From assembly GCF_024298845.1 (NCBI RefSeq), contig NZ_CP101156.1, forward strand, positions 2,914,001-2,978,000: a DNA stretch of 64,000 nt. Direction: 5' to 3'. The stretch is from Natronosalvus amylolyticus (GTDB lineage Archaea; Halobacteriota; Halobacteria; Halobacteriales; Natrialbaceae). Position 1 is the first letter of the stretch; every line of letters starts with the position of its first letter. The position numbers were made by a program, and so were the translations under genes. The notes beneath the pieces were generated by a model. The model saw only the letters and a program-made list of their open reading frames with translations. It was not told where the DNA came from and ran no database searches. Shown one piece after another: positions 1 through 64,000 of the stretch.

Positions 1-618
1 CGAGAGTTTTTCGGTGATCTTGTTCGTCGTCACGCCATCGCGGTCGGTTTCGACCAGAAAGCCCCGCACGGTGTCCTCGTTCGAGCGGTCTTTGGCCCAG
101 ACGACGGCGACGTCCGAAATCGGGGAGTTGGTGATCCAGGTTTTCGAGCCGTTGAGCACGTAGCCGTCGGCGTCTTTTTCGGCGTGAGTCTGCATCCCCG
201 AGGGGTTCGAACCGTGTTCTGGCTCGGTGAGACCGAAGCAACCCACAGCTTCACCGGCCCCCAGTCGCGGAAGCCACTCCTCTTTCTGTGCCTCGCTCCC
301 GAAGGCGTGAATCGGGTACATCACGAGTGCGCCCTGAACCGAGGCCATCGAGCGCAGCCCCGAGTCACACGCCTCGAGTTCCTGCATCAACAGACCGTAG
401 GCGGTCTCGGAAACGTTCGGCGAGCCGTACCCCTCGAGGTTGGGCGCGAAAAAGCCCATTTCGCCCATCTCGGGAATGAGTTCGGTCGGGAACGTACCGG
501 CTTCGAAGTGGTCGCCGATGTCGGGGCGCACCTGTTCGTCGACGAACTGGCGTGCCGTGTCCCGAATCAGGCGTTCTTCCTCGTCGAGGTCTGCCTCGAG
601 GTCGACGTAATCGAGCAT
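1..618 (-). CDS. Acyl-CoA dehydrogenase (glutaryl-CoA dehydrogenase-like), 3' end outside the window
   Basis: The N-terminal 206 codons of a flavin acyl-CoA dehydrogenase; the rest lies left of base 1. The start is the ATG at 618 (MLDYVDLEADLDEEER). Family signatures are the N-terminal helical domain (residues about 1-120), the FAD/substrate segment CFGLTEPEHGSNP (about 140-155) and TWITNSPISDVAVVWAKD (about 173-190). The LRSMASVQGALVMYPI stretch resembles the glutaryl-CoA dehydrogenase branch. Expected role: oxidation of an acyl-CoA in fatty-acid, lysine or aromatic breakdown, with electrons passed to ETF. The exact substrate cannot be told because the catalytic Glu lies in the missing C-terminal half. 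It stands alone, divergent from the aldehyde dehydrogenase at 785. Confidence 0.9.
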   Translation of the reverse strand, partial: MLDYVDLEADLDEEERLIRDTARQFVDEQVRPDIGDHFEAGTFPTELIPEMGEMGFFAPNLEGYGSPNVSETAYGLLMQELEACDSGLRSMASVQGALVMYPIHAFGSEAQKEEWLPRLGAGEAVGCFGLTEPEHGSNPSGMQTHAEKDADGYVLNGSKTWITNSPISDVAVVWAKDRSNEDTVRGFLVETDRDGVTTNKITEKLS

Positions 619-784
619 AGTTGCGTCTCCGTGTGACGATGTAAAAAGCCCTCCTATCTGGGTGCAATATTTGCCATCCGCGGGTTCGCTCCGAACCGAC
701 TGCGCTCTGGTGATACGGAACAGTACTCCCGCCGAGTGATAGTCGTGGCGTACCTTTAGAACGTCGCCGCCCTACTGCTGGTGT

Positions 785-2377
785 ATGCACGCCCCTCTCT
801 CCCACTCGCAGTGTTTTTCGTCGACAGCGCTTTCACCCGCCGATCTCGAGTCGCTCGCCGATCGAGTGGCGGTGCCAGCGGCTGAAACGGACGATATCGT
901 GGTGCGAACGCCGATTACCGACGAACCGATCGGGTCGGTGCCGGCTGGCGACGAATCGACCGTAAACGCCACCGTCGAGCGCGCTCACGAGGCACAGGCT
1001 GGCTGGGAAACCCGCGATCCAGTCGACAGAGCGGCCGTCCTCGAGCGATTCGGTGATCTCGTCCTCGAGCACCGGGACCGATTGCTGGATCTGGTGCAAC
1101 TCGAGACCGGCAAATCCCGGGCGCACGCCGCCGAAGAACTGCTCGACGTGCCGGCGACGTGTACGTACTACGCTCGCGAGGGGCCGGCCGTCCTCGCCGA
1201 CGAGGCTCGAGATGGAGCGTTTTCGTTCGCGACCGACGCGCGTGTCACCTACGACCCGGTCGGCGTCGTCGGGATTATCTCGCCGTGGAACTATCCACTG
1301 ACGCTGTCGATGACGGACGCGATTCCGGCCTTGCTCGCGGGCAACGCCGTCGTCTGTAAACCCGACGAGAAGACACCGTTTATCGCGCTCGCACTCGCCG
1401 AACTCCTCGAGGAAGCCGGGCTTCCGGACGGCGTCTTTTCGATAGTCACCGGTTCGGGTCCCATCGTCGGCCCCGCGCTCATCGACCGAGTGGACTACCT
1501 GGCCTTCACCGGCGGCACCGAAACGGGGCGCGTCGTCGCGGAACAGGCGGGTCACAACCTGATCGACTGCTCCCTCGAGTTGGGCGGCAAAAACCCCTTC
1601 ATCGTTCTGGCTGACGCCGACCTCGAGCGAACGGCTCGCGGGGCCGTTCAGGGCTGTTTCACCAACGCGGGCCAGCTCTGTCTCGCCGCCGAACGGGTCT
1701 ACGTGGAGGCGTCGGTGTACGACGACTTCCTCGAGGCATTCGTCGGGGAAACCCGAAAACTCACGCTCGGCACCGGCATCGGCGACGCTGCCGACGTCGG
1801 CTCACTCATCGACGGCGACCAACTCGAGCGCGTCGAGGCCCACGTCGAGGATGCACTCGAGCGGGGGGCGTCCGTCCTGACGGGTGGGCGGGCCCGCCCC
1901 GAACTCGGGCCGTTCTGTTACGAGCCGACGATTCTGACTGACGTCGACCCGGCGTCTCGAGCCGCCTGTGAGGAGACGTTCGGCCCAGTCGTGAGCGTCG
2001 CTCCCGTCGACTCCCTCGAGGACGCTATCGAGGCGGCAAACGACTCGCCTTTCGGGCTGAACGCCAGCGTCTGGACGGGCGACCGGGGAGTCGGACTCGA
2101 GGTCGCCCGACGGATCGACGCCGGGACGGTCTGTGTCAACGACGCCTACGTCGCCGGCTGGGCGGCCGTGGACGCGCCGATGGGTGGCGTCGGGGACTCC
2201 GGACTGGGCCGTCGCCACGGGCCGGAAGGGTTGGCGCGGTTCGTCGAGTCGAAAACGATAGCCGCCTCTCGAGTGGGGCCGCTGCGAAAACCGTCTCGCG
2301 TTCCCACAGACCCCATCGTCCGCGGCATGGCCGGACTCCGTCGGCTTCGCCGGCGACTCGAGGGGTGGCTCCCGTGA
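785..2377 (+). CDS. NAD(P)-dependent aldehyde dehydrogenase (succinate-semialdehyde dehydrogenase type)
   Basis: A 530-residue ALDH-superfamily enzyme, oxidising an aldehyde to an acid with NAD(P)+. Visible signatures: the folding motif SPWNYPLTL near residue 165, nucleotide-binding FTGGTETGR (about 240-248), catalytic Glu in LELGGKNP (about residue 264) and catalytic Cys in GQLCLAAERV (about 299). The C-terminus carries an extra basic tail (LRRLRRRLEG) beyond the usual ALDH end. The ATG at 785 lies a few bases downstream of a short T-rich leader. The stop overlaps the GTG start of the SDR at 2374 (GTGA), so the two are probably translated together. Substrate is not certain; broad 'succinic semialdehyde' annotations are common in haloarchaea. 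Confidence 0.92.
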   Translation: MHAPLSHSQCFSSTALSPADLESLADRVAVPAAETDDIVVRTPITDEPIGSVPAGDESTVNATVERAHEAQAGWETRDPVDRAAVLERFGDLVLEHRDRLLDLVQLETGKSRAHAAEELLDVPATCTYYAREGPAVLADEARDGAFSFATDARVTYDPVGVVGIISPWNYPLTLSMTDAIPALLAGNAVVCKPDEKTPFIALALAELLEEAGLPDGVFSIVTGSGPIVGPALIDRVDYLAFTGGTETGRVVAEQAGHNLIDCSLELGGKNPFIVLADADLERTARGAVQGCFTNAGQLCLAAERVYVEASVYDDFLEAFVGETRKLTLGTGIGDAADVGSLIDGDQLERVEAHVEDALERGASVLTGGRARPELGPFCYEPTILTDVDPASRAACEETFGPVVSVAPVDSLEDAIEAANDSPFGLNASVWTGDRGVGLEVARRIDAGTVCVNDAYVAGWAAVDAPMGGVGDSGLGRRHGPEGLARFVESKTIAASRVGPLRKPSRVPTDPIVRGMAGLRRLRRRLEGWLP

Positions 2378-3471
2378 GCGAACAATCCCGCGATCCGACC
2401 GTCTTTCTCACCGGGTTCCCCGGCTTTCTCGGTTCGGCGTTGCTCGAGCGACTGCTCGCTCGCGGAGACGAACCGGTCGTCTGTCTGATCCAGCCGCAGT
2501 ATCGATCCCAGGCGGAGACGCGGGCCGAGACGCTCTGTCACCGCCTCGAGGTGCCGCCAGATTCGATCCAACTGCTCGAGGGCGACATTACGGAACCCGA
2601 TCTCGGCTGTGGCGACGCACTCGAGGGGGTGTCGTCGGTCGAAACGTGTTATCATCTCGCCGCCGTCTACGACCTGGCGGTCGACCGTGGACTCGCCGAA
2701 GCCGTCAACGTCCGGGGAACCGAACACGTCCTCGACGCAGCCCAAACGCTCGATGTCGACCGATTTCAGTACGTTAGCACCTGTTACGTCAGCGGGCGCT
2801 ACGAGGGTGTGTTTACGGAGGCTCACCTCGAGGAGGGCCAGTCGTTCAATAACCACTACGAAGCGACGAAGCATCGCGCCGAAGTGCTGGTTCAGGAGCG
2901 AATGGACGCGGGATTGGCGGCGACCATCTATCGCCCCGCAATCGTCGTCGGAGACAGCGAGACGGGAGAGACTGGCAAGTACGACGGACCGTACTACCTG
3001 CTTCGACTGTTGCTCGAACAACCCCGGGCCTGCTCGCTTACCGTCTCGTTGCCCGGGTCGGACGACACCGAACTCAACGTCGTGCCTCGCGATTTCGTCA
3101 TCGACGCCATCGCACATCTCAGCGCTCGCGAGGAGACCGTCGGCGAGGTATACCAGCTGTGTGACCCGACGCCGCTGACGATTCCACGGTTCGTCGACGC
3201 GCTCGCGAACGCGATGGACCATCGCGTTTACTCGATTCCCACGCCGAAATCCGTTGCCCGGCCGATGCTGGGGGCGCTTGAGGGAGTCGGCCTGCCAGCC
3301 GAACCGGCCACCATCGACTACTTCGACCACCCGACGCGATACGCCTGTCCGAACACCCGGCGAGCGCTCGCCGGGACGGGGATCGAGTGCCCGCCGTTCG
3401 AATCGTACGTCGACGAACTCGTCGCGTTTGTGCGGGAGAATCCGGTTATCGGATCCGACGCGATGGTGTGA
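2374..3471 (+). CDS. Extended short-chain dehydrogenase (thioester/fatty-acyl reductase-like NAD(P)-binding protein)
   Basis: About 365 residues with an N-terminal Rossmann fold: TGFPGFLGSALLER is the glycine-rich dinucleotide motif and EGDITEPDLG the second-strand acidic motif. The active-site pair is the Tyr and Lys of YEATKHR, with STCYVSG supplying the Ser, and YRPAIVVGDS is the extended-SDR substrate loop. The GFLG form and overall layout recall the NAD-binding domains of fatty-acyl-CoA and thioester reductases. The GTG at 2374 forms a GTGA overlap with the aldehyde dehydrogenase stop; an in-frame GTG nine bases upstream (2365) is an alternative. Coupling to an aldehyde dehydrogenase suggests linked acid/aldehyde/alcohol conversion. 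This pairing is inference; the substrate is unknown. Confidence 0.88.
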   Translation: MSEQSRDPTVFLTGFPGFLGSALLERLLARGDEPVVCLIQPQYRSQAETRAETLCHRLEVPPDSIQLLEGDITEPDLGCGDALEGVSSVETCYHLAAVYDLAVDRGLAEAVNVRGTEHVLDAAQTLDVDRFQYVSTCYVSGRYEGVFTEAHLEEGQSFNNHYEATKHRAEVLVQERMDAGLAATIYRPAIVVGDSETGETGKYDGPYYLLRLLLEQPRACSLTVSLPGSDDTELNVVPRDFVIDAIAHLSAREETVGEVYQLCDPTPLTIPRFVDALANAMDHRVYSIPTPKSVARPMLGALEGVGLPAEPATIDYFDHPTRYACPNTRRALAGTGIECPPFESYVDELVAFVRENPVIGSDAMV

Positions 3472-3581
3472 ACTGGTTCGTCGTACTCTCTCCTCGGGTT
3501 TGGGAACTCACGCAGAGGTAACCTGTGGGATTACTTCAGAGTTAGCGCGGACATATACCTATTTGATCCCCAACCGTTTGT

Positions 3582-4298
3582 ATGGAGAAACGTTCGACAC
3601 GGCGGCGATTGCTCACGTGGTGTGGCGTGGGCCTGGCGGCTGGTCTTGCAGGCTGTACGGGAAGTGACGATGGGAATGGAAACGGGTCTGACGCCCCGGA
3701 TTCGGGCGACGACGATTCGGCGGGCGAAACCGAACAGGATGCAGCGGACACGACTGGTGAGGAACCGATTACTCTCCGCCACAACAGGCAAAGCGGACGA
3801 TACGTGTTCGAGGGGAGCACGGGTCCGGATGAGTTCACGGACACGTTCGTCTGGAATGTCCAGTCGCTCGACGAGTACGATGCCGAGGTCGAGGGTTCGT
3901 TCGAAGGGGTACACGGCCTCGAGGAATTCTCGCTGACGGCCTCACCCGACGCTCCCGAACCGACCATGACACAACCATATATGATCGGCGTCGACGAAGA
4001 CCTGAGTGAATATGTCGATACCCGATTCATCGAACTGTGGCTTCCGGGTGTCATTGTCGGTGAGGCCGATGTTTCCTCGTTCTCGGTTGGCGACGAACTC
4101 GACGCCGGGAGTGGATTCGACCTGGAGGTAGTCGATACACAGACACACGCCGGGATCGAATGTTACGTCCTCGACGCGATCCTCATGGGTGGCGATGTTG
4201 AGTACACCTACTGTATCTCCCCAGAGCACGCGATGGTCATCAGCGCGAAAAACTACGATCGCGGGTACGAAATCGAGTTGGTGGAGTATGAAGAGTGA
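3582..4298 (+). CDS. Tat-type lipoprotein, one copy of a three-copy local domain
   Basis: A 238-residue secreted lipoprotein of unknown function. Residues 1-25 hold a twin-arginine region (STRRRLLTW) and the lipobox GLAGC; a low-complexity Gly/Asp/Ser/Asn linker follows, typical of haloarchaeal surface lipoproteins. The folded part (about 65-238) begins with a GRYVFEG strand followed by FVWNV, and ends with the block AGIECYVLDA, then YTYCISPEHAMVISA, then YEIELVEYE. The same blocks occur twice more in the next gene. It overlaps that gene's start by 11 bp, so the two form a duplicated operon. No catalytic motif is visible; it could be a ligand-binding or surface-layer-associated protein. Confidence 0.85.
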   Translation: MEKRSTRRRLLTWCGVGLAAGLAGCTGSDDGNGNGSDAPDSGDDDSAGETEQDAADTTGEEPITLRHNRQSGRYVFEGSTGPDEFTDTFVWNVQSLDEYDAEVEGSFEGVHGLEEFSLTASPDAPEPTMTQPYMIGVDEDLSEYVDTRFIELWLPGVIVGEADVSSFSVGDELDAGSGFDLEVVDTQTHAGIECYVLDAILMGGDVEYTYCISPEHAMVISAKNYDRGYEIELVEYEE

Positions 4299-5658
4299 GC
4301 CGACTGCCGAGCGGACGAGTCGCCGTCGCTTGCTCGAGTTTGGCCTCACGGCCGGTATCTTCGGTTTGGCAGGCTGTATGGGAAGTGACGACGGGAGCGA
4401 TTCGACGAACGGAGACGGCGACTCCGGCGACACGACTGACGATGGAAACGGATCGACTTCCGGGGCCACCGGCGAATCACCACACGACGACGATGGTATC
4501 TTCCTCCACGACACGCTCCAGACGGGGTACTATCAGTACGGCGTCGTCGACAACAGCGGGCAGGGCATCACCGATCTCGTCTGGAACGTCACCGCAGTCG
4601 ACGGGCGTAATGGGACGGTCGACGCCGTCGTCAGATTCGACGACGGTACCGAAGAAACCCACTCGATTTCGACGGTCGCCGACCCCGACCTCGGTTTGGC
4701 GTTCGAAAACGGGTTCGAGTACATGGACCTCGGGTTTCAGAATCGGAGCTGGTTCCCGGGAGATACCCTCAGCGGGTTCGACCTCTCAGAATTGGCGGCC
4801 GGCGAGATTTACGAGCACCCCATGCCGACGTTCGGTGGCGAGGTACCAATCACCGTCGAGGCCATCGGCACCGAAACCTATGCCGGTCTCGAGGGGTACG
4901 TCGTTCAGGTCACGATGGACGAACCGTCGAGCGATCTCGAACCGAAGTACGAGTACTGTATCTCGGTCGATCACGCGATCGTGCTCCGTGGCACCGACGG
5001 TATCGAGGAAGACCGACGGCGGCCCATTCAAGAAATCACGCTCGTCGAACACGGTCCGGCGATCGACATCGCTGACCGGCCAGCCTTAGAAGAGCCGGAC
5101 CCCCCGGCAGAACGAGGTGCGACGAGCGATGGTTCCATTCGATTGGCCACACCGGGGTACTACCGCTGGGACCGTGAACAGGACGGGATGGCATTCCCGC
5201 TCCAGATCGCCATCGAGGAACCGGCCGAGGAGGAACTGTCGGCCGTCACGGTCCAGACCTTCGATGGGAACGACTTCGATGACTCGATCGAGGGAACCGT
5301 CGACTCGATCGGTGGGCGGTTGTTCGGCAACCAGGGTCTCGGGACGACAGTCGCCGGCACAATGTACGAAGTGATCGGTAACCACGCCGATCGCTCGTTC
5401 ACTGTCGGTGAGGAGTATACCCAGGCCGGGTTCCGGTACGTCGTCGAGGGCACAGAAACGGTAGCCGGTCTCGAGGGGTATCGCCTTGCGGCGTACGAAG
5501 CCGAGGACGACCAGGCGTTTCTGGAGTGTCGCGTCTCACTCGAGACGGGGCTACTCCTGAGCGCGACCAGCTACGATTCCGATGGAGAGCCAGACTACAC
5601 CAGCGAACTGGTCGAACGTAGCGACGAGATTCCCGAGGAGATAGCGGACCTGTTGTAA
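4288..5658 (+). CDS. Tat-type lipoprotein with two copies of the neighbour's domain
   Basis: A 456-residue paralogue of the preceding lipoprotein. The start is the ATG at 4288 (MKSEPTAERTSRRRLL), which puts the twin-arginine and lipobox (FGLAGC) where a signal peptide needs them; upstream in-frame starts would bury the signal. After an acidic linker (about 35-65) there are two related domains. The first has TGYYQYG, DLVWNV, AGLEGYVVQVT, YEYCISVDHAIVL and EITLVEHG. The second has PGYYRWD, AGLEGYRLAAY, FLECRVSLETGLLLSA and TSELVE. The second copy keeps the fold pattern but differs strongly in sequence, so the duplication is old. Function unknown; extracellular, membrane-anchored by lipid. Confidence 0.87.
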   Translation: MKSEPTAERTSRRRLLEFGLTAGIFGLAGCMGSDDGSDSTNGDGDSGDTTDDGNGSTSGATGESPHDDDGIFLHDTLQTGYYQYGVVDNSGQGITDLVWNVTAVDGRNGTVDAVVRFDDGTEETHSISTVADPDLGLAFENGFEYMDLGFQNRSWFPGDTLSGFDLSELAAGEIYEHPMPTFGGEVPITVEAIGTETYAGLEGYVVQVTMDEPSSDLEPKYEYCISVDHAIVLRGTDGIEEDRRRPIQEITLVEHGPAIDIADRPALEEPDPPAERGATSDGSIRLATPGYYRWDREQDGMAFPLQIAIEEPAEEELSAVTVQTFDGNDFDDSIEGTVDSIGGRLFGNQGLGTTVAGTMYEVIGNHADRSFTVGEEYTQAGFRYVVEGTETVAGLEGYRLAAYEAEDDQAFLECRVSLETGLLLSATSYDSDGEPDYTSELVERSDEIPEEIADLL

Positions 5659-5743
5659 CCGTTCGTCGACGCGTCCGGTCCTTTCCACGGTCGGTGCCGT
5701 CTCGAGCGGTTCGTTTTTGTCTCTCCCGTCGGTACTCGAGGGT

Positions 5744-6754
5744 ATGGACCTGACACACCGCCCTCGCCGCCTTCGAAAGGACGGAATTCGAACTCTCGTC
5801 AGCGAGACGAGTCTGGAGCCGTCCGACTTTATCGCCCCGGTGTTCGTCGACGCGACGACCGACGAGCGCGTGGCTATCGATTCGATGCCAGGCCACGAAC
5901 GCGTGCCGCTCGAGGAGGCTGTCCCCCGCGTCGAGGAAGTCCGGGAAACGGGCGTCGAGGCGGTGATGCTCTTTGGCATTCCCGAGTCCAAAGACCGGGC
6001 GGGAACGCGGGCATGGGCTGACGACGGGGTCGTCCAGGCGGCGACCCGGCGGATAACGGCCGAGACCGACACCTACGTGATCACCGACGCCTGTCTCTGT
6101 GAGTACACCGACCACGGCCACTGTGGCCCGCTCGAGGCGGATGTTCTTGGGGGTGAGAACGGCCACGAGTGCCACGACCACGGCCTCACCGTCGACAACG
6201 ACGCGACGCTCGAGGCGCTGGAGAAAATCGCCGTCTCCCAGGCTGATGCGGGTGCGGACATGATCGCCCCGAGCGGAATGATGGACGGGATGGTCGGCGC
6301 GATTCGCGGCGCACTCGACGAGAGCGGCCACACGGACGTGCCAGTGATGAGCTACGCGGCGAAGTACCAGAGCGCGTTCTACGGTCCGTTCCGCGACGCT
6401 GCGGATGGCGCACCATCATTCGGCGACCGTCGGCACTACCAGATGGACCCGGGCAACCGCCGGGAGGCACTGCGTGAAGTCGCCCTCGACGTCGAGGAGG
6501 GAGCCGACGTGTTGATGGTCAAACCGGCACTGCCGTACCTCGACATCGTGAGCGACCTTCGCCGGGAGTTCGACCATCCCATCGCGGCCTACAACGTCTC
6601 CGGCGAGTACGCCATGTTACACGCCGCGAGCGAGAAGGGCTGGCTCGACCTCGAGGCGACCGCCCTCGAGTCGCTGCTGTCGATCAAACGGGCTGGTGCG
6701 GATCTGATTTTGACGTACTTCGCGGAAGATATCGCCCGAAAAATTTCATCGTAG
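5744..6754 (+). CDS. hemB: Delta-aminolevulinic acid dehydratase (porphobilinogen synthase)
   Basis: Condenses two 5-aminolevulinates to porphobilinogen in tetrapyrrole (heme, cobalamin) synthesis. The 336-residue length is normal for HemB. Diagnostic motifs: the Cys-rich metal site DACLCEYTDHGHCG (about 115-128), IAPSGMMDGMV, the first Schiff-base Lys in YAAKYQSAFYGPFRD, and the second in VLMVKPALPYLD. The Cys-rich loop points to a zinc-dependent enzyme. Start chosen at ATG 5744 (MDLTHRPRRLRKDGIR), which matches the family N-terminus; an in-frame upstream TTG at 5717 is less likely. It follows the lipoprotein pair on the same strand but with a separate upstream region. Confidence 0.97.
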   Translation: MDLTHRPRRLRKDGIRTLVSETSLEPSDFIAPVFVDATTDERVAIDSMPGHERVPLEEAVPRVEEVRETGVEAVMLFGIPESKDRAGTRAWADDGVVQAATRRITAETDTYVITDACLCEYTDHGHCGPLEADVLGGENGHECHDHGLTVDNDATLEALEKIAVSQADAGADMIAPSGMMDGMVGAIRGALDESGHTDVPVMSYAAKYQSAFYGPFRDAADGAPSFGDRRHYQMDPGNRREALREVALDVEEGADVLMVKPALPYLDIVSDLRREFDHPIAAYNVSGEYAMLHAASEKGWLDLEATALESLLSIKRAGADLILTYFAEDIARKISS

Positions 6755-7083
6755 ACGCTACTACCCACCAGGGTGACCGAACGTCCATACTCTCCACATC
6801 TGACATTTTCACATCGCAAATTCTACCGCGCAGGAGCCAATCGGCCCCGGAAATTGGACTCTTTCACCAACGAATCGAACGAAGTTGCAACATTTGCCTC
6901 CCCGTTTGTCCATTTTTCGCGAGCGATGGGCCACCGACTCGCGAACCGGTAACCTTCCACACCCTTATACGAATATAAATATCTGTACTATTCTATGTTT
7001 GTGCACACAATTCACTCATACGTCAACGCTAACCCTTATACAATGGTCTTGCTTTAGGATTTGACGTGATAAGAGGTACGAAT
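6755..7083. other. AT-rich intergenic region upstream of the ammonium transporter
   Basis: About 330 bases without a supported gene between hemB and the leader ORF. Base composition falls sharply in 6960-7080 (runs such as AATATAAATATC), typical of a haloarchaeal promoter and regulatory region. The first 200 bases hold the hemB 3' flank; I see no strong terminator hairpin there. Confidence 0.6.
7034..7077 (+). promoter_or_regulatory. Putative TATA box and ribosome binding site ahead of the leader ORF and amt
   Basis: CCTTATAC at 7034-7041 looks like an archaeal TATA box; initiation would be expected about 25 bases later. GAGGT at 7073-7077 matches the 16S anti-Shine-Dalgarno complement and sits six bases before the ATG at 7084. 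The Shine-Dalgarno thus points to the 26-codon ORF, not directly to amt at 7161. Confidence 0.5.
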
Positions 7084-7164
7084 ATGACGGAACATTCGAT
7101 TGAAGTAGACGACTGTCCAGTAATAAGTGATATAACTGATTGTGCTTCCGGGGTGGGTGTATGA
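7084..7164 (+). CDS. Possible 26-residue leader peptide coupled to the Amt-PII gene
   Basis: ATG at 7084 opens a 26-codon frame that ends in TGA at 7162-7164, overlapping the amt start at 7161 (ATGA). It has a good Shine-Dalgarno (GAGGT) at the right spacing, whereas amt itself has only a G-rich tract before its ATG. The peptide contains two cysteines ([16 protein letters not shown]). Against it: the codons are AT-rich and unlike neighbouring genes, and no family is recognised. It could be a translated regulatory leader, or a chance frame in a 5' untranslated region. Confidence 0.4.
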
Positions 7165-8894
7165 TAGACGCCGTCGCACTCGAGGCGACAGCATCTGACC
7201 TCGAGACGCTCGCCACGGGGATGAACCTGATGTGGGCCCTCGTGGTTACCTTCCTCATCTTCTTCATGCACGCCGGGTTCGCGATGCTCGAGGCGGGCCA
7301 GGTTCGCTCGAAGAACGTGGCGAACCAGTTGACGAAGAACATGCTGACCTGGGCGGTCGGTATCGGAGTGTTCTTCCTGATCGGGATGGGGATTTCGAAC
7401 AACGTCGGTGCGGCGCTGGTCGGTGGCGATTCGACTCCGTTGACCATGTTCGGTGCCGAATCGTTCGACTGGGTCATGTGGCTGTTCAGCGCGGTGTTCG
7501 CGATGACAGCTGCAACCATCGTCTCGGGGGCCGTCGCCGGTCGCGCGAAGCTCCGTGCGTACGTGGCGTACACGTTCTTGCTTGCGGCCGTTATCTACCC
7601 GGTGGCCGCTGGTCTCGTGTGGTACGCACCAGGTGAGAACGCCGTTCCACTGCTCACCGACCTCGGCTTCGCCGATTTCGCCGGCGGGATGGTCGTCCAC
7701 GGTGTGGGCGGCGTCGCTGGCCTCACGGCGGCCTGGATCATCGGTGCCAGAATGGACAAGTACAACGACGACGGCTCGAGCAACGTCATTCCCGGACATT
7801 CGATGACTTTTGCCGTACTCGGGACGCTGATCCTCTGTTTCGGCTGGTTCGGTTTCAACGTCGGCACCGCGGCGACGGTCATCGACCCGGGCGCGGCCGC
7901 CGAAGGCGTCTTCCAGCTCGGTGACTTCGGCTACGTCGGCAGCGTTGCGATGGTCACCGCACTCGGCATGGGGATGGGCGCAATCGGTGCGTCCGCGGTC
8001 TCGCTGTACATGAACGGCAAAGTCGACACGCTGTACGTGGCAAACGGCATGCTCGCCGGTCTGGTCGGTGTCACTGGTCCGACCGACCTGATCACGCCCA
8101 TGGGCGCGCTGATGATCGGTCTGCTCGCCGGCGCGCAGCTCCCGCTCGTGTTCAGCTTCGTCGAGAAGACCCTGAAAATCGACGACGTCTGTGCGGTCTT
8201 CCCCGTCCACGGAAGTGCGGGGATGCTCGGACTGATCATCTACCCGCTGTGGTCCATCGAAGGCACCGCTATCGGCGGCGGACTCGTCGCGGGCGGCATC
8301 CTCTCTATCGAGGCCAGCGCCTTCGGCCCACAGATTCTGGGCGTCGCCGTCCTCACCATCTGGACGGTGCTCGCAACCGCAGCCGTCTGGGGCGGCTTCA
8401 AAGCGATCGGTCAGGCTCGAGTCACCCCCGAACACGAGCGTGACGGCCTCGACGTCTCCGAACACGGCGTCGACACCTACCCAGAGTTCGGCCGCCCGGA
8501 GGTCGCAACTGACGGTGGCGAACTGTACACCGACGGCGGCGTCGAGGAGACGCCGATCAAGATGGTTACCGCCATCGTTCGTCCGGACCGCCTCGGTGCG
8601 GTCAAAAAGAGCCTTGCAGACGTGGGTGCCCCGTCGCTGACGGTCACCAACGTCTCCGGTCGCGGCTCTCAGCCGGCGAAGAAAGGCCAGTGGCGCGGCG
8701 AGGAGTACACCGTCGACCTCCACCAGAAAGTCAAAATCGAGTGTGTCGTCGCCGACGTTCCCGCAGCGGACGTCGTCGACGCGATTCGCGAGGGCGCAAA
8801 CACCGGCGAACCTGGCGACGGCAAGATCTTCGTCCTCCCGGTCGAGGACGCCTGCCAGGTCCGCACGGGCGATACGGGCCCCGAAGCGGTCTAA
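7161..8894 (+). CDS. amt: Ammonium transporter with fused C-terminal PII (GlnK-like) domain
   Basis: A 577-residue fusion. Residues about 15-430 are an Amt/Rh channel with about eleven membrane helices, opening with [17 protein letters not shown] and including [18 protein letters not shown] and [12 protein letters not shown], whose histidines fit the pore His pair. After an acidic linker, residues about 465-570 are a complete PII protein: [19 protein letters not shown] (first strand and helix), the T-loop [12 protein letters not shown] with its conserved Tyr, and [18 protein letters not shown] (C-loop). PII normally plugs Amt as a separate trimer in response to ATP, ADP and 2-oxoglutarate; here the regulator is covalently tethered. 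The ATG at 7161 overlaps the leader ORF stop. Cell membrane, with the PII domain cytoplasmic. Confidence 0.95.
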
Positions 8895-9209
8895 TCCGGC
8901 ACGACCGCTATCGAACACCGAATACGACTCGAGGAACGCGCCAATCCGTCTCTCGAACTGTTGTACAGCGGCTTTGTCCGACCAGGGCGGTACTGATCGC
9001 CTCTCCGTTTTCCGTTCGAGTCAGGTTGGTGGTGGTCGCTCGAGCGAACGTCATTTTTCAACGGGGCTCCCACAAGTGACACTTCAACGGGGCTCCCGCA
9101 AGTGACATTTCAACTGATGCTCTCCTCGAGTGGCCAACAGCGCGGACGCGTGACCGCGTTTGGTCGCTGATCCACTGGCTTTTTGCTGATGGCGTCGGTG
9201 GAGTCGGAC
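8895..9209. other. Intergenic region between amt and nurA
   Basis: About 315 bases with no supported gene. Short frames in it are low-complexity and lack a start with family support. It contains the 26-bp tandem repeat listed separately. Confidence 0.55.
9057..9114. repeat. 26-bp tandem repeat, two copies plus the start of a third
   Basis: The unit begins TTCAACGGGGCTCCC and recurs at 9057 and 9083, with a third partial start TTCAAC at 9109; the period is exactly 26. Copies one and two differ at a single position (CACAAG versus CGCAAG). It lies about 100 bases upstream of nurA. Confidence 0.8.
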
Positions 9210-10481
9210 ATGACACTCGATCCGGTACACTACGACGGGATCGCCAGGCTCGCCCATCGGATCGACCACGGAGCTGACGAACGCGACCACCGGGCGTTCG
9301 CCGAGACCGTCTGGAACGAGTTTCTCGACCCGCTCGCGGTCGACGGGAGCGTGGTCCTCGAGCCGGTCGACGGTGTTTCTCGCCACCGTGTCGATATGCA
9401 AGACGTTGCGCTCTGTGAGCCCCCTTTCGATTCCACGCACGGTCTCGATGCGGGAACGATCAATCCGACGATTTTCAAAAACGGCCTGGTCATCGACATC
9501 GCACAGGCCGCGATGAGCGCGACGCCGAGCGACCTCGATTTACACCGCTCGAGGACCGTGATCGCGACCGTCCATGCCACCGATCCGACGGCCCACGTCG
9601 ACGAGACCTGGGACACTTTCGACGAGGGATTCAGTCGGTCCCGAGCCATCAAAGTTCCACCGTTGCCACGGTTCGCCGAAGGCGTCGTCCACGCCCTCGC
9701 GCTGTACCTTGCCGAGAGCGAACACGCCCTCGAGCACGCCGCGGACGTCGACGACCTGCTCGTGCTGGACGGACCGTTGTACCCGCGAGGACTGCTTCGA
9801 TGGTCGGACCAGCATCCCGATTTAGCGACGTTCCTCGAGGAAGAGTCTCGGCCGAAACAGGTCGTCCAGAACTACGTTCGACTGGTGGAGACGTTCGTCG
9901 AGCGCGACGTGCCGCTGTGTGGCTTCGTCAAGAACCCCGCCACCCGCGTCATCACCCGCGCCGTGAAATCGAACGATGGGGACGCCCCGTGGGCCGACGA
10001 CGCGACCTTCTTCACCCGAATCCTCGAGCGGGGATCGTACGTCGATGACGTCGATGGCGACCGCTGGGAACGCGATACCGACTCGCTGACCTACACCGGC
10101 TGGTTCCGCTCGCGCGGCGGCGTGGACCGGCCGCTTTCGGTCGATGGAGAGGCGCTGGGCGTCGACCGAAAACTCGAGCCCGAAGCCTACGAGGTGACGT
10201 TTTTCGTCGCCTACGACCCGCGAGACGACTTGTTGTATCGGGTCGAAGCACCGTACGCGTTCGTACGCGAGGAGCGCTGGCGTGAGCAGTTGACGATGCA
10301 GATTCTACAGGACGTAGCCGTCGCTCACGGCCCGCCGACGGGCATCGAAAAGGCCGACGAACTCGCCCGGATTAGCGCCGCGGAAAAGCGTTCGCTTCGG
10401 GAGACCCTCGAGCAGAGCTTCGACACGGCACAACGGCGGAGTTACGACGACAAGCGGTGGGGCGACGATTTCGACCGGTAA
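9210..10481 (+). CDS. nurA: NurA-family DNA double-strand-break repair nuclease
   Basis: About 423 residues. NurA is a Mn-dependent 5'-3' nuclease that works with the HerA ATPase and Mre11-Rad50 in end resection. Features seen: an early acidic motif in LAVDGSVV, the central DGPLYPRGLL, CGFVKNPATRVITRAV, and a C-terminal block (QDVAVAHGPPTGIEKADELARIS) with conserved acidic residues and a basic-helical tail. The haloarchaeal form is longer than crenarchaeal NurA (about 340). Start taken at ATG 9210; ATG 9189 would add seven residues. Its usual partner, an HerA-type ATPase, is 5.3 kb downstream (15824) with accessory DNA between. Confidence 0.8.
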   Translation: MTLDPVHYDGIARLAHRIDHGADERDHRAFAETVWNEFLDPLAVDGSVVLEPVDGVSRHRVDMQDVALCEPPFDSTHGLDAGTINPTIFKNGLVIDIAQAAMSATPSDLDLHRSRTVIATVHATDPTAHVDETWDTFDEGFSRSRAIKVPPLPRFAEGVVHALALYLAESEHALEHAADVDDLLVLDGPLYPRGLLRWSDQHPDLATFLEEESRPKQVVQNYVRLVETFVERDVPLCGFVKNPATRVITRAVKSNDGDAPWADDATFFTRILERGSYVDDVDGDRWERDTDSLTYTGWFRSRGGVDRPLSVDGEALGVDRKLEPEAYEVTFFVAYDPRDDLLYRVEAPYAFVREERWREQLTMQILQDVAVAHGPPTGIEKADELARISAAEKRSLRETLEQSFDTAQRRSYDDKRWGDDFDR

Positions 10482-10531
10482 ACGGACACTTGGTCGCAGC
10501 AATTTGTTGTCTCTCGTAGCGCTCGAGCGGG

Positions 10532-10560
10532 TCTATTTTTAAACAGCGAGAGAATCCCTC
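10532..10560 (+). repeat. Orphan IS200/IS605-type left-end fragment
   Basis: The segment CTATTTTTAAACAGCGAGAG followed by AATCCC closely matches the left end of the TnpB element at 25696 and the inverted left end near 13556. The hairpin that should follow is replaced by unrelated sequence, so this is a truncated end with no transposase gene attached. Confidence 0.65.
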
Positions 10561-10612
10561 CCTGAAGCCGAGACAGCCAATGTGCGAATGCGACATGGGT
10601 AATTCGTTCGCA

Positions 10613-11317
10613 TCATTCGGAGAGACACCGCTCGATTGCGCGTTCGGTGTGCAGTGCTGTCGTATCGAACATCGGTACATCGGGGCGGTCGCTTTGTTTT
10701 ACGAGCATTTCGATCTCCGTACAGCCTAATACAAGCCCGTCTGCCTCCTTCGCGGTCAACGTATCGATCACAGAAAGATACCGTTCTTTGGAGTCTTCCC
10801 GGACAAGGCCGTTCGTCAATTCGTCGAATATGATGGAATCGACTGCCTCACGCTGCTCGGCGTCCGGGACGACGACCTCGATGCCATGATTCGCGAATCG
10901 GTCTCGGTAAAACGGTGCTTCCATCGTGGTCTTCGTTCCAAGGACACCGACGGTCTGGATGTCTTCGGCCAGTATCGCATCGGCTGTGACGTCGACGATG
11001 TGAAGGAACGGTATCGAGAGTGCATCGGTTAGTTGGGGCGCGACTTTGTGCATCGTGTTCGTCGCCATAATGAGAAAATCAGCACCACCGCGCTCGAGAT
11101 CACGGGCAGCTTCAGTCAGAACTCCTGCGGCAGTGTCCCACTGCTCGTTTCGGATACACCGTTCGATCTCTGCGAAGTTCACACTCCGAATTAGCAGATC
11201 GCCTGCAGCGTGGTCACCGTACACGTCATTGATGCCCGCATCAATACGGCGGTAGTACTCGATAGTGGATTCACTGCTCATGCCGCCTAAGATCCCAACT
11301 GTTTGAAGCTCGTCCAT
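10613..11317 (-). CDS. Aspartate/glutamate racemase family protein with Thr/Cys active site
   Basis: A 234-residue amino-acid racemase. The first catalytic region is MATNTMHK with Thr86 where most members have Cys; the second is GCTEIEML with Cys199. A Thr/Cys pair is known in the E. coli YgeA-type L-Asp/Glu racemase, so the protein is probably still active but may be biased in direction. GGMSSESTIEYYRRI is the family N-terminus. The ATG at 11317 is preferred because AGGTGA lies correctly upstream; a GTG at 11329 is inside that site. The gene starts 24 bases from a decayed IS right end. Possible role: D-amino-acid metabolism. Cytoplasmic. Confidence 0.88.
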   Translation of the reverse strand: MDELQTVGILGGMSSESTIEYYRRIDAGINDVYGDHAAGDLLIRSVNFAEIERCIRNEQWDTAAGVLTEAARDLERGGADFLIMATNTMHKVAPQLTDALSIPFLHIVDVTADAILAEDIQTVGVLGTKTTMEAPFYRDRFANHGIEVVVPDAEQREAVDSIIFDELTNGLVREDSKERYLSVIDTLTAKEADGLVLGCTEIEMLVKQSDRPDVPMFDTTALHTERAIERCLSE

Positions 11318-11340
11318 AGATGTTCTCACCTACACAATCA

Positions 11341-11600
11341 GTTTGACATCCTCCACACGACTAAAGTCGTGGGCTTTCTCCTTGTGTTCTGTAAGTGCTT
11401 TCGTTCGTAGGATGGATGGCTCTCTGTCAGCAGCCAACTCTTGTCGTCTACAGAAACGACAGGGGGAGTGCCTCGAGGTCGTTCGAGAGACGCCGTCTCT
11501 CGTGACTGACCGAAGCAAAGCTTCGCGATGTCCGCGAAACCGATGGTTTCGCTTGATGACGAGACGCAGAGCGTCTCGAACCACTTGACCCTGAGGCGGT
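11341..11600 (-). mobile_element. Orphan right end of an IS200/IS605-type element, without tnpB
   Basis: Read on the minus strand, the region ends with a 7-bp stem CACGACT/AGTCGTG (11356-11371) followed by GGAGGATGTCA, the same terminal motif that ends both intact TnpB elements here (12066 and 27367). Toward higher coordinates it carries four more hairpins (11484-11578). Two overlapping frames cross it but neither resembles TnpB. It is therefore a solo right end, possibly a TnpB guide-RNA (omega RNA) scaffold remnant. The racemase start codon is 24 bases beyond its outer edge. Confidence 0.6.
11484..11578. repeat. Array of four regularly spaced perfect hairpins
   Basis: Stem positions: 11484-11502 (9-bp arms CGAGAGACG, one-base loop), 11511-11525 (6-bp arms, loop AAA), 11534-11552 (8-bp arms GCGAAACC, loop GAT) and 11560-11578 (8-bp arms CGAGACGC, loop AGA). 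The spacers are 8, 8 and 7 bases. The stem sequences differ, so the structure repeats rather than the sequence. This is not a CRISPR array. Confidence 0.8.
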
Positions 11601-11634
11601 TCACAGGCACTTTCACCGATTCCGCTACGAATCG

Positions 11635-11994
11635 CTATATATTGTCGGCTGCGGCTTCCGCTTCCGGCTCTGCGCTCTCGACTTCGACCTCGACCGTTTT
11701 CGGGTCGACGCCGATTCTGGCGAACTGCGTCTCGATGTGCTCGGTTGCGGCTGCGAGCGCCTGGTCTTTCGTGTCGAAACCACGGGGCATCGGCGACTCG
11801 AAGGCGACGTTGATTTCCCGATCGTCGATCACCTGTATCGTGCCGCCACTATCGACCTCGTAGAAGGCATCACAGATCCAGACGTAGGCGGCGTCCTCGT
11901 CTGGAGCGCCGCGAAACGAGGGGGCCTGTTCGCCCCGTTCGTACAGCGTGCCGGTGAGTTCGGTGCCGCCGGCGCGGCCGCGGATGAACAACAT
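11635..11994 (-). CDS. Conserved haloarchaeal protein (DUF7113-like)
   Basis: A 119-residue acidic protein with a compact N-terminal region (GRAGGTELTGTLYERG, then AAYVWICDAFYEV and IDDREINVAFESP) that looks like a small beta-rich fold, followed by a helix (TKDQALAAATEHIETQFARIG) and an acidic tail. I recognise the pattern as a small haloarchaea-restricted family but assign no function. It has no signal peptide or membrane helix. It lies between the IS right-end relic and the intact TnpB element. Confidence 0.75.
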   Translation of the reverse strand: MLFIRGRAGGTELTGTLYERGEQAPSFRGAPDEDAAYVWICDAFYEVDSGGTIQVIDDREINVAFESPMPRGFDTKDQALAAATEHIETQFARIGVDPKTVEVEVESAEPEAEAAADNI

Positions 11995-12063
11995 AAGACG
12001 ACTAGGGTTCCAGCACGGAAAAGGCGGCTGGTTCGTCCGCGAAATACCGCTCTCGAGCCACGT

Positions 12064-12125
12064 CGTGACATCCTCCCCGCGGTGAACGGCGGGGCTTCCC
12101 GTACCGCGTTGGGATATTTACGGTT
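12064..12125 (-). ncRNA. Candidate omega RNA 3' scaffold of element 1
   Basis: TnpB-associated guide RNAs are made from the 3' part of tnpB and the right end, with the guide lying just outside. Here the tnpB stop (12118-12120) runs straight into a 6-bp GC stem (12075-12094) ending in GGAGGATGTCA. A guide would be read from about 12063 downward. The RNA itself is inference from position and structure. Confidence 0.4.
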
Positions 12126-13422
12126 TGCAGATGCTCGCTTGTTCAGCGAACGTCCCCTGTCCACTACTCGGGTCGTGTTCTCCACGACGGAACAGGTTGA
12201 CCGCAGGACGTGCCACACGCCCGCTACTCCTATCCCCGGAAGACCGGGGATTCAGAGTTACCTTTTCTGCTTGGTCTAACCGACGCCGAATGTTTTCTGC
12301 ACCATTCGAGTCGGCATTCATCACGGCGTTACACCCACGACAAACGTACAATCCGCGTTCTACACGATTTGCCTTCCGCTTCTGTCCACAGCACGAACAC
12401 GTCTTCGACGTATCCCGTTCACTCACTATGACTACGGCAATGCCTTCGGCTTTCGCCTTGTACGTGAGCAAGTTCGTGAAGCGGTCGAACGCCCAGCCGT
12501 GCAAGCCTTCGTTCCCACGGTCGCCCCAGTTTCGAACCTCGCCAGTTTCGTCGTCTTCACGGACGCCTTCGAGGTTGCCGACAGCAATCGTTCCGACACC
12601 TCGTTCGACGCACTCTGTGACGATGTGTCTGGTGACGGCGTGGAGGTAGTGCGACCGACGCTCGGAACGCTTTCGGCGGATTCGGAGTGCCTTGTTCGAC
12701 CGAGATGAGTTGCACTTCGCTATCTCCTTGGCGAAGTACCGTTCGTCAGTCTTGAGAGCGTTCCCCGGATACAACTCGTGGTCGCCCGTGGAGTACGAGA
12801 CGGCGGCGAAGTTCTTGATGCCGAGGTCGATACCAGCGGTTTCGTTGCCGGGAGAGTCGGCCTCGATTTCGTGCTTGCACACGAGGTGGAGTTCCCATTC
12901 GTCGCCATTCCAGACGGCTCGAACTTGGCGAACATTCTCAACAACAACGTCTGGTCGGGTTTCGATTTCACAGAGGATGAAGTCCGACCAGTGTTCTTTC
13001 AGATTTCGACCTTTGGAGAGGCGAATCCGGTTGTTCTTCGAGTCGTGTTTAAAACCGTCTTCTTTGAACGTGACCGTGGAGCGTGGGTGGTCGCCGTTGT
13101 GTTTTCGGTACTTCGGTGGGTTTGCGCGGTCGTCCCCGTTTCGGCGCTTGGCGTACCACCCTTTGAACGCTTCAGCGAGTTCTTCTATGACTCGCTGACT
13201 CGACTGAGAATTGAGGTCGGCGTAGCGTTCGTGGTTTTTTAGGTACGCTTTGAGCGGTCCATCCTCGGGGATTGTCCCTGTTTCACTCCAGATTCGGTCG
13301 CACGTCCAGCGTGCAATGTTCCAGAGTTTCGAGGCGGCGAACCCGAGCGAATCCAAATCACTCTTGACCTGTTGCTGGTTCCTGATGGAAGCAACGTAGG
13401 TACGAGTGACCTGAATCGCCAT
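12118..13422 (-). CDS. tnpB: TnpB RNA-guided nuclease, IS1341-type, with displaced catalytic Glu
   Basis: A 434-residue full-length TnpB. RuvC-I Asp199 lies in AGIDLGIKNF, the zinc ribbon is C342/C345 and C361/C364, and RuvC-III Asp371 is in VMNADSNGAENI. The canonical RuvC-II Glu position (hydrophobic strand ending TIAVGNLEG) is Gly282, but VIVSERDTSK places Glu335 just before the zinc ribbon; this may be one of the TnpB lineages with a rearranged active site. The N-terminal region carries WNIARWTCDRIW and the basic AFKGWYAKRR helices. The C-terminus is overlapped by the RNA scaffold. Role: element maintenance by guided cleavage of the empty donor site, as known for ISDra2 TnpB. Confidence 0.93.
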   Translation of the reverse strand: MAIQVTRTYVASIRNQQQVKSDLDSLGFAASKLWNIARWTCDRIWSETGTIPEDGPLKAYLKNHERYADLNSQSSQRVIEELAEAFKGWYAKRRNGDDRANPPKYRKHNGDHPRSTVTFKEDGFKHDSKNNRIRLSKGRNLKEHWSDFILCEIETRPDVVVENVRQVRAVWNGDEWELHLVCKHEIEADSPGNETAGIDLGIKNFAAVSYSTGDHELYPGNALKTDERYFAKEIAKCNSSRSNKALRIRRKRSERRSHYLHAVTRHIVTECVERGVGTIAVGNLEGVREDDETGEVRNWGDRGNEGLHGWAFDRFTNLLTYKAKAEGIAVVIVSERDTSKTCSCCGQKRKANRVERGLYVCRGCNAVMNADSNGAENIRRRLDQAEKVTLNPRSSGDRSSGRVARPAVNLFRRGEHDPSSGQGTFAEQASICKP

Positions 13423-13520
13423 ACATAGGCTATGTAAAAAACCTACTTAATGGTTCGGATTGACGTTGAATATCCAGCCTGCCATCGGCGGTGGACTGTG
13501 TGGAAGTGGCCGGATTCACT

Positions 13521-13538
13521 CCCGCCGTAAACGGCGGG
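13521..13538. repeat. Subterminal left-end hairpin of element 1
   Basis: A perfect 7-bp stem (CCCGCCG/CGGCGGG) with a four-base loop TAAA. The equivalent hairpin in element 2 (25718-25735) has the same arms and a TTCA loop. Conservation of arms with a changed loop fits a structure recognised as single-stranded DNA. Confidence 0.75.
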
Positions 13539-13625
13539 ATTCTCTCCTCGCAGAAAAATAGCTCCCGTCAAACGGTGTCGGGAGGGTAACGTGTAAACGC
13601 TCGAGTCACCTATAGCCGCCAACAA

Positions 13626-14873
13626 ATGTACGGTGAGGGCGACGTTTCCAGGCGCGGTCTGTTGTGCGGATGTGTTGGGGCAGGCGCACTTGCACTTGCG
13701 GGCTGTCTCGAGGGTGATTCGACGGATGCCGAGGAGGGAAACGGCGACGATGACACGGAGACGATAGGCGAGGATGGGGTGCCCGCGTTTCCGGAGATCG
13801 AGAACCCCCCGGACGTTGTGTACCGTCCAACACATCGCGAGGAGATGGTGATGCTCGAGCCGGTCGAGGCTGGCCCCTATCTTTTCGGACCGATGCTGAC
13901 CTATCCGCACCCGTTCTGGCTTACTCAGGGGCGGGACGTCCAGCGTGTCGACCCGTCGGCCAGCGACGACGTCCATCTGATGGTGACTGCCTGGGACCGG
14001 GAAACGGGGCTCGTCATCCCGCTCGACTCGAGCCCGGTGTTCGAACTGTTTTACGATGGGGAATCGATCGCGGAAGAACGACCGTGGCTCATGATCTCCC
14101 AGCAGATGGGCTTTCACTTTGGCGACAACGTGGCGCTGGGTGAGGACGGCACCTATCGCGTCGAGGGTCGAATTAGTCCGCTTTCCGTGCGACGGACCGG
14201 TGCCTTTGCGGGGCGATTCGACGATGCGGTCTCGTTTTCCTTCGAGTTCGAGTTGGGCGATGAGTTGCGGAATCTCGTCACCGACATCGAGTACTTCCCC
14301 GAAGAAGAGTGGGGCGAACCCGGCGCACTCGAGCCGATGGACCACGGTGGACACGGGCACGACGATCACGAACACGGGGATCATACCGAGGGGGACCACC
14401 ACGATGACCACGACCACGGGGATCATACCGAGGGGGACCACCACGATGACCACGACCACGGAGAGCACCACGCGATCCCCTACTCTGCACTCCCACCGGC
14501 CGACGAACTTCCCGGCACCCACCAGGCGTCACTCGAGAGCGGCGACGCCGTCTTCGAAGTCACGCTACTCGAGTCCGGTTCCCGGTTCGTCGACGACGAT
14601 TCGTGGTATCTCGGGGTTTCGCCGCGGTCGCCGTACAACCGGTGTGTACTCCCGTTGATGGACCTCGAGGCCGTCGTCGACGGCGAACCCCACCAGCTGG
14701 TCGAGACGATGGACGACGCACTGCACCACCACTACGGTACCGCACTCGAGGGTGATCCCGACGGTGCTTCCCTCGACCTCGAGGTCATCACCCCACCGCA
14801 GGTGACTCGCCATCAGGGTTACGAAACCGCGTTTCTCGAGATGCCTGCGATGTCGACGGAACTGTCACGATGA
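13626..14873 (+). CDS. Tat lipoprotein, P19/Tp34 iron-transport-like with His-rich linker
   Basis: A 415-residue exported lipoprotein: twin arginine (SRRGLL), hydrophobic core and lipobox LAGC, then an acidic linker. Residues about 50-215 resemble the periplasmic P19/Tp34 iron- and copper-binding family (PFWLTQG, MGFHFGDNVALGEDGTYRVEG). A His/Asp-rich segment (about 240-285) contains a 14-residue unit repeated exactly (DHTEGDHHDDHDHG); it should bind divalent metals. A second domain follows, with DDALHHHYGTALEG. The stop overlaps the next gene (ATGA). Likely extracellular metal binding; the precise metal is unknown. Confidence 0.8.
   Translation: MYGEGDVSRRGLLCGCVGAGALALAGCLEGDSTDAEEGNGDDDTETIGEDGVPAFPEIENPPDVVYRPTHREEMVMLEPVEAGPYLFGPMLTYPHPFWLTQGRDVQRVDPSASDDVHLMVTAWDRETGLVIPLDSSPVFELFYDGESIAEERPWLMISQQMGFHFGDNVALGEDGTYRVEGRISPLSVRRTGAFAGRFDDAVSFSFEFELGDELRNLVTDIEYFPEEEWGEPGALEPMDHGGHGHDDHEHGDHTEGDHHDDHDHGDHTEGDHHDDHDHGEHHAIPYSALPPADELPGTHQASLESGDAVFEVTLLESGSRFVDDDSWYLGVSPRSPYNRCVLPLMDLEAVVDGEPHQLVETMDDALHHHYGTALEGDPDGASLDLEVITPPQVTRHQGYETAFLEMPAMSTELSR
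14372..14461 (+). repeat. 42-bp in-frame tandem duplication in the His-rich linker
   Basis: A 42-base unit (starting near GGGGATCATACCGAGGGG) is present twice, back to back and identical, encoding 14 residues each. DNA-level identity means the expansion is recent or maintained by slippage, so linker length may vary between strains. Confidence 0.8.
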
Positions 14874-15724
14874 CCGGGGAACGAGTGTCGACCGAGACGC
14901 GTTCGAATGCCGAATGCGAGGGGTCGTCCTCGGCCGGCAAACAGGGTCGATCGAGTTCGTTCCGGTGCACGCCCATCACACTCGTCGGTCTGGCGGTCTG
15001 TCTCGTTGTCGTCGCTGTCGCCCTGGGGGCCGGAGTCGTCAGTGCGGGCGACCAGCTCGCCGTGATCGCGCCTGCTGACAACGAAATCGACGCCGAACCT
15101 GGCGAGGAGTTCGAGGTCGACGTACTCATGCGTAGCCGTGGCGGTCACGGCGGCACCGGCGTCGCTGAACTCACCCTGGTCGCCCAGTATCATCCCGATT
15201 ATCTCGAGGTGACGAACATCGAGGGCGCGGGCTGGCTCGAGCAGGGCAACGAGACCGATATCGTCGAGGAGCACCGCATCGCCCACGAAGCCGGGACGGC
15301 ACTCCTCGAGCAGCGCCGCGAGCCGGTCGACGGCGGAGCGACGGGCGACGGCAGGGTGGCGACGGTGACGGTAACAGTGAGCGAAGACGCACCGCCCGGC
15401 GTGGCCGAAATCGACTTCGGCGAATCGGCAGTGATCCTCGAGAACGACCTTCCGCTCGCCATCCTCGATCAGGCGGTCACCGTTTCGATCGACGGCGGCG
15501 ACGACCCGGTTCCGGCGTTCGACCATCCGGACCCGGACGACCGGGAGACGCTCGAGGCAGCCGTCGTCAACGACTCGAGTGACGAGGATGTGTCGGGCAC
15601 GGATGCGGACGATGACGCCGTCGCCGAACCGGTTCCCGGGTTCGGCGTGCTCGTGACACTCGCTGGGTTTGCCACACTGCTCGGGACTGTTGCACTCCTC
15701 GCTCGCTCCCGACGAACGCAGTGA
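14870..15724 (+). CDS. Cohesin-like surface protein with PGF-CTERM-like anchor
   Basis: A 284-residue secreted protein. A membrane helix near residues 36-60 (LVGLAVCLVVVAVALGAGVV) acts as signal. The central region has the spaced pattern of cohesin-type beta domains (AVIAPADNEIDAEPGEEFEVDV, AELTLVAQYHPDYLEVTNI, VATVTVTVSEDAPPGVAEIDF). After a Asp/Ser-rich linker the C-terminus is PVPGFGVLVTLAG, a helix and RSRR, the layout of archaeosortase-processed PGF-CTERM proteins. ATGA overlap with the metal-binding lipoprotein suggests the two work together at the surface. A dockerin partner is not visible in the window. Confidence 0.78.
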   Translation: MTGERVSTETRSNAECEGSSSAGKQGRSSSFRCTPITLVGLAVCLVVVAVALGAGVVSAGDQLAVIAPADNEIDAEPGEEFEVDVLMRSRGGHGGTGVAELTLVAQYHPDYLEVTNIEGAGWLEQGNETDIVEEHRIAHEAGTALLEQRREPVDGGATGDGRVATVTVTVSEDAPPGVAEIDFGESAVILENDLPLAILDQAVTVSIDGGDDPVPAFDHPDPDDRETLEAAVVNDSSDEDVSGTDADDDAVAEPVPGFGVLVTLAGFATLLGTVALLARSRRTQ

Positions 15725-15823
15725 ACGGGCTCCACTCGAGGGGCCAGCCACCGTACAGCGATACTCGTCCTCTTCGCGTGCCGGAGGGAAACGCGTTTGT
15801 ACGTCCCACCAGTTGACGTGTGT

Positions 15824-17698
15824 ATGACCGACGCGGATCTGGGTGATTTCGACCCGCTCTCGACCGGCGAGGACGGAATCGAAGACGAAAGCGGGAGCGA
15901 CTCGAGCGAGCCAGCAGACACCCCCGAAACGGAGACGGATGAGTTCGAGACGGTATCCCTCGAGCCACAGGGAACCGATTCCGGTATCGGGACCATCTGC
16001 GTCTCACAGGGACTGCGGGTGGCGACCGACAGCGACGAGACGAACCTGCGGGCGTACGTCACCGCGGAAAACCGCTCGTCGATTCGTCTCGGAAGTTACG
16101 TACTGGCCAGTTATCCGGACGGCGAACGGCTGTTCTGTCAGATCGCCGGCCTCGAGTACGCCCAGCAGTATCACACCGACGACGCGACCGAGATCCACGC
16201 GCGTCGAGCGATGCGAGGAAACGGCTTCGACCCGGATGCGGAGGCCGACTACAAGTTCGTGGCCGAACTCGAACCGATTGCGGTGTTGTACAATGACCGC
16301 TCGGAGCCGAGTTCTGCGAACAGCGGGACATCGTCTGCCGACGATGGCGAACTCAAAAGACGGATGACCGATCGGGTGCCAAAACCCCAGACCGTAATCA
16401 GCCAGGCGACAGACACCGAGGAGATCAAAACGGGACTGAAGATGCCCGAAAACGGCGTTTTTCTGGGACATCTCTCCGTCGGCGGTGAGAAGGTCCGGAC
16501 GAACACGTCGCCGCCGACCATCGATTACCGGCTCAAAGACGATTACGAAGCCGGCGACCCGCTCGTCTTCCGGCACACGCTCATCGCCGGCGGCACGGGC
16601 TCGGGGAAAACTCACGGCGCGAAAAACATCCTCAGGCAGTATCTGGCCGACGAACGCCGGTATCCGATGACCGACGGCCGCACGGTCAACCCGGCCGTCG
16701 TCCAGTTCGACCCCCAGGACGAGTACGCTCAGATGCACGACGACAACCCCGACCTCGACACCGAGTTTGCCCGACGCCTCGAGCGAGAGGGACTCGCCTA
16801 TGGGGGCCACGAGGAGACGACTGCGTTCGTGCCGAAAGTCGGTACCTCCAGTTACGCCGCGGGTCACCACCGGGCCGAACAGGTCGAGTTCACCATCCCG
16901 TTCTCGATGTGTCGTGAGCGGCCCTGGCTCGTCTCGGGCGGGTCGCTCAACGATAACCAGTACGGAGCCCTCACCTATCTCATCAGCCGCTTTTTCAACC
17001 AGTACGGCGCCGGCGGGAGCTACCGCGAGTTCAAATCGTTTCTCGACGACCCGGCGCTTCGGGAGGAACTCGACGAATCGGGCCGGGTCCACGAGGCGAC
17101 CTACGACGCCGTGCGTCGGCGAGTGTTCGGCTTCGACGCCGTCTTCGACCAGGACGCTCGCCCCATCACTGAACTGATCGATTCGTTCGTCGCACCCGGC
17201 CAACTCAGCGTCGTCCCCACCTACCACATCAACGACTCTCGAGCGACCGAGGCCGTCGTCCTCGCGCTCTCGAGTCTTCTGATCGATCAGAAGCTCTCGA
17301 ACGACCCCGACTACGACCGGATCAAAGAGACGCCGCTGATTCTGGGGATGGACGAGGCCCACAACTTCCTGACCGACGCCGACAGCGTCCAGGCTCGAAA
17401 GGTAATCCAGAAGTTCACCGAAGCGGCCAAACAGGGACGAAAGGAGCGACTCGGGCTCTTTCTCATCACCCAGGATCCCCAGGATATCGACGATGCGGTG
17501 TTCAAACAGATCAACACCACCGTCGTCCTCAACCTGGGCGACGAGGATGCCATCAAGAGCGTCAACATCCCGAGCGACCTCGAGTCCAAGGTTCCCTACA
17601 TGGAGAAAGGCCAGATGGTCGTCTACTCGCCGGACAACTCCGAACCCGTCGAGTTGATCGGCCTCTCGACGTGTCTCACTCGACACGGTCGAGACTGA
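15824..17698 (+). CDS. HerA-type ATPase / ATP-binding protein
   Basis: About 624 residues. The N-terminus is an acidic disordered stretch, then a HAS-barrel-like beta region (about 60-150). Walker A is AGGTGSGKTHGAKN (about 255-265) and Walker B is LILGMDEAHNF (about 504-514). A sensor-like LFLITQDPQDIDDAVFKQINT and an arginine-bearing C-terminal region follow. HerA hexamers translocate DNA to feed NurA during break resection. The matching NurA-family nuclease is upstream at 9210. Start at ATG 15824 (MTDADLGDFDP); an in-frame upstream TTG is possible but unlikely. A different DUF87 ATPase role cannot be excluded. Confidence 0.85.
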   Translation: MTDADLGDFDPLSTGEDGIEDESGSDSSEPADTPETETDEFETVSLEPQGTDSGIGTICVSQGLRVATDSDETNLRAYVTAENRSSIRLGSYVLASYPDGERLFCQIAGLEYAQQYHTDDATEIHARRAMRGNGFDPDAEADYKFVAELEPIAVLYNDRSEPSSANSGTSSADDGELKRRMTDRVPKPQTVISQATDTEEIKTGLKMPENGVFLGHLSVGGEKVRTNTSPPTIDYRLKDDYEAGDPLVFRHTLIAGGTGSGKTHGAKNILRQYLADERRYPMTDGRTVNPAVVQFDPQDEYAQMHDDNPDLDTEFARRLEREGLAYGGHEETTAFVPKVGTSSYAAGHHRAEQVEFTIPFSMCRERPWLVSGGSLNDNQYGALTYLISRFFNQYGAGGSYREFKSFLDDPALREELDESGRVHEATYDAVRRRVFGFDAVFDQDARPITELIDSFVAPGQLSVVPTYHINDSRATEAVVLALSSLLIDQKLSNDPDYDRIKETPLILGMDEAHNFLTDADSVQARKVIQKFTEAAKQGRKERLGLFLITQDPQDIDDAVFKQINTTVVLNLGDEDAIKSVNIPSDLESKVPYMEKGQMVVYSPDNSEPVELIGLSTCLTRHGRD

Positions 17699-17849
17699 TC
17701 GCTCGAGGGATACCGTGCCTGAGTGGTTTTCACCGAAGTTCAACGATCGTCGAAGTACTTGCCATCGATCATCGTAATTCCGGCAGGACGAAAGAACATG
17801 AGTTATGTCGCTCAAATCCTCTCGAACGAATAACGCCAAAATTGCACCT

Positions 17850-19244
17850 ATGTCTGGCAAATATGACCTCATTATCGTCGGCGGTGGTATCAGTGGCGCG
17901 TCACTGTTGTACGCCACGGCGAAGTTCACCGATATCGAGTCGATAGCACTGCTCGAGAAAGAAGCCGAGATTTCGGCGATCAACTCCCATCACGCGAACA
18001 ACTCCCAGACGCTGCACTTCGGGGATATCGAGACCAACTACACCCTCGAGAAGGCCGAGAAAGTCAAAGAGGGAGCAGAGATGCTGGCAGGGTATCTCGA
18101 GCACTACGATTCCGAGCGAGCGCTCCACGCCAAGCGAAACAAGATGGTGCTTGCCGTCGGCGACGAGGAGGTCGCCCAACTCGAGTCCCGTTACGACGAG
18201 GAGGGCTTTGGCGACCTGTTCCCGAAACTCGAGGCGATCGGCCGTGAGGAAATCGCCGAACTCGAGCCGAAGGTCGTCGAGGGTCGCGATCCGACCGACG
18301 AACTACTCGCCTTGCAAACTCCCGACGGATACGTCGTCGACTACGGCGAGGTCGCCAAGTCGATGGTCGAGCAAGCCGACGAGGAGGCCAACGTGGACGT
18401 GTTCACGGCGACGGAAGTCACTGATATCACCGAAACGTACGACGGGTTCACGCTCGACACCGCCCGCGGGAAGTTCGACTGTGAGGTGGCCGTGGTTGCG
18501 GCGGGCTCACACAGCCTCCAGATCGCGAAGGAGATGGGCTACGGCGAAGACAAGGTCTTACTCCCCATTGCGGGCAGTTTCTTCCTCGCAGAAAACTTCC
18601 TCAACGGGAAGGTTTACACCTTACAGATGAAGAAACTCCCGTTCGCTGCAGTCCACGGCGATGCCGACGTGCACGACCCCTCCATCACGCGATTCGGCCC
18701 GACCGCGAAACTCGTGCCGACGCTCGAGCGCGGGCGACTCTCGACGGTCGAGGATTTCATCGACGTGTTCGGCTTCAACCCGGCGGCACTGGCCAGCTAT
18801 GGAAACATCCTGGCCGACCGAATCCTGTTCCCCTACGTCGTGCGCAACCTCGCCTACGACGTCCCCGAAGTCGGTCCGAAATCGTTCCTCCCGCACGTAC
18901 AGAAGGTCGTTCCGAGTGCCACGCTCGACGATATCGAGCGCGCTGAAGGCTACGGTGGCGTCCGCCCGCAGATCGTCGACACGAAGCGAAAATCCCTCGA
19001 CATGGGCGAAGCCAAGATCGTCGGTGACGACATCATCTTCAACATCACGCCTTCGCCGGGTGCTTCCACGAGTTTGAAAAACGCCATGCAAGACGCACAG
19101 ACCGTGGTCGACTGCTTCGACGACGAGTACACGTTCGACGAAGCTGCGTTCCGTGCTGACACCATCGACCAGTTCCCGCGTGCTGAAGTCGAGCTGAGCG
19201 CGGAAGCTGAAGCCGACACGAAAGCCGAATCGTCCGCGGACTGA
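17850..19244 (+). CDS. mqo: Malate:quinone oxidoreductase-like FAD enzyme
   Basis: 464 residues with an N-terminal FAD-binding motif (LIIVGGGISGASLLY), then SAINSHHANNSQTLHFGDIETNY, a strong Mqo hallmark. FAD and substrate residues recur in VAAGSHSLQIAKEMG and GGVRPQIVDTKRKS, and the C-terminal SPGASTSLKNAMQDA closes the FAD site. Mqo oxidises malate to oxaloacetate and reduces membrane quinone, bypassing NAD-malate dehydrogenase in the citric acid cycle; icd lies 18 kb away. Start at ATG 17850 (MSGKYDLI); ATG 17805 would add 15 residues. A 2-hydroxyglutarate-oxidase-like activity is less likely. Confidence 0.88.
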   Translation: MSGKYDLIIVGGGISGASLLYATAKFTDIESIALLEKEAEISAINSHHANNSQTLHFGDIETNYTLEKAEKVKEGAEMLAGYLEHYDSERALHAKRNKMVLAVGDEEVAQLESRYDEEGFGDLFPKLEAIGREEIAELEPKVVEGRDPTDELLALQTPDGYVVDYGEVAKSMVEQADEEANVDVFTATEVTDITETYDGFTLDTARGKFDCEVAVVAAGSHSLQIAKEMGYGEDKVLLPIAGSFFLAENFLNGKVYTLQMKKLPFAAVHGDADVHDPSITRFGPTAKLVPTLERGRLSTVEDFIDVFGFNPAALASYGNILADRILFPYVVRNLAYDVPEVGPKSFLPHVQKVVPSATLDDIERAEGYGGVRPQIVDTKRKSLDMGEAKIVGDDIIFNITPSPGASTSLKNAMQDAQTVVDCFDDEYTFDEAAFRADTIDQFPRAEVELSAEAEADTKAESSAD

Positions 19245-19345
19245 TCGGTTGTCCTGCTCGCGTATCTCGAGTGAAATGTGACCGCTCGTCCTGCCGCCAG
19301 TTCGTCTCTCAACGACTCCACCCGAAGCTCTCGAGCGCTTTTCGA

Positions 19346-20653
19346 TCAGAGATACCCGAACAACGTCCCCACCAGTACGAGCGACCACATCAGAATGCCG
19401 ACGATTAGCATATCGTTGAGCCGGCGTTCTCGAGTCGCGCGTTTGGCAGCCCCGGCGGCGATCAGTCCGAGCGCGACGATCACGAACATCCGCTGGAGGA
19501 CGACGTCGACGGGCAACGAGTTGACGTTCATCAGCCCGTAATCGAGCCAGATGGCGAGCGCGAGCGATAGCGATGCCGCGACGGCAGCGTCGAGCCGGGA
19601 CTCGAGGCCGCTGGCGATGGCGTACGTCGCGATCGGAATCCCCAGGGCGATCACCGGGTACAACATCGCGGCGATCATGTGCATGGTGAGGAAGTCGGTC
19701 CAGCGCTCGAGGGCGATGCCCCCGATGCGCACGCCGAGGAACAGGGCCAAAATCGTGAACGCCAGTATCAGGTGTCGGGCCTCGAGTCGGTCGAAGGCGG
19801 CCTCGAGGCGCTTGCGGTCCACGTCCGTGAGGTGTTTGTCTACCGTGTCGGGGGTACGCTTGGCGACCTGCTGGCTGGCACTCGCCATGCCGAGCAACAG
19901 CAGTGGCGAGAGCAGCATGCCGAGCGTGTCGACTTTGGTAGCCCAGCCGTCAGCGTCTGACGGTCCCGAATTATCGACGTTGATGCGGACGACGTCTTCC
20001 TGTGGATCGACGTTCGGCATGTCCATGAACTCCTGTTCGACTCGAAGTTGGGCAGCCTCGACGCCGTCGACGCGGTGACGCAGGGTGAACCAGTCGAAGT
20101 GTTCGGTGTGGGTCTGCATCGCAACCCACTGGTCGTCGTCGTTGGGGCTTTCGTACAGCCGGATGTGCATTCGCTCGCCGTAGTAATCACCGTCGTCGAG
20201 TTGGCGGGTTTCGGTCATCCAGTAGGGATCGCCGTCGCCGGGGTCGACCCAGGCGTACCGGGTCGTCCCGGTGGCGTCACCCCACTCGGTGCCCGTGGCG
20301 TGGTGGCCCTCGTCCTCGATGAACGAGAACGTCTCAGGCTCGGCGTCCATCTCGTCTTCGTCCAGCTCTTCCCAGTCACCGTCGCCCGCTTCGGTCAACG
20401 CGACGACGACTTCGTCAGCTTCGCCGCGGACGAAGACGTTCAACGGACTCCGTTTGTCGTGGGCCTCTCTGGCGCTCATGAACGCCCAGATCGAACTCTC
20501 GGAATCTTCGAACTCGACCATCTCGAGTTCTGGCTCCTCGGTTTCCTCGGGGGCGATGTCGCTGGTCGACGGCGATAGCAACAGCGACGGCCCACCGACA
20601 AAGAGGAAGGCGATCGCGATGAGTGCGGTGGCAACGACCAGTGAACGGCGCAT
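19346..20653 (-). CDS. Multi-pass membrane protein with extracytoplasmic domain
   Basis: About 435 residues. One helix near the N-terminus (LVVATALIAIAFLFVGGP) precedes an acidic soluble domain (about 30-240) with SPLNVFVRGEADEVVVAL, then YGERMHIRLYES and EHFDWFTLRHRVDGVE, a pattern that faintly recalls LssY C-terminal domains. The second half has six or so further helices interrupted by a charged loop (DKHLTDVDRKRLEAAFDRL). Start at ATG 20653; an in-frame GTG at 20680 is possible. Function unknown. It is convergent with mqo and separate from UspA upstream. Confidence 0.78.
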   Translation of the reverse strand: MRRSLVVATALIAIAFLFVGGPSLLLSPSTSDIAPEETEEPELEMVEFEDSESSIWAFMSAREAHDKRSPLNVFVRGEADEVVVALTEAGDGDWEELDEDEMDAEPETFSFIEDEGHHATGTEWGDATGTTRYAWVDPGDGDPYWMTETRQLDDGDYYGERMHIRLYESPNDDDQWVAMQTHTEHFDWFTLRHRVDGVEAAQLRVEQEFMDMPNVDPQEDVVRINVDNSGPSDADGWATKVDTLGMLLSPLLLLGMASASQQVAKRTPDTVDKHLTDVDRKRLEAAFDRLEARHLILAFTILALFLGVRIGGIALERWTDFLTMHMIAAMLYPVIALGIPIATYAIASGLESRLDAAVAASLSLALAIWLDYGLMNVNSLPVDVVLQRMFVIVALGLIAAGAAKRATRERRLNDMLIVGILMWSLVLVGTLFGYL

Positions 20654-20829
20654 TGGTGTAACAAGTTGATAGTCACGCAAACCGAATCAATCTAGGGGTA
20701 CCGTCCACCCACGAACGTGGATACACAGACGCCTCAACTCGAGTCGCTGCCCTCGCACTCACTCGCCAGTGGTCGAACCGGTGATGAATATCGCGAACGA
20801 GGAGATGCGCTCTCCCGTTCGCCCGAGTC

Positions 20830-21264
20830 TTATCGCTCGGTTTCGGGGCCGACGGTGAGCACTGGGACGGGTGCCGTTCTGACGACGCGCTCGGAGACGC
20901 TGCCGACGACGTTGGTCTCGTAGGCGTCGCCGCTGGTCCCCATCACGATCAGATCGGCGTCGTTTTCTTCGGCGTAGCTGACGATACACTCGGCAGGACT
21001 GCCGCTGTCGACGATGGTTTCGGTGGAGACGCCGGCATCTGTTGCGGCTGTCACGGCTTCCTCGGCGGCCTCGAGCGCTTTGGCTCGCAACTCCTCGCGA
21101 ACGCTCTCGACGCGGTCGTCGTCGAGGACGAGAAACGCGCGATCGTCGACGACGGAGATGACGTGGAGGTCGGCGTCTCGAGTGTTGGCAATGTCGATGG
21201 CGTGTGCGGCGACCGTCGATGCGTGGTCGCTCCCGTCGGTGGCAAAGAGAATCCGGTCGTACAT
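20830..21264 (-). CDS. Universal stress protein, UspA family
   Basis: A 144-residue single-domain Usp with the ATP-binding layout: N-terminal ILFATDGSDHAS and the G-x2-G-x9-G-S motif in MGTSGDAYETNVVGSVSE, followed by RTAPVPVLTVG. This identifies the ATP-binding subclass. Such proteins respond to stress or energy state; no partner is indicated by the neighbours. Cytoplasmic. Confidence 0.94.
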   Translation of the reverse strand: MYDRILFATDGSDHASTVAAHAIDIANTRDADLHVISVVDDRAFLVLDDDRVESVREELRAKALEAAEEAVTAATDAGVSTETIVDSGSPAECIVSYAEENDADLIVMGTSGDAYETNVVGSVSERVVRTAPVPVLTVGPETER

Positions 21265-21550
21265 CGGTAGGTGTGTGTTTCGGGCCGAGACAAAAGAACG
21301 TCTCCATTATCCCATGTCCGTGGGAATGGCGCTCGAGAGTGGTCCGCATGCGTCCGATAGCTTTAGTACCACTTTACTACCAGATACTTCTTTTTCTATA
21401 GTAAATGGTGGTGCTTTTGTAGTGTGGTCTGCACGACGGAGTACAGTCTCCACCCAACCCTCGTTTCGGGAGATTTGTCGGTCGCTCGAGTCGGCCTCAC
21501 GGACGATTTTCAACAGACGATTTAGGTGTGTAGAAAGCGAGTGGGTACCT

Positions 21551-22690
21551 ATGATCGAGACCATTACCATCGACCGCTTCAGCGAGTTGCTCGACGGAGA
21601 CACGGCGTTCGCGCTGCTCGATACGCGACCGCCCGAGAGTTACGAGGCCTGGCATGCCCCTGGCGCGAAAAACGTCCCGTTCGAGCCCACAGAGGACGTT
21701 TCGGACCGCCTCGAGGAAATCCGCGAGGTTGTCGGCGACCACGAGCGGGTGCTGACCATCTGTGGCAAAGGCGTGTCTTCGGGGACGCTAGCAGCGAAAC
21801 TCGCCCGCGCTACCGACGCGTACGACGTCGTGGCCGTCGAGGGCGGAATGAACGCCTGGAGTCGCGTCTATCATCGGGCCCCGGTCGACGTTCCGGGTGC
21901 CACAATTGTCCAGCTACAGCGGCGCTCGAAGGGGTGTCTGTCCTATCTCGTCGGGGACCCCGAAACCGGGTCGGCGCTCGCTGTCGACCCGACGGCTGAC
22001 CTCGAGGCAGTCTTCGCTGCGGCGGGCGAGTACGGCCTCCGAATCGAGGGCGTGCTCGACACGCACGTCCACGCAGACCACGTCTCCGGCGGGCGGGACC
22101 TGGCGACACGTCTCGAGGTACCGTACTATCTGCCCGAACGGGCTGCAAGTCGGGGTGTCGAGCACGCCTTCGAACCGCTCGAAGACGGACAGACGCTCGC
22201 CATCGGTGGTCTCGAGGTCCGCGTTCTGCACACGCCGGGGCACACGAGCGATGGCATTTCACTGCTCGTCGACGACCGTGCCGTTCTCACCGCCGATACC
22301 CTGCACGCCGAGGCGGTGGGCCGCACGGAACTCGAGTTCGGTGACGAGGACGCCGAACGCGGTGCACGGTTGCTGTACGACAGCCTTCACGGGACGTTGC
22401 TCGAGCTTCCCGACGATGTCGTCGTCCTGCCGGGCCACGTCGGCGTCAGCACGGACGGACGGTTCCAGACGGGCATCCCTCGAGAAGCGATCTCGACGAC
22501 GGTCGGCACCGCTCGGACGGCTATCGAGGCGCTCTCACTGGCTGAAGATGCGTTCGTCGACCGTCTCGCTGCGGCCGGTGACAAACCCGAAAACTACGAG
22601 ACCATCATTGCGATCAACCGGGGGGCACGGGCACTCGACCCGGACGAACGAGTCGAACTCGAGATCGGACCGAACAACTGTTCGGCCTAA
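21551..22690 (+). CDS. Rhodanese - metallo-beta-lactamase fusion (persulfide dioxygenase-like)
   Basis: A 379-residue two-domain protein. Residues 1-120 are a rhodanese domain with active Cys71 in TICGKGVSSG and LLDTRPPESYEAWHAPGA. Residues about 130-360 are a metallo-beta-lactamase fold with the iron/zinc motif DTHVHADHVSG, HTPGHTSDG and LPGHVG, as in ETHE1-type persulfide dioxygenases. These oxidise glutathione or protein persulfide to sulfite, and rhodanese moves sulfane sulfur. The domain order (rhodanese first) is the reverse of the better-known PDO-rhodanese fusions. The start at ATG 21551 removes a long unsupported N-terminal extension. Preceded by a ~286-base AT-rich gap likely holding its promoter. 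Confidence 0.9.
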   Translation: MIETITIDRFSELLDGDTAFALLDTRPPESYEAWHAPGAKNVPFEPTEDVSDRLEEIREVVGDHERVLTICGKGVSSGTLAAKLARATDAYDVVAVEGGMNAWSRVYHRAPVDVPGATIVQLQRRSKGCLSYLVGDPETGSALAVDPTADLEAVFAAAGEYGLRIEGVLDTHVHADHVSGGRDLATRLEVPYYLPERAASRGVEHAFEPLEDGQTLAIGGLEVRVLHTPGHTSDGISLLVDDRAVLTADTLHAEAVGRTELEFGDEDAERGARLLYDSLHGTLLELPDDVVVLPGHVGVSTDGRFQTGIPREAISTTVGTARTAIEALSLAEDAFVDRLAAAGDKPENYETIIAINRGARALDPDERVELEIGPNNCSA

Positions 22691-22767
22691 TACGGAGTGG
22701 TGTAGCGCTGTACTGCCAGCACGGATACGAGGTCAGCACTCGGCGTATGTACGGGGGCAACTCGGTG

Positions 22768-23136
22768 CTACCGAAGGCTCGTCTCGAGGTGAACGATACG
22801 TCCTTCCTCGAGGGAAAAGCGGTCGGTGAACGCGAACAGTGCTACTTCCGTTTCACTCTCCTCAGCGGCCGGTTCGTCGAGCACTCGCCCGTGGACGACG
22901 ACGGTTGCAACCCCCTTATGATCTCGCTCGATGGAGATGTCCTCGAGTTCGTGTCGCGTGTGGGGATTCGGTCGTCCATCGCGCATGAACGCGATGAACG
23001 CCGCCCGGTTTTCGAAGGTCCTGTCCGGCCGGTGCTGGACGAATTCGGCGTCGAGCAGGTCCTCGAGGGCACCGTAGGCGTGTTCGTCGAGGGCCGCGTA
23101 ATAGTCTCGGACGAGTTCGCGTGGCGTGGGCGTCAT
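22768..23136 (-). CDS. SnoaL/NTF2-like protein
   Basis: A 122-residue single cone-shaped-fold protein: an N-terminal helix pair (PRELVRDYYAALDEHAYGALEDLL), then EFVQHRPDRTFENRAAFIAFMRDG and a beta sheet (ATVVVHGRVL, VALFAFTDRFSLEEGRIVHLE). The family includes isomerases, dehydratases and ligand binders; the catalytic residues are not distinctive here. It is downstream of, and on the same strand as, the peroxiredoxin, 15 bases apart, so they may be co-transcribed. Confidence 0.85.
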   Translation of the reverse strand: MTPTPRELVRDYYAALDEHAYGALEDLLDAEFVQHRPDRTFENRAAFIAFMRDGRPNPHTRHELEDISIERDHKGVATVVVHGRVLDEPAAEESETEVALFAFTDRFSLEEGRIVHLETSLR

Positions 23137-23151
23137 CGTTGTCGAACCGTT

Positions 23152-24051
23152 TTACGCTCCCTCGATATCGGCGAGGGCCTCGATGTCTTCGGCCGTTGGC
23201 GGTTCGTCACCCGCGGTCAGCGAGTCGTGTTGGCGTTCGGCGTCGTTCCGATAGTCCTCCCCCTGGTCGACCTCGCCACGGCTGTAGTGTGTCGCCGCGC
23301 GAGCGAACCACTTGGCCGCGTTTCGACGGGTGGTCGCCCGTTCGTTGGCGTCCTCCGCAATCGCGCCAACCCGTTCGCTTTCGGTGTACCGGCGTGCCGC
23401 GTCGAACGCCTCGAGGGCATCCGTCAAGGATTCGCTGGCGGTTTCGAACGCGCTTTCTGCGGTGAGCCAGTCTTCGGTTTCGAACGCGTCGTACCCTTCG
23501 TGGTAGGCGGTTCGACCCTCGAGATACCATTCGAAGGCGACGCGGTACCGGCCGAGTGCTGTCTCCTCGTCGGAAACTCCCTCGATGGCGTCCCGAACGG
23601 CCTCGAGGTCGGGCATTTCGCTGCTGTCGTCGGCAGCCCAGGCGTACCTGACGGTACGGTCGGGGTCGAGGACGAATACGGCTCGCTGTGCAATGCGGCG
23701 ATGGCCATGGAGGCCGGTCTCTTCGAGGACGTCGTATGCTTCGGCGATGGTACCGTCGTTGTCCGAGACCAGCGGAAACCCCAGGTCGAACTCCCGGGCA
23801 AATCGCCGGTGGCTGTAGGCGGTGTCGGTCGACAACCCCAGGATTCGCACGTTGGGCTGGAGCGAAAAGAGGTCGATATCGCGCAATGAACACAGCTCTT
23901 CGGTACACATCGGACTAAAGTCAGCCGGATAGAACGCGAGGAGAACGACCCCGCTGTCGTCGATGGTTTCGTCCAGCGATAGCTGGCGAATCTCGCCGCC
24001 AACGACGCCGGGTCGGGTAAACGATGGTGCAACCGCACCTGTCTCGAGCAT
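23152..24051 (-). CDS. Peroxiredoxin with C-terminal helical extension
   Basis: A 299-residue protein. Residues 1-155 are an AhpC/TSA-type peroxiredoxin: PADFSPMCTEELCSLRD has the peroxidatic Cys49 and a second Cys54, and an Arg is seen later in IAQRAVFVLDPDRTV. Residues about 165-299 are unrelated to normal peroxiredoxins: helical, Glu/Ala-rich segments (AFEWYLEGRTAYHEGYDAF, WFARAATHYSRGEVDQGEDY) resembling TPR-like or bundle helices. Start at ATG 24051 (MLETGAVAPSF), matching the family N-terminus. It should reduce hydroperoxides; the extension may dock a partner. Confidence 0.86.
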   Translation of the reverse strand: MLETGAVAPSFTRPGVVGGEIRQLSLDETIDDSGVVLLAFYPADFSPMCTEELCSLRDIDLFSLQPNVRILGLSTDTAYSHRRFAREFDLGFPLVSDNDGTIAEAYDVLEETGLHGHRRIAQRAVFVLDPDRTVRYAWAADDSSEMPDLEAVRDAIEGVSDEETALGRYRVAFEWYLEGRTAYHEGYDAFETEDWLTAESAFETASESLTDALEAFDAARRYTESERVGAIAEDANERATTRRNAAKWFARAATHYSRGEVDQGEDYRNDAERQHDSLTAGDEPPTAEDIEALADIEGA

Positions 24052-24180
24052 ACCGTCCGTTAGGACGGCGGTAACGTATGTCCTGTGGCCACTCGCTGGA
24101 GGAACACGCTCAGTGACACTCCTTTGGGCTATCAGTGTCGTTCCACGGTGGTAAAGTACGTCGACCACGTAGGTTGGGTG

Positions 24181-24597
24181 ATGCGAAATCCCGGGATTCT
24201 GTGGATGTTGCAGGTCGCTGCCGGGCTCTCGATGGCTGGTCCCATGTATATCGTAGCCGTCGAGTTCACGCGGAGTGGGGACCTGCTTTTCGGTGCGTTG
24301 ATGTTCGTCTTCGGAACGTTCGCGCTGTTCGCCCCGAACTACCTGCTCAAGCGTATCGGGGGCCCGCGGGCGTGGATCAAACGCCGACTGTCCCGTCGCC
24401 GGAAGCGTGACTCGAGCGAACCGTCAGGCTCGAGTGACGCGAGCAGGCCGAGCGAAACGGCGGACCCGAACGGAACGGACGTCTCGAGTGGTCGGGCCGG
24501 ATCGGGCCAGGAGGCGAACCCGGACGCTCGCTCAGGATCACGAGCGAGCGATGACGGAGGCGGACTGGGCGTCCTCGACCGGCTTCGAAACCGGTGA
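24181..24597 (+). CDS. Small two-helix membrane protein with charged tail
   Basis: 138 residues. Two hydrophobic segments (GILWMLQVAAGLSMAGPMYIV and LLFGALMFVFGTFALFAP) are followed by a basic stretch (RAWIKRRLSRRRKRD) and a long Ser/Asp/Gly-rich cytoplasmic tail ending in a short helix (GLGVLDRLRNR). Positive charge after the second helix fits a cytoplasmic C-terminus. I do not recognise a functional family; similar short proteins occur in haloarchaea. ATG 24181 starts the hydrophobic region directly. Confidence 0.72.
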   Translation: MRNPGILWMLQVAAGLSMAGPMYIVAVEFTRSGDLLFGALMFVFGTFALFAPNYLLKRIGGPRAWIKRRLSRRRKRDSSEPSGSSDASRPSETADPNGTDVSSGRAGSGQEANPDARSGSRASDDGGGLGVLDRLRNR

Positions 24598-24647
24598 ACT
24601 GCCACCCGGACGCGAACACCTTTGCTCGTCGCTCGCCCATTCCCCGT

Positions 24648-24839
24648 ATGTCCTGTCCGTACCTCGAGTATCGCTCGTCGGGTGACGGCCGCGAGTTCGA
24701 TACCGAGCGCCCCTTCTGCACCGTCCTCGAGCGCTTCGTTCAGCCGATGCGCGCCGATATCTGTGCGGGACGATACGCCCTCGAGCACGGCCGCGACTGT
24801 GAAATCTATCGCGAACACGTCGGAGGCGGGGGCGATTGA
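24648..24839 (+). CDS. Small four-cysteine protein
   Basis: 63 residues starting MSCPYLEYRSS, with Cys at 3, 24, 39 and 51 (in FCTVL, DICAG and DCEIY). The spacing is too wide for a classic CxxC zinc ribbon, but four Cys in a short soluble protein suggest metal or disulfide roles. The gene ends one base before the beta-keto acid cleavage enzyme start, so they are likely one transcript. Function unknown. Confidence 0.72.
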   Translation: MSCPYLEYRSSGDGREFDTERPFCTVLERFVQPMRADICAGRYALEHGRDCEIYREHVGGGGD

Positions 24840-24840
24840 G

Positions 24841-25683
24841 ATGGGGTACGACGACTACCTCGCTGGCGAGCCGGTGATCATCACGGCTGCGCTGACCGGC
24901 GGCGTCCACGGGAAGGAGGCCAACCCGGCGATTCCCGAAACGCCCGCGGAGATCGGGGAGGCTGCCGCAGCAGCCGAAGCCGCGGGCGCAGCTGTCGTCC
25001 ACCTCCATGCTCGGCGTGACACCGGCGAACGCGCGTTCTCGACCGAACGGTTTCAGGCGGTGACGGACGCGGTCCGCGAACGGACCGACGACGTCATTAT
25101 CCAGCACTCGACCGGCGGCACGGGTGCGCCGCTGTCGGTCCGTCGGCAACCGCTTCAAACCGATCCGGCTCCCGAGATAGCTTCGCTCGATATGGGGCCG
25201 CTCAACCGCTATGACCACCTGACGAGCGAAAATCCGCGCGGAATGGTCGACGAACTGTACGACGAAATGTCAGAGCGCGGTATCAAACCCGAACTCGAGG
25301 TGTTCAACGACGGTCACCTCAATGAGGTCGGTGGCTTACTCGAGCGCCGTGACCTCGAGGAACCGGTGTATGCGACACTTATCTTCGGAGGCGGGACGCT
25401 CTCGCCACCGCACCCGCGAAATCTCCTCAACGCAATCGAAAACCTGCCCGAGGGGGCGCTGTTCAACACGCTCGGGTTCGGCCCGCATCAGTTGCCGTTG
25501 ACGACGATGGGGCTGCTCGTGGGCGGTCACGTCCGCGTGGGCCTCGAGGACAACGTCTACTACCGACGCGGCGACCTCGCCGAGAGTAACGCCCAGCTGG
25601 TCGCTCGGACGGCCCGACTGGCAGCGGAACTCGAGCGACCGGTCGCAACGCCAGCGCAGGCACGAACAATTCTCGAGTTGTAG
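24841..25683 (+). CDS. Beta-keto acid cleavage enzyme (BKACE) family protein
   Basis: A 280-residue TIM-barrel enzyme of the BKACE family (DUF849), which cleaves beta-keto acids using acetyl-CoA with a bound zinc. Motifs: TAALTGGVHGKEANPAIP at the N-terminus, VVHLHARRDTGE with the zinc His pair, then PELEVFNDGHLN and the late GHVRVGLEDNVYY. The substrate differs widely across the family (e.g. 3-keto-5-aminohexanoate), so no specific reaction is given. It follows the small Cys protein by one base; element 2 is inserted just after its stop codon. Confidence 0.88.
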   Translation: MGYDDYLAGEPVIITAALTGGVHGKEANPAIPETPAEIGEAAAAAEAAGAAVVHLHARRDTGERAFSTERFQAVTDAVRERTDDVIIQHSTGGTGAPLSVRRQPLQTDPAPEIASLDMGPLNRYDHLTSENPRGMVDELYDEMSERGIKPELEVFNDGHLNEVGGLLERRDLEEPVYATLIFGGGTLSPPHPRNLLNAIENLPEGALFNTLGFGPHQLPLTTMGLLVGGHVRVGLEDNVYYRRGDLAESNAQLVARTARLAAELERPVATPAQARTILEL

Positions 25684-25717
25684 GGGTGGAGGGGCTATCT
25701 TTAGACAGCGAGAGAAT

Positions 25718-25735
25718 CCCGCCGTTCACGGCGGG
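25718..25735. repeat. Subterminal left-end hairpin of element 2
   Basis: Seven-bp arms CCCGCCG/CGGCGGG with TTCA loop, the same arms as element 1's hairpin at 13521-13538. Upstream GAGAGAAT is shared with the orphan left end at 10532. Confidence 0.75.
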
Positions 25736-25837
25736 CGTGAATCGCGTCACTCCACTACGCCAACTGCGAACTACAGCACTCTGAATACCCCACGCAGTCA
25801 GAACACATAAGGTACATAATATCGTACGAAGAAACGG

Positions 25838-25975
25838 ATGCGAGTTGACATCGCCATCGAACGTGGAAGCGACCTCCACGAACGAGTCAAAGAATACTCT
25901 CGTGAGAACGGCCTGCGAATGGACTTCGCCTACGCCGAACTCATCGAACAAGGACTTGACGCTGCTGAAGAATGA
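25838..25975 (+). CDS. 45-residue ribbon-helix-helix-like protein coupled to tnpB
   Basis: ATG 25838 to TGA 25975; the TGA overlaps the tnpB ATG (ATGA at 25972-25975). The sequence begins with a short strand (MRVDIAIERG), then two helices (DLHERVKEYSRENG and DFAYAELIEQGLDAAEE) in the layout of a CopG/Arc ribbon-helix-helix domain. Such domains dimerise and bind DNA through the strand. It lies between the left end and tnpB with normal GC-rich codons, so it is probably real. A role as autoregulator of the element is inference. It is too short for ordinary gene callers. Confidence 0.68.
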   Translation: MRVDIAIERGSDLHERVKEYSRENGLRMDFAYAELIEQGLDAAEE

Positions 25976-27291
25976 GCGAAGAGTGCAAGACACTCGAAGC
26001 GTATCTTGCCCCACCCACTCAGCACAAACAGCGCAAGCTCCACGACGAACACGCCCGATACGAATCATTGCTCCGTCGCAGTTTCAACAACGAATGCGAC
26101 ACGATGAGTGCCGTTAACGAGGTCGTCAGCGGTGAAGACCTCAACTGGCACTCGAAAAATGCACTCAAACAATACGTTCCCAACTTGCTCGATGCGGGCA
26201 CGTATGGCGCGACGCAACTCGCAGACGATCATCCAATTCGCTACGCGAACACCGCAGCCGTCTTCGACGTTGATGAAAACCGCCACCACGAAATCTGCTG
26301 GGAGGTTCCCCTTCCCGGTCGCGGGACGAACTTTTGGATTCCACTCCAACTGAACCCCGAGCAAGAAGACTGGTGGCATCCACTCATCGACGACGATGAT
26401 GAGTGCGTGTGGGCGGGCGAGATTCGCCTGCAACGCGACGGGACTCGCTGGGTGTTGCACGTCACCGCGAACTACGAAGTCGAAGCAAATCACTCGTGTT
26501 CGTGTGAAAGTGACGACGTAACGCCCGTCGGGTTCGACGTGGGCGAGTCGAAACTCTTGGTGGGCTGTGCCCTCCGAGACGACACGCCCGTCGACCCGTT
26601 GTTCGTGGATGGAGGTTGCGTCCGACACCTCCGACAAAAACAAGCCTCTGCCGAAGACCGCTTGAAACAGCGGTATGCCTCAAACCTCTTGGACGACCTC
26701 GTGTGGGGTACGTGGCAAGACGCCATCGAAGACAAAATCGAGAAAGCTTCCACACGAGCCGTTGAATACGCCTCCCAGTTCGAGAACCCGATTATCGTCC
26801 TCGAATATCTCGACGGTATCACGGACGAGGACCTCGGGAAGTACTGGAATCGGCGCCTCGGCAAATGGCTGTTCTCTCGGTTACAGTCACGTATCGAGGA
26901 GAAGGCAGCGGAACGCGGTATTTCTGTGGAATACGTGTATCCGCATCACACGTCGAAGACGTGTCACGCTTGCCAACACATCGGGTACAGGCCGCATCAG
27001 GGCACGTTCAAGTGTACGAACGAGGAGTGCTGGGTGTCGGAGTATCAGGCGGATTTGAACGCAGCAGCGAATATAGCCAATCGGTTGAATCCGTGGGGAG
27101 AGAGTCTGCCTTGGAAATCGGCAGGCGATGACTCGCTACGGAGTGGGGGCCAGTGGCAGGCCCACGAAGACACGTCACCGAGGGAGGGACTCCCGTCCGA
27201 GAGGCGGGCTTCCGATGACAAGGTTTCGTCTAGCTCACCATCGGTGGAAGCGGGGGCGAAGCCGGAGACCGGTGACGCGCACACGTCTTGA
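25972..27291 (+). CDS. tnpB: TnpB RNA-guided nuclease with canonical active site
   Basis: 439 residues. RuvC-I Asp189 in VGFDVGESKLL, canonical RuvC-II Glu278 in IIVLEYLDGI, zinc-ribbon cysteines 331, 334, 348 and 353 (TCHACQHIG, FKCTNEECW), and RuvC-III Asp361 in YQADLNAAANIANR. The complete D-E-D triad predicts an active nuclease. It is distant from TnpB of element 1, which uses a different Glu position. The C-terminal tail after about 375 is Ser/Glu/Gly-rich and coincides with the right-end RNA scaffold. Start at ATG 25972, which overlaps the upstream RHH-like stop. Confidence 0.93.
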   Translation: MSEECKTLEAYLAPPTQHKQRKLHDEHARYESLLRRSFNNECDTMSAVNEVVSGEDLNWHSKNALKQYVPNLLDAGTYGATQLADDHPIRYANTAAVFDVDENRHHEICWEVPLPGRGTNFWIPLQLNPEQEDWWHPLIDDDDECVWAGEIRLQRDGTRWVLHVTANYEVEANHSCSCESDDVTPVGFDVGESKLLVGCALRDDTPVDPLFVDGGCVRHLRQKQASAEDRLKQRYASNLLDDLVWGTWQDAIEDKIEKASTRAVEYASQFENPIIVLEYLDGITDEDLGKYWNRRLGKWLFSRLQSRIEEKAAERGISVEYVYPHHTSKTCHACQHIGYRPHQGTFKCTNEECWVSEYQADLNAAANIANRLNPWGESLPWKSAGDDSLRSGGQWQAHEDTSPREGLPSERRASDDKVSSSSPSVEAGAKPETGDAHTS

Positions 27292-27370
27292 AACCTCAAT
27301 CCCAGTCAGTCTGGGTATTCCCTCTGTGAGGGAAGCCCCGGCGTTCACGCCGGGCGAGGATGTCACCCTG
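27292..27370 (+). ncRNA. Candidate omega RNA 3' scaffold of element 2
   Basis: Just past the tnpB stop are three stacked hairpins: 27301-27315 (CCCA/TGGG), 27320-27332 (CCCTC/GAGGG) and 27337-27354 (CCCGGCG/CGCCGGG, TTCA loop), ending in GAGGATGTCAC. The outermost flank (from about 27368) would be the guide. The structure fits a TnpB guide-RNA scaffold; expression is inferred. Confidence 0.45.
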
Positions 27371-27618
27371 GTTGTGAACACTCGAGTAGCCGCCTGCAAC
27401 CGCCTCTCGCAGTCATGGTTGACTTGTCGATTCGAGTTCTGCTAAACGAACGTACTCGATTGGTCTTTCTGTCACCTACTACTCGAGACGAGGTCGTTAT
27501 CGACGCGTTTTCAACTCCAATAGTGTGATTCTAAGCAACGAGCCTTCACTGGATGGGATTGAAGGAAAAAGACTTTCAATACTGGCCTATGACCCATAAC
27601 CACTCACAGGTGACGTAA
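27371..27618. other. Intergenic region upstream of nadA
   Basis: About 250 bases between element 2 and nadA, with lower GC near 27480-27600. AGGTGA at 27607-27612 is a good Shine-Dalgarno six bases before the nadA ATG at 27619. No gene is visible. Confidence 0.55.
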
Positions 27619-28752
27619 ATGGTAACAATGGAAACGACGGCGCTGGATACCGAACTCAGCCTGTTCAAATACGACACGCTCGAGCAGCTCCCGGCGAACT
27701 ATCGCGAGCTCGAGGAGGCCGACCGAACGCAGCGAATCGAGGCCGCACTCGAGGAACTGGGCGACGACGTGGTTATTCTCGGGCACAACTATCAGCGCCG
27801 GGAGATCGTCGAACACGCCGATTTCGTCGGTGACTCCTACCAGCTCTCGGTCGAGGCGGCCGAAAGCGACGCGGAGTACGTGATCTTTGGCGGGGTGACG
27901 TTCATGGCCGAATCTGCCGACATCATCACGGACGACGACCAGACCGTGATCTTGCCGAGCATGGAGGCCTCCTGTCCGATGGCGGGTATGGCCGAGGCCC
28001 TCCAGGTCGACGCCGCCTGGGCCGAAATCACGGCGGCGGCCCCCGATTCGGACATCATCCCGATTACGTACATGAATTCGTATGCCGACTTGAAGGCGTT
28101 CTGTGCGAGCCAGGGCGGGCTCGTCTGTACCTCCTCGAACGCCCACCGCGCATTCGAATGGGCGTTCGACCGCGGCGACAAAGTCCTCTTCTTACCGGAC
28201 AAACATCTGGGGGAGAACACGGCCCACCGCCTCGGGATGGAAGAACAGATGGCGACCTGGGACCCGTGGGACCCCGAGGGGAAGGACCCCGAAGCGGTCG
28301 CCGAGGCCGACATCATCTGCTGGGACGGCTACTGCCAGGTCCACGAACGCTTCCGCGTCGAACACGTCGAGGAAATTCGGGAGGAGAACCCCGACGCTCG
28401 GGTTATCGTTCACCCCGAGTGCCGTCGCGAAGTCGTCGAAGCGGCGGACAAAGCCGGCTCGACGGCCGAAATCTGTCGCACCGTCGAGGAGGCAGACCCC
28501 GGCGACACCTGGGCAATCGGCACCGAAATCCACCTGACGCGACACCTCCAGCGCTGGCACCCCGACGTCGAGGTCCTCCCGCTGTGTGGCGATGCCTGTA
28601 TGGACTGCAACGCCATGCGCCAGATCGACCCCAACTACCTGACCTGGGTGCTCGAGGAACTCGTCGCTGGCCGAGAGCGAAACGTCATCGAGGTCGCTCC
28701 CGAAGAGAAGGAACTGGCGAAGGTCGCCCTCGAGCGAATGCTGGAGGTCTAA
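27619..28752 (+). CDS. nadA: Quinolinate synthase
   Basis: Condenses iminoaspartate with dihydroxyacetone phosphate to quinolinate, using a labile 4Fe-4S cluster. The 377 residues include the triple-Rossmann pattern (VVILGHNYQRREIVEHADFVGDS, FGGVTFMAESADII, YMNSYADLKAFCASQGGLVCTSSNA). Cluster Cys lie in SMEASCPMAGM, SQGGLVCTSSN and the C-terminal CGDACMDCNAM. It sits immediately upstream of nadB, its enzymatic partner, with a two-base gap, so they form an operon. The SD at 27607-27612 supports the start at 27619. Cytoplasmic, oxygen-sensitive. Confidence 0.97.
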   Translation: MVTMETTALDTELSLFKYDTLEQLPANYRELEEADRTQRIEAALEELGDDVVILGHNYQRREIVEHADFVGDSYQLSVEAAESDAEYVIFGGVTFMAESADIITDDDQTVILPSMEASCPMAGMAEALQVDAAWAEITAAAPDSDIIPITYMNSYADLKAFCASQGGLVCTSSNAHRAFEWAFDRGDKVLFLPDKHLGENTAHRLGMEEQMATWDPWDPEGKDPEAVAEADIICWDGYCQVHERFRVEHVEEIREENPDARVIVHPECRREVVEAADKAGSTAEICRTVEEADPGDTWAIGTEIHLTRHLQRWHPDVEVLPLCGDACMDCNAMRQIDPNYLTWVLEELVAGRERNVIEVAPEEKELAKVALERMLEV

Positions 28753-28754
28753 CC

Positions 28755-30335
28755 ATGGCGGAGACACCCGATACCGCTGACGTCCTCGTCGTCGGTACGG
28801 GCATCGCCGGCTGTGCGGCCGCCCTCGCAGCGGCACGCCAGGGAGCCGACGTTCTCGTTCTCACCAAAGCGTCCCGACCCGAGGATGCGAGTACTGACTG
28901 GGCCCAGGGCGGCATCTCGACCACCCGGGGCGAGCCTGCCACGTTGAAAACGGATATCCTCGAGGCCAGCGACGGGACGGCCGACCCGGACGCCATCGAC
29001 ACGCTGGTCGAACACGCCGATACGGCCGTCGAGGACGTACTGCTCGAGACCCTCGAGATTGAATTCGACGAAACGGACGACGGCGAGTTCGACTACACCC
29101 GTGAGGCGGCCCACTCCGACTCGCGCATCCTGCACGTCGATGCCGCCACAGGTACACACATCCTTCGCCCCTTCCTCGCCCATCTCGAGGGCCTCGATAC
29201 CGTCGACATCCGAGACGATACCGCCGTACTCGAGTTGCTCACCCACGAGGGGAGGGTCCACGGCGTGCTGACCGACGCGTCCGAGACGGGACAGCCGGTG
29301 TTCGCCGGAACGACCGTCCTCGCCACCGGCGGAATCGGTTCGCTTTATGCGCGGTCGACCAATCCTGCCGGGTCGACCGGCGACGGCATCGCCATGGCCG
29401 CACTCGCCGGGGCCGAGGTCGCCGACCTCGAGTACGTGCAGTTTCATCCGACGGCGTACGCGAGCGATGGGGCCACCCGCTCGAGTGAGAGAGGCTCGGG
29501 TCCAATGAACGAGGCGCTCCCCTCGAACGAGCGCGAACCCACGTTCTTGCTCTCGGAAGCACTTCGGGGCGAGGGTGCAGTGCTCCGAAACGCCGACGGT
29601 AAGCGATTCATGCCCGACGTCCACCCCGACGCCGAACTCGCCCCACGGGACGTGGTCGCTCGAGCGGTCGCCAGCGAGCGCGACCGAACTGGCGAGGTCG
29701 CCCTCGACGTCTCACCGCTCGCCTTCGAGAGCGAATTCCCGAATCTGGCCGAGAAATGCCGCCAGCAGGGAGTTGAAGGCGACGCTATCCCGGTCGCCCC
29801 GTGTGAACACTTCCTCTGTGGCGGGATTGCCGTCGACGGCCATGGTCGAACGACACTCGACCGACTGTACGCCGTTGGGGAATGTGCCCGGACGGGCGTC
29901 CACGGCGCGAACCGACTCGCGAGTACGAGCCTGCTCGAGGGCCTTGTCTGGGGGCTTCGGGCGGGCGAACACGCAGCCTCGCTCGAAGTCGATCCCGAGC
30001 CAATCGAGGCACCCGACCTGCGCAACAGCGACCCCGAACTCCCGCCGGGATTTGCCGCCGAGAAGTTCACCCGACTGCAACAAACTATGGACGACGCACT
30101 CGGCCTCGAGCGCGACCCCGACGAGGTTGCTCGAGCAGGGGCCGTCTTCCGCCGTCTCAAAGGCGAGGTCGACGCCTACCGGCGGACGCGAACGTCTCGA
30201 GACCTCTACGAACTCCGGAACGCCTGTGTCACGGCCCTGTTGGTCGCTCGAGCGGCGGCTGAGAACCCCGATTCGATCGGGTGTCATCACGTCGTCGATA
30301 CGGCCCGAGACGGGCTCGCCGGCCACGCGCGCTGA
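28755..30335 (+). CDS. nadB: L-aspartate oxidase
   Basis: The 526-residue FAD enzyme that oxidises aspartate to iminoaspartate for NadA. FAD motif: VLVVGTGIAGCAAALAAAR; succinate-dehydrogenase-type elements follow (STDWAQGGIS, HSDSRILHVDAATGTHIL, GGIGSLYARSTNPAGSTGDG). Active-site region: CEHFLCGGIAVD and GECARTGVHGANRLASTSLLEGLVWG. The start ATG 28755 is two bases after the nadA stop. Together with nadA and nadC (32361) it completes de novo NAD synthesis from aspartate. Its stop directly abuts the lysoplasmalogenase-like stop on the other strand. Confidence 0.96.
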   Translation: MAETPDTADVLVVGTGIAGCAAALAAARQGADVLVLTKASRPEDASTDWAQGGISTTRGEPATLKTDILEASDGTADPDAIDTLVEHADTAVEDVLLETLEIEFDETDDGEFDYTREAAHSDSRILHVDAATGTHILRPFLAHLEGLDTVDIRDDTAVLELLTHEGRVHGVLTDASETGQPVFAGTTVLATGGIGSLYARSTNPAGSTGDGIAMAALAGAEVADLEYVQFHPTAYASDGATRSSERGSGPMNEALPSNEREPTFLLSEALRGEGAVLRNADGKRFMPDVHPDAELAPRDVVARAVASERDRTGEVALDVSPLAFESEFPNLAEKCRQQGVEGDAIPVAPCEHFLCGGIAVDGHGRTTLDRLYAVGECARTGVHGANRLASTSLLEGLVWGLRAGEHAASLEVDPEPIEAPDLRNSDPELPPGFAAEKFTRLQQTMDDALGLERDPDEVARAGAVFRRLKGEVDAYRRTRTSRDLYELRNACVTALLVARAAAENPDSIGCHHVVDTARDGLAGHAR

Positions 30336-30992
30336 TCAGTCGAAATCGACCACGCTGCGGGCGATACAAAACTGGGCGCTGTAGTAGGTGGCCATTATCA
30401 ACAGCCCCGAGTACGTCACGTCCGCGACGAACATGTTCCACGAGAGGATGGCGTCCGAGGTGACGAACAGGAGGCTACCGACGATAGCCCATCGGTTGCC
30501 AGTCAGCAGGGCTGCCCAGGCCATCGCCAGGATGACGACGATGTAGCCGGCAACGGGGAGCAACAGGTGAGTGTCGCCGGCCCCCTGGATCGCCGAGAGC
30601 AGCGGCATTCCAATCGCGACGCCGACGCCAGCGAGAGGGAGTGCGCTGGCGACACGGGCGCTCGTGACTCGCGCTCGAGTCAGAAACCCTGCCAGATACC
30701 AGATGTGTCCCAGGAGAAAGGCCGTAAGACCGACCAGAAACCAGTGGAGGGTGACGTCACCGATTGCACAGAACCCGAGTCCGATCACGATGAACGTGTG
30801 AACGCGGTCTCGGCCCGCCGGAAGCAGCGTGATCGCGTAGCCGATGATCAACACCATCGGGAGTACTTTGAACGCGAGCGACAACCACAGGGGGTCACCC
30901 GGCGCGAACCCGATGTAAAACACTGCGGTGAGGACGATGGCTGCCGGCACCCAGTGGCGTCTCGTATTCGGCACACCGCGTTCACGAATCAT
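30336..30992 (-). CDS. YhhN/TMEM86-family membrane protein (lysoplasmalogenase-like)
   Basis: About 218 residues, eight predicted helices: AIVLTAVFYIGFA, LAFKVLPMVLIIGYAITLL, TFIVIGLGFCAIGDVTLHW, LTAFLLGHIWYLAGF, and a late LLFVTSDAILSWNMFV. The conserved acidic residues within helices (GDVTLHW, TSDAILSW) are the YhhN signature. Bacterial and animal members cleave vinyl-ether lysolipids; archaeal lipids are saturated ethers, so the substrate here is unclear. Start ATG 30992 (MIRERGVPN). It lies between nadB and the MscS gene on the opposite strand. Confidence 0.82.
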   Translation of the reverse strand: MIRERGVPNTRRHWVPAAIVLTAVFYIGFAPGDPLWLSLAFKVLPMVLIIGYAITLLPAGRDRVHTFIVIGLGFCAIGDVTLHWFLVGLTAFLLGHIWYLAGFLTRARVTSARVASALPLAGVGVAIGMPLLSAIQGAGDTHLLLPVAGYIVVILAMAWAALLTGNRWAIVGSLLFVTSDAILSWNMFVADVTYSGLLIMATYYSAQFCIARSVVDFD

Positions 30993-31092
30993 GGTTCCGT
31001 ATACCCACGAGCATATCACTTCGAGTAGTTAAGTGTAGTCGCCGGTTCGGGGCCACTCGAGTGATGGATTCGGGGCCACTCGAGGATCGCTA

Positions 31093-32244
31093 TCAGCTGT
31101 GATCGTTCGTGATCGGCTTCTCGACTGCATCGGTCCCGCCGCTGGCGAGAGCACCGGGGTGCTCGCCCTCGGGCGATTCGGACGCGGGAACCACGTGAAT
31201 GTCTCGTTGTGGGAACGGGATCTCGATGCCGGCCTCGAGGAACGTTTTGTAGATCGCCCGGTTCAGCTTGTGTCGGGTCTTGTTCGCTCGAATCGGCGAG
31301 CCGACCCAGCACAGGAGTTCGTACTCGAGGGCGGAGTCGCCGAAGTTTCGAAACCGCATCCGGGGCTTGGGCGAGTCGAGCACGAGCGATTCGTCTTCGG
31401 CGATCTCGAGGACGAGCGCTTCGAACTCGTCGATGTCGGTACCGTAGGCGACGCCGATGGGGAGCTTGAGCCGTTTTCGGCGCTGTGGCGCCGACTGGTT
31501 GATGACCTTCGCCGCGTTCAGGGCGGCGTTCGGCACCGTGATCAACACCTCATCGCGCATCATGAGCGTCGTCGAACGCACTCCCACTTTGACGACGGTG
31601 CCGGCTTCACCGGAATCCAGCGTGATGTAATCGCCCAGTTTGTACGTATCGTCGAAATACAGCGCGATACCGCCGAAGAAGTTGGCGACGGTGTCTCGAG
31701 CAGCGAAACCGACGGCGATGCCAGCGACACCCGCAGCCCCGAGCAGTGGGGTGATGCTGTACTCCCAGACCGAGAGCAACGCGCCGATAGTGCCGACGAA
31801 GACCACGAGCGTCCAGACGTTCGAGAACACCGGTGCGAAATCGAAGCGCGAACCTTTGTCTTTGACCTCCTCGACGAACCGGTTGACGACTCGGTTGGCG
31901 GCGAATGCCCAGGCGATGATGATGACGGACAGCGAGGGCCGTCCGAAGAAGGTATTCAACTGCTCACTGGTCAGCAACACGTTCTGGGTTACCGCCGGAA
32001 TCTGGGTCAGCAAGTAGACGCCGGCGAGAGCAACCGTCAACACGACCGGAACCCGGAGTTCCCCGACGAGGATGTGATCGTACGCCGTCCGCGTTCGGCT
32101 GGTGTAACGTAACAGCGTCCGAAGAACGACGACCTCGAGTATGACTGCGATCCCAACCGAGACACCGACCAGGAGCAGTGTCGCCTGCCAGGCAGGCACC
32201 TCCTCGAAGAGAGTCGCCAACAGGGAGATAAGTGAATCGAACAT
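31093..32244 (-). CDS. mscS: Small-conductance mechanosensitive channel (MscS family)
   Basis: 383 residues: an N-terminal pair or trio of helices (ATLLLVGVSVGIAVILEVVVL, VPVVLTVALAGVYLLT, SLSVIIIAWAFAANRVVNRFV), then the MscS pore helix (LLGAAGVAGIAVGFAARDTVANFFGGIALYF) rich in small residues, and the cytoplasmic beta domain (GDYITLDSGEAGTVVKVGVRSTTLMMRDEVLITVPNAAL). It opens under membrane tension to vent solutes on down-shock, important for a halophile. The C-terminal 35 residues are acidic and disordered. On the minus strand between nadB and nadC. Confidence 0.94.
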   Translation of the reverse strand: MFDSLISLLATLFEEVPAWQATLLLVGVSVGIAVILEVVVLRTLLRYTSRTRTAYDHILVGELRVPVVLTVALAGVYLLTQIPAVTQNVLLTSEQLNTFFGRPSLSVIIIAWAFAANRVVNRFVEEVKDKGSRFDFAPVFSNVWTLVVFVGTIGALLSVWEYSITPLLGAAGVAGIAVGFAARDTVANFFGGIALYFDDTYKLGDYITLDSGEAGTVVKVGVRSTTLMMRDEVLITVPNAALNAAKVINQSAPQRRKRLKLPIGVAYGTDIDEFEALVLEIAEDESLVLDSPKPRMRFRNFGDSALEYELLCWVGSPIRANKTRHKLNRAIYKTFLEAGIEIPFPQRDIHVVPASESPEGEHPGALASGGTDAVEKPITNDHS

Positions 32245-32360
32245 GACTTACTCACGACTGAGAGTGACCTAACTCTTTCTCTCAGTGTCTGAGGCGTCTA
32301 TTCTCGATCACCGAGGGGAAAGGGGGTCGTTTATCACATCGTGCGGACCCATGTTACCCA

Positions 32361-33191
32361 ATGATCACCCACGGACAGATCGAACGGTGGCTGGACGAAG
32401 ACATCGGCCACCACGACGTCACGAACGACGTGCCGGGGGAAACGACCGGTCGACTCGTCGCCAAAGAAGCCGGTACCGTCGCCGGTCTCGAGGCCGGTCG
32501 TGCCGTCTTCGAGTATCTCGGTGTGACGGTTCTCGAAACGGTCGGCTCGGGAACCGTGATCGAACCGGGTGACGTCGTTCTCCGTGTCGAGGGGCCGGCA
32601 CGGGACGTCCTTCGCGGCGAGCGTGTCGCCGTCAACCTCGTCGGCCACGCGTCCGGTATCGCAACCCGGACGGCGGCAGTCGTCGACGCCGCTCGAGTCG
32701 AATCCGAAACCGTCACCATCGCCGCGACACGCAAAACGACGCCCGGGCTGCGCGGCCTCGAGAAACGGGCGGTCGTCGCCGGCGGGGGCGATACCCACCG
32801 TCTCGACCTCTCGCACATGGTCATGATCAAGGACAACCACATCGCCGAGATGGGCCTCGAGCGCGCTATCGAGCACTTCCAGGAAACGGCTTCGTTCGCG
32901 ACCAAACTCGACGTCGAAGTCGAATCCACCGACGATGCAATCCGGGCCGCTAACGCCGGGGCCGACATCATCTTGCTCGATAACTTCACTCCGGAGGAGC
33001 TTCGCGAGGCCGTCGACACCCTCGAGTGCGACCTCGAGCCAGCCGTCGCCGAGCACGTGCTAACCGAAGCTAGCGGGGGAATCACGCTCGAGACGGTCGG
33101 CGACTACGCGGCCACTGGCGTCGACATCATCTCGATGGGGTCGCTCACCCACTCCGCGCCGTCGCTCGATCTGTCTTTTCGGACGGGATAG
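32361..33191 (+). CDS. nadC: Nicotinate-nucleotide pyrophosphorylase (carboxylating)
   Basis: The 276-residue quinolinate phosphoribosyltransferase: quinolinate + PRPP to nicotinate mononucleotide, third step of the NAD pathway. Family motifs: WLDEDIGHHDVT, VRVEGPARDVLRGERVAVNLVGHASGIAT, TIAATRKTTPGLRGLEKRAVVAGGG (substrate loop with Lys/Arg), VMIKDNHIAEMG, and VEVESTDDAIRAANAGADIILLDNF. Normal length, complete. Upstream TTTATCA near 32331 may be the TATA box. It is separated from nadAB by two minus-strand genes, so the NAD genes are no longer one operon. Confidence 0.96.
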   Translation: MITHGQIERWLDEDIGHHDVTNDVPGETTGRLVAKEAGTVAGLEAGRAVFEYLGVTVLETVGSGTVIEPGDVVLRVEGPARDVLRGERVAVNLVGHASGIATRTAAVVDAARVESETVTIAATRKTTPGLRGLEKRAVVAGGGDTHRLDLSHMVMIKDNHIAEMGLERAIEHFQETASFATKLDVEVESTDDAIRAANAGADIILLDNFTPEELREAVDTLECDLEPAVAEHVLTEASGGITLETVGDYAATGVDIISMGSLTHSAPSLDLSFRTG

Positions 33192-33267
33192 GTTCCACAC
33201 TAACTACTTCTTCAATAGCTGGTATTGACATAATAATATTTGATCAGCAACACGGGGGAATCGACGT

Positions 33268-33741
33268 TCACTCGAGTGGCTTTTCCATCGTCACGAAATC
33301 GTACGATCGCTCGGGCCGTTCGTGGTATTCGATCGGTTCGTATCCTCGATCGCGGTACCACTCGAGCAAGAACGGATGCTCGTCGAACGTCGTCAACTGG
33401 ATACAGGCGTAGCCGTGATTTCGCGCATAGCGCTCCATTCGACCGACCAGCGTCGAAGCGATTCCCTCGCCCTGTCTGTCGGGTCGTACCGCCAGCCGCT
33501 CGAGATACGGTTCCTCGCGTTCCTCGAGGAGCCGAACGGTCGCGATGGGTTCGTCTTCCTCGTCGAACGCCAGCAGGGTTCGTGCGTCGGCCTCGAGCCA
33601 GTCGCCGACGGTTTCGGCGTCGATTTCGGTCATACGAGAGGGAAACCCGAGGGCAGCTGCGCTCGCATAGGCCTGACGGTACAGCCTCGCTACACGGGCT
33701 GCATCAGCTGGCCGTGCGGGTCGAATCTGGAGGGATGACAC
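33268..33741 (-). CDS. GNAT-family N-acetyltransferase
   Basis: A 157-residue single GNAT domain. The acetyl-CoA pyrophosphate loop is in LAVRPDRQGEGIASTLVGRME (R-Q-G-E-G), preceded by TVRLLEEREEPYLERLAV and followed by HGYACIQLTTFDEHPFLLEWYRDRGY. GTG 33741 (MSSLQIRPARPAD) starts the typical IRPA N-terminus. Substrate unknown. Tail-to-tail with nadC across a short AT-rich gap. Confidence 0.9.
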   Translation of the reverse strand: MSSLQIRPARPADAARVARLYRQAYASAAALGFPSRMTEIDAETVGDWLEADARTLLAFDEEDEPIATVRLLEEREEPYLERLAVRPDRQGEGIASTLVGRMERYARNHGYACIQLTTFDEHPFLLEWYRDRGYEPIEYHERPERSYDFVTMEKPLE

Positions 33742-33989
33742 GCTTTCTCTTTGGAAGACGGCAAAAAAGCTCCGTCGAAATCACCCGCAAGGGAAGCCAC
33801 CATTACAGAACGACACCGACAGTGGATTCGTCGGGAGACGTGATCTCGGGGCCTGTTCCCCCGACCGAGCAAATTGATAGCGATTCCTGGGCGCTTTGGG
33901 ACACTCGAGCGGTACCGTTTCCCCCTCGAAAATCGCAGTAGTTTCAGGAAACACTATGAATACCCTGGACTGCCTACGCTCAGGAAGCC
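33742..33989. other. Intergenic region between GNAT and RNA ligase
   Basis: About 250 bases without a supported gene. It is mixed in composition; the RNA ligase start at 33990 (GTG) is preceded by a weakly purine-rich stretch. No repeat or strong hairpin stood out. Confidence 0.45.
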
Positions 33990-34829
33990 GTGAAAGACTA
34001 CCCCGCTATCCCGCACGCGACTGCGGCCCCGGATCGAATCTTCGAATCGGGGCATCTCTGGCTCCTCGAGAAGGTCGACGGGGAACCGTTTCGATTCCAG
34101 GTCCGTTCGTCAGGGCTGCTCCGGTTCGGGGATCGGAATCGCTGGTACGACGACCCGAATGCCGTCCCGCAACCGTACCAACACGCCGTCAGTCACGTTC
34201 GAGCGAACCTCGAGCGGTCGGCACTCCGGGACGCGGTCGACGACAGCGAATCGCTCGTTTTCTTCGGCGAGGCGATGCACCGACAGCGGATCGACTACGA
34301 CTGGGATCGGATGCCGTCGTTTCTCGGCTTCGACGTCTGGAACGACGACACCGACCGGTTCTATCCGCCCGACACCGTCGAACAGATCTACGAGCGCCTT
34401 GGACTCTATCCCGTGAACGCCTTCGAACGGGAACGTCGCGCTCGCGATTTCGACCTGGAGTCGTACACCGTCCCGCAGTCTCACTGGTACGACGGTCCCG
34501 CCGAGGGGGTCATCGTTCGGGACAAACGTGGCACACGAGCCAAGATTCTCCATCCGACCAGTGACGACCTCGAGGACCCGGTCCAGGAGGTGGCCACTGC
34601 AGCACAGTTGGTCGAACGGTACGCAACCGACGAGCGAATCGCGGGGGTCGCCGCGACCCTCGAGGCTCGAGACGGGGCGGTGACCCTCGAGGCACTGCAC
34701 GAACGAGTGCTCGAGGCGATCGGTCGCGAAGCGAACCACCAGCTGTACCGAGCCGACGGAGCAGTCGATATGGACGCGTTCCGATCAGCACTCTGGGACG
34801 CCCTCCGGCGGTGGATGGACGGGCAGTGA
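33990..34829 (+). CDS. RNA ligase family protein
   Basis: 279 residues with the covalent nucleotidyltransferase motifs: motif I LLEKVDGEPFRF (Lys28 should be adenylated), motif III FFGEAMH, IIIa SFLGFDVWN, motif IV EGVIVRDKRG and motif V RAKILHP. A helical C-terminal region (about 195-279) follows. This looks like an Rnl2-type ATP-dependent RNA ligase as found in many archaea, possibly for RNA repair or circularisation. GTG 33990 (VKDYPAIPHA) is the start. It lies 190 bases from tRNA-Leu, though on the opposite strand; no functional link is proven. Confidence 0.87.
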   Translation: MKDYPAIPHATAAPDRIFESGHLWLLEKVDGEPFRFQVRSSGLLRFGDRNRWYDDPNAVPQPYQHAVSHVRANLERSALRDAVDDSESLVFFGEAMHRQRIDYDWDRMPSFLGFDVWNDDTDRFYPPDTVEQIYERLGLYPVNAFERERRARDFDLESYTVPQSHWYDGPAEGVIVRDKRGTRAKILHPTSDDLEDPVQEVATAAQLVERYATDERIAGVAATLEARDGAVTLEALHERVLEAIGREANHQLYRADGAVDMDAFRSALWDALRRWMDGQ

Positions 34830-34901
34830 CCGAGCCGGGCTCGAGGGAGTGCGTTCGTTTGTTGGGGGTGTCATTCGAAAACGGATTTTGTTCGTCGTTA
34901 C

Positions 34902-34920
34902 TCGAGGGAAGGGATTTGAA
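34902..34920. repeat. Copy of the tRNA-Leu 3' end
   Basis: CGAGGGAAGGGATTTGAAC matches the 3' end of the tRNA (35021-35039) exactly, in the same orientation, 119 bases away. It covers the acceptor 3' strand and part of the T arm. A duplicated tRNA 3' end is what tRNA-targeting integrases leave behind (att repeat). It is only 19 bases, so chance or slippage cannot be ruled out. Confidence 0.6.
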
Positions 34921-34988
34921 CAACGCGAAGACGGTCGCCTCGCGTTGCTCGGCGCTGCGACTTCTCTCGTTCAAACCCTCCATCTCAT

Positions 34989-35019
34989 ACTGGTCACTCA
35001 CGAATTGTTCGTGACCAGT
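34989..35019 (-). terminator. Hairpin just downstream of tRNA-Leu
   Basis: ACTGGTCAC ... GTGACCAGT forms a 9-bp stem around a 13-base loop (34989-35019), which contains a second small inverted repeat (CACGAA/TTCGTG). It begins at the discriminator base of the tRNA. It may act as terminator or 3'-processing structure; no T-tract follows. Confidence 0.45.
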
Positions 35020-35102
35020 GCGAGGGAAGGGATTTGAACCCTCGGACTCCTACGAGAGCGGGTCTTAAGCCCACCGCCGTTGGCCTGCTTGGCTACCCTC
35101 GC
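35019..35102 (-). tRNA. tRNA-Leu(UAA)
   Basis: An 84-base tRNA including discriminator A73. The acceptor stem is GCGAGGG paired with CCCTCGC; the anticodon loop reads CTTAAGA, giving anticodon UAA (codons UUA/UUG). A long variable arm (class II) and the T-loop TTCAAAT are present. No intron, and CCA is not encoded. The 5' half and upstream flank are duplicated at 35311-35407. Confidence 0.95.
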
Positions 35103-35162
35103 GCAAAACTGCACTCGAGGGTAACCACCGGCGGGGGTTGTGCGTTTCGGTGTGACTCGAGG
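35066..35162. repeat. 97-bp direct repeat, copy 1: tRNA-Leu 5' half plus upstream DNA
   Basis: Bases 35066-35162 recur at 35311-35407 with one mismatch (GCGGGG versus GCAGGG). The repeat starts inside the anticodon loop and runs out through the tRNA 5' end into its promoter side. The copies are 245 bases apart. Confidence 0.9.
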
Positions 35163-35310
35163 AGTTGATTCTTGCTTTGTCGCTCCCCGTGAACGAACGA
35201 AGTGAGTGAACGGCTCGAGGAACCCTCGAAGAGGGTGACGACGAGTTTTGCTGGAGCGTTTGCCAGCGAGTGAACGACGTGAACGAGCACAGCAAAAGGT
35301 CCCGGCGTTG
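35163..35310. other. 148-bp segment between the tRNA-Leu repeats
   Basis: No gene of its own. It contains inverted GAACGA/TCGTTC-like blocks and CGAGGAACCCTCG palindromes. Long frames crossing it have no start or family support. It is the sequence isolated by the two tRNA-derived repeats. Confidence 0.5.
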
Positions 35311-35407
35311 TAAGCCCACCGCCGTTGGCCTGCTTGGCTACCCTCGCGCAAAACTGCACTCGAGGGTAACCACCGGCAGGGGTTGTGCGTTTCGGTGTGA
35401 CTCGAGG
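35311..35407. repeat. 97-bp direct repeat, copy 2: truncated tRNA-Leu 5' half
   Basis: Carries the 5' half of tRNA-Leu up to the anticodon loop and then diverges, so it cannot make a tRNA. See copy 1 for the alignment. Confidence 0.9.
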
Positions 35408-35454
35408 GTAGCTATCGGGTGAAATAATATGACCGCGAGTAGCTATATGAACGG

Positions 35455-35934
35455 ATGGAGGCTGGAACGGGTATCGTCGCGGGTTTGCTGACAGCGGCTG
35501 CATTCGGCTGTTTTTGGCTGGCGAGAGACGCGTTTCGTTCGGAGTCCTTCGTCCACACGAGCGACGACGCTGATGGGCGGGCAAACGGTATCGTCCTTGC
35601 CATCGTTGCCTTCGGATTACTCGCACTCGCTACGGCTATCGCCCTCGAGGCACCCGACCGTCACATCGCGATGGGTACGCTCGTGGCGACCGCAGTTCTC
35701 TGTGTCGGCCTGGGCTGGCTGGTCCGCTATCGTGACCGTCGCGACCTGTTGACGACCCCAGATGTCGACCGGAAAACGGCCCGCAGACTCGGGGCCGTTG
35801 CGATGGCCTGTGGTGTACTCGTCTTCGCACTCGTTCCCCTAGTGTGGCTCGAGGTCACCGCAAAAACGATTGCACTCTTTGCCATCGGAAGCAGCGTCGT
35901 CGTGTTGGTCGCCGTTGCGTTCGCCTATCGGTAG
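35455..35934 (+). CDS. Four-helix membrane protein of unknown function
   Basis: 159 residues, with helices at about 5-22 (GIVAGLLTAAAFGCFWLA), 45-65 (GIVLAIVAFGLLALATAIAL), 72-90 (MGTLVATAVLCVGLGWLV) and a last pair around 110-158. Loops are short and charged (YRDRRDLLTTPDVDRKTARR). No family recognised. It starts 48 bases beyond the truncated tRNA copy and ends back to back with the ferredoxin stop. Confidence 0.72.
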   Translation: MEAGTGIVAGLLTAAAFGCFWLARDAFRSESFVHTSDDADGRANGIVLAIVAFGLLALATAIALEAPDRHIAMGTLVATAVLCVGLGWLVRYRDRRDLLTTPDVDRKTARRLGAVAMACGVLVFALVPLVWLEVTAKTIALFAIGSSVVVLVAVAFAYR

Positions 35935-36270
35935 CTACCAGTCTACGCTCAACGTCCCATCGCCGTGTGGGTCCGGGGCGATCTCTTTGTCGGTCCGGCG
36001 GTCGACGACGTGGATACAGCCCTGGTCTTTTTTTGCCGGGCAGACCTCCGCAGCGCGGACGTTCTCCTCGAGGTCGTCCTCTCCGATGAAGTACGCGTTG
36101 ACGCGAGCGAGGCCGGTCGAAATGTCCATCTCCCAGTTGCCGCTGACTTCGGCGCACTTGCCCGCCCCGAAGCACTTGTTGGCCTCGAAGATGATCTTGT
36201 AGGGCTTTTCCTCGATCGGTGGCCCGTCACTCGAGCCGACATCGCTCGGGCGGTCGATTCGGTCGCTCAT
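35935..36270 (-). CDS. Ferredoxin (3Fe-4S/4Fe-4S type)
   Basis: A 111-residue small electron carrier: an N-terminal extension, then KIIFEANKCFGAGKCAEVSGNWEM and RAAEVCPAKKDQGCIHVVDRRT. The four Cys (C-x5-C and C-x6-C) suggest one cluster, possibly 3Fe-4S or 4Fe-4S. The partner enzyme is not obvious from the neighbours, although an E1alpha/E1beta dehydrogenase operon lies a few kb away. Confidence 0.85.
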   Translation of the reverse strand: MSDRIDRPSDVGSSDGPPIEEKPYKIIFEANKCFGAGKCAEVSGNWEMDISTGLARVNAYFIGEDDLEENVRAAEVCPAKKDQGCIHVVDRRTDKEIAPDPHGDGTLSVDW

Positions 36271-36405
36271 GACCGACTCTCGGTGGCCGACCCTCTTTCG
36301 CGTTACGGTCGGTCACTCGAGCCGAAGTCGCCTGGTTTTCACGCCCGGACAACGAGCGCCGAAAACCACCTACACTTACGATGGATCGTTGAGAATCCGT
36401 CTGCT

Positions 36406-36684
36406 ATGACGCCGATCACCTTTCTCTTCCTCTTTTGCGGGGTGATGAGCGTGATCGCCGTCGTACGTGTTTTCAAGGCCAAATTCCTCACGACGGATTC
36501 GGAACTCGATGGTGAACGGATCGGTGCCGCGTTGGTCTCCGTCGGTGTCACGCTCGTGGCGGCGTTCTGGATGGCACTCGAGGACGGGTTGGGCTCCTGG
36601 TCGTTGCGAGTCGTGGTTCTGGGGGGTGGTATCGCGCTGGTGCTCTCCGGATTTGTGGTGTTCGTGGTGATGGATGGGCGGTAA
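36406..36684 (+). CDS. Small three-helix membrane protein
   Basis: 92 residues starting MTPITFLFLFCGVMS; further helices at about 40-58 (GAALVSVGVTLVAAFWMAL) and 66-90 (LRVVVLGGGIALVLSGFVVFVV). A short cationic loop (RVFKAKF) follows helix one. No family recognised. Lone gene between the ferredoxin and icd. Confidence 0.65.
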   Translation: MTPITFLFLFCGVMSVIAVVRVFKAKFLTTDSELDGERIGAALVSVGVTLVAAFWMALEDGLGSWSLRVVVLGGGIALVLSGFVVFVVMDGR

Positions 36685-36813
36685 GTGGGATGTGATCGGG
36701 CCGCATATGATCGGCTTGGTTCACCCGATGAAGGGGCCGCCTGCGGGCGAAAATTGCCGGAGAGACGCAAATGAGCACTCTTTTAGCCCTGACCCATCCA
36801 CCTACGAACGATC

Positions 36814-38076
36814 ATGAACTACGAACAAGTCGAGGTTCCCGAAGACGGAGAGAAGATTACGCTCGCCGACGAGGAATCCGGCGAACTCGAGGTACCGTCG
36901 AACCCGATTATCCCGATCATCCACGGTGACGGAATCGGGACCGACGTCGGTCCAGCCGCCCAGAAAGTGCTCGACGCCGCTGCAGAAGCGACCGGCCGCT
37001 CCATCGCCTGGATGCGCGTCTACGCCGGTTCCAGCGCTCGAGAGAAATACGACGAGAACCTGCCCGATGACACGGTCAACGCCATCCGCGAACACCGCGT
37101 CGCGATCAAAGGCCCGCTGACGACGCCCGTCGGCGCCGGCTTCCGCTCGCTCAACGTCGCACTGCGCCAGACGCTCGACATGTACGCGAACGTCCGACCG
37201 ACCTACCACATCGACGGTGTTCCCTCGCCCGTCAAGAACCCGGAAGCAATGGACATGATTACGTTCCGGGAGAACACCGAGGACGTCTACGCCGGCGTCG
37301 AGTGGGAAGCCGGCACCGACGAAGTCGAGCAGGTTCGAACCTTCCTCGAGGAGGATATGGACGTTGCAGACGTCATCCACGACGGACCGGTCGGCATCGG
37401 CGTGAAGCCGATTTCCGAGTTCGGCTCGAAGCGTCTCATCCGCGAAGCCATCGACTACGCTATCGCCAACGACCGCGACTCCGTAACGCTGGTCCACAAG
37501 GGTAACATCATGAAGTTCACGGAGGGTGCCTTCCGTGACTGGGGCTACGAACTCGCCGAGGAGGAGTACGGCGACGACGTCATCACCGAGGACGAACTCT
37601 GGGAGGAGTACGACGGCGAACAGCCCGAGGGCACGGTCGTCGTGCAAGACCGTATCGCCGACAACATGCTCCAGCAGCTGTTGACCCGAACGGACGAGTA
37701 CTCCGTCATCGCGACGATGAACCTCAACGGCGACTACATGTCCGACGCGGCTGGCGCACAGATCGGTGGCCTGGGCATCGCCCCCGGTGCCAACTTCGGC
37801 CACGGCCGCTGTCTCGCCGAGCCCGTTCACGGCTCCGCACCGAAATACGCCGGCGAGGACAAGGTCAACCCGACCGCGATGATCCTCTCGGGTCGCGAGA
37901 TGCTCGACTACCTCGGCTGGAACGACGCCGCCGACCTCGTTCGCGACGCCGTCGAGGAGACAATCTCCTCCGGGACGGTCACTTACGACCTGCATCGACA
38001 GATCGAAGGCGGCACCAAGGTCGCCACCAGCGAGTTCGCTGACGCCGTCGTCGAGAACATCGAAAAGCTCTCATAG
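36814..38076 (+). CDS. icd: Isocitrate dehydrogenase, NADP-dependent type
   Basis: A 420-residue citric-acid-cycle enzyme: isocitrate + NADP+ to 2-oxoglutarate + CO2. Motifs: IPIIHGDGIGTDVGPA, the substrate-binding Ser/Arg region GAGFRSLNVALRQTLDMYANVRP, TFRENTEDVYAGVEW, metal-binding Asp in MNGDYMSDAAGAQIGG form (here MNLNGDYMSDAAGA) and the coenzyme segment VHGSAPKYAGEDKVNPTAMIL. The start at ATG 36814 gives the usual haloarchaeal length. The stop codon sits in the loop of a perfect 13-bp hairpin (38060-38088). Confidence 0.97.
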   Translation: MNYEQVEVPEDGEKITLADEESGELEVPSNPIIPIIHGDGIGTDVGPAAQKVLDAAAEATGRSIAWMRVYAGSSAREKYDENLPDDTVNAIREHRVAIKGPLTTPVGAGFRSLNVALRQTLDMYANVRPTYHIDGVPSPVKNPEAMDMITFRENTEDVYAGVEWEAGTDEVEQVRTFLEEDMDVADVIHDGPVGIGVKPISEFGSKRLIREAIDYAIANDRDSVTLVHKGNIMKFTEGAFRDWGYELAEEEYGDDVITEDELWEEYDGEQPEGTVVVQDRIADNMLQQLLTRTDEYSVIATMNLNGDYMSDAAGAQIGGLGIAPGANFGHGRCLAEPVHGSAPKYAGEDKVNPTAMILSGREMLDYLGWNDAADLVRDAVEETISSGTVTYDLHRQIEGGTKVATSEFADAVVENIEKLS

Positions 38077-38148
38077 AGAGCTTTTCGAGCAGTCAGGTTC
38101 CAACGGAACCTGACGATATCGAGAAACTCGCGTAACCTCGTTTCTCGA
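38060..38148 (+). terminator. Three successive hairpins at the icd 3' end
   Basis: Hairpin A: arms 38060-38072 and 38076-38088 (13 bp), with the icd stop TAG at the loop edge. Hairpin B: 38092-38101 with 38105-38114 (10 bp, loop AAC). Hairpin C: 38119-38127 with 38140-38148 (9 bp, 12-base loop). The 5' arm of C, GATATCGAGAAACTCGCGTAA, resembles the icd ending (codes D-I-E-K-L-A then a stop), suggesting a duplicated or older gene end. A role as terminator or mRNA-3' stabiliser is likely. Confidence 0.7.
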
Positions 38149-38323
38149 ACAAGCGGACCTCCGTTTCATCTCTATTCTGTTTTTATCCCCTCGAGGGACG
38201 GCCCTGTCCTCTCTCGAGGCGTTCTCCCCGACCTCGAGGGGGTTTTCCAATATACGATCCTTCTTCCCGACCTCGAGGCGCTTCCCCACCATCGAGAGAC
38301 CATAGCCGCCTCCAAGGACCTCC

Positions 38324-38578
38324 TTACTCGGTCTCGAGGCGCCCGAGCGAATCGCCGCGGCGAAACTCGTCGTTTTCGCCGACGCTAATAGCCGCGAGCG
38401 TGCCCGTCGCGGGTGCGGGCACGTCGATGCTGACCTTCTCGATCTGGATTTCACAGAGGGTGTCCCCTTCGGTGACCGACGCGCCCTCGCGGACGAACCA
38501 GGTCGCGACGACGCCTTCGTCGACTTCCTGGGCGTCGTCGGGCCAGAACACCTCGGAGTCGATCTCGGCCGTTGTCAT
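38324..38578 (-). CDS. Stand-alone lipoyl domain protein
   Basis: 84 residues: a single biotinyl/lipoyl domain with the lipoylated Lys in CEIQIEKVSIDVPAPATGTL. It corresponds to the swinging-arm domain of an E2 but has no catalytic or subunit-binding domain. The ATG overlaps the E1beta stop (ATGA), so it is translated with E1beta. It may carry acyl groups from the E1 pair to an E2 encoded elsewhere. Confidence 0.93.
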   Translation of the reverse strand: MTTAEIDSEVFWPDDAQEVDEGVVATWFVREGASVTEGDTLCEIQIEKVSIDVPAPATGTLAAISVGENDEFRRGDSLGRLETE

Positions 38579-39609
38579 TGGGTGATCGAGCGAACGGCAG
38601 CCGCGATGTCGTCCGTATTCGGCTGAAACTCGTTTTCGAGCGGCCGCGAGTAGGGGATCGGCGTATCGGGTGCCGTCACCCGGTCGACGGCCTCGAGGTC
38701 CTCGAGTGCGCCTTCGGTCGCCCGGGCGATGAGTTCGCCGCTGACGCCGTAGGAGTGGTAGTCTTCGTCGACGACGACCAGTCGGCCGGTCTTGCGGACC
38801 GACTCGAGGACGGTTTCGGTATCGAGGGGGACGAGCGTTCGCAGGTCGATCACCTCGGCGTCGATGCCGTCCGTCGCGAGGCCTTCTGCGGCCTCGAGTG
38901 CGCGGTGGACGTGTAGGCCAAGGGTGACGACGGTAGCGTCCTCGCCCTCGCGTTTGACGTCGGCCTCGCCGAAGGGAATCTCGTAGCGCTCCTCGGGGAC
39001 GCCGGTTTTCGGGCCCTCGGGGGCGGGCATCCAGGCCAGTCCCATCAGCCGTTTGTGGAACATGTAGACGACCGGGTCATCGTCACGGATGGCGGTGTGC
39101 ATTAGCCCCTTCGCGTCGTACGCGGTCGAAGGAACGACGACTTTCATGCCAGGGAGATGCGCGAAGGTACCGTACAGGGTCTGTGAGTGCTGGGCGGCGT
39201 CGTTGTAGGTGCCGCCGACGGCCGTCATCACCGTCATCGGAACGGACACCGAACCGCCGGACATGTACGTGGTCTTCGCCATGTTGTTGTAGAGCTGGTC
39301 CATGCAAACGCCGAAGAAATCGGCGAACATCAGCTCACAGATCGGGCGCATACCCTGCATCGCCGCGCCGACACCGGCACCCATGAAGGCCGTCTCCGAT
39401 ATCGGCACGTCCATGATGCGGTCGTGCCCGAACTCCTCGAGCAGGCCCTGGGTCGAATCGAAGATACCGCCGTAGTCGGCGACGTCTTCGCCCATGACAA
39501 ACACCTCCTCGTCCTCGCGCATTTCGTGGGCTATCGCCTCCACCATCGCACGACTCATCGTCAGTTCGCGGTCGATCTCACTCGCACTGGGTGTTTCTGC
39601 TTGTGCCAT
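38575..39609 (-). CDS. 2-oxoacid/acetoin dehydrogenase E1 beta subunit
   Basis: 344 residues of the transketolase-type E1beta: EEVFVMGEDVADYGGIFDSTQGL, VPISETAFMGAGVGAAMQGMRPICELMFADF, and C-terminal VIDLRTLVPLDTETVLESVRKTGRLVVVDEDYHSYG. It pairs with E1alpha (39609-40655). The start ATG 39609 overlaps the alpha stop (TGATG). The acetoin, pyruvate or branched-chain substrate cannot be decided from sequence alone. Confidence 0.94.
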   Translation of the reverse strand: MAQAETPSASEIDRELTMSRAMVEAIAHEMREDEEVFVMGEDVADYGGIFDSTQGLLEEFGHDRIMDVPISETAFMGAGVGAAMQGMRPICELMFADFFGVCMDQLYNNMAKTTYMSGGSVSVPMTVMTAVGGTYNDAAQHSQTLYGTFAHLPGMKVVVPSTAYDAKGLMHTAIRDDDPVVYMFHKRLMGLAWMPAPEGPKTGVPEERYEIPFGEADVKREGEDATVVTLGLHVHRALEAAEGLATDGIDAEVIDLRTLVPLDTETVLESVRKTGRLVVVDEDYHSYGVSGELIARATEGALEDLEAVDRVTAPDTPIPYSRPLENEFQPNTDDIAAAVRSITQ

Positions 39610-40655
39610 CACTCCTCACCTCCGTCGGTCGCGGTAACTTCCCGACTCGGCCGATCCGGCCAGCTGTCGGGACTGTTCGTAAAGACGTCCTCGTAGGTTG
39701 CCTCGGGCTCGGGCTCGGGCTGGTCTTTCGCCCACTCGATGGCCTCGTCGACGCGTTCGTGGGCTCCCTCTCGAATCCCCTCGAGGTCACTCTCCTCGAA
39801 CCCGTGCTCGCGAAGCCGGGTCTCCATGCGGGTGATGCAGTCCCGTCGCTGTGCGCGCTCGACGTCTGCCTCGGGTCGGTAGGATTCGGGGTCGCCCATG
39901 AAGTGGCCCATTCGCCGGTGGACCTGTACCTCGAGGACGCTCGGACCGTTTCCGTCGCGGGCGCGGCCGATGGCGTCGTCGGCAGCCTCGTAGACCGTTA
40001 CGGCGTCGTCGGCGTCGACGCGCTCGCCATGCATGTCGAAGCCCCACGCGCGTCGTGAGCCGTCTTCGACGTCAGTCACCCGTTCTTTGGGCATGCTGAT
40101 CGCCCAATCGTTGTCCTCGATGACGAACACGACGGGGAGTTCCTGAACGGCCGCGAGGTTCAGCGACTCGAGGAAGGCACCCTGACTGATCGCGCCTTCA
40201 CCGAGGAAGGCGACGGCCACGTCGTCGGTGTTGCGTTTTTTCGCCGTGAGTGCGGCACCGACGGCAGGTGGACAGCCCTGGGCGATGATACCGCTACAGG
40301 CGAAGTTGACCTCGGGATCGTACAGGTGCATGTGGCCACCTTTCCCCTTCGAGAGGCCGGTCTCGCGACCGAATATCTCGGCGGTCATCCGCTCGAGGTC
40401 GACGCCTTTGGAGATGGCGACGTGGTGGGGACGATGCGGTGCCGTCACCGTATCCGAGTCTCGAAGGTGCGCACAGACGCCGGCCCCCGACGCTTCGTGG
40501 CCTGCCGCGAGGTGTAATTCGCCCGGGATCGGCCCGGCCGAGATATCGAACGCGGGCTGTTTCCCCTCGAGGTACTCCTCCTGGAGGCGTTCCTCGTAGT
40601 ACCGGGCGGTGACCATCTCTTTGTACATCTGCTGGAGTGTGTTGTGTCCGACCAT
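39609..40655 (-). CDS. 2-oxoacid/acetoin dehydrogenase E1 alpha subunit
   Basis: 348 residues with the TPP-binding motif GEGAISQGAFLESLNLAAVQELPVVFVIEDN (GDG-type core) and the phospho-loop-like FDMHGERVDADDA. N-terminal MYKEMVTARYYEERL and SAGPIPGELHLAAGHEASG fit the acetoin-dehydrogenase or pyruvate-dehydrogenase alpha family. First gene of the alpha-beta-lipoyl operon on the minus strand. The C-terminus is Glu/Asp/Pro-rich (about 300-345). Confidence 0.94.
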   Translation of the reverse strand: MVGHNTLQQMYKEMVTARYYEERLQEEYLEGKQPAFDISAGPIPGELHLAAGHEASGAGVCAHLRDSDTVTAPHRPHHVAISKGVDLERMTAEIFGRETGLSKGKGGHMHLYDPEVNFACSGIIAQGCPPAVGAALTAKKRNTDDVAVAFLGEGAISQGAFLESLNLAAVQELPVVFVIEDNDWAISMPKERVTDVEDGSRRAWGFDMHGERVDADDAVTVYEAADDAIGRARDGNGPSVLEVQVHRRMGHFMGDPESYRPEADVERAQRRDCITRMETRLREHGFEESDLEGIREGAHERVDEAIEWAKDQPEPEPEATYEDVFTNSPDSWPDRPSREVTATDGGEE

Positions 40656-40776
40656 GGAACAGAGGCCTCCACCACGAGCAAGCGCTTAAACGTATTCGGG
40701 TGTATCAGGTTCCCAGACACTCACTAACGGCGGTATTCGATCTGGAAAATGATAACGGCGTCGGGCATCGATGTGA

Positions 40777-41433
40777 CTACTCGATAGAGCCGCCTGACTT
40801 GAGCTCCGAGAGTTCGCCGACCCGCTCCCGCCGGATCAGATCGCGGACGAACAGCCGACACTGGCGGGCGAGTTCAGCGCGGTCATCGTAGGCGTAGATT
40901 CGCACGTCCCAGCGATCTCTGACGGCGCCGATCATCGCGCTGCGGACGCCGGACTCGTGGACGAACATGACGCGTTCGCGGTGTCCGTCCGGGTCTTCGC
41001 CCGTATACAGTGTCTCGAGTACCGAACCGACTTCGATGCCGACGCCGAGGTTGTCCCCCATCGCGGGAACGACGTAGATCACGGCGTTACTCGCCCGGGC
41101 GAACGCAATGGACTGGGCGGCCGCGTCCAGTTCCTCGAGGGGGACGTCGACGTCGATCGCGAGGAAGGCGTTGACCCCCGCCTCGGTTCGGAGGTGATCG
41201 CGCACCTCGAGTATGAGGTCCAGAGCGGCTTCCTCGCGCTCGAGTTCACGAGGACGCTCGGTACTTTGACTCGCCGTGGTGAGCGCCCCGAAATCGACCG
41301 ACTCCGGCACGTTGCCGGGATCGAGCGTCTCGAGGGCGCGCTCGAGGTCGAACGCTTTGTACGGTCCCATAAGGTAGACGAGGAATCGTGAGCGGGGGAG
41401 GTCGCCCAGTTCGTCGATGATCCGGTCGCGCAT
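40777..41433 (-). CDS. Conserved haloarchaeal protein (DUF7509-like)
   Basis: 218 residues. N-terminal PRSRFLVYLMGPYKAF, a central beta-alpha region (NAFLAIDVDVPLEELDAAAQSIAFARASNAVIYVVPAMGDNLGVGIEVGSVLETL) and a C-terminal helix. The layout is like nucleoside 2-deoxyribosyltransferases or other alpha/beta hydrolases but the catalytic residues are not clear. TATA-like TTTATA at 41456-41461 predicts a leaderless start at 41433. Divergent from the HTH gene. Confidence 0.75.
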   Translation of the reverse strand: MRDRIIDELGDLPRSRFLVYLMGPYKAFDLERALETLDPGNVPESVDFGALTTASQSTERPRELEREEAALDLILEVRDHLRTEAGVNAFLAIDVDVPLEELDAAAQSIAFARASNAVIYVVPAMGDNLGVGIEVGSVLETLYTGEDPDGHRERVMFVHESGVRSAMIGAVRDRWDVRIYAYDDRAELARQCRLFVRDLIRRERVGELSELKSGGSIE

Positions 41434-41466
41434 GGTGGCCGTGTTCGCGGGTGCTATATAAATATG

Positions 41467-41478
41467 GCTGATATCAGC
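41467..41478. promoter_or_regulatory. Perfect 12-bp palindrome between divergent promoters
   Basis: GCTGATATCAGC lies between the TATA box of the leftward gene (41456-41461) and that of the rightward HTH gene (CTTATAC at 41499-41505). Both genes appear leaderless. This position fits an operator, with the HTH protein as an obvious candidate binder; binding is inference. Confidence 0.45.
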
Positions 41479-41528
41479 GGCTACTGACTCAGCGAACGCT
41501 TATACACATCGGGGGCGATATATGTAAT

Positions 41529-41912
41529 ATGGCTCACTCCAGGCGAGCGAACGACCGGGTTCATGACGACCTCCTCCCCGAGTCGAGCGTCCTCTCGCTC
41601 GAGGAGTATCTCGACATGCAACGGGCGATCGGGAACGAGATGCGGTTTCGGATCCTGAACCGCCTCGTCGAGGACGGCCCACACAGCGCGAGCGAACTTC
41701 GCGATGCCCTCGAGATTCGGTCGAACACGCTGCACTACCATCTCGACGAACTCGTGGACGTCGGGCTGGTCGAAAACCGGAAACGGAAGGAACCCGACTC
41801 GAGCGGCCTCTACTCCTACTATCAGGCGTCCTCACTCGGCGAAGGGATTCTGGACGAAGGGATTCGCCAACTGATGGCTCGCGAGTGGGATGCCCTCGAG
41901 CGGTACCAGTAG
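41529..41912 (+). CDS. ArsR-type winged-helix transcription regulator
   Basis: 127 residues. The wHTH is at about 30-95: IGNEMRFRILNRLVEDGP, SASELRDALEIRSNTLHYHLDELVDVGLV and a wing (ENRKRKEPDSSGLYSYYQAS). A C-terminal helix (GILDEGIRQLMAREWDALERY) may dimerise. No metal-binding Cys is visible. The start ATG 41529 has a TATA-like box about 26 bases upstream, so the mRNA is probably leaderless. Divergent from the conserved protein at 40777. Confidence 0.88.
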   Translation: MAHSRRANDRVHDDLLPESSVLSLEEYLDMQRAIGNEMRFRILNRLVEDGPHSASELRDALEIRSNTLHYHLDELVDVGLVENRKRKEPDSSGLYSYYQASSLGEGILDEGIRQLMAREWDALERYQ

Positions 41913-41938
41913 TCAAGTATCGGTCGCTGCCCGTCGGT

Positions 41939-42277
41939 TCACTCTTGCCAGCTCGGATTCTCCCGTGGCGGACTGAAGATATCGACACCGCGAACCGTGT
42001 CCTTCCCCCGGTTTTCGGCCGCGTGGGGCTGGTCGCCCGGAATCGCGTAGGCGTCGCCCGGCGTACAAACGATCTCTTCGCCGTCGGTCATGAAGACCAA
42101 CTCGCCCTCGTAGATGAATCCCGTCTGCTCGTGGGGATGACTGTGTTCTTCGACGACCGCACCGGGCTCGATTTCGAAGTGCTGGACGTTCATCGAATCC
42201 GTCCCGGCCATCAGCGCCAGACGCACGCCGTCGGCTGCCTCTGCGGTCTCGAGCGACTCGAGTGGGGTGTGTTCCAT
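41939..42277 (-). CDS. Cupin-domain protein
   Basis: 112 residues, a single cupin barrel: HFEIEPGAVVEEHSHPHEQTGFIYEGELVF (motif 1 with HSHPHEQ metal ligands) and AYAIPGDQPHAAENRG (motif 2). Metal-dependent dioxygenase or sensor roles are common, but no partner is indicated. Start ATG 42277; the in-frame extension to 42301 has no support. Convergent with the ArsR gene. Confidence 0.88.
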   Translation of the reverse strand: MEHTPLESLETAEAADGVRLALMAGTDSMNVQHFEIEPGAVVEEHSHPHEQTGFIYEGELVFMTDGEEIVCTPGDAYAIPGDQPHAAENRGKDTVRGVDIFSPPRENPSWQE

Positions 42278-42405
42278 ACGCTCGAGTGGGAGGGCCACCA
42301 CCGTAACGGTTTGTGCGTCGGCAGTTCCCTCGTCCCTGGTTTTGCCGCTTTCACTTCCACCCTGCTTTCCGAACGTTCAACAGCGGTCGCCACGCACTCG
42401 AGGGT

Positions 42406-42927
42406 ATGTACGCGGTCGTCGGCTGTAGTTCGTGTTCGCACCTCTGGCTGATCGAAGGCCGGTCCAAGACGACTCAGTGTCCTCGCTGTGGCTCGCGAAA
42501 GCCCTACGAGAAACGAAAGAAGTTCCTCGAGACCGAAGACGCCGACCACGCCCGCGAGGTTCGAGCGTCGATGCTCGCCAACCGACAGGGTGAGGGCGAA
42601 ACCTTCGCTCGCGTCGACTCGTTTGCCGACCTCGAGTGGGTCGAAGACGGCGTCGTGAGCGAGGAGGAGTACCTCGAGGCGTCCGGACTCGACCCCGACG
42701 AAGTCGAGGCGGCAGGTGACCGCGACCCACGCCAGCCGACTCGAACGGGGAGCAAGAAGTCTATCGTCGAGGCGGCACTGGAAGATCTCGAGTCACCGAC
42801 GGAAGCCGACGTGATCGCCTACGCGAACGACCGGGGCGTCGACGCCGGCTATACGAAAAAAGCACTCGAGAAACTGGTCCGGAGCGGGCAGGCGAGTGAG
42901 AGCCGCGGCGTCTACCGGTTGTTGTGA
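42406..42927 (+). CDS. Zinc-ribbon and winged-helix protein (DUF5817-like)
   Basis: 173 residues. N-terminal zinc ribbon: VVGCSSCSHLWLIEG and TQCPRCGSRKPYEKR (CxxC pairs). A middle acidic linker (about 50-105) leads to a C-terminal winged helix (KKSIVEAALEDLESPTEADVIAYAND, KKALEKLVRSGQASESRGVYRLL). This architecture is a haloarchaeal DNA- or RNA-binding regulator-like family of unknown target. Start ATG 42406 (MYAVVGC) gives the ribbon at the N-terminus. Confidence 0.85.
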   Translation: MYAVVGCSSCSHLWLIEGRSKTTQCPRCGSRKPYEKRKKFLETEDADHAREVRASMLANRQGEGETFARVDSFADLEWVEDGVVSEEEYLEASGLDPDEVEAAGDRDPRQPTRTGSKKSIVEAALEDLESPTEADVIAYANDRGVDAGYTKKALEKLVRSGQASESRGVYRLL

Positions 42928-43048
42928 CAGTCGGTGTACCGGCTTGTTCGTTTCCGGACTCGAGGCCCACTAAACCGGAACTCGAGGCCGGGTCAGGCTG
43001 TTCTCGCGGGATCGCCACCCCTATTATCGCTCGAGAGCGAGTGACGGT

Positions 43049-43399
43049 ATGGCAGAACTGGTCGACGTGCAGGGAACGGTAATCGGTGTCGGGCTCCTCG
43101 CGGCCGTCGCCCTGCTCGCGGTGGGTACCTTCCTCAGTGAGACCGTTCTCGGCGTCGACACCCTCACGCTCGCCTTCTGGGTGCTCGCCGGCACCTTCGC
43201 GGTCATTTCGGTGTTACACGCCTGGGTTGGCCAGTACAACTTCGCCTGGGCCCACGGCGGGGCGGCATTCGGCTGGGGCCTGGTCCTCGTCGGCACGACC
43301 GGATTCCAGGTGTTTCTCGGGGTCGTCCTGCTGGTACTTTCGGGAGCCTACATCGCGCTCTTGAGCCGGCGAGTGACTCGCGGCGGACCGTCCGAGTAG
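43049..43399 (+). CDS. Small four-helix membrane protein
   Basis: 116 residues with helices VIGVGLLAAVALLAVGTFL, LAFWVLAGTFAVISVLHAWV, AFGWGLVLVGTTGF and FLGVVLLVLSGAYIALLS. No charged residues occur inside helices. No family recognised. Same strand as the zinc-ribbon gene, 121 bases downstream. Confidence 0.72.
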   Translation: MAELVDVQGTVIGVGLLAAVALLAVGTFLSETVLGVDTLTLAFWVLAGTFAVISVLHAWVGQYNFAWAHGGAAFGWGLVLVGTTGFQVFLGVVLLVLSGAYIALLSRRVTRGGPSE

Positions 43400-43605
43400 T
43401 GGTTGCTCGTGCGTTGAACGCTGATTACGACCAGTGTCCGGAGTGATCTCGAGATATGACTAATACTATTGATTAGACACCGATATAATAGTAAAATACT
43501 ACCGAACGCTATGATAACACTACTAATTGAACCAGTCTACTTTCGCGGCGCTTTCGATCACATTCCAACGAGCGCTGCTTATCGCCCCGTTCCGGCGGGC
43601 GCTGC
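43400..43605. other. Intergenic region with AT-rich stretch before hmgA
   Basis: About 200 bases; 43450-43530 is AT-rich (CTATTGATTAGACACCGATATAATAG), then GC-rich sequence at the hmgA stop. Convergent genes meet here, so transcription of both may end in it. No ORF is supported. Confidence 0.5.
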
Positions 43606-44838
43606 CTAGCGACCCAGGTCTTCGTGCGCACTCGCGAGGTGCCTCGAGGCCAGCGCGGCCAACAGGGACAGTTCGCCAGCCAGCGCCCCGACGGCGATGA
43701 CTTCGGCGAGCGCGTCAGCGTTCGAACCCGCAGGGTCGCCACCGCCTCGCAGGCCGAGCACGTCGAGGGCTTCGGACTGAGTGGGGAGTTTCGTCCCACC
43801 GCCGACGGTCCCGACCTCGAGGCTGGCCAGCGAGACGCTGGCGTAGAGGTCGCTCGAGCCCTCCTCGTTCGGTCGCGCGTCCATTGTCGTGATAGTGTTC
43901 GCGCCTTCGACGACCTGTGCTTCGTCCTGTCCGGTAGCGAGGAACGCCGCGCCGACGACGTTCGCCGCGTGGGCGTTGAATCCGAGACTGCCGGCTTTCG
44001 CGCTGCCGATGAGGTTCTTGCGCGTGTTGGCTTCGGCGATGGCGTCCGCGGTGGTGTGGAGTCGCTCCTCGACGAGGTCGCCGGGTATCAGGACGTCAGC
44101 GGTTACCGACCGGCCGCGGCCTTCGACGGCGTTGATGGCGGCGGGTTTCTTATCAGAACAGAGGTTCCCCGAGAGGGCAACGAGCGAGGCGGGTGTTTCC
44201 GCTTCGACGACGTTACAGGCCTCGCCCGTGGCGATGGTGGCCATGTTCATGCCCATCGCGTCTTTGGTGTCGTAGGCGAAGCGGAGGAAGACGGAGTCAC
44301 CGACGACGTAAGGTTCGACGTCGAGCAACTGGCCGTGGCTGGTCGTCGACTCTGCAGCGTCGCGCAGGGTCTCGAGGTTCTCGCCCACCCACTCCACCGT
44401 CTGGGCGGCTTCGACGACGCCGTCCACGCGGAAGACCGGGGCGCGGGTCATCCCGTTTTTGGTAACTCTGGCTGCTGCGCCGCCGGCCGATTCGATCACC
44501 GAGAGCCCACGGTTGACGGAGGCCAGCAGGGCCCCTTCGGTCGTCGCCAGCGGGAGGTGATAGTCGCCTTCTGCGGCTCCGCCGTCGATCGTCACCGGGC
44601 CGACGACGCCCATCGGAATCTGGGCCGCGCCGATCATGTTCTCGATGGCGGAGTCGGCGGCTTCGGCGTCGAACGCGTAAGCACCCACGGTCTCGAGGTC
44701 GGCGTCGGTTTCGTCCTCGAGCAACAACCTCCGGGCCGTTGCTGCCGTGTCGTGATCGGCCTGGGCCTCGAGTTCGTGCAATCGAAGGTCGCCGCTGCGA
44801 ACCCGGTCGGCGAGCGCCTCGGGATCAGTGTCGGTCAT
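43606..44838 (-). CDS. hmgA: HMG-CoA reductase, class I
   Basis: A 410-residue NADPH enzyme: HMG-CoA to mevalonate, the entry to archaeal isoprenoid lipids and the target of statins (used for selection in haloarchaea). Motifs: ENMIGAAQIPMGVVGPV (catalytic Glu), FAYDTKDAMGMNM (Asp), LCSDKKPAAINAVEGRGR (Lys), GFNAHAANVVGAAFLATGQD (His region) and GGGTKLPTQSEALDVLG. Start ATG 44838 (MTDTDPEALADRV); upstream in-frame starts are rejected as unrelated basic sequence. Confidence 0.98.
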   Translation of the reverse strand: MTDTDPEALADRVRSGDLRLHELEAQADHDTAATARRLLLEDETDADLETVGAYAFDAEAADSAIENMIGAAQIPMGVVGPVTIDGGAAEGDYHLPLATTEGALLASVNRGLSVIESAGGAAARVTKNGMTRAPVFRVDGVVEAAQTVEWVGENLETLRDAAESTTSHGQLLDVEPYVVGDSVFLRFAYDTKDAMGMNMATIATGEACNVVEAETPASLVALSGNLCSDKKPAAINAVEGRGRSVTADVLIPGDLVEERLHTTADAIAEANTRKNLIGSAKAGSLGFNAHAANVVGAAFLATGQDEAQVVEGANTITTMDARPNEEGSSDLYASVSLASLEVGTVGGGTKLPTQSEALDVLGLRGGGDPAGSNADALAEVIAVGALAGELSLLAALASRHLASAHEDLGR

Positions 44839-44967
44839 GGATAGGACGTGTCGGGCATGGCTCTTAACAGGTGCTGATCGGACTCGGGGCCTCGTCACCG
44901 TCCACCGAGTATCCGCGACCACCCGCTATCCCAACCGTTTTTGCCTCTCCCTGCGCGAGGTCGCACA

Positions 44968-46560
44968 ATGACCGACGCTGCCGACACGATACTCGTCAAC
45001 GCTCGAGTGTACTCGCTCGAGGCTGTTGGGGACGCCGAGGATGCTGATGCAGGTGTGGCCGCCGAACCGGAGCCTGCTGAAGCGCTGGCGATTCGAAACG
45101 GGAAGATCGTTCGGGTCGACCGCGAGTACGAGGTCCGATTCCTCGAGGGCGTCGAAACCGACGTCATCGACTGTGACGGGCGGGTCGTGCTCCCCGGTTT
45201 CGTCGACGCCCACACGCACATGGAGAACCTGGGCCAGTATCTGGTGCACGCGGACCTCTCGAGCGTCGACTCCCTCGAGGCCGCTGTCGGTGCGCTCGAG
45301 GCCCAGGCGGATACCGATCGCGAGTGGATTCTGGGCTTTGGCTACGACGAAAGCGAGTGGGCCGAGAACCGTTATCTGCGGGCGAGCGACCTCGATAGCG
45401 TCAGTGCGGACCGACCCGTCGTCGCCATGCGCGTCGACATGCACAACGCCTCGCTCAACAGCGTCGCCCTCGAGCGATTACGCGAGCAGATGCCGAGTGG
45501 GGACGTCGAAACCGACGCGAACGGCGAGCCGACGGGCGTCGTCGTCGAGGAAGCTACCGAAGCGGTCTGGGACGCTCTCGAGGCCGATTACGCGGACACT
45601 CGCGACCTCGTGACGGCGGCGATCGACTACGCCAACGCCCTCGGTGTCACCTGCGTCCACGACAAGGTCAGAGAGTCACACGCACCGCGGGTCTACCGCG
45701 ACCTCGAGGCAGCCGGCGAGTTGACCTGTCGGGTCCGACTCGATTACTGGAGCGACCATCTCGAGAGTCTTCTGGATGCGGGATTGGTCACCAATGGCGG
45801 CAGCGAGTTCGTGCAGGTGGGCGCCGTCAAATCGTTCACAGACGGGACTATCGGTAGCCGAACGGCCAAACTGTTCGAGCCCTACGAAGACCTCCCGGCC
45901 GACCACGAGGGTGACGGTCGCGGCCAGTGGGTCGTCGATCCCGACGAACTCACCGACATTGCGAGCCGAGCGACCGAAGATGGGGACTATCAGCTCACCG
46001 TCCACGCCATCGGCGACGAGGCCGCCGAGGAGACGATTTCGACCTTCGAAGCGACGCCGAACGTCGACGAGGCGCGACACCGCGTCGAGCACGCCGAAAT
46101 GGCGAGCGACGACCACCTCGAGCGGATGGCCGAATCCGGTATCGTCGCGTCGGTCCAGCCGAACTTCCTGCAGTGGGCCGAGGATGGTGGGCTGTACGAC
46201 CAGCGACTGGGCGAGCAGCGGCGACGGGAAGTGGACCGGTTCCGGTCGATGCTCGAGGCCGGCGTCCCGCTCGCCTTTGGCTCGGACTGTATGCCACTCG
46301 ACCCGCTGCTCGGCGTCCACTACGCGGTCAACGCTCCCGCAGAGGCTCAGCGACTGTCGGTCACCGAGGCGCTCCGGGCGTACACGGTCGGGGCCGCCTA
46401 CGCGGGCTTCGACGAGGACCGACTGGGGACCCTCGAGGCCGGCAAGGCAGCGGATATCGTCGTACTCGATGCGTCGCCGTGGGACCAACCGGACGCCATC
46501 GACGAAATTGACGTCGCCCTGACGCTGGTCGACGGCCAGGTCGTCTACGAAGATCGGTAG
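44968..46560 (+). CDS. Amidohydrolase family protein (YtcJ-type)
   Basis: 530 residues, metal-dependent hydrolase TIM barrel: RVVLPGFVDAHTHMENLG (His pair), FTDGTIGSRTAKL, LTVHAIGDEAAEETI, HRVEHAEMASDDH, and late GSDCMPLDPLLGVHYAVN (Asp), then AGKAADIVVLDASPW. This matches the large YtcJ/AtzE-like branch with unknown natural substrates (N-substituted amides or formamides are possible). Start ATG 44968. Divergent from hmgA. Confidence 0.88.
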   Translation: MTDAADTILVNARVYSLEAVGDAEDADAGVAAEPEPAEALAIRNGKIVRVDREYEVRFLEGVETDVIDCDGRVVLPGFVDAHTHMENLGQYLVHADLSSVDSLEAAVGALEAQADTDREWILGFGYDESEWAENRYLRASDLDSVSADRPVVAMRVDMHNASLNSVALERLREQMPSGDVETDANGEPTGVVVEEATEAVWDALEADYADTRDLVTAAIDYANALGVTCVHDKVRESHAPRVYRDLEAAGELTCRVRLDYWSDHLESLLDAGLVTNGGSEFVQVGAVKSFTDGTIGSRTAKLFEPYEDLPADHEGDGRGQWVVDPDELTDIASRATEDGDYQLTVHAIGDEAAEETISTFEATPNVDEARHRVEHAEMASDDHLERMAESGIVASVQPNFLQWAEDGGLYDQRLGEQRRREVDRFRSMLEAGVPLAFGSDCMPLDPLLGVHYAVNAPAEAQRLSVTEALRAYTVGAAYAGFDEDRLGTLEAGKAADIVVLDASPWDQPDAIDEIDVALTLVDGQVVYEDR

Positions 46561-46716
46561 CATCGAGCGGTATAGTGGCTTCCCAAACCTGCAGCTGTGG
46601 TTGAAATCATGTGGTGCGGTTCGATTTCACTCACCGGTCGACGTTTCACTGGCTACTATTGGGACGAAGGTGTCGGCCAGGAAACGGTTTTAGGGCTCCC
46701 CGTTCATCGTTCCCGT

Positions 46717-48549
46717 ATGTCATCCGAAAGCGAAGGGTTCGTCGAAGCCGTCCCGCTCGAGCGACTCGAGGCGGAAGGGCGGGAACTCGTCTCGAGAGGT
46801 GGTGTGGCGATCGCGCTCTTTTATCACGAAGGCGAGGTACGCGCGGTCGACAACCGCTGCCCGCACATGGGGTTTCCGCTCGCGGAAGGGAGCGTCGAAG
46901 ACGGTATCCTCACCTGCCACTGGCACCACGCTCGGTTCGAACTCTCCTGTGGCGACACGTTCGATCCCTGGGCCGACGACGTGCAGACGTATCCAGTCGA
47001 GGTCCGTGACGGAACCGTCTACGTCGACCCGAACCCACCGCTCGAGCGCGACCCGGCCGACCACTGGGCTGACCGACTCGAGACGGGCCTCGAGGAGAAC
47101 CTCCGACTCGTGATCGGCAAATCGACGATCGGGCTCCTCGACGCGGGCGTCGACTATCGAGAACCCATGGCGACGACGCTCGAGTTCGCCACTCGCTATC
47201 GGGAGATGGGCTGGTCCTCGGGGGCGACGATTCTCGGCTGTATGGCGAACGTCGTGGACGATCTCGAGCCAGACGACCGCAAACGGGCGCTGTACACCGG
47301 TGTCCGCCACGTTGCGAACGACTGTGCGGGCGAAGCGCCGAACTTCGATCAGCCCTCGTTCTCGACGACTGACGTCCCGTTCGAGCGCCTCAAGAACTGG
47401 TTTCGCGACTGCGTCGAGGTACGAGACGCCGACGGGGCCGAACGCTGTCTCCGGACTGCAATCGCTGCCGGCTACGACGAGGCGGCCGTCGCCGAACTCC
47501 TCTTTGCCGCGGCGACGGACCACCCGTACCTCTCGACGGGACACGTCCTCGATTTCGCCAACACGGCCTTCGAGTGCCTCGAGCACGTCGGCTGGGAATC
47601 CGGGACGACCGCTGGTGACGGAACGCTCGCTGCTGACGTACTGGCCTCGCTGGTCGACCCGCTCGTGACTGCTTCCCGGAGCGACGAGCGCTCCTCGTGG
47701 CGACAGCCAATTGACCTCGTCGCCCTGCTCGAGGACGTCTACGGCGGCGACGTGACCGAGACGAGCGGCCTCGAGGCGCTGGCGGCCACCGGTGAAGGGG
47801 CGCTCGAGGCTGACCGAGCATGGGAACCACCTGCCGGCTTTCAGGAGACGCTGCTGGGAGACGACCCCGAGGCCATCGTCACCGCACTCGCAGATGCCAT
47901 CGAGTCGGGGGCGAGCACGGAAGCGCTGGCGGCCGTTGTCACCCGGGCCGCCGCAACGCGAGTTGCCCAGTTCGGGGTCGCAAACGAGTTTTCGGACTGG
48001 AACACGGTCCACCACACGTTCACGTACGCCAACGCGGTCCACCAGAGCACCCGCCGTACGGACGCCATCGAACTGTACCGCGCGGTGTTCGACGTCGCGA
48101 TCAACGTCTACCTGGACCGCTTTCTCAACACGCCACCGGCACCGATTCCGGAACCCGGAGCGAACGAGGGCGAAGCCCCCGAGACGATCCTGGAGGAGCT
48201 GCTCGAGACCTTCGACCGTGAGGGTGGCGTCAACGAGGCTGGCCGCCTCGTCGGCGCGTTCTTCGACGCCGGTGGCGACCCGGCTGCCCTGAAACGCACC
48301 CTCGGCCACGCTCTCTTGCGTGAGGATGCTGGCTTTCACACCCTGCAGAACCTCGAGGCTGCGTTCCGGCAGTTCGACCTGCTCGAGGACGGTGCGAGCG
48401 GCCCACCGGTAGACGAGCACACCCGTCGCGTGCCGATGATCGCGACGGCGCGATACCTCGCGGCCCACTTCCCCACGAGGCGTGAGGCCGAGCAGACGTT
48501 TCAGATCGCCTCGCGACTCAATCGCGGCGAATCGATTCACGAAGGATGA
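46717..48549 (+). CDS. Rieske 2Fe-2S domain fused to a large helical domain
   Basis: 610 residues. Residues 1-105 are a Rieske ferredoxin domain with the cluster ligands Cys48 and His50 (RCPHMGFPLAEGS) and Cys67 and His70 (TCHWHHARF). The remaining ~500 residues are mostly helical, with His-containing repeats such as HPYLSTGHVLDFANTAFECLEHVG and WNTVHHTFTYANAVHQ, and no recognisable oxygenase mononuclear-iron motif. It may be an electron-transfer protein with an additional metal or substrate domain. Start ATG 46717 (MSSESEGFVEAV). Function unknown. Confidence 0.85.
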   Translation: MSSESEGFVEAVPLERLEAEGRELVSRGGVAIALFYHEGEVRAVDNRCPHMGFPLAEGSVEDGILTCHWHHARFELSCGDTFDPWADDVQTYPVEVRDGTVYVDPNPPLERDPADHWADRLETGLEENLRLVIGKSTIGLLDAGVDYREPMATTLEFATRYREMGWSSGATILGCMANVVDDLEPDDRKRALYTGVRHVANDCAGEAPNFDQPSFSTTDVPFERLKNWFRDCVEVRDADGAERCLRTAIAAGYDEAAVAELLFAAATDHPYLSTGHVLDFANTAFECLEHVGWESGTTAGDGTLAADVLASLVDPLVTASRSDERSSWRQPIDLVALLEDVYGGDVTETSGLEALAATGEGALEADRAWEPPAGFQETLLGDDPEAIVTALADAIESGASTEALAAVVTRAAATRVAQFGVANEFSDWNTVHHTFTYANAVHQSTRRTDAIELYRAVFDVAINVYLDRFLNTPPAPIPEPGANEGEAPETILEELLETFDREGGVNEAGRLVGAFFDAGGDPAALKRTLGHALLREDAGFHTLQNLEAAFRQFDLLEDGASGPPVDEHTRRVPMIATARYLAAHFPTRREAEQTFQIASRLNRGESIHEG

Positions 48550-48590
48550 AAAACGATTGCTTGAGCGAATACCGTTCGTCGGATTAGGGG

Positions 48591-49871
48591 TTACTCGTCG
48601 TACAAGACGCACTTTGCCTGCTGATTCGAGGTTACCTGGTGCATCCGTATGGGTGGTTGCTCACAGGGGGTCGAAAACTCGGTCTCGAGTGTGGATTTAG
48701 CGGCCTCACGGTCACCCTCGGTCGCTTCAGTGAGCGCCGATGCAAGGACGCGTTCAGCGTTCGGATCGCTGAGCGGCGTCGGAATGTCGTACGAGGCTCG
48801 AATCGCTTCGGGCGTTTCGGTGCCCTCGCTCGGAAGCGTCACATCGTCCTCGAGGAGGTCCCGCCTGAAGTTGGCCACTGCTCGCCAGTGGCCCTGGTCG
48901 AACTGGTATCCACTGGGCTGGACGAGTTTTGGGCACCGGGGGTTGAATCGACAACCGCTGGGCACGTCGACGGCGTCTGGCACTTCGCCGACGAGTTCGA
49001 TTCGCTCTCGGTTTTCGTCTGGATCGATACGGGGGACCGAGGACACGAGAGCTTGTGTGTAGGGATGGGTTGGATTGTCGATAATCTCGTTTGCCGGTCC
49101 GACCTCCACGAGTTCGCCCAGATACATGATACCGATCCGGTCGCACATGTGTTTGAGCAAGGAGAGGTCGTGACTGATATAGACGGCAGTCAGTCCCAAC
49201 TCGCGTTGCAGCCGTTTGAACAGGTCGAGAATACTCGCACGAATCGACACGTCGAGCATACTTGCCGGTTCGTCGGCCAACAGGAACGACGGCTCGAGCG
49301 CGAGGGCTCTCGCGATGCTGACGCGCTGGCGCTCCCCGCCGGAGAGTTCACTCGGATACTCGTGTGCGTACGCTTTGGCGGGTTTGAGCCCTGCCTGTTC
49401 GATGACCTCGTACACCCGCTCTTCGCGTTCTTTTTTCGAGCCGATATCGTGGACGTCGAGCGGTTCTTTCACCCACTTGAATACGGTAAAACGGGGGTTG
49501 ATCGATTGGTAGGGGTCCTGGTGAATGATCTGTGCTTCACGACGAAACGCGTTCATCTCACGGGTGCTGGCGTCGGTAATCTCTTTCCCGTCGAAGAATA
49601 TTTTCCCGTCAGTTGGTTCGAGCAGTCGTATTGCTGACTTACCGAGCGTGGTCTTCCCACACCCGGATTCGCCGGCCAAACCGAACGCTTCACCGTCTTT
49701 GATGCCGAGTGAAACGCCGTCGACGGCTTTGACGACGTCGTTGCTCTCTCCTCTGAGAATCCGAGAGACGATTCCAGTACTCAACGGGAAGTGTTTTTCG
49801 AGGTTTCGAACCTCGAGTTTGTACGAGCCGTCCGTTTCGGGTTCTTCGAGTAGTTCTCGACTTTCAGTCAT
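48591..49871 (-). CDS. Peptide/oligopeptide ABC transporter ATP-binding protein (DppF/OppF-type)
   Basis: 426 residues. Walker A GLAGESGCGKTTLGKS, signature LSGGERQRVSIARALALEP, Walker B FLLADEPASMLD, then the OppF-type C-terminal CRFNPRCPKLVQPSGYQ segment. The last ~80 residues are an added tail. Start ATG 49871 lies 8 bases inside the upstream ATPase gene end. Last gene of a five-gene importer operon; pairs with the ATPase at 49864-50928. Confidence 0.95.
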   Translation of the reverse strand: MTESRELLEEPETDGSYKLEVRNLEKHFPLSTGIVSRILRGESNDVVKAVDGVSLGIKDGEAFGLAGESGCGKTTLGKSAIRLLEPTDGKIFFDGKEITDASTREMNAFRREAQIIHQDPYQSINPRFTVFKWVKEPLDVHDIGSKKEREERVYEVIEQAGLKPAKAYAHEYPSELSGGERQRVSIARALALEPSFLLADEPASMLDVSIRASILDLFKRLQRELGLTAVYISHDLSLLKHMCDRIGIMYLGELVEVGPANEIIDNPTHPYTQALVSSVPRIDPDENRERIELVGEVPDAVDVPSGCRFNPRCPKLVQPSGYQFDQGHWRAVANFRRDLLEDDVTLPSEGTETPEAIRASYDIPTPLSDPNAERVLASALTEATEGDREAAKSTLETEFSTPCEQPPIRMHQVTSNQQAKCVLYDE

Positions 49872-50928
49872 CGGTTGGCACCTCCGATGGGGCGAACTCG
49901 CCGGGCTTTCCGATCTCCTGTTCGAGCCACGTCTCTTTCTTGCTGGCTTCTCTCTGCAGGTGCTCGATCTCATCGGCGCGGTGACATTCGACCAGGTGAC
50001 CGTCTTCGTACTCTTCGGGTTCGGGGGTCACGTTCCAGCAGTCGTCCTCGGCGAACGGACATCGCGGCGCGAACCGGCAGCCTTCATCGGGGTCGACCAG
50101 GTCCGGCGGCGTGCCGGGGATCGATATCAGGTCCTGGTCGTCGTCGCTAATATCCGGAAATGCGTTTCGTAGCCCCAACGTATAGGGATGACGCGGATTC
50201 TTGATGATCGTCGCCGCGTCAGCGACTTCGACGATCCGGCCGCCGTAAACGACGGCGATCCGGTCACACGTCTCAGAGACCACCGACATATCGTGGGTAA
50301 TCATGATCATCGCGCTATTGATCTCGCGTTGTTTCTCCTTGATCGTCTCGAGGATGCGATCCTGAATCACCACGTCGAGCGCGGTCGTCGGTTCGTCTGC
50401 CAGAATCATTTTCGGCTCCAGGGCGAGTGCCAACGCGATCATCGCTCGCTGGGCCATTCCACCGGAGAACTGGTGCGGGTAGTCGTCGACCCGGTCGGCT
50501 TCGATGCCGAGGTCGTCGAACAGCAGTCTGGCCCGCTCTCGTGCCTCCTTTTTCGAGGTACCGTCTTCGTGGTACCGAATCACCTCGACGATCTGCTCGC
50601 CGACAGTGTAGACGGGATCGAATCCGTTCATCGCATTTTGCGGGATCATCGATATCTGCGACCAGCGAATCTGCTTTCGCAGTTCTCTGTCCGACAGCTC
50701 TGTAATCTCGGTTCCGTCGAAGTTTATCGAGCCGTCGATGATCTCGGCGTTTTTCGGAAACAGTCGAATAATCGACTTTGCGAGCGTCGTTTTCCCGCTT
50801 CCGCTTTCGCCGACAAGCCCGACAGTTTCGCCCCGTTCGACTGACAGGGAAATGTCGTCTGTTGCGCGAACCCAGCCGTCACCGGCCCGGTAGTACGTCT
50901 TTAGATTGGATATCTCGAGTAGACTCAT
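49864..50928 (-). CDS. Peptide/oligopeptide ABC transporter ATP-binding protein (DppD/OppD-type)
   Basis: 354 residues: Walker [18 protein letters not shown]-loop [14 protein letters not shown], signature [19 protein letters not shown], Walker [13 protein letters not shown] and the H-loop in [14 protein letters not shown]. The Cys-rich [14 protein letters not shown] near the C-terminus is typical of OppD, where it binds a 4Fe-4S cluster in some homologues. Overlaps both neighbours, confirming the operon. Confidence 0.95.
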
Positions 50929-51866
50929 TCTTGATGCCTCAGTTCAGGGTTGACTACTTTCTCGAGGGTTCGGCCGATGAAAAACACCGACATCACGAAC
51001 AACATGATGGCGATGCCCGGTGGGAAGACCCACCACCACGCTTCGCGGACGGCGTTTGCGGTCCGTACCTCGAAGATCATCTTGCCCCACGACAGCATGT
51101 TCGGGTCACCGAAGCCGAGGAAAGCGAGACTCGCCTCGGCGATGACCGAGTAGGCGACGGCGAACGCCGCATACAGGAACGCCAGTGGCAGGACGTTCGG
51201 GAGGATGTGGCGGTACATGATCCGCAGGTTGCTGGCCCCGATCGCCTGGGCACTCTCGACGTACGGTCGTTGCTTGTGACTCAACACCTGTGATCGGATC
51301 ACACGCGCCGTCGAGCGCCAGAGGATCAACACGATCGCTGCGATGATGTTGACGATGCTGCTGCCCAGAATCGCGACGAGGACGATCGCGAACGGCAAGA
51401 ACGGCAGGCCGTACACGATGTCTGTAATACGCATGAGGATGTCGTCAACGATACCGCCAAAGTACGCGCTGATGAGACCGATGTTCGTACCGATGAACAC
51501 CGCCATGAACGCCGCTAGACTGCCGACGACGAGCGTCACGCGAGTACCAACTATAAGCTGTGAGAGGACGTCGCGACCGAGGTCGGTCGTCCCGAGTGGG
51601 TGGGCCGTCGACGGCGACTCGAGTCGCCCGCCAATGCCTCGTTCGGTCGGATCGTGCGGTGCGAGCCCCGGAATCGTTATATTGAGGAAGTCGATGGTGA
51701 TCGGTCGGGCGAAGATGCCGACGAATACGAACACGACCAGGATGGCCAGACCAATCTGTCCGAGTCGGTCACCCTCGAATACGCCGAGTTTGTCCCGAAC
51801 GTAGTCGACGCTCCTTCCCACTTTACCCATCGCGTTGTTCTTGGAAGATGTCGTTCCAGTGCTCAT
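50925..51866 (-). CDS. Peptide ABC transporter permease (DppC/OppC-type)
   Basis: 313 residues with about six helices and the EAA loop (ARVIRSQVLSHKQRPYVESAQAIGASNLRIMYRHILPNV). N-terminal LGQIGLAILVVFVFVGIFARPI opens the first helix. ATGA overlaps with both the ATPase downstream and the other permease upstream. Couples ATP hydrolysis to transport of peptides or nickel-type ligands; the substrate depends on the binding protein. Confidence 0.94.
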   Translation of the reverse strand: MSTGTTSSKNNAMGKVGRSVDYVRDKLGVFEGDRLGQIGLAILVVFVFVGIFARPITIDFLNITIPGLAPHDPTERGIGGRLESPSTAHPLGTTDLGRDVLSQLIVGTRVTLVVGSLAAFMAVFIGTNIGLISAYFGGIVDDILMRITDIVYGLPFLPFAIVLVAILGSSIVNIIAAIVLILWRSTARVIRSQVLSHKQRPYVESAQAIGASNLRIMYRHILPNVLPLAFLYAAFAVAYSVIAEASLAFLGFGDPNMLSWGKMIFEVRTANAVREAWWWVFPPGIAIMLFVMSVFFIGRTLEKVVNPELRHQE

Positions 51867-52843
51867 TCGTACTCCACCCTCGGATCGAGGTAGACGTAGG
51901 CCAAGTCGGCGACGAAGTTCATAATGATCACGACCGAACCCATGAGGAAGAACGCGGCCATCGCGACCGGATAATCGTTGTTGTTCACCGCGCGTACCAT
52001 CTCACGGCCCATGCCGGGCCAGTTGAAGACCGTCTCGATGACGACGGAGCCACCCATCGCGGCACCGGTGGCAATCGCTGCGACCGTCACCACCGGCAAG
52101 ATCGAGTTCCTGGCCGCGTGTTTGTACAGGACGGTTCGCTCGGGCAGTCCCTCCGCTTTCTTTATCTCGATGAAGTCCTCGTTGAGGACGTCGAGCATCG
52201 TACTCCGCATCAGGAGCGTCGGGGTGGCCAGATAGACGATTGCGCCGGTGAGGGCGGGCAAGAACAGATGACGGAGGAAATCGAGCGAGCCGTATCGGGC
52301 GATGAATCCACCGCCGAGTTCGCCACCGGTGGTTCGCATCCCGCTCGAGGGGAACCAACCGAGCCAGTAGACGAACACCGACAGGAGGACGATACCAACC
52401 CAGAACTCGGGGGAGGATCGAGCCACGAGCGCGACCACGATGCCGCCGCGTTCGAACTTCGAATCTCGCCACCAACCCATGAGCGCCCCGAAAGTAATAC
52501 CGATGACGTAGGCGAAAAACAGTGCCGTGGCCATCAGCACGATGGTGTTCATAAAGCGGACGACGATGATGTCCATGACGGGGTCTCGGTAGATGAACGA
52601 CTGGCCGAAGTCCCCGGTCAGTAGCTGTCTGGCGTATTCGACGTACTGCACGTGCAGTGGCTGATCGAGACCGAGTTCTGCAATCCGTTGTTCACGCTGC
52701 TCAGGTGTCATTCCGTCGAGGATAAACATCGACGTCGGATCACCGGGCATCATGCGAAACAGAACGAACAGGATTGTAAAGAACGCCCAGAACGTGACTA
52801 TCAACTGTAAGATTCGTCTGACGACGTACTCTCTCAGTCCCAT
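51863..52843 (-). CDS. Peptide ABC transporter permease (DppB/OppB-type)
   Basis: 326 residues, starting MGLREYVVRRILQLIVTFWAF, six helices and the DppB EAA loop (LLMRSTMLDVLNEDFIEIKKAEGLPERTVLYKHAARNSILPVV). Start ATG 52843. Forms a heterodimer with the permease at 50925-51866. Upstream is the solute-binding protein on the same strand, 78 bases away. Confidence 0.94.
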   Translation of the reverse strand: MGLREYVVRRILQLIVTFWAFFTILFVLFRMMPGDPTSMFILDGMTPEQREQRIAELGLDQPLHVQYVEYARQLLTGDFGQSFIYRDPVMDIIVVRFMNTIVLMATALFFAYVIGITFGALMGWWRDSKFERGGIVVALVARSSPEFWVGIVLLSVFVYWLGWFPSSGMRTTGGELGGGFIARYGSLDFLRHLFLPALTGAIVYLATPTLLMRSTMLDVLNEDFIEIKKAEGLPERTVLYKHAARNSILPVVTVAAIATGAAMGGSVVIETVFNWPGMGREMVRAVNNNDYPVAMAAFFLMGSVVIIMNFVADLAYVYLDPRVEYE

Positions 52844-52921
52844 ACGTCACCCCGACTCGAGCGGGTCGACAGCGCCGTTAACATGTGATGAAAAACGTAC
52901 ATAAAAGGTTCGTCTGTGCGA

Positions 52922-54598
52922 TTACTGGTCTGCGCCGTAGTGGAGCATCCCGTCGTCGTCCCAGCCGTATCCGCCCTCTGCGAGTTCTGCTCGTGCAGCG
53001 TCGAGGTCTTCGTCGAACTGCTCGACATCGGGATTGTGCCAGAACTCGACGGCCTCCGAAATCGTCGAGTGGGTCACCGTTCCCATGCCGTCACGGACGA
53101 GTTCGACCCAGTCCTCCTTGGGTACACCGTAAGACAGTGCGCGACGAACGTGAACGTCGTCCAGATGGTTGCGACGCATATTGTACGCAATCTTCGCGTA
53201 ACCAACGGCGGCGAACTCTTCTATGTCGAGGTTGTCGTCCTCCTGTACACGGTCGATAGCTGCCGGCTGTGGAACTGCACCGAGCATATCCAGTTGACCA
53301 GCCTCGAGGTCGCCGACGAGCTGTGAGACGTCGGCTCCCGGGATACGGATGAACGTGTCGGCGTTCGGTGTCTCAAAGTGGTCGTCGAACGCTCGAAGTT
53401 GGAGTTCAGACTGGCGCTCCCAGTCCTGGAACTGGAACGGGCCGCTGCCGACCCAGTTCTCGTCCTCGAAGTCCGCAAGGTCGTCTGGTTCGACGTCACC
53501 CCAGATGTGTTCGGGGAAGATGTAGACCTGACCCAGGACGTTCGCCGTGAACGGTGCGAACGGCTCTTCGAGGTGGAACGTGATCTCGTTGCCGGAGGTA
53601 TCGATCTCCGAAATGTTCTCCACGAGCGAGCTGTAGGTCGGCGAGTCGGCGTACATCTCGTACGTGAACTCGACGTCGTCGATTGTGAGGTCCTCGCCGT
53701 CGTGGAAGGTCATGTCGTCGCGAATCTCGACGGTGTAGGTCATCCCGTCGTCTTCGATAACGGGTTCGTCCGCGGCGACCCAGGGTGTCGGCATCCCGTC
53801 CGGACCGATCCGATACAACTGGTCGTAAATGAGTCGAACGAACTGTCGATCCGGCGTCGCCAGATCCTGCATCGGGTTCAGCGAGATGATCTCGGAGGGG
53901 TACCCAAAACGAACCGTGTCGTCGTCGATCGGCGTGACTGAGATCATGTTCCAGAACGAGTTGAACCCCTCTCCGAGCGTCGCATCGACATTTTCGACCC
54001 GCGAACTCGCGTACGGGTGGAAACCGCCTTCGTTCGCGATGTAGGTACGCGGCTGATCGCGAGCAAGAATTTCCTGGGCTTCGTACACCGTCGCCTGGCG
54101 TTCGTCTTCGTCCGTCTGTGTGACCTGCAACTCCGCAAGTTCGTCGTACTCGGGGTTTTCGTATCCTGGTGTGTTACGTCCACCCTCTCCCGTCGTCGAG
54201 GAGTGATGCATGTCGAAAATGAACGTGTGCGGGTCGATACGCTCTGGCGTTCCACCCCATCCGAGGAGCGAAGCGTCGAAGTCCTGTTGGACGACCGCTT
54301 GGTCGACGTGGGCACCGAACTCGAGTTCATCGAGGTTGACCTCGAAGCCGATCTCTTCCCAGTTCTCTGCAACCATCGAGGCGAGTTCGTTACGGAACGC
54401 GTTTACGCCCGCGGTCGGGACCAGGAAGTGAATCTCTGGTACCTGTTGTCCGAGTTCGTCGGCACCGTCGACGTCACCGTTTCCGCTATCATCGTCGCCG
54501 CCGCCGAGGCATCCAGCGAGGCCAGTCGTGACGCCTGCAACACCAGCTGCACCTGCACCCTTTAGCACCGTTCTCCGCGATGTGTTATTCTTTCCCAT
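52922..54598 (-). CDS. Family-5 solute-binding lipoprotein of the peptide ABC transporter
   Basis: A 558-residue exported binding protein. The N-terminus carries a twin-arginine (TSRRTVLKGAGAAG) and lipobox LAGC, then an acidic linker. Family 5 (SBP_bac_5) features include QQVPEIHFLVPTAGVN, FEVNLDELEFGAHVDQAV and YEMYADSPTYSSLVENI. Start ATG 54598 directly precedes the predicted leaderless promoter. First gene of the operon; it delivers peptides (or other small ligands) to the permeases downstream. Confidence 0.95.
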   Translation of the reverse strand: MGKNNTSRRTVLKGAGAAGVAGVTTGLAGCLGGGDDDSGNGDVDGADELGQQVPEIHFLVPTAGVNAFRNELASMVAENWEEIGFEVNLDELEFGAHVDQAVVQQDFDASLLGWGGTPERIDPHTFIFDMHHSSTTGEGGRNTPGYENPEYDELAELQVTQTDEDERQATVYEAQEILARDQPRTYIANEGGFHPYASSRVENVDATLGEGFNSFWNMISVTPIDDDTVRFGYPSEIISLNPMQDLATPDRQFVRLIYDQLYRIGPDGMPTPWVAADEPVIEDDGMTYTVEIRDDMTFHDGEDLTIDDVEFTYEMYADSPTYSSLVENISEIDTSGNEITFHLEEPFAPFTANVLGQVYIFPEHIWGDVEPDDLADFEDENWVGSGPFQFQDWERQSELQLRAFDDHFETPNADTFIRIPGADVSQLVGDLEAGQLDMLGAVPQPAAIDRVQEDDNLDIEEFAAVGYAKIAYNMRRNHLDDVHVRRALSYGVPKEDWVELVRDGMGTVTHSTISEAVEFWHNPDVEQFDEDLDAARAELAEGGYGWDDDGMLHYGADQ

Positions 54599-54625
54599 TG
54601 CTATACCCGACTCTCTCAAGTATAG

Positions 54626-54633
54626 TATATAAA
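54626..54633 (-). promoter_or_regulatory. TATA box of the peptide ABC operon
   Basis: TTTATATA (minus strand) lies 28 bases upstream of the SBP ATG at 54598, so transcription would start a few bases before the start codon and the mRNA would be nearly leaderless, common in haloarchaea. The surrounding 150 bases are AT-rich. Confidence 0.6.
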
Positions 54634-54796
54634 TGAATCGGTCATTTGGTGGAAATGCAAACCAATCCCCAGAAAACTCGGGAATTTGGTTGACTATCGA
54701 GTTATGTATCCAACATTTGGTTGTCTATGATGTATTCCCACTCACACCTATTGCGGATAACAAAAGATTTCTATAAGGGATTGGCAACTACTCAAT

Positions 54797-55297
54797 GTGG
54801 AGTGTCACGTCTACTACGAGGGTGACGACGACCCGAAAAAGTGTACGGCGCGTCGCCTCGAGAAGTTCGACCGGGCGATCCTCCATCGCTCGATGGGCGG
54901 CGTCCCCTACGGCGTCGTGCTCAACCCCCACGCCGAGCAGGCGCTGTCGCCGGCCGACAAAACCGACGCTCTCGATACGCTCGTCGCCCTCGATTGCTCC
55001 TGGGAATCCGCCGAGGAGGCTGCTTTTTCGATGAACGGGATCCACCGTGCCCTGCCGTTTCTCGTCGCGGCCAACCCCGTCAACTACGGTCGCCCGTTCC
55101 AGCTGACGACCGCGGAGGCGCTGGCGGCTGCGCTCTGCATTTTCGACGAACGCGAATCCGCGAGCGACCTGCTCGAGCCGTTTCGCTGGGGCGAGACTTT
55201 CTTGACGCTCAACGAGGAGCCGTTGCGTCGATACGCCGCGTGTACGGACTCGAGCGAGGTCGTCGCGGTACAGGACGACTATCTGGCCGAGGAGTGA
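54797..55297 (+). CDS. tsr3: Tsr3: 16S rRNA aminocarboxypropyltransferase
   Basis: A 166-residue archaeal Tsr3, which transfers the aminocarboxypropyl group of SAM to a pseudouridine of small-subunit rRNA. Signatures: [23 protein letters not shown] at the N-terminus, [28 protein letters not shown] and [33 protein letters not shown] 54797 starts the conserved HVYYEGDDD segment; an ATG two bases earlier is in another frame. A tandem repeat covers the stop codon (see separate entry). Confidence 0.93.
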
Positions 55298-55325
55298 CGC
55301 CGAAGTATCTGGCCGAGGAGTGACG
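55280..55325 (+). repeat. 20-bp direct repeat across the tsr3 stop codon
   Basis: TATCTGGCCGAGGAGTGACG occurs at 55280 and again at 55306, a 26-base shift. The repeat contains the stop (TGA) so the duplicated end lies beyond the gene. It looks like a recent slippage duplication. Confidence 0.8.
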
Positions 55326-55352
55326 ACAGGTGTCTGCTGCAGGCGTTCCCGT

Positions 55353-55577
55353 CTATGGATTCGCTATCGCGTTCCCTTGCCCTCGAGCGGCGACCAACGT
55401 GAGGCCGCCGAGACCGGCGAGCAACAGCGGCGGGACGAGCGCGAATCCGACGGAAAGACCGCCCTGTGCGCCTAGGAGGACGACGATGGCAAGGCCGGAT
55501 AGCACCAGTCCGACGCCGAGTATCTGCAGGCCACGATACACGACTCGATCCATGACCGACGCCCCTTCCTGGCTCAT
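55353..55577 (-). CDS. Small two-helix membrane protein
   Basis: About 74 residues from ATG 55577 (MSQEGASVMDRVV): helices LQILGVGLVLSGLAIVVLLG and VGFALVPPLLLAGLGGLTLV. An alternative ATG at 55553 would shorten it by eight residues. No family recognised. It lies between tsr3 and the eL40 gene, opposite strand. Confidence 0.6.
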   Translation of the reverse strand: MSQEGASVMDRVVYRGLQILGVGLVLSGLAIVVLLGAQGGLSVGFALVPPLLLAGLGGLTLVAARGQGNAIANP

Positions 55578-55666
55578 ACGTGTGGGGTGCGCCGAGGCAA
55601 TTGTAAGCGTATCGACTCCGAGCACCAGATCACAGCCGTTATATGGTCCAGTGCGTAAGGACCTGC

Positions 55667-55816
55667 ATGGCCAGTTTCGACGCCGCGGAAAACCGAACGC
55701 TCGAGAAGATGATCTGCATGCGCTGTAACGCTCGCAACTCCAAACGAGCCAAGCGCTGCCGAAAATGTGGCTACGCGAAGCTTCGCCCCAAAGCCAAAGA
55801 AGCCCGCGCGGCCTGA
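55667..55816 (+). CDS. rpl40e: Ribosomal protein eL40
   Basis: A 49-residue protein: [16 protein letters not shown], then a zinc ribbon [21 protein letters not shown] with Cys pairs and a basic tail ([12 protein letters not shown]). Matches eL40 of the archaeal large subunit. ATG 55667 to TGA 55816. It is short enough to be missed by length-filtered gene callers. Sits near tsr3, another ribosome gene. Confidence 0.95.
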
Positions 55817-55928
55817 TTTTCGGTTTCTCGTCTCTCGTTTCGACAGCGTTCTCGAGATCCTTCTATCGGGTGCCTGTTCACTCGAGCGACGCCTCCAGTC
55901 GAGGCGGGCTCAATCGATTCACCCCCGT

Positions 55929-56444
55929 TCAGAGATACGGGCGAAGTAGATCCCCGTCGTGTATCCGTTCGGGGAGCGATTCGAACCACCGAGCGTCGTG
56001 TATCGTCTCGCCGCGAACGCCGAGGCTCGAGACGTCTGGAATCGGGCCCGTCGCTGACGCGTCAAAAACGATGAACTGGGCGCTGAACCACGGTTCCTCG
56101 TCGGTTTCGTCGACGTACGTTTGCTCGAGGACGACCAGCGGGTGTTCGATGGTTGCCTCGAGCCCCGTCTCCTCGCGAACCTCGCGCCTGGCGGCGTCTC
56201 GAATCGATTCGCCCCCTTCGACCGCGCCACCGGGGAGAAACCAGCCGTCCGTCCACCCGTTTTTGATGAGGGCGAGTCGACCCGACCCGTCCGTTACCCG
56301 CGCTGCGGCGGTTCGTGCCGTCCCGTCCGTTGCCCAGGGCTCGAGGGCCTCGAGGTGGGGTGCCGGAAGGGCGAGCGTCTGTTGTTCCCGCGGCACGTCT
56401 CGGTTCTCGTAATCGTCTGGGTCGAGTGGGCTAGTGTCCGTCAT
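55929..56444 (-). CDS. Nudix hydrolase
   Basis: 171 residues with a complete Nudix box GGAVEGGESIRDAARREVREETGLEA (G-x5-E-x7-R-E-U-x-E-E-x-G-U). Upstream strand TAAARVTDGSGRLALIKNGW and downstream HDARWFESLPERI belong to the fold. It hydrolyses nucleoside-diphosphate-linked compounds; the exact substrate is not predictable. Confidence 0.92.
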   Translation of the reverse strand: MTDTSPLDPDDYENRDVPREQQTLALPAPHLEALEPWATDGTARTAAARVTDGSGRLALIKNGWTDGWFLPGGAVEGGESIRDAARREVREETGLEATIEHPLVVLEQTYVDETDEEPWFSAQFIVFDASATGPIPDVSSLGVRGETIHDARWFESLPERIHDGDLLRPYL

Positions 56445-56464
56445 TTCGAACCCGGAAAATCGGA

Positions 56465-57079
56465 TTATTCGTCCGGATACTTCGGCTCTCGTTTCTCGGC
56501 GCGCTCGAGGGCCGTCTCGACCACGTCCCGAACGTCACCTTCGAAGACCTGTCCGTGGCCGGCGTACAGGCGTTTCACGCCGTCAGGCATGCGCTCGAGC
56601 AAACGCTCGATGCTCTCGATGAGGGTTTCGCGGGACTGGCCGGGCCGGTCGGTGCGGCCGAAACTGCCGTAGTCGAACGCCCCGTCGTCGTGGACGACGA
56701 CGTCGCCGCTGAACAGCGTCGTTGCCGAGACCAGCGAGACGTGGTCGTCGGCGTGGCCAGGGGTGTAGACCACGTCGAACGTTTCGGTGCCGATTTCGAG
56801 GGTGTCGCCGTCGTCGATCGTCTCGGTGACGAGCGGATGCGGTGCGTAGCCGTACACCGCTTCGGGGTCGAACGCCTCGAGGACCGACTCGAGTTCGGCG
56901 ACGTGATCGCCGTGCTGGTGGGTGAGGACGACGGCCTCGAGGTCGTCCGTCTGTGCGCTGATCGCGTCGACGACACCGGGCCAGGCACCGGCGTCGACGA
57001 GCGTGGTTCGCCCGTCGGTGACGAGAAAGGCGTTAGAGGTGAACGTCTCGGCGTCTGCGGTGACGTGGTGTACGTCCAT
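56465..57079 (-). CDS. Metallo-beta-lactamase fold hydrolase (glyoxalase II-like)
   Basis: 204 residues: VVLTHQHGDHVAELESVL (T-H-x-H-x-D-H), YTPGHADDHVSLV (second His), LFSGDVVVHDDG (Asp) and RLYAGHGQVFEGD. Full metal-binding set, so likely active. Possible thioesterase or phosphodiesterase. Same strand as the Nudix gene, about 20 bases apart. Confidence 0.93.
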   Translation of the reverse strand: MDVHHVTADAETFTSNAFLVTDGRTTLVDAGAWPGVVDAISAQTDDLEAVVLTHQHGDHVAELESVLEAFDPEAVYGYAPHPLVTETIDDGDTLEIGTETFDVVYTPGHADDHVSLVSATTLFSGDVVVHDDGAFDYGSFGRTDRPGQSRETLIESIERLLERMPDGVKRLYAGHGQVFEGDVRDVVETALERAEKREPKYPDE

Positions 57080-57177
57080 ACCTCGAGGTCGGTGGGTGGG
57101 AACAAAAACGCTGGCGTCCGGGCTGGCTGTGCGGTCTCGCCGTTGGACTTATTTTCCAGGCGCCTGTATGATCTCGT

Positions 57178-57348
57178 ATGGGATTCGGGAGTTACGACGA
57201 ATCCGAACAACGAGATGTGGACGCCGATTTTGACGAAGATAGTGCCGTCGAGTCCGCCGAAACGAACCACAACGGGAGTATCGAGTTCGAAAATGGTGCC
57301 TCGAGCGACGAGTTACTCGATCGACTCGAGGAGATCAAAGACGAATAG
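57178..57348 (+). CDS. Small acidic haloarchaeal protein (DUF5786-like)
   Basis: 56 residues: MGFGSYDESEQRDVDADFDEDSA, a middle TNHNGSIEFENGA and an ending helix SDELLDRLEEIKDE. ATG 57178, TAG 57348. The compact GFGSYDESEQ start and amphipathic helix end match a small conserved family seen in haloarchaea. Function unknown. Too short for many gene callers; divergent from the MBL gene. Confidence 0.75.
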   Translation: MGFGSYDESEQRDVDADFDEDSAVESAETNHNGSIEFENGASSDELLDRLEEIKDE

Positions 57349-57402
57349 TGACGGCTCGTCGCCGTCCGAGCACGGGGCCGGACACATAACGCACTCTTTT
57401 GG

Positions 57403-57969
57403 ATGAAACCCGGAACCAGAGCGCTCGGAATCGCCGAATCGTTCGACAGAGAGGCGAGACAGAGCACGCTCGCCGGTGCCGTCGTTCGAGCGGATGGGGT
57501 TCTCGACGGCGCAATCTTTGGCCAGTGTGCGGTTGGTGGCCTCGATGGGACCGAAGCAATCATCGATTGCTGGGACCGCCTCGAACGCCCTGACGTTCAG
57601 TATCTGTTCCTCGGCGCTATCGCGCCCGCGTGGTACAACATCCTCGACCTCGAGGCGATCGCCTCGGCGGTCGAACGCCCGGTCATCGCGGTCACCTTCG
57701 AGGAGAGTGACGGCCTGGAGGACGGGATTCGTGACGCCTTTTCGGGCTCGGAGCGAGCACGACGACTCGACCGGTATCGTGCGCTGCCCCCGAGACACCC
57801 GCTCGATCTCGACGGAGAGACGGTGTATTTTCGAGCCGTGGATCTCGAACGCGAACAGGCAGCCCGCGTGGTCACGTCGTTTGCCCGTCAGAGCGGTCGT
57901 CCGGAACCGATTCGGGTCGCTCGCGTGCTCGCACGGGCCGGTGACGGATTCGTGCGGTCGCTCGAGTAA
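57403..57969 (+). CDS. DUF99 / endonuclease dU family protein
   Basis: 188 residues: KPGTRALGIAESFDREARQSTLAGAVVR, AIIDCWDRLERPDVQYLFLGAIAPAWYNILDLEAIA, and VIAVTFEESDGL. This is the UPF0215/DUF99 family; a Pyrococcus member is reported as an endonuclease dU acting near deoxyuridine in DNA. It lies next to a uracil-DNA glycosylase gene, supporting a uracil-repair role, though family function is still not settled. Confidence 0.82.
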   Translation: MKPGTRALGIAESFDREARQSTLAGAVVRADGVLDGAIFGQCAVGGLDGTEAIIDCWDRLERPDVQYLFLGAIAPAWYNILDLEAIASAVERPVIAVTFEESDGLEDGIRDAFSGSERARRLDRYRALPPRHPLDLDGETVYFRAVDLEREQAARVVTSFARQSGRPEPIRVARVLARAGDGFVRSLE

Positions 57970-58098
57970 CATTTGTGCGGTCGCTCGGATACTATTCATT
58001 TGGTAGCTCGAGTTTGTGCGTTCGTCCGAGTGGGTTCGGGCGTGAGTGCCCACTCGAGGCTTGGAAAAGCACTAGTATCCCCGCGGCTGACTCCGGGT

Positions 58099-58725
58099 AT
58101 GGACGAAAACACCGACAACGACGGAGAGATGGTCGGCCTCGAGGTATCGGGCTGTGAGCGATGCCCGGCGCTCGTCGACTCGCGCAACCAGATCGTCAAC
58201 GGTACCGGGCCGACGGATGCCGACGTGTTGTTCGTCGGTGAGGGGCCGGGTGCGACCGAAGACGAACGCGGCGAGCCGTTCGTCGGGCGCAGTGGCTCCG
58301 TCCTCGACGAACAGCTCATGACCGTCGGACTCGACCGCGAGACGGTTCGCATCACCAATTGCGTCCGCTGTCGGCCACCCGATAATCGGGACCCGACACG
58401 CGAGGAACTGACGAACTGCCGAGGCTACCTCGAGACCGAAATCGAACGCCTGGATCCCGAGGTGATCGTGACGCTCGGAAAGGTGCCAAGCGAGCATCTC
58501 CTCGAGCGCTCTGTCGCAGTCACGAAGGAAACGGGAACGGTCGAAGACGTTCGTATCGGCGAAAAAACCCGACGAGTTCTTCTCTGTCTGCATCCGGCAG
58601 CGACGCTCTACGACCGGAGCCAGACCGACGCGTTTCTCGAGACGCTCGAGACCGCTGCGGACCTCGCTGACGTCGACGACGGCGAGCCCCGTTCGCAGGG
58701 ACAGACACGTCTCGACGGCTACTGA
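58099..58725 (+). CDS. Uracil-DNA glycosylase, iron-sulfur (family 4-like)
   Basis: 208 residues: GEGPGATEDERGEPFVGRSG (family 4 motif A, GE-x-PG-x2-ED), NCVRCRPPDNRDPT and LHPAATLYDRS (motif B). Four Cys (CERC near the N-terminus, CVRC and CRGY region) suit the 4Fe-4S cluster of family 4/5 UDGs. It removes uracil from DNA produced by cytosine deamination, relevant at high temperature or salt. Start ATG 58099 (MDENTDNDGEM). Confidence 0.93.
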   Translation: MDENTDNDGEMVGLEVSGCERCPALVDSRNQIVNGTGPTDADVLFVGEGPGATEDERGEPFVGRSGSVLDEQLMTVGLDRETVRITNCVRCRPPDNRDPTREELTNCRGYLETEIERLDPEVIVTLGKVPSEHLLERSVAVTKETGTVEDVRIGEKTRRVLLCLHPAATLYDRSQTDAFLETLETAADLADVDDGEPRSQGQTRLDGY

Positions 58726-58951
58726 AGGGCGTTCCCGTGTAAACGATTGTATAGTTGTATTCAAGATAATTACAAAGGCGATTGTTGCCGCTTTTATTCC
58801 AGCTATCATGTCCAGTATTTCGTGGAATTAGTGGTGGATTGTGCTGCTTTACCTACGGGCTGTGACTGGGTGTGTCATTATTTCTCGAGTCAATGGATGG
58901 CTATGTAGCAAACATAGAAACGCCTAAATGGTATCGTTCATAGTCTCATCC
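58726..58951. other. AT-rich intergenic region before phnD
   Basis: About 200 bases, AT-rich at 58745-58815 (ATTGTATAGTTGTATTCAAG). It likely holds the promoter of the phn operon. A CTATGTAG element at about 58899 could be a TATA-like box for a start at 58928. No gene is supported. Confidence 0.5.
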
Positions 58952-60028
58952 ATGTCCGAGCAATCGCGGTGGACGAACAAGCGGCGGACGTTTTTGAAAG
59001 GTGCAGGGGTTACGGCGACGGCCGGACTCGCCGGCTGTCTCGGTGACCTGACAGGTGGCGACGACGGCGAAACGGTGTCGTGGGTCATGAACCCGGCCGA
59101 AGAGTCGATCGACATCGAGACGCAGTACCGCCCGCTTTTCAATTACCTCGAGGACGAGGCTGACGTCGAAATCGAAGGTATCCAGACCTCCGATTACAGT
59201 TCGACCGTGCTCGAGATGCAGCGTGGCAGCGGTGACTTCGCGGACACTTCGCCAGGTGCAGTGGCCCAGATTCCCGATGACATCGACGTCGTCGGGATGC
59301 GACTGGCCTTCGGTGCAGAGCAGTACTTCTCGATCATCGCGACGACGCCCGACAGCGATGTCGACTCGCTCGAAGACCTCGAAGGAAAACACGTCGCGAC
59401 GGCTGGCTCGACGTCGGTTTCGGGAACGCTGTTCCCCATGCTGATGCTCAACCAGGCTGGACTCGACACTGGTGGTGCACCTGACGGCGACCCGGACGAT
59501 TTCGAGTGGAGTCCGTCCGACCACGACACCGCTCGCGAACAGCTAATCGAGAACCCGAACGTCGATGCTGCAGGTGCCGGCGCGTTCTCGCTGGCTCACC
59601 ATATCCCGCAGGAACAGTTCGACGAGATGTCCCAGGACTTCGTCGACATCTCTGTCGAGTACGGCGATGCTGGAACGCGAGATCCCGAACTCCAGCTTCT
59701 CGGCGTTTCCGACCCGATTCCGCGTGCTCCGATCGTGGTTCGGTCGGACTGGGACGACCCGATTCGCGAGGAACTCGAGGAACTGATGCTCGAGGCCGAA
59801 CCCGAGAACTTCGAACACGACCCCGAGGAACTCGTCGACGAACTCGGACTCGACCCAGAAATCCTCGACGCCGACCCAGATGACATGACGGACGAACAGC
59901 TCGAGGACCTCGAGACGTTCGAAGACCACGAACTCTGGTTCAACGGCATCGAGCCAGCGACACACGACGATTATCAGCCTGTCGTCGACCTGCTCGACGA
60001 CCTCGGTCTGAGTCCAGAGGATATTTAA
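58952..60028 (+). CDS. phnD: Phosphate/phosphonate ABC transporter substrate-binding lipoprotein
   Basis: 358 residues. Twin-arginine (NKRRTFLKG) and lipobox LAGC, then VSWVMNPAEESIDIETQYRPLFNYL, the PhnD family opening. Ligand-binding segments include DTSPGAVAQIPDDIDVVG and AAGAGAFSLAHHIPQEQF. Start ATG 58952 (MSEQSRWTNKRR); ATG 58928 would add eight residues. First gene of a PhnD-PhnC-PhnE importer for phosphonate, phosphite or phosphate; the ligand cannot be decided here. Confidence 0.92.
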   Translation: MSEQSRWTNKRRTFLKGAGVTATAGLAGCLGDLTGGDDGETVSWVMNPAEESIDIETQYRPLFNYLEDEADVEIEGIQTSDYSSTVLEMQRGSGDFADTSPGAVAQIPDDIDVVGMRLAFGAEQYFSIIATTPDSDVDSLEDLEGKHVATAGSTSVSGTLFPMLMLNQAGLDTGGAPDGDPDDFEWSPSDHDTAREQLIENPNVDAAGAGAFSLAHHIPQEQFDEMSQDFVDISVEYGDAGTRDPELQLLGVSDPIPRAPIVVRSDWDDPIREELEELMLEAEPENFEHDPEELVDELGLDPEILDADPDDMTDEQLEDLETFEDHELWFNGIEPATHDDYQPVVDLLDDLGLSPEDI

Positions 60029-60060
60029 TCAGACACTCGCCTATTCACGATTTAGTTTCA

Positions 60061-60837
60061 ATGTCTCATGTCGTAGTCGACGGGCTTACCAAACAGTACG
60101 GTGACGTGACGGCGCTCGATGAGGTCTCCTTCGAGATCCCGTCCGGCGAGTTCGTCATCATCCTCGGCGTCTCCGGGTCGGGGAAATCCACCCTGTTGCG
60201 CTGTATGTCCGCGTTGACACAACCGACCAGTGGGGAGATCCGCATCGACGACAGGCCGATGGTTGCACCGCGTCCAGAAGTGGCGATGATTTTCCAGCAA
60301 CACAACATTATCGGCGACCTGTCGGCGTATTCGAACGCTCTCTCGGGGGGAATGAATCGCAGTGGCTTCTTCGAAAGCCTGCTCCAGTTGCAGGATGACG
60401 ACGAAAAGTATCGGGCCCTCGAGGCGCTCGATACCGTCGGCCTCCTCGAGGAATCGACGCAGAAAGCCCGTCGCATGAGCGGTGGACAACAACAGCGAGT
60501 GGGCATCGCCCGTGCACTGGTACAGGAACCAGAGGTTCTACTCGCCGACGAACCGGTTGCGAGTCTCGATCCGGGGAGTGCACAGGACGTGATGCAGTAT
60601 CTTCGGACCGCTTCGGTCGAACGCGACCTGACGACGTTTATTAGCTTACATCAGGTCAACATCGCTCGCAAGTTCGGCGAGCGATTTATCGGGCTTCGAG
60701 ATGGCCAAAAAGTGTTCGACGGCTACCGCGACGAACTCTCCCTCGACGTGATCGACGAAATTTACGGCGATATCGATACGGAGGGGATGTTCGTCGACGG
60801 TGACGCCAGCGGGGACACAACGGAGGCGTCACCGTGA
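60061..60837 (+). CDS. phnC: Phosphonate ABC transporter ATP-binding protein
   Basis: 258 residues: Walker A ILGVSGSGKSTLLRC, Q-loop VAMIFQQHNIIG, signature RMSGGQQQRVGIARALVQEP, Walker B VLLADEPVASLD and H-loop FISLHQVNI. Typical PhnC. It couples to the downstream permease through a GTGA overlap at 60834. Confidence 0.94.
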   Translation: MSHVVVDGLTKQYGDVTALDEVSFEIPSGEFVIILGVSGSGKSTLLRCMSALTQPTSGEIRIDDRPMVAPRPEVAMIFQQHNIIGDLSAYSNALSGGMNRSGFFESLLQLQDDDEKYRALEALDTVGLLEESTQKARRMSGGQQQRVGIARALVQEPEVLLADEPVASLDPGSAQDVMQYLRTASVERDLTTFISLHQVNIARKFGERFIGLRDGQKVFDGYRDELSLDVIDEIYGDIDTEGMFVDGDASGDTTEASP

Positions 60838-61910
60838 GCCGAGAGGAGTCGCCGGCCACGGACGGTGGCACGGTCACCGACGGTTCACAGTCTGTCGAAC
60901 GGGATCCACGACTCGTCGAACAGTTCGAGACGATACGACAGACCCGCCGGCGTCGAGCGATCGGTGGGGCGATTATTATCTCGTTCCTCGGCTATCTCTT
61001 CGTACAGGGGCTGGCAGCGATCAACATCTTCACCGAATACTTCAACTGGGGCTTCTTCGGTGAATCGCTGCGCAACTACTTCCCTCTGACCGAGTATGCG
61101 GTCGGGATTTCGTTCATCGACTTTGGTCGGTACTTCTCGTTTATTACCGACCGAAATCTACTGTTCGACCCGGAAATCGGTGGGCTGCTCTTTAGCTGGA
61201 CGCCGGACTTCTATGCCTTCTTCATCCAGGAGCTCGGCCTCTTTTCGATCTTCGGCCAGGCAGGTGTCACGCTCGCGATGGGTGCCGTCGGCACGATCAT
61301 GGGCTTCCCGTTCGCCCTGCTCTTCGGTGTCCTCGGCTCCGAGCGCGTGACGCCGTTCCCCTTCAACTTCATCTTCCGTGGCTCGATGTCGTTCATCCGC
61401 GCGATTCCGGCGCTGGTGTGGACGCTCATCTTCATCCCGCTTGCCGGTCTCGGACCGGTCTCGGCGACGTTCGCGATCGCCGTCGACACCGTCGGGAACC
61501 TGGGTCGGCTGTTCGTCGACGAACTCGAGGAGATCGAAGACGGCCCGATCGAAGCGATGCAGACGACCGGGGCGAGTAAGCCACAGATAATCGTCTTCGG
61601 CATGTTGAGCCAGGTAAAGACCTCGTTTATCGCCTGGACGTTATACATCCTCGAGATCAACGTCCGCATCGCGGTCACCGTCGGTGTGTACGGGGCTGGC
61701 GGGCTCGGACAGGTCGTCGAAGTCCAACAGAACCTGCTCAACTGGTCGAACACGATGGCGACGCTGATGTGTATCTTCGTGTTGATCATCTCTGTCGAAC
61801 TGTTCAGCCAGCGCCTGCGTGCTCGACTCCGCTCCGACGAGGAGAAAATGAGCTGGCGCGAACTGATCGTCGGGTTCCCCAAGCGGATGGGCGACTCGAT
61901 AATGAAATAA
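60834..61910 (+). CDS. phnE: Phosphonate ABC transporter permease
   Basis: 358 residues from GTG 60834. Six or so helices and the permease loop FVDELEEIEDGPIEAMQTTGASKPQIIVFGMLSQV. A non-membrane N-terminal extension of about 45 residues is Ser/Asp-rich. Only one permease gene is present, so it probably works as a homodimer. GTGA overlap with phnC. Confidence 0.92.
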   Translation: MSREESPATDGGTVTDGSQSVERDPRLVEQFETIRQTRRRRAIGGAIIISFLGYLFVQGLAAINIFTEYFNWGFFGESLRNYFPLTEYAVGISFIDFGRYFSFITDRNLLFDPEIGGLLFSWTPDFYAFFIQELGLFSIFGQAGVTLAMGAVGTIMGFPFALLFGVLGSERVTPFPFNFIFRGSMSFIRAIPALVWTLIFIPLAGLGPVSATFAIAVDTVGNLGRLFVDELEEIEDGPIEAMQTTGASKPQIIVFGMLSQVKTSFIAWTLYILEINVRIAVTVGVYGAGGLGQVVEVQQNLLNWSNTMATLMCIFVLIISVELFSQRLRARLRSDEEKMSWRELIVGFPKRMGDSIMK

Positions 61911-61982
61911 GACTCTTCTCCCGTTTTTGCGACGCTTGTGACGGTAGTAATTGACTTACCCCTCGAACGCACAGCCTCGAGT

Positions 61983-62645
61983 ATGGAACCTACGGCTGTT
62001 TCCGAACAGGAACTGGCGTCCGTCGCCATCGTCGACTACGGGCTTGGGAACCTCCGCAGCGTCACTCGCGGCCTCGAGCGCGCCGGTGCGAGCGTCGAAA
62101 TTACCGAAGACCCCGATGACTTCCGTGCGGCAGACGGCGTCGTCCTGCCGGGCGTCGGGGCCTTTCGCGAGGGGGTCGAAAACGCCGACCCACTCCGCGA
62201 GGATCTGCTGGCGGTCGCCGAGCGCGGCCAACCGCTCTTCGGTATCTGTCTTGGAATGCAGATGCTGTTGACGACCTCCGAGGAGGCCGAAACGGCGGGC
62301 GACGCCGCAGTGACCGGCCTCGATCTGATTCCGGGGACGAACGTCCGCTTCGCCGAAGGGCAAAAGGTGCCACACATGGGCTGGAACGAACTCGCGGTCG
62401 AACGCGATCATCCACTGGTCGAGGGTGTCGATGGGGAACATGCCTACTTCGTCCACTCGTATTACGCGGTTCCTGACGACGAGGCTGCGACGGTCGCGAC
62501 GACCGACTACGACCGTCAGTTCCCTTCCATCGTCGCAAACGAGGCGGGCAACGTCTTCGGGACGCAGTTCCATCCAGAAAAGAGCGGTGAGACGGGACTC
62601 CGGATTCTGCGAAACTTCGTCGAAATCTGTGCGGACACAGCGTAG
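61983..62645 (+). CDS. hisH: Imidazole glycerol phosphate synthase glutaminase subunit
   Basis: 220 residues of the class I glutamine amidotransferase in histidine synthesis: VAIVDYGLGNLRSVTRGLERAG, the nucleophile Cys89 in GICLGMQML and the His/Glu of TQFHPEKSG. It supplies ammonia to HisF; hisF is not in the window. Start ATG 61983 (MEPTAVSEQELASVAIV). Complete triad. Confidence 0.95.
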   Translation: MEPTAVSEQELASVAIVDYGLGNLRSVTRGLERAGASVEITEDPDDFRAADGVVLPGVGAFREGVENADPLREDLLAVAERGQPLFGICLGMQMLLTTSEEAETAGDAAVTGLDLIPGTNVRFAEGQKVPHMGWNELAVERDHPLVEGVDGEHAYFVHSYYAVPDDEAATVATTDYDRQFPSIVANEAGNVFGTQFHPEKSGETGLRILRNFVEICADTA

Positions 62646-63020
62646 TCTCTCGAGGCAGTGAATCATCGGGTCTGCCGCCGTCTCTTACCGGTGATTACCA
62701 ATACCGGGTCGGCAATCGCCGAGAAAACGTTACAGCAGACCGTATCAGCTGAAAGCGTTTGCTTGGCCTTCTCAAACGACTGCAGTCGTGGGATTTCTCT
62801 CTCGAGGTCGAGTCGTTCTCGACACCGATCGAGTTTCTCGGGGCTTCAACTCTGGGCCGAATGTGTGTTTCGACGTCGTACGGACACTGCTTGTTGTAGA
62901 CGTCGACGAACCCGTTTTGGACGATTCCGCGCTCGAGTGAGTCGTCCGTGACCCATGGGTATGCGTCAACGAGCTATTCCGTGGTCGTTTCAGCGATCAG
63001 GTCACAGTACGGGTTCCAAA
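62646..63020 (-). pseudogene. Decayed coding remnant plus orphan IS end, between hisH and a Tat protein
   Basis: About 375 bases without an intact gene. On the minus strand around 62860-62985 an open stretch reads LVDAYPWVTDDSLERG and VDVYNKQCPYDVETH, with protein-like composition but no start and stops upstream; it continues into unrelated frames, so it looks like a fossil. At 62776-62789 lies the palindrome ACGACTGCAGTCGT followed by GGGATTTCTCTC, similar in layout to the left-end hairpins of the TnpB elements. Parent family not recognised. Confidence 0.4.
62776..62800 (-). repeat. Orphan IS200/IS605-like left-end hairpin
   Basis: A 14-bp palindrome ACGACTGCAGTCGT then GGGATTTCTCTC; compare CGGCGGGATTCTCTC at 13532-13546. 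The arms differ but the outer GGGATT-CTCTC block and hairpin placement match. No tnpB next to it. Confidence 0.5.
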
Positions 63021-63446
63021 TTATCGATGTGCCCTGATCGCCCGAACGACCCTGTTGGGAAGTGGCCAGCCAGCGACGAACTTGCCCTCGTTGACGAGCA
63101 CGAGGAGGTGATCGCGTTCTGCCACGTTCGGGAGGCGGTCACGTTCGACGACCAGTTGGTCGACGGTTTGTCCACCTTCCTCGAGCAGGATGACGACGTG
63201 GCGACCGTCGACGATTCGATCGACAGTGCCGATGTAGGTCTCGTAGGGAGTGGCGGGCAGGTGATCGTCGATGTCGATAGCAGATAGATCACTTCCCGCC
63301 GACGATGCGTGGTTACTCGCTGTCGTGTCAGGGTTCTCGGTGTCGTCTCGGGTAGCGCCCGTGGCACCGGCGAACCCGAGACCGGTTACGAGGGTGGCGA
63401 GGGTTCCGAGTGCGGTTCGTCGCGTCGTCAGTGGCTGTCGTGCCAT
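63021..63446 (-). CDS. Tat-exported DUF3006-like protein
   Basis: 141 residues. The N-terminus (TTRRTALGTLATLVTGLGFAGATGA) is a Tat signal without a lipobox Cys. The C-terminal part YIGTVDRIVDGRHVVILLEEGG...VVERDRLPNVAERDHLLVLVNEGKF matches the DUF3006 pattern (small OB-like or beta domain). Start ATG 63446. Secreted; function unknown. Confidence 0.82.
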   Translation of the reverse strand: MARQPLTTRRTALGTLATLVTGLGFAGATGATRDDTENPDTTASNHASSAGSDLSAIDIDDHLPATPYETYIGTVDRIVDGRHVVILLEEGGQTVDQLVVERDRLPNVAERDHLLVLVNEGKFVAGWPLPNRVVRAIRAHR

Positions 63447-63539
63447 GGACGCTCTGGCCGCCCTATCGCATTTAAAATCCGACCTCACTCGATTGCCGGT
63501 TCCCGGGGGCTCGAGTAACCGGACGTACTCGAACCACCT

Positions 63540-64000
63540 ATGGCAGTCAACGGTATCCCACAGCCCGGATTCGGCACCTCCGGTCACGACGACGACACGT
63601 GCGTCGAAAGCGTCGAACGCGCCCTCGAGGTTGGCTATCGACACGTCGATACGGCACAGATGTACGACAACGAAGAACTGGTCGGCGAGGCCCTCGAACG
63701 CGTGGACCTCGACCGCGACGACGTCTTTTTGGCGACGAAAGTACACCCCTCGAACCTCGCGTACGAAGACGTCCTCGAGTCGACGGAGGTGAGCCTCGAA
63801 CGACTCGGCGTCGAAAGCGTCGACTTGCTGTACGTCCACTGGCCGACCGACGCCTACGACTCTGCGGAAACGTTGCCCGCGATGGACGAGGTGGTCGACC
63901 GGGGACTGACACGGCACGTCGGCGTGAGCAACTTTACGATCGAGTTACTCGAGGAGGCCCGTTCGATTCTCGAGGCACCCATCGTGGCCAATCAGGTGGA
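63540..64000 (+). CDS. Aldo/keto reductase, 3' end beyond the window
   Basis: The first 153 codons of an AKR: MAVNGIPQPGFGTSG, YRHVDTAQMYDNEELVGEAL (catalytic Asp and Tyr), FLATKVHPS (catalytic Lys) and VDLLYVHWP (catalytic His), then HVGVSNF. The tetrad is complete, so an active NAD(P)H-dependent carbonyl reductase is expected. The C-terminus is cut by the window end. Confidence 0.93.
   Translation, partial: MAVNGIPQPGFGTSGHDDDTCVESVERALEVGYRHVDTAQMYDNEELVGEALERVDLDRDDVFLATKVHPSNLAYEDVLESTEVSLERLGVESVDLLYVHWPTDAYDSAETLPAMDEVVDRGLTRHVGVSNFTIELLEEARSILEAPIVANQV

What the first reader, a model, noticed from the sequence alone, without database searches (positions are those of the whole stretch)
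25838..27291. A ribbon-helix-helix-like 45-residue protein is coupled to TnpB in element 2
The sequence shows a 45-codon frame with strand-helix-helix layout ending in an ATGA overlap with a complete D-E-D tnpB, both inside one element bounded by matching ends. RHH proteins are known autoregulators, often of toxin-antitoxin or plasmid operons. A dedicated DNA-binding partner could control TnpB dosage, the guide RNA promoter, or TnpB binding itself. I do not know this pairing as a characterised module. It is the best candidate here for an undescribed system.
Basis: partly seen in the sequence, partly recalled or inferred. Interest (0 to 1): 0.72.

Follow-up and report, generated by a model that had tools for sequence, protein, structure and literature searches.

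The report
Repressor-like gene coupled to TnpB transposons
In salt-loving archaea, many small "jumping" elements that carry the RNA-guided DNA cutter TnpB also carry a tiny repressor-like DNA-binding protein that probably limits how much cutter is made, a pairing for which I found no published description.

Summary
Confirmed and extended. The 45-codon ORF at 25838-25975 overlaps (ATGA) an intact tnpB at 25972-27291. Both lie in one IS200/IS605-type (IS1341-like) element of 25695-27366, which has a second, about 99% identical copy in the same genome. The ORF is a real gene: its relatives are under purifying selection (dN/dS 0.08-0.16 within clades, like TnpB at 0.12). Its predicted fold matches ribbon-helix-helix (RHH) proteins, CopG first.

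The pairing is not a one-off. RHH genes overlap tnpB in three clades of one TnpB subfamily, lie a few bases upstream of a second subfamily, and stand divergently, about 37-51 bp away, from a third. Almost every strong RHH relative in about 290 haloarchaeal genomes adjoins a tnpB. In one clade, about 93%-identical tnpB genes carry either tnpA or the RHH gene, with a sharp junction at the tnpB start: exchangeable cassettes.

The promoters carry repeated half-sites (12-bp spacing in four groups, 8 bp in the divergent group), absent from tnpA and solo-tnpB controls. Best explanation: a CopG/Arc-like autorepressor that limits TnpB and omegaRNA dosage. DNA binding and repression are untested.

The parts
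25695..27366 (+). whole IS200/IS605-type (IS1341-like) element, copy 1; copy 2 lies at G000:C1 around 806,680-808,360
   Evidence: identity of the two genomic copies starts and stops here; right end agrees with other species; a congener lacks it at this locus
25718..25735 (.). left-end palindrome CCCGCCGTTCACGGCGGG
   Evidence: sequence; the same left end is seen in RHH elements of other species and, in variant form, in tnpA-tnpB elements
25806..25811 (+). TATA-like box CATAAG (TTTAAG in most relatives), 27-32 bases before the start codon
   Evidence: conserved position in the upstream sequences
25811..25827 (.). putative RHH operator GGTACATAATATCGTAC, half-sites GTAC at 25812-25815 and 25824-25827 (12 bp apart)
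   Evidence: conserved in clade A; 12-bp inverted repeat, family-wise p about 0.02, absent in controls; found at this place by pattern search
25838..25975 (+). 45-aa RHH protein gene
   Evidence: purifying selection; fold match to CopG and other RHH proteins
25972..27291 (+). tnpB, 439 aa, D189-E278-D361 and zinc ribbon intact
27283..27366 (+). putative omegaRNA scaffold (3' part shown: three stem-loops and a closing stem), overlapping the end of tnpB and the right end; the guide would start at 27367
   Evidence: consensus fold with 28 pairs, 7 with a change on both sides; sequence variable right after 27366
27335..27355 (.). right-end palindrome GCCCCGGCGTTCACGCCGGGC
   Evidence: sequence; pairs kept in relatives

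Best explanation
The element is a TnpA-less IS200/IS605 transposon whose first gene encodes a 45-aa RHH (CopG/Arc-like) autorepressor. RHH dimers are proposed to bind the half-sites GTAC-N8-GTAC lying between the TATA-like box and the start of a probably leaderless RHH-tnpB transcript. That would block the promoter and hold down RHH, TnpB and the omegaRNA carried in the 3' part of the same mRNA. The ATGA overlap couples TnpB translation to that of RHH. Because the repressor acts in trans, more copies would make more repressor, giving copy-number control of the guided nuclease. Shown: gene reality, fold, pairing, overlap, shared ends, cassette exchange with tnpA, half-site repeats. Inferred: DNA binding, repression, leaderless transcript, copy control, mobilisation by a TnpA in trans.
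For: RHH fold: CopG (1ea4) is Foldseek's top rank (TM 0.71 over the full length, though E is only 1.9), and with a broader alignment nearly all of the first 26 rows of the second look are RHH proteins. The proteins are 42-53 aa, the RHH core with a short variable tail, as in CopG. dN/dS 0.08-0.16. Linkage to tnpB: A 15/15, B 24/25, C 7/7, E 5/5 on the same strand and adjacent, and 40-41 of 43 of divergent type D. Repeat test on the promoter segment, family-wise p: A 0.017, B2 0.013, C 0.003, E below 0.01 (all at 12-bp spacing), D below 0.01 (8-bp spacing); tnpA promoters 0.43 and solo-tnpB promoters 0.17. Half-site letters differ between clades (GTAC; CTTACA; CTTACG; CTAAC) while the spacing stays, and the N-terminal strand residues differ too. 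tnpA is replaced by RHH at the same position in nearly identical elements with related ends.
Against: No binding, transcription or repression data. Sub-clade B1b shows no significant repeat and B1a peaks at 14, not 12, bp. Sequence matches to Pfam/NCBIfam RHH families are below cut-off, and structure Z-scores (about 5) are modest because the protein is tiny. Shuffles test repeat structure, not function.
Confidence: 0.7

Rival explanations
1. RHH is an antitoxin-like partner: TnpB (or its cleavage of element-free chromosomes) is the harmful part, and RHH neutralises TnpB by protein contact as well as repressing the operon.
For: Gene order (small RHH gene, then a larger overlapping gene) and the operator-like repeats resemble type II toxin-antitoxin operons; fold hits include MazE-mt10, FitA, VapB, ParD; weak NCBIfam RelB-like match, E 0.009.
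Against: The protein ends with the RHH core; tails are short and not conserved between clades, so there is no obvious partner-binding segment. Sister elements carry tnpB with no RHH (43 solo, 34 with tnpA), so TnpB does not need neutralising.
Confidence: 0.12
2. RHH is a transposition accessory protein that binds near the left end and helps or restrains a TnpA supplied in trans (a replacement for the lost tnpA).
For: RHH and tnpA occupy the same cassette position; RHH and tnpA elements share the left-end core and CTATCTT start.
Against: The repeats lie about 75 bp inside the left palindrome, in the promoter (25811-25827 versus 25718-25735), not at the hairpin or cleavage site; in type D elements they also sit in the intergenic promoter.
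Confidence: 0.12
3. RHH is a passenger kept by linkage, with no role in the element's biology (for example a host-benefit regulator).
For: D-type RHH domains also occur fused to unrelated proteins, and one stands next to a membrane-protein gene; RHH is intact in a few elements with broken tnpB.
Against: Pairing with three TnpB subfamilies in fixed geometry, operator-like repeats at its own promoter, near-complete linkage, and no extra operator copies above background in the genome.
Confidence: 0.06

Closest known systems
IS200/IS605 family, IS1341-type (tnpB-only) elements of haloarchaea
   Same: near-terminal palindromes, TnpB nuclease, no tnpA, omegaRNA-like right end (sotRNA in Halobacterium; PMC8303175, PMC12558985); high diversity and low copy number noted in PMC3119063
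   Different: carries an extra RHH gene in an overlapping operon (or divergent), which I found described in none of the held papers
CopG / Arc / Sulfolobus ORF56 small RHH repressors
   Same: 45-56 aa, fold match over the full length, short repeated half-sites overlapping their own promoter
   Different: would control an RNA-guided nuclease transposon rather than plasmid replication or a phage gene; binding untested; sequence below family cut-offs
TldR (nuclease-dead TnpB-derived transcription factors; from my own knowledge)
   Same: a TnpB-family protein linked to transcription control
   Different: here TnpB keeps the D-E-D residues, and regulation is assigned to a separate RHH protein
Type II toxin-antitoxin operons with RHH antitoxins
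   Same: small RHH gene first, overlapping downstream gene, operator-like repeats in the promoter
   Different: no partner-binding tail; the second gene is a guided nuclease that also exists without the RHH

Membership tests
IS200/IS605 (IS1341-type) element | TnpB with RuvC D-E-D and zinc ribbon | tested here: met
   D189, E278, D361, four Cys; Pfam TNB domain
IS200/IS605 (IS1341-type) element | subterminal palindromes and mobile copies | tested here: met
   two copies with identical ends in different flanks and palindromes at both ends; absent at this locus in a congener
IS200/IS605 (IS1341-type) element | omegaRNA from the 3' end of tnpB to the right end | tested here: met
   conserved stems with compensatory changes and a conserved end then variable flank; expression not tested; no Rfam sot family matched
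IS200/IS605 (autonomous form) | Y1 transposase TnpA in the element | tested here: not met
   RHH lies where tnpA lies in sister elements
RHH repressor (CopG/Arc/MetJ superfamily) | RHH fold | tested here: met
   pLDDT 84 model; CopG, MazE-mt10, PutA, Arc, AmrZ, NikR, ORF56 lead the list
RHH repressor (CopG/Arc/MetJ superfamily) | sequence match over a curated cut-off | tested here: inconclusive
   RHH_10 E 0.16 and RelB-like E 0.009, both below cut-off
RHH repressor (CopG/Arc/MetJ superfamily) | dimer binding to operator half-sites | not testable with these tools
   only indirect: spaced half-sites in the promoter
Type II toxin-antitoxin | antitoxin has a toxin-neutralising segment beyond the DNA-binding domain | tested here: not met
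   protein stops at the RHH core; tail not conserved
TldR | loss of RuvC catalytic residues | tested here: not met
   D-E-D intact

The most novel reading that the evidence does not exclude
Haloarchaeal TnpB elements have evolved a general copy-control layer: small RHH repressors, paired with at least three TnpB subfamilies in two orientations and exchangeable with tnpA, act in trans as a dosage sensor that sets how much RNA-guided nuclease each element family makes.
Probability: 0.35. Interest if true: 0.82.

Novelty: new variant of a known kind. Interest (0 to 1): 0.7.

Why it matters
TnpB is the ancestor of Cas12 and one of the most abundant prokaryotic proteins, yet how TnpB-only elements restrain a guided nuclease, and why each stays at low copy number (raised for haloarchaea in PMC3119063), is open. 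A dedicated repressor would make that question directly testable with a simple reporter. The exchange of tnpA for a repressor gene at a fixed junction also suggests how TnpB elements become non-autonomous and controlled. The genes are mostly annotated as hypothetical or missed altogether, so the layer has been easy to overlook.

Tried and rejected
Chance ORF: rejected by dN/dS and by the opposite pattern in the other two frames. Pfam, NCBIfam and PDB sequence-profile searches gave no RHH assignment over cut-off; only fold comparison did. HU-like hits in the first fold comparison cover 35-36 residues of helix only and mostly fall away with the broader alignment. Rfam gave only sub-threshold HgcC and CRISPR-repeat matches at the right end. 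A genome-wide scan for the operator returned many weak matches little above its reversed control, among them the two element copies, so no host regulon is supported. The empty locus in a congener was too diverged to read the target site exactly. No match in the phage collection. Literature searches for TnpB with RHH/CopG/ribbon-helix-helix found no description of the pairing; only open-licence papers are held. A first right-end alignment (A3) had two rows on the wrong strand and was replaced by A4.

Full report
WHAT IS THERE. The window comes from a haloarchaeal genome (named relatives of the element lie in Natrialbaceae, Halorubrum, Halovivax and others). It carries an ORF of 45 codons at 25838-25975 whose TGA stop overlaps the ATG of a 439-codon tnpB at 25972-27291. 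The same unit occurs again at G000:C1:806826. Aligning the two copies shows identity starting abruptly at 25695 and ending at 27366/7, with 6 differences across both genes and unrelated flanks. A congener lacks the element between the same two neighbouring genes. TnpB keeps D189, E278, D361 and the zinc ribbon. The 3' end folds into conserved stem-loops with two-sided changes in 7 of 28 pairs and has a fixed end GAGGATGTCAC, after which sequences diverge, as expected for an omegaRNA scaffold followed by a guide.

IS THE SMALL ORF REAL. Over 41 shared codons, dN/dS is 0.105 (clade A), 0.077 (B) and 0.160 (C), against 0.119 for clade A TnpB. Read in the other two frames the same DNA gives pN/pS of 1.3 and 2.2, with about two stops per sequence.

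IS IT RHH. AlphaFold2 on the window protein with 23 sequences gives pLDDT 84 and two helices (12-24, 28-44) after an extended N-terminus. The second look with the better model puts CopG, MazE-mt10, PutA, ORF56, MatP, Arc, AmrZ, NikR, FitA and omega in the leading rows, over 42-44 residues, Z 3.4-5.3. Z is modest for so small a protein, but nearly all leading matches are RHH (a designed peptide and a few entries I did not check aside). The strand is not modelled because RHH strands pair only between subunits.

HOW WIDESPREAD. Profile search with the RHH alone, without reference to TnpB, found relatives in 117 of 293 haloarchaeal genomes. Clades A (RVDIAI...), B (RTEIDM...) and C (RADFDM...) lie directly upstream of tnpB genes of one subfamily, whose start codons overlap the RHH end (4 nt in A, about 11-17 nt in B, about 26 nt in C, read; adjacency). 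Type E (ERHLRVDL...) lies a few bases upstream of a different TnpB subfamily. Type D (MRPNIDIS...) is divergent from a third subfamily, mostly with 37-51 bp between start codons, at the left end of its element. Linkage: A 15/15, B 24/25 (the exception is an orphan on a Halorussus limi plasmid), C 7/7, E 5/5, D 40-41 of 43. In the window's genome only the two copies of this element, of 21 TNB-domain hits, have the RHH.

CASSETTE EXCHANGE. Among 122 TnpB genes of the window's subfamily, 45 had RHH, 34 tnpA and 43 neither at the 5' side (enriched for RHH because some loci came from RHH searches). On the tree the labels are clustered, and RHH needs seven changes on the best tree, at least three of them forced by well-supported branches (a quick tree with many weak forks). 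In one tight clade, tnpB genes 92-93% identical in DNA, with the match beginning at the same codon near the tnpB start, are preceded either by tnpA or by RHH. The tnpA versions have the same CTATCTT start and a related left palindrome. This suggests that RHH elements move with a TnpA supplied by sister elements; that step is inference.

OPERATOR. Between the TATA-like box (TTTAAG in most) and the start codon, clade A has GTAC-N8-GTAC, B2 CTTACA-type, C CTTACG-N6-CTTACG and E CTAAC-type repeats, all 12 bp apart; type D has GTC-type repeats 8 bp apart. With columns shuffled jointly to keep relatedness, family-wise p values are A 0.017, B2 0.013, C 0.003, E and D below 0.01; B1a 0.03 at a different spacing and B1b 0.22; tnpA promoters 0.43 and solo-tnpB promoters 0.17. 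The position fits repression of a leaderless transcript. No regulon beyond the element is visible.

MECHANISM. The simplest reading is a CopG/Arc-like autorepressor that limits RHH, TnpB and omegaRNA together. The protein is the RHH core only, which argues against a toxin-neutralising role. The repeats are in the promoter and away from the terminal hairpins, which argues against a direct role in strand transfer. I give 0.7 that repression of this promoter is the main role; all biochemical steps are untested.

KNOWN OR NEW. Haloarchaeal IS1341-type TnpB elements and their 3' RNAs are known (PMC3119063, PMC8303175, PMC12558985, PMC10134880), and small RHH repressors are known. I found no paper among those held that describes the pairing, and public records annotate the gene as hypothetical or not at all. 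I file it as a new variant of a known kind. Only open-licence papers were searchable, so an ISfinder note or a subscription paper could exist.

Noticed in passing
L003 (G000:C1:1001931), L237-L241, L248, L249: A type-D-like RHH domain is fused to the N-terminus of a roughly 350-380-aa protein of unknown function in several haloarchaea including this genome, with no TnpB beside it; possibly a domesticated RHH.
   Followed up: partly
L136 (G019:C1:3442965-3446096): A type-D RHH gene overlaps or abuts a 557-aa predicted membrane-protein gene instead of a tnpB.
   Followed up: no
L039, L127: Variant type-D elements have about 270 bp between tnpB and RHH, holding in L039 an extra 77-aa CxxC zinc-ribbon-like ORF that overlaps the RHH start.
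   Followed up: no
L086, L087, L095: Clade C tnpB genes that lack the RHH still show TTACG repeats, upstream of the TATA-like box, so they might respond to an RHH made elsewhere.
   Followed up: no
L016, L020, L024, L032: In several elements the left-end palindrome loop has grown by insertion of extra palindromic sequence.
   Followed up: no
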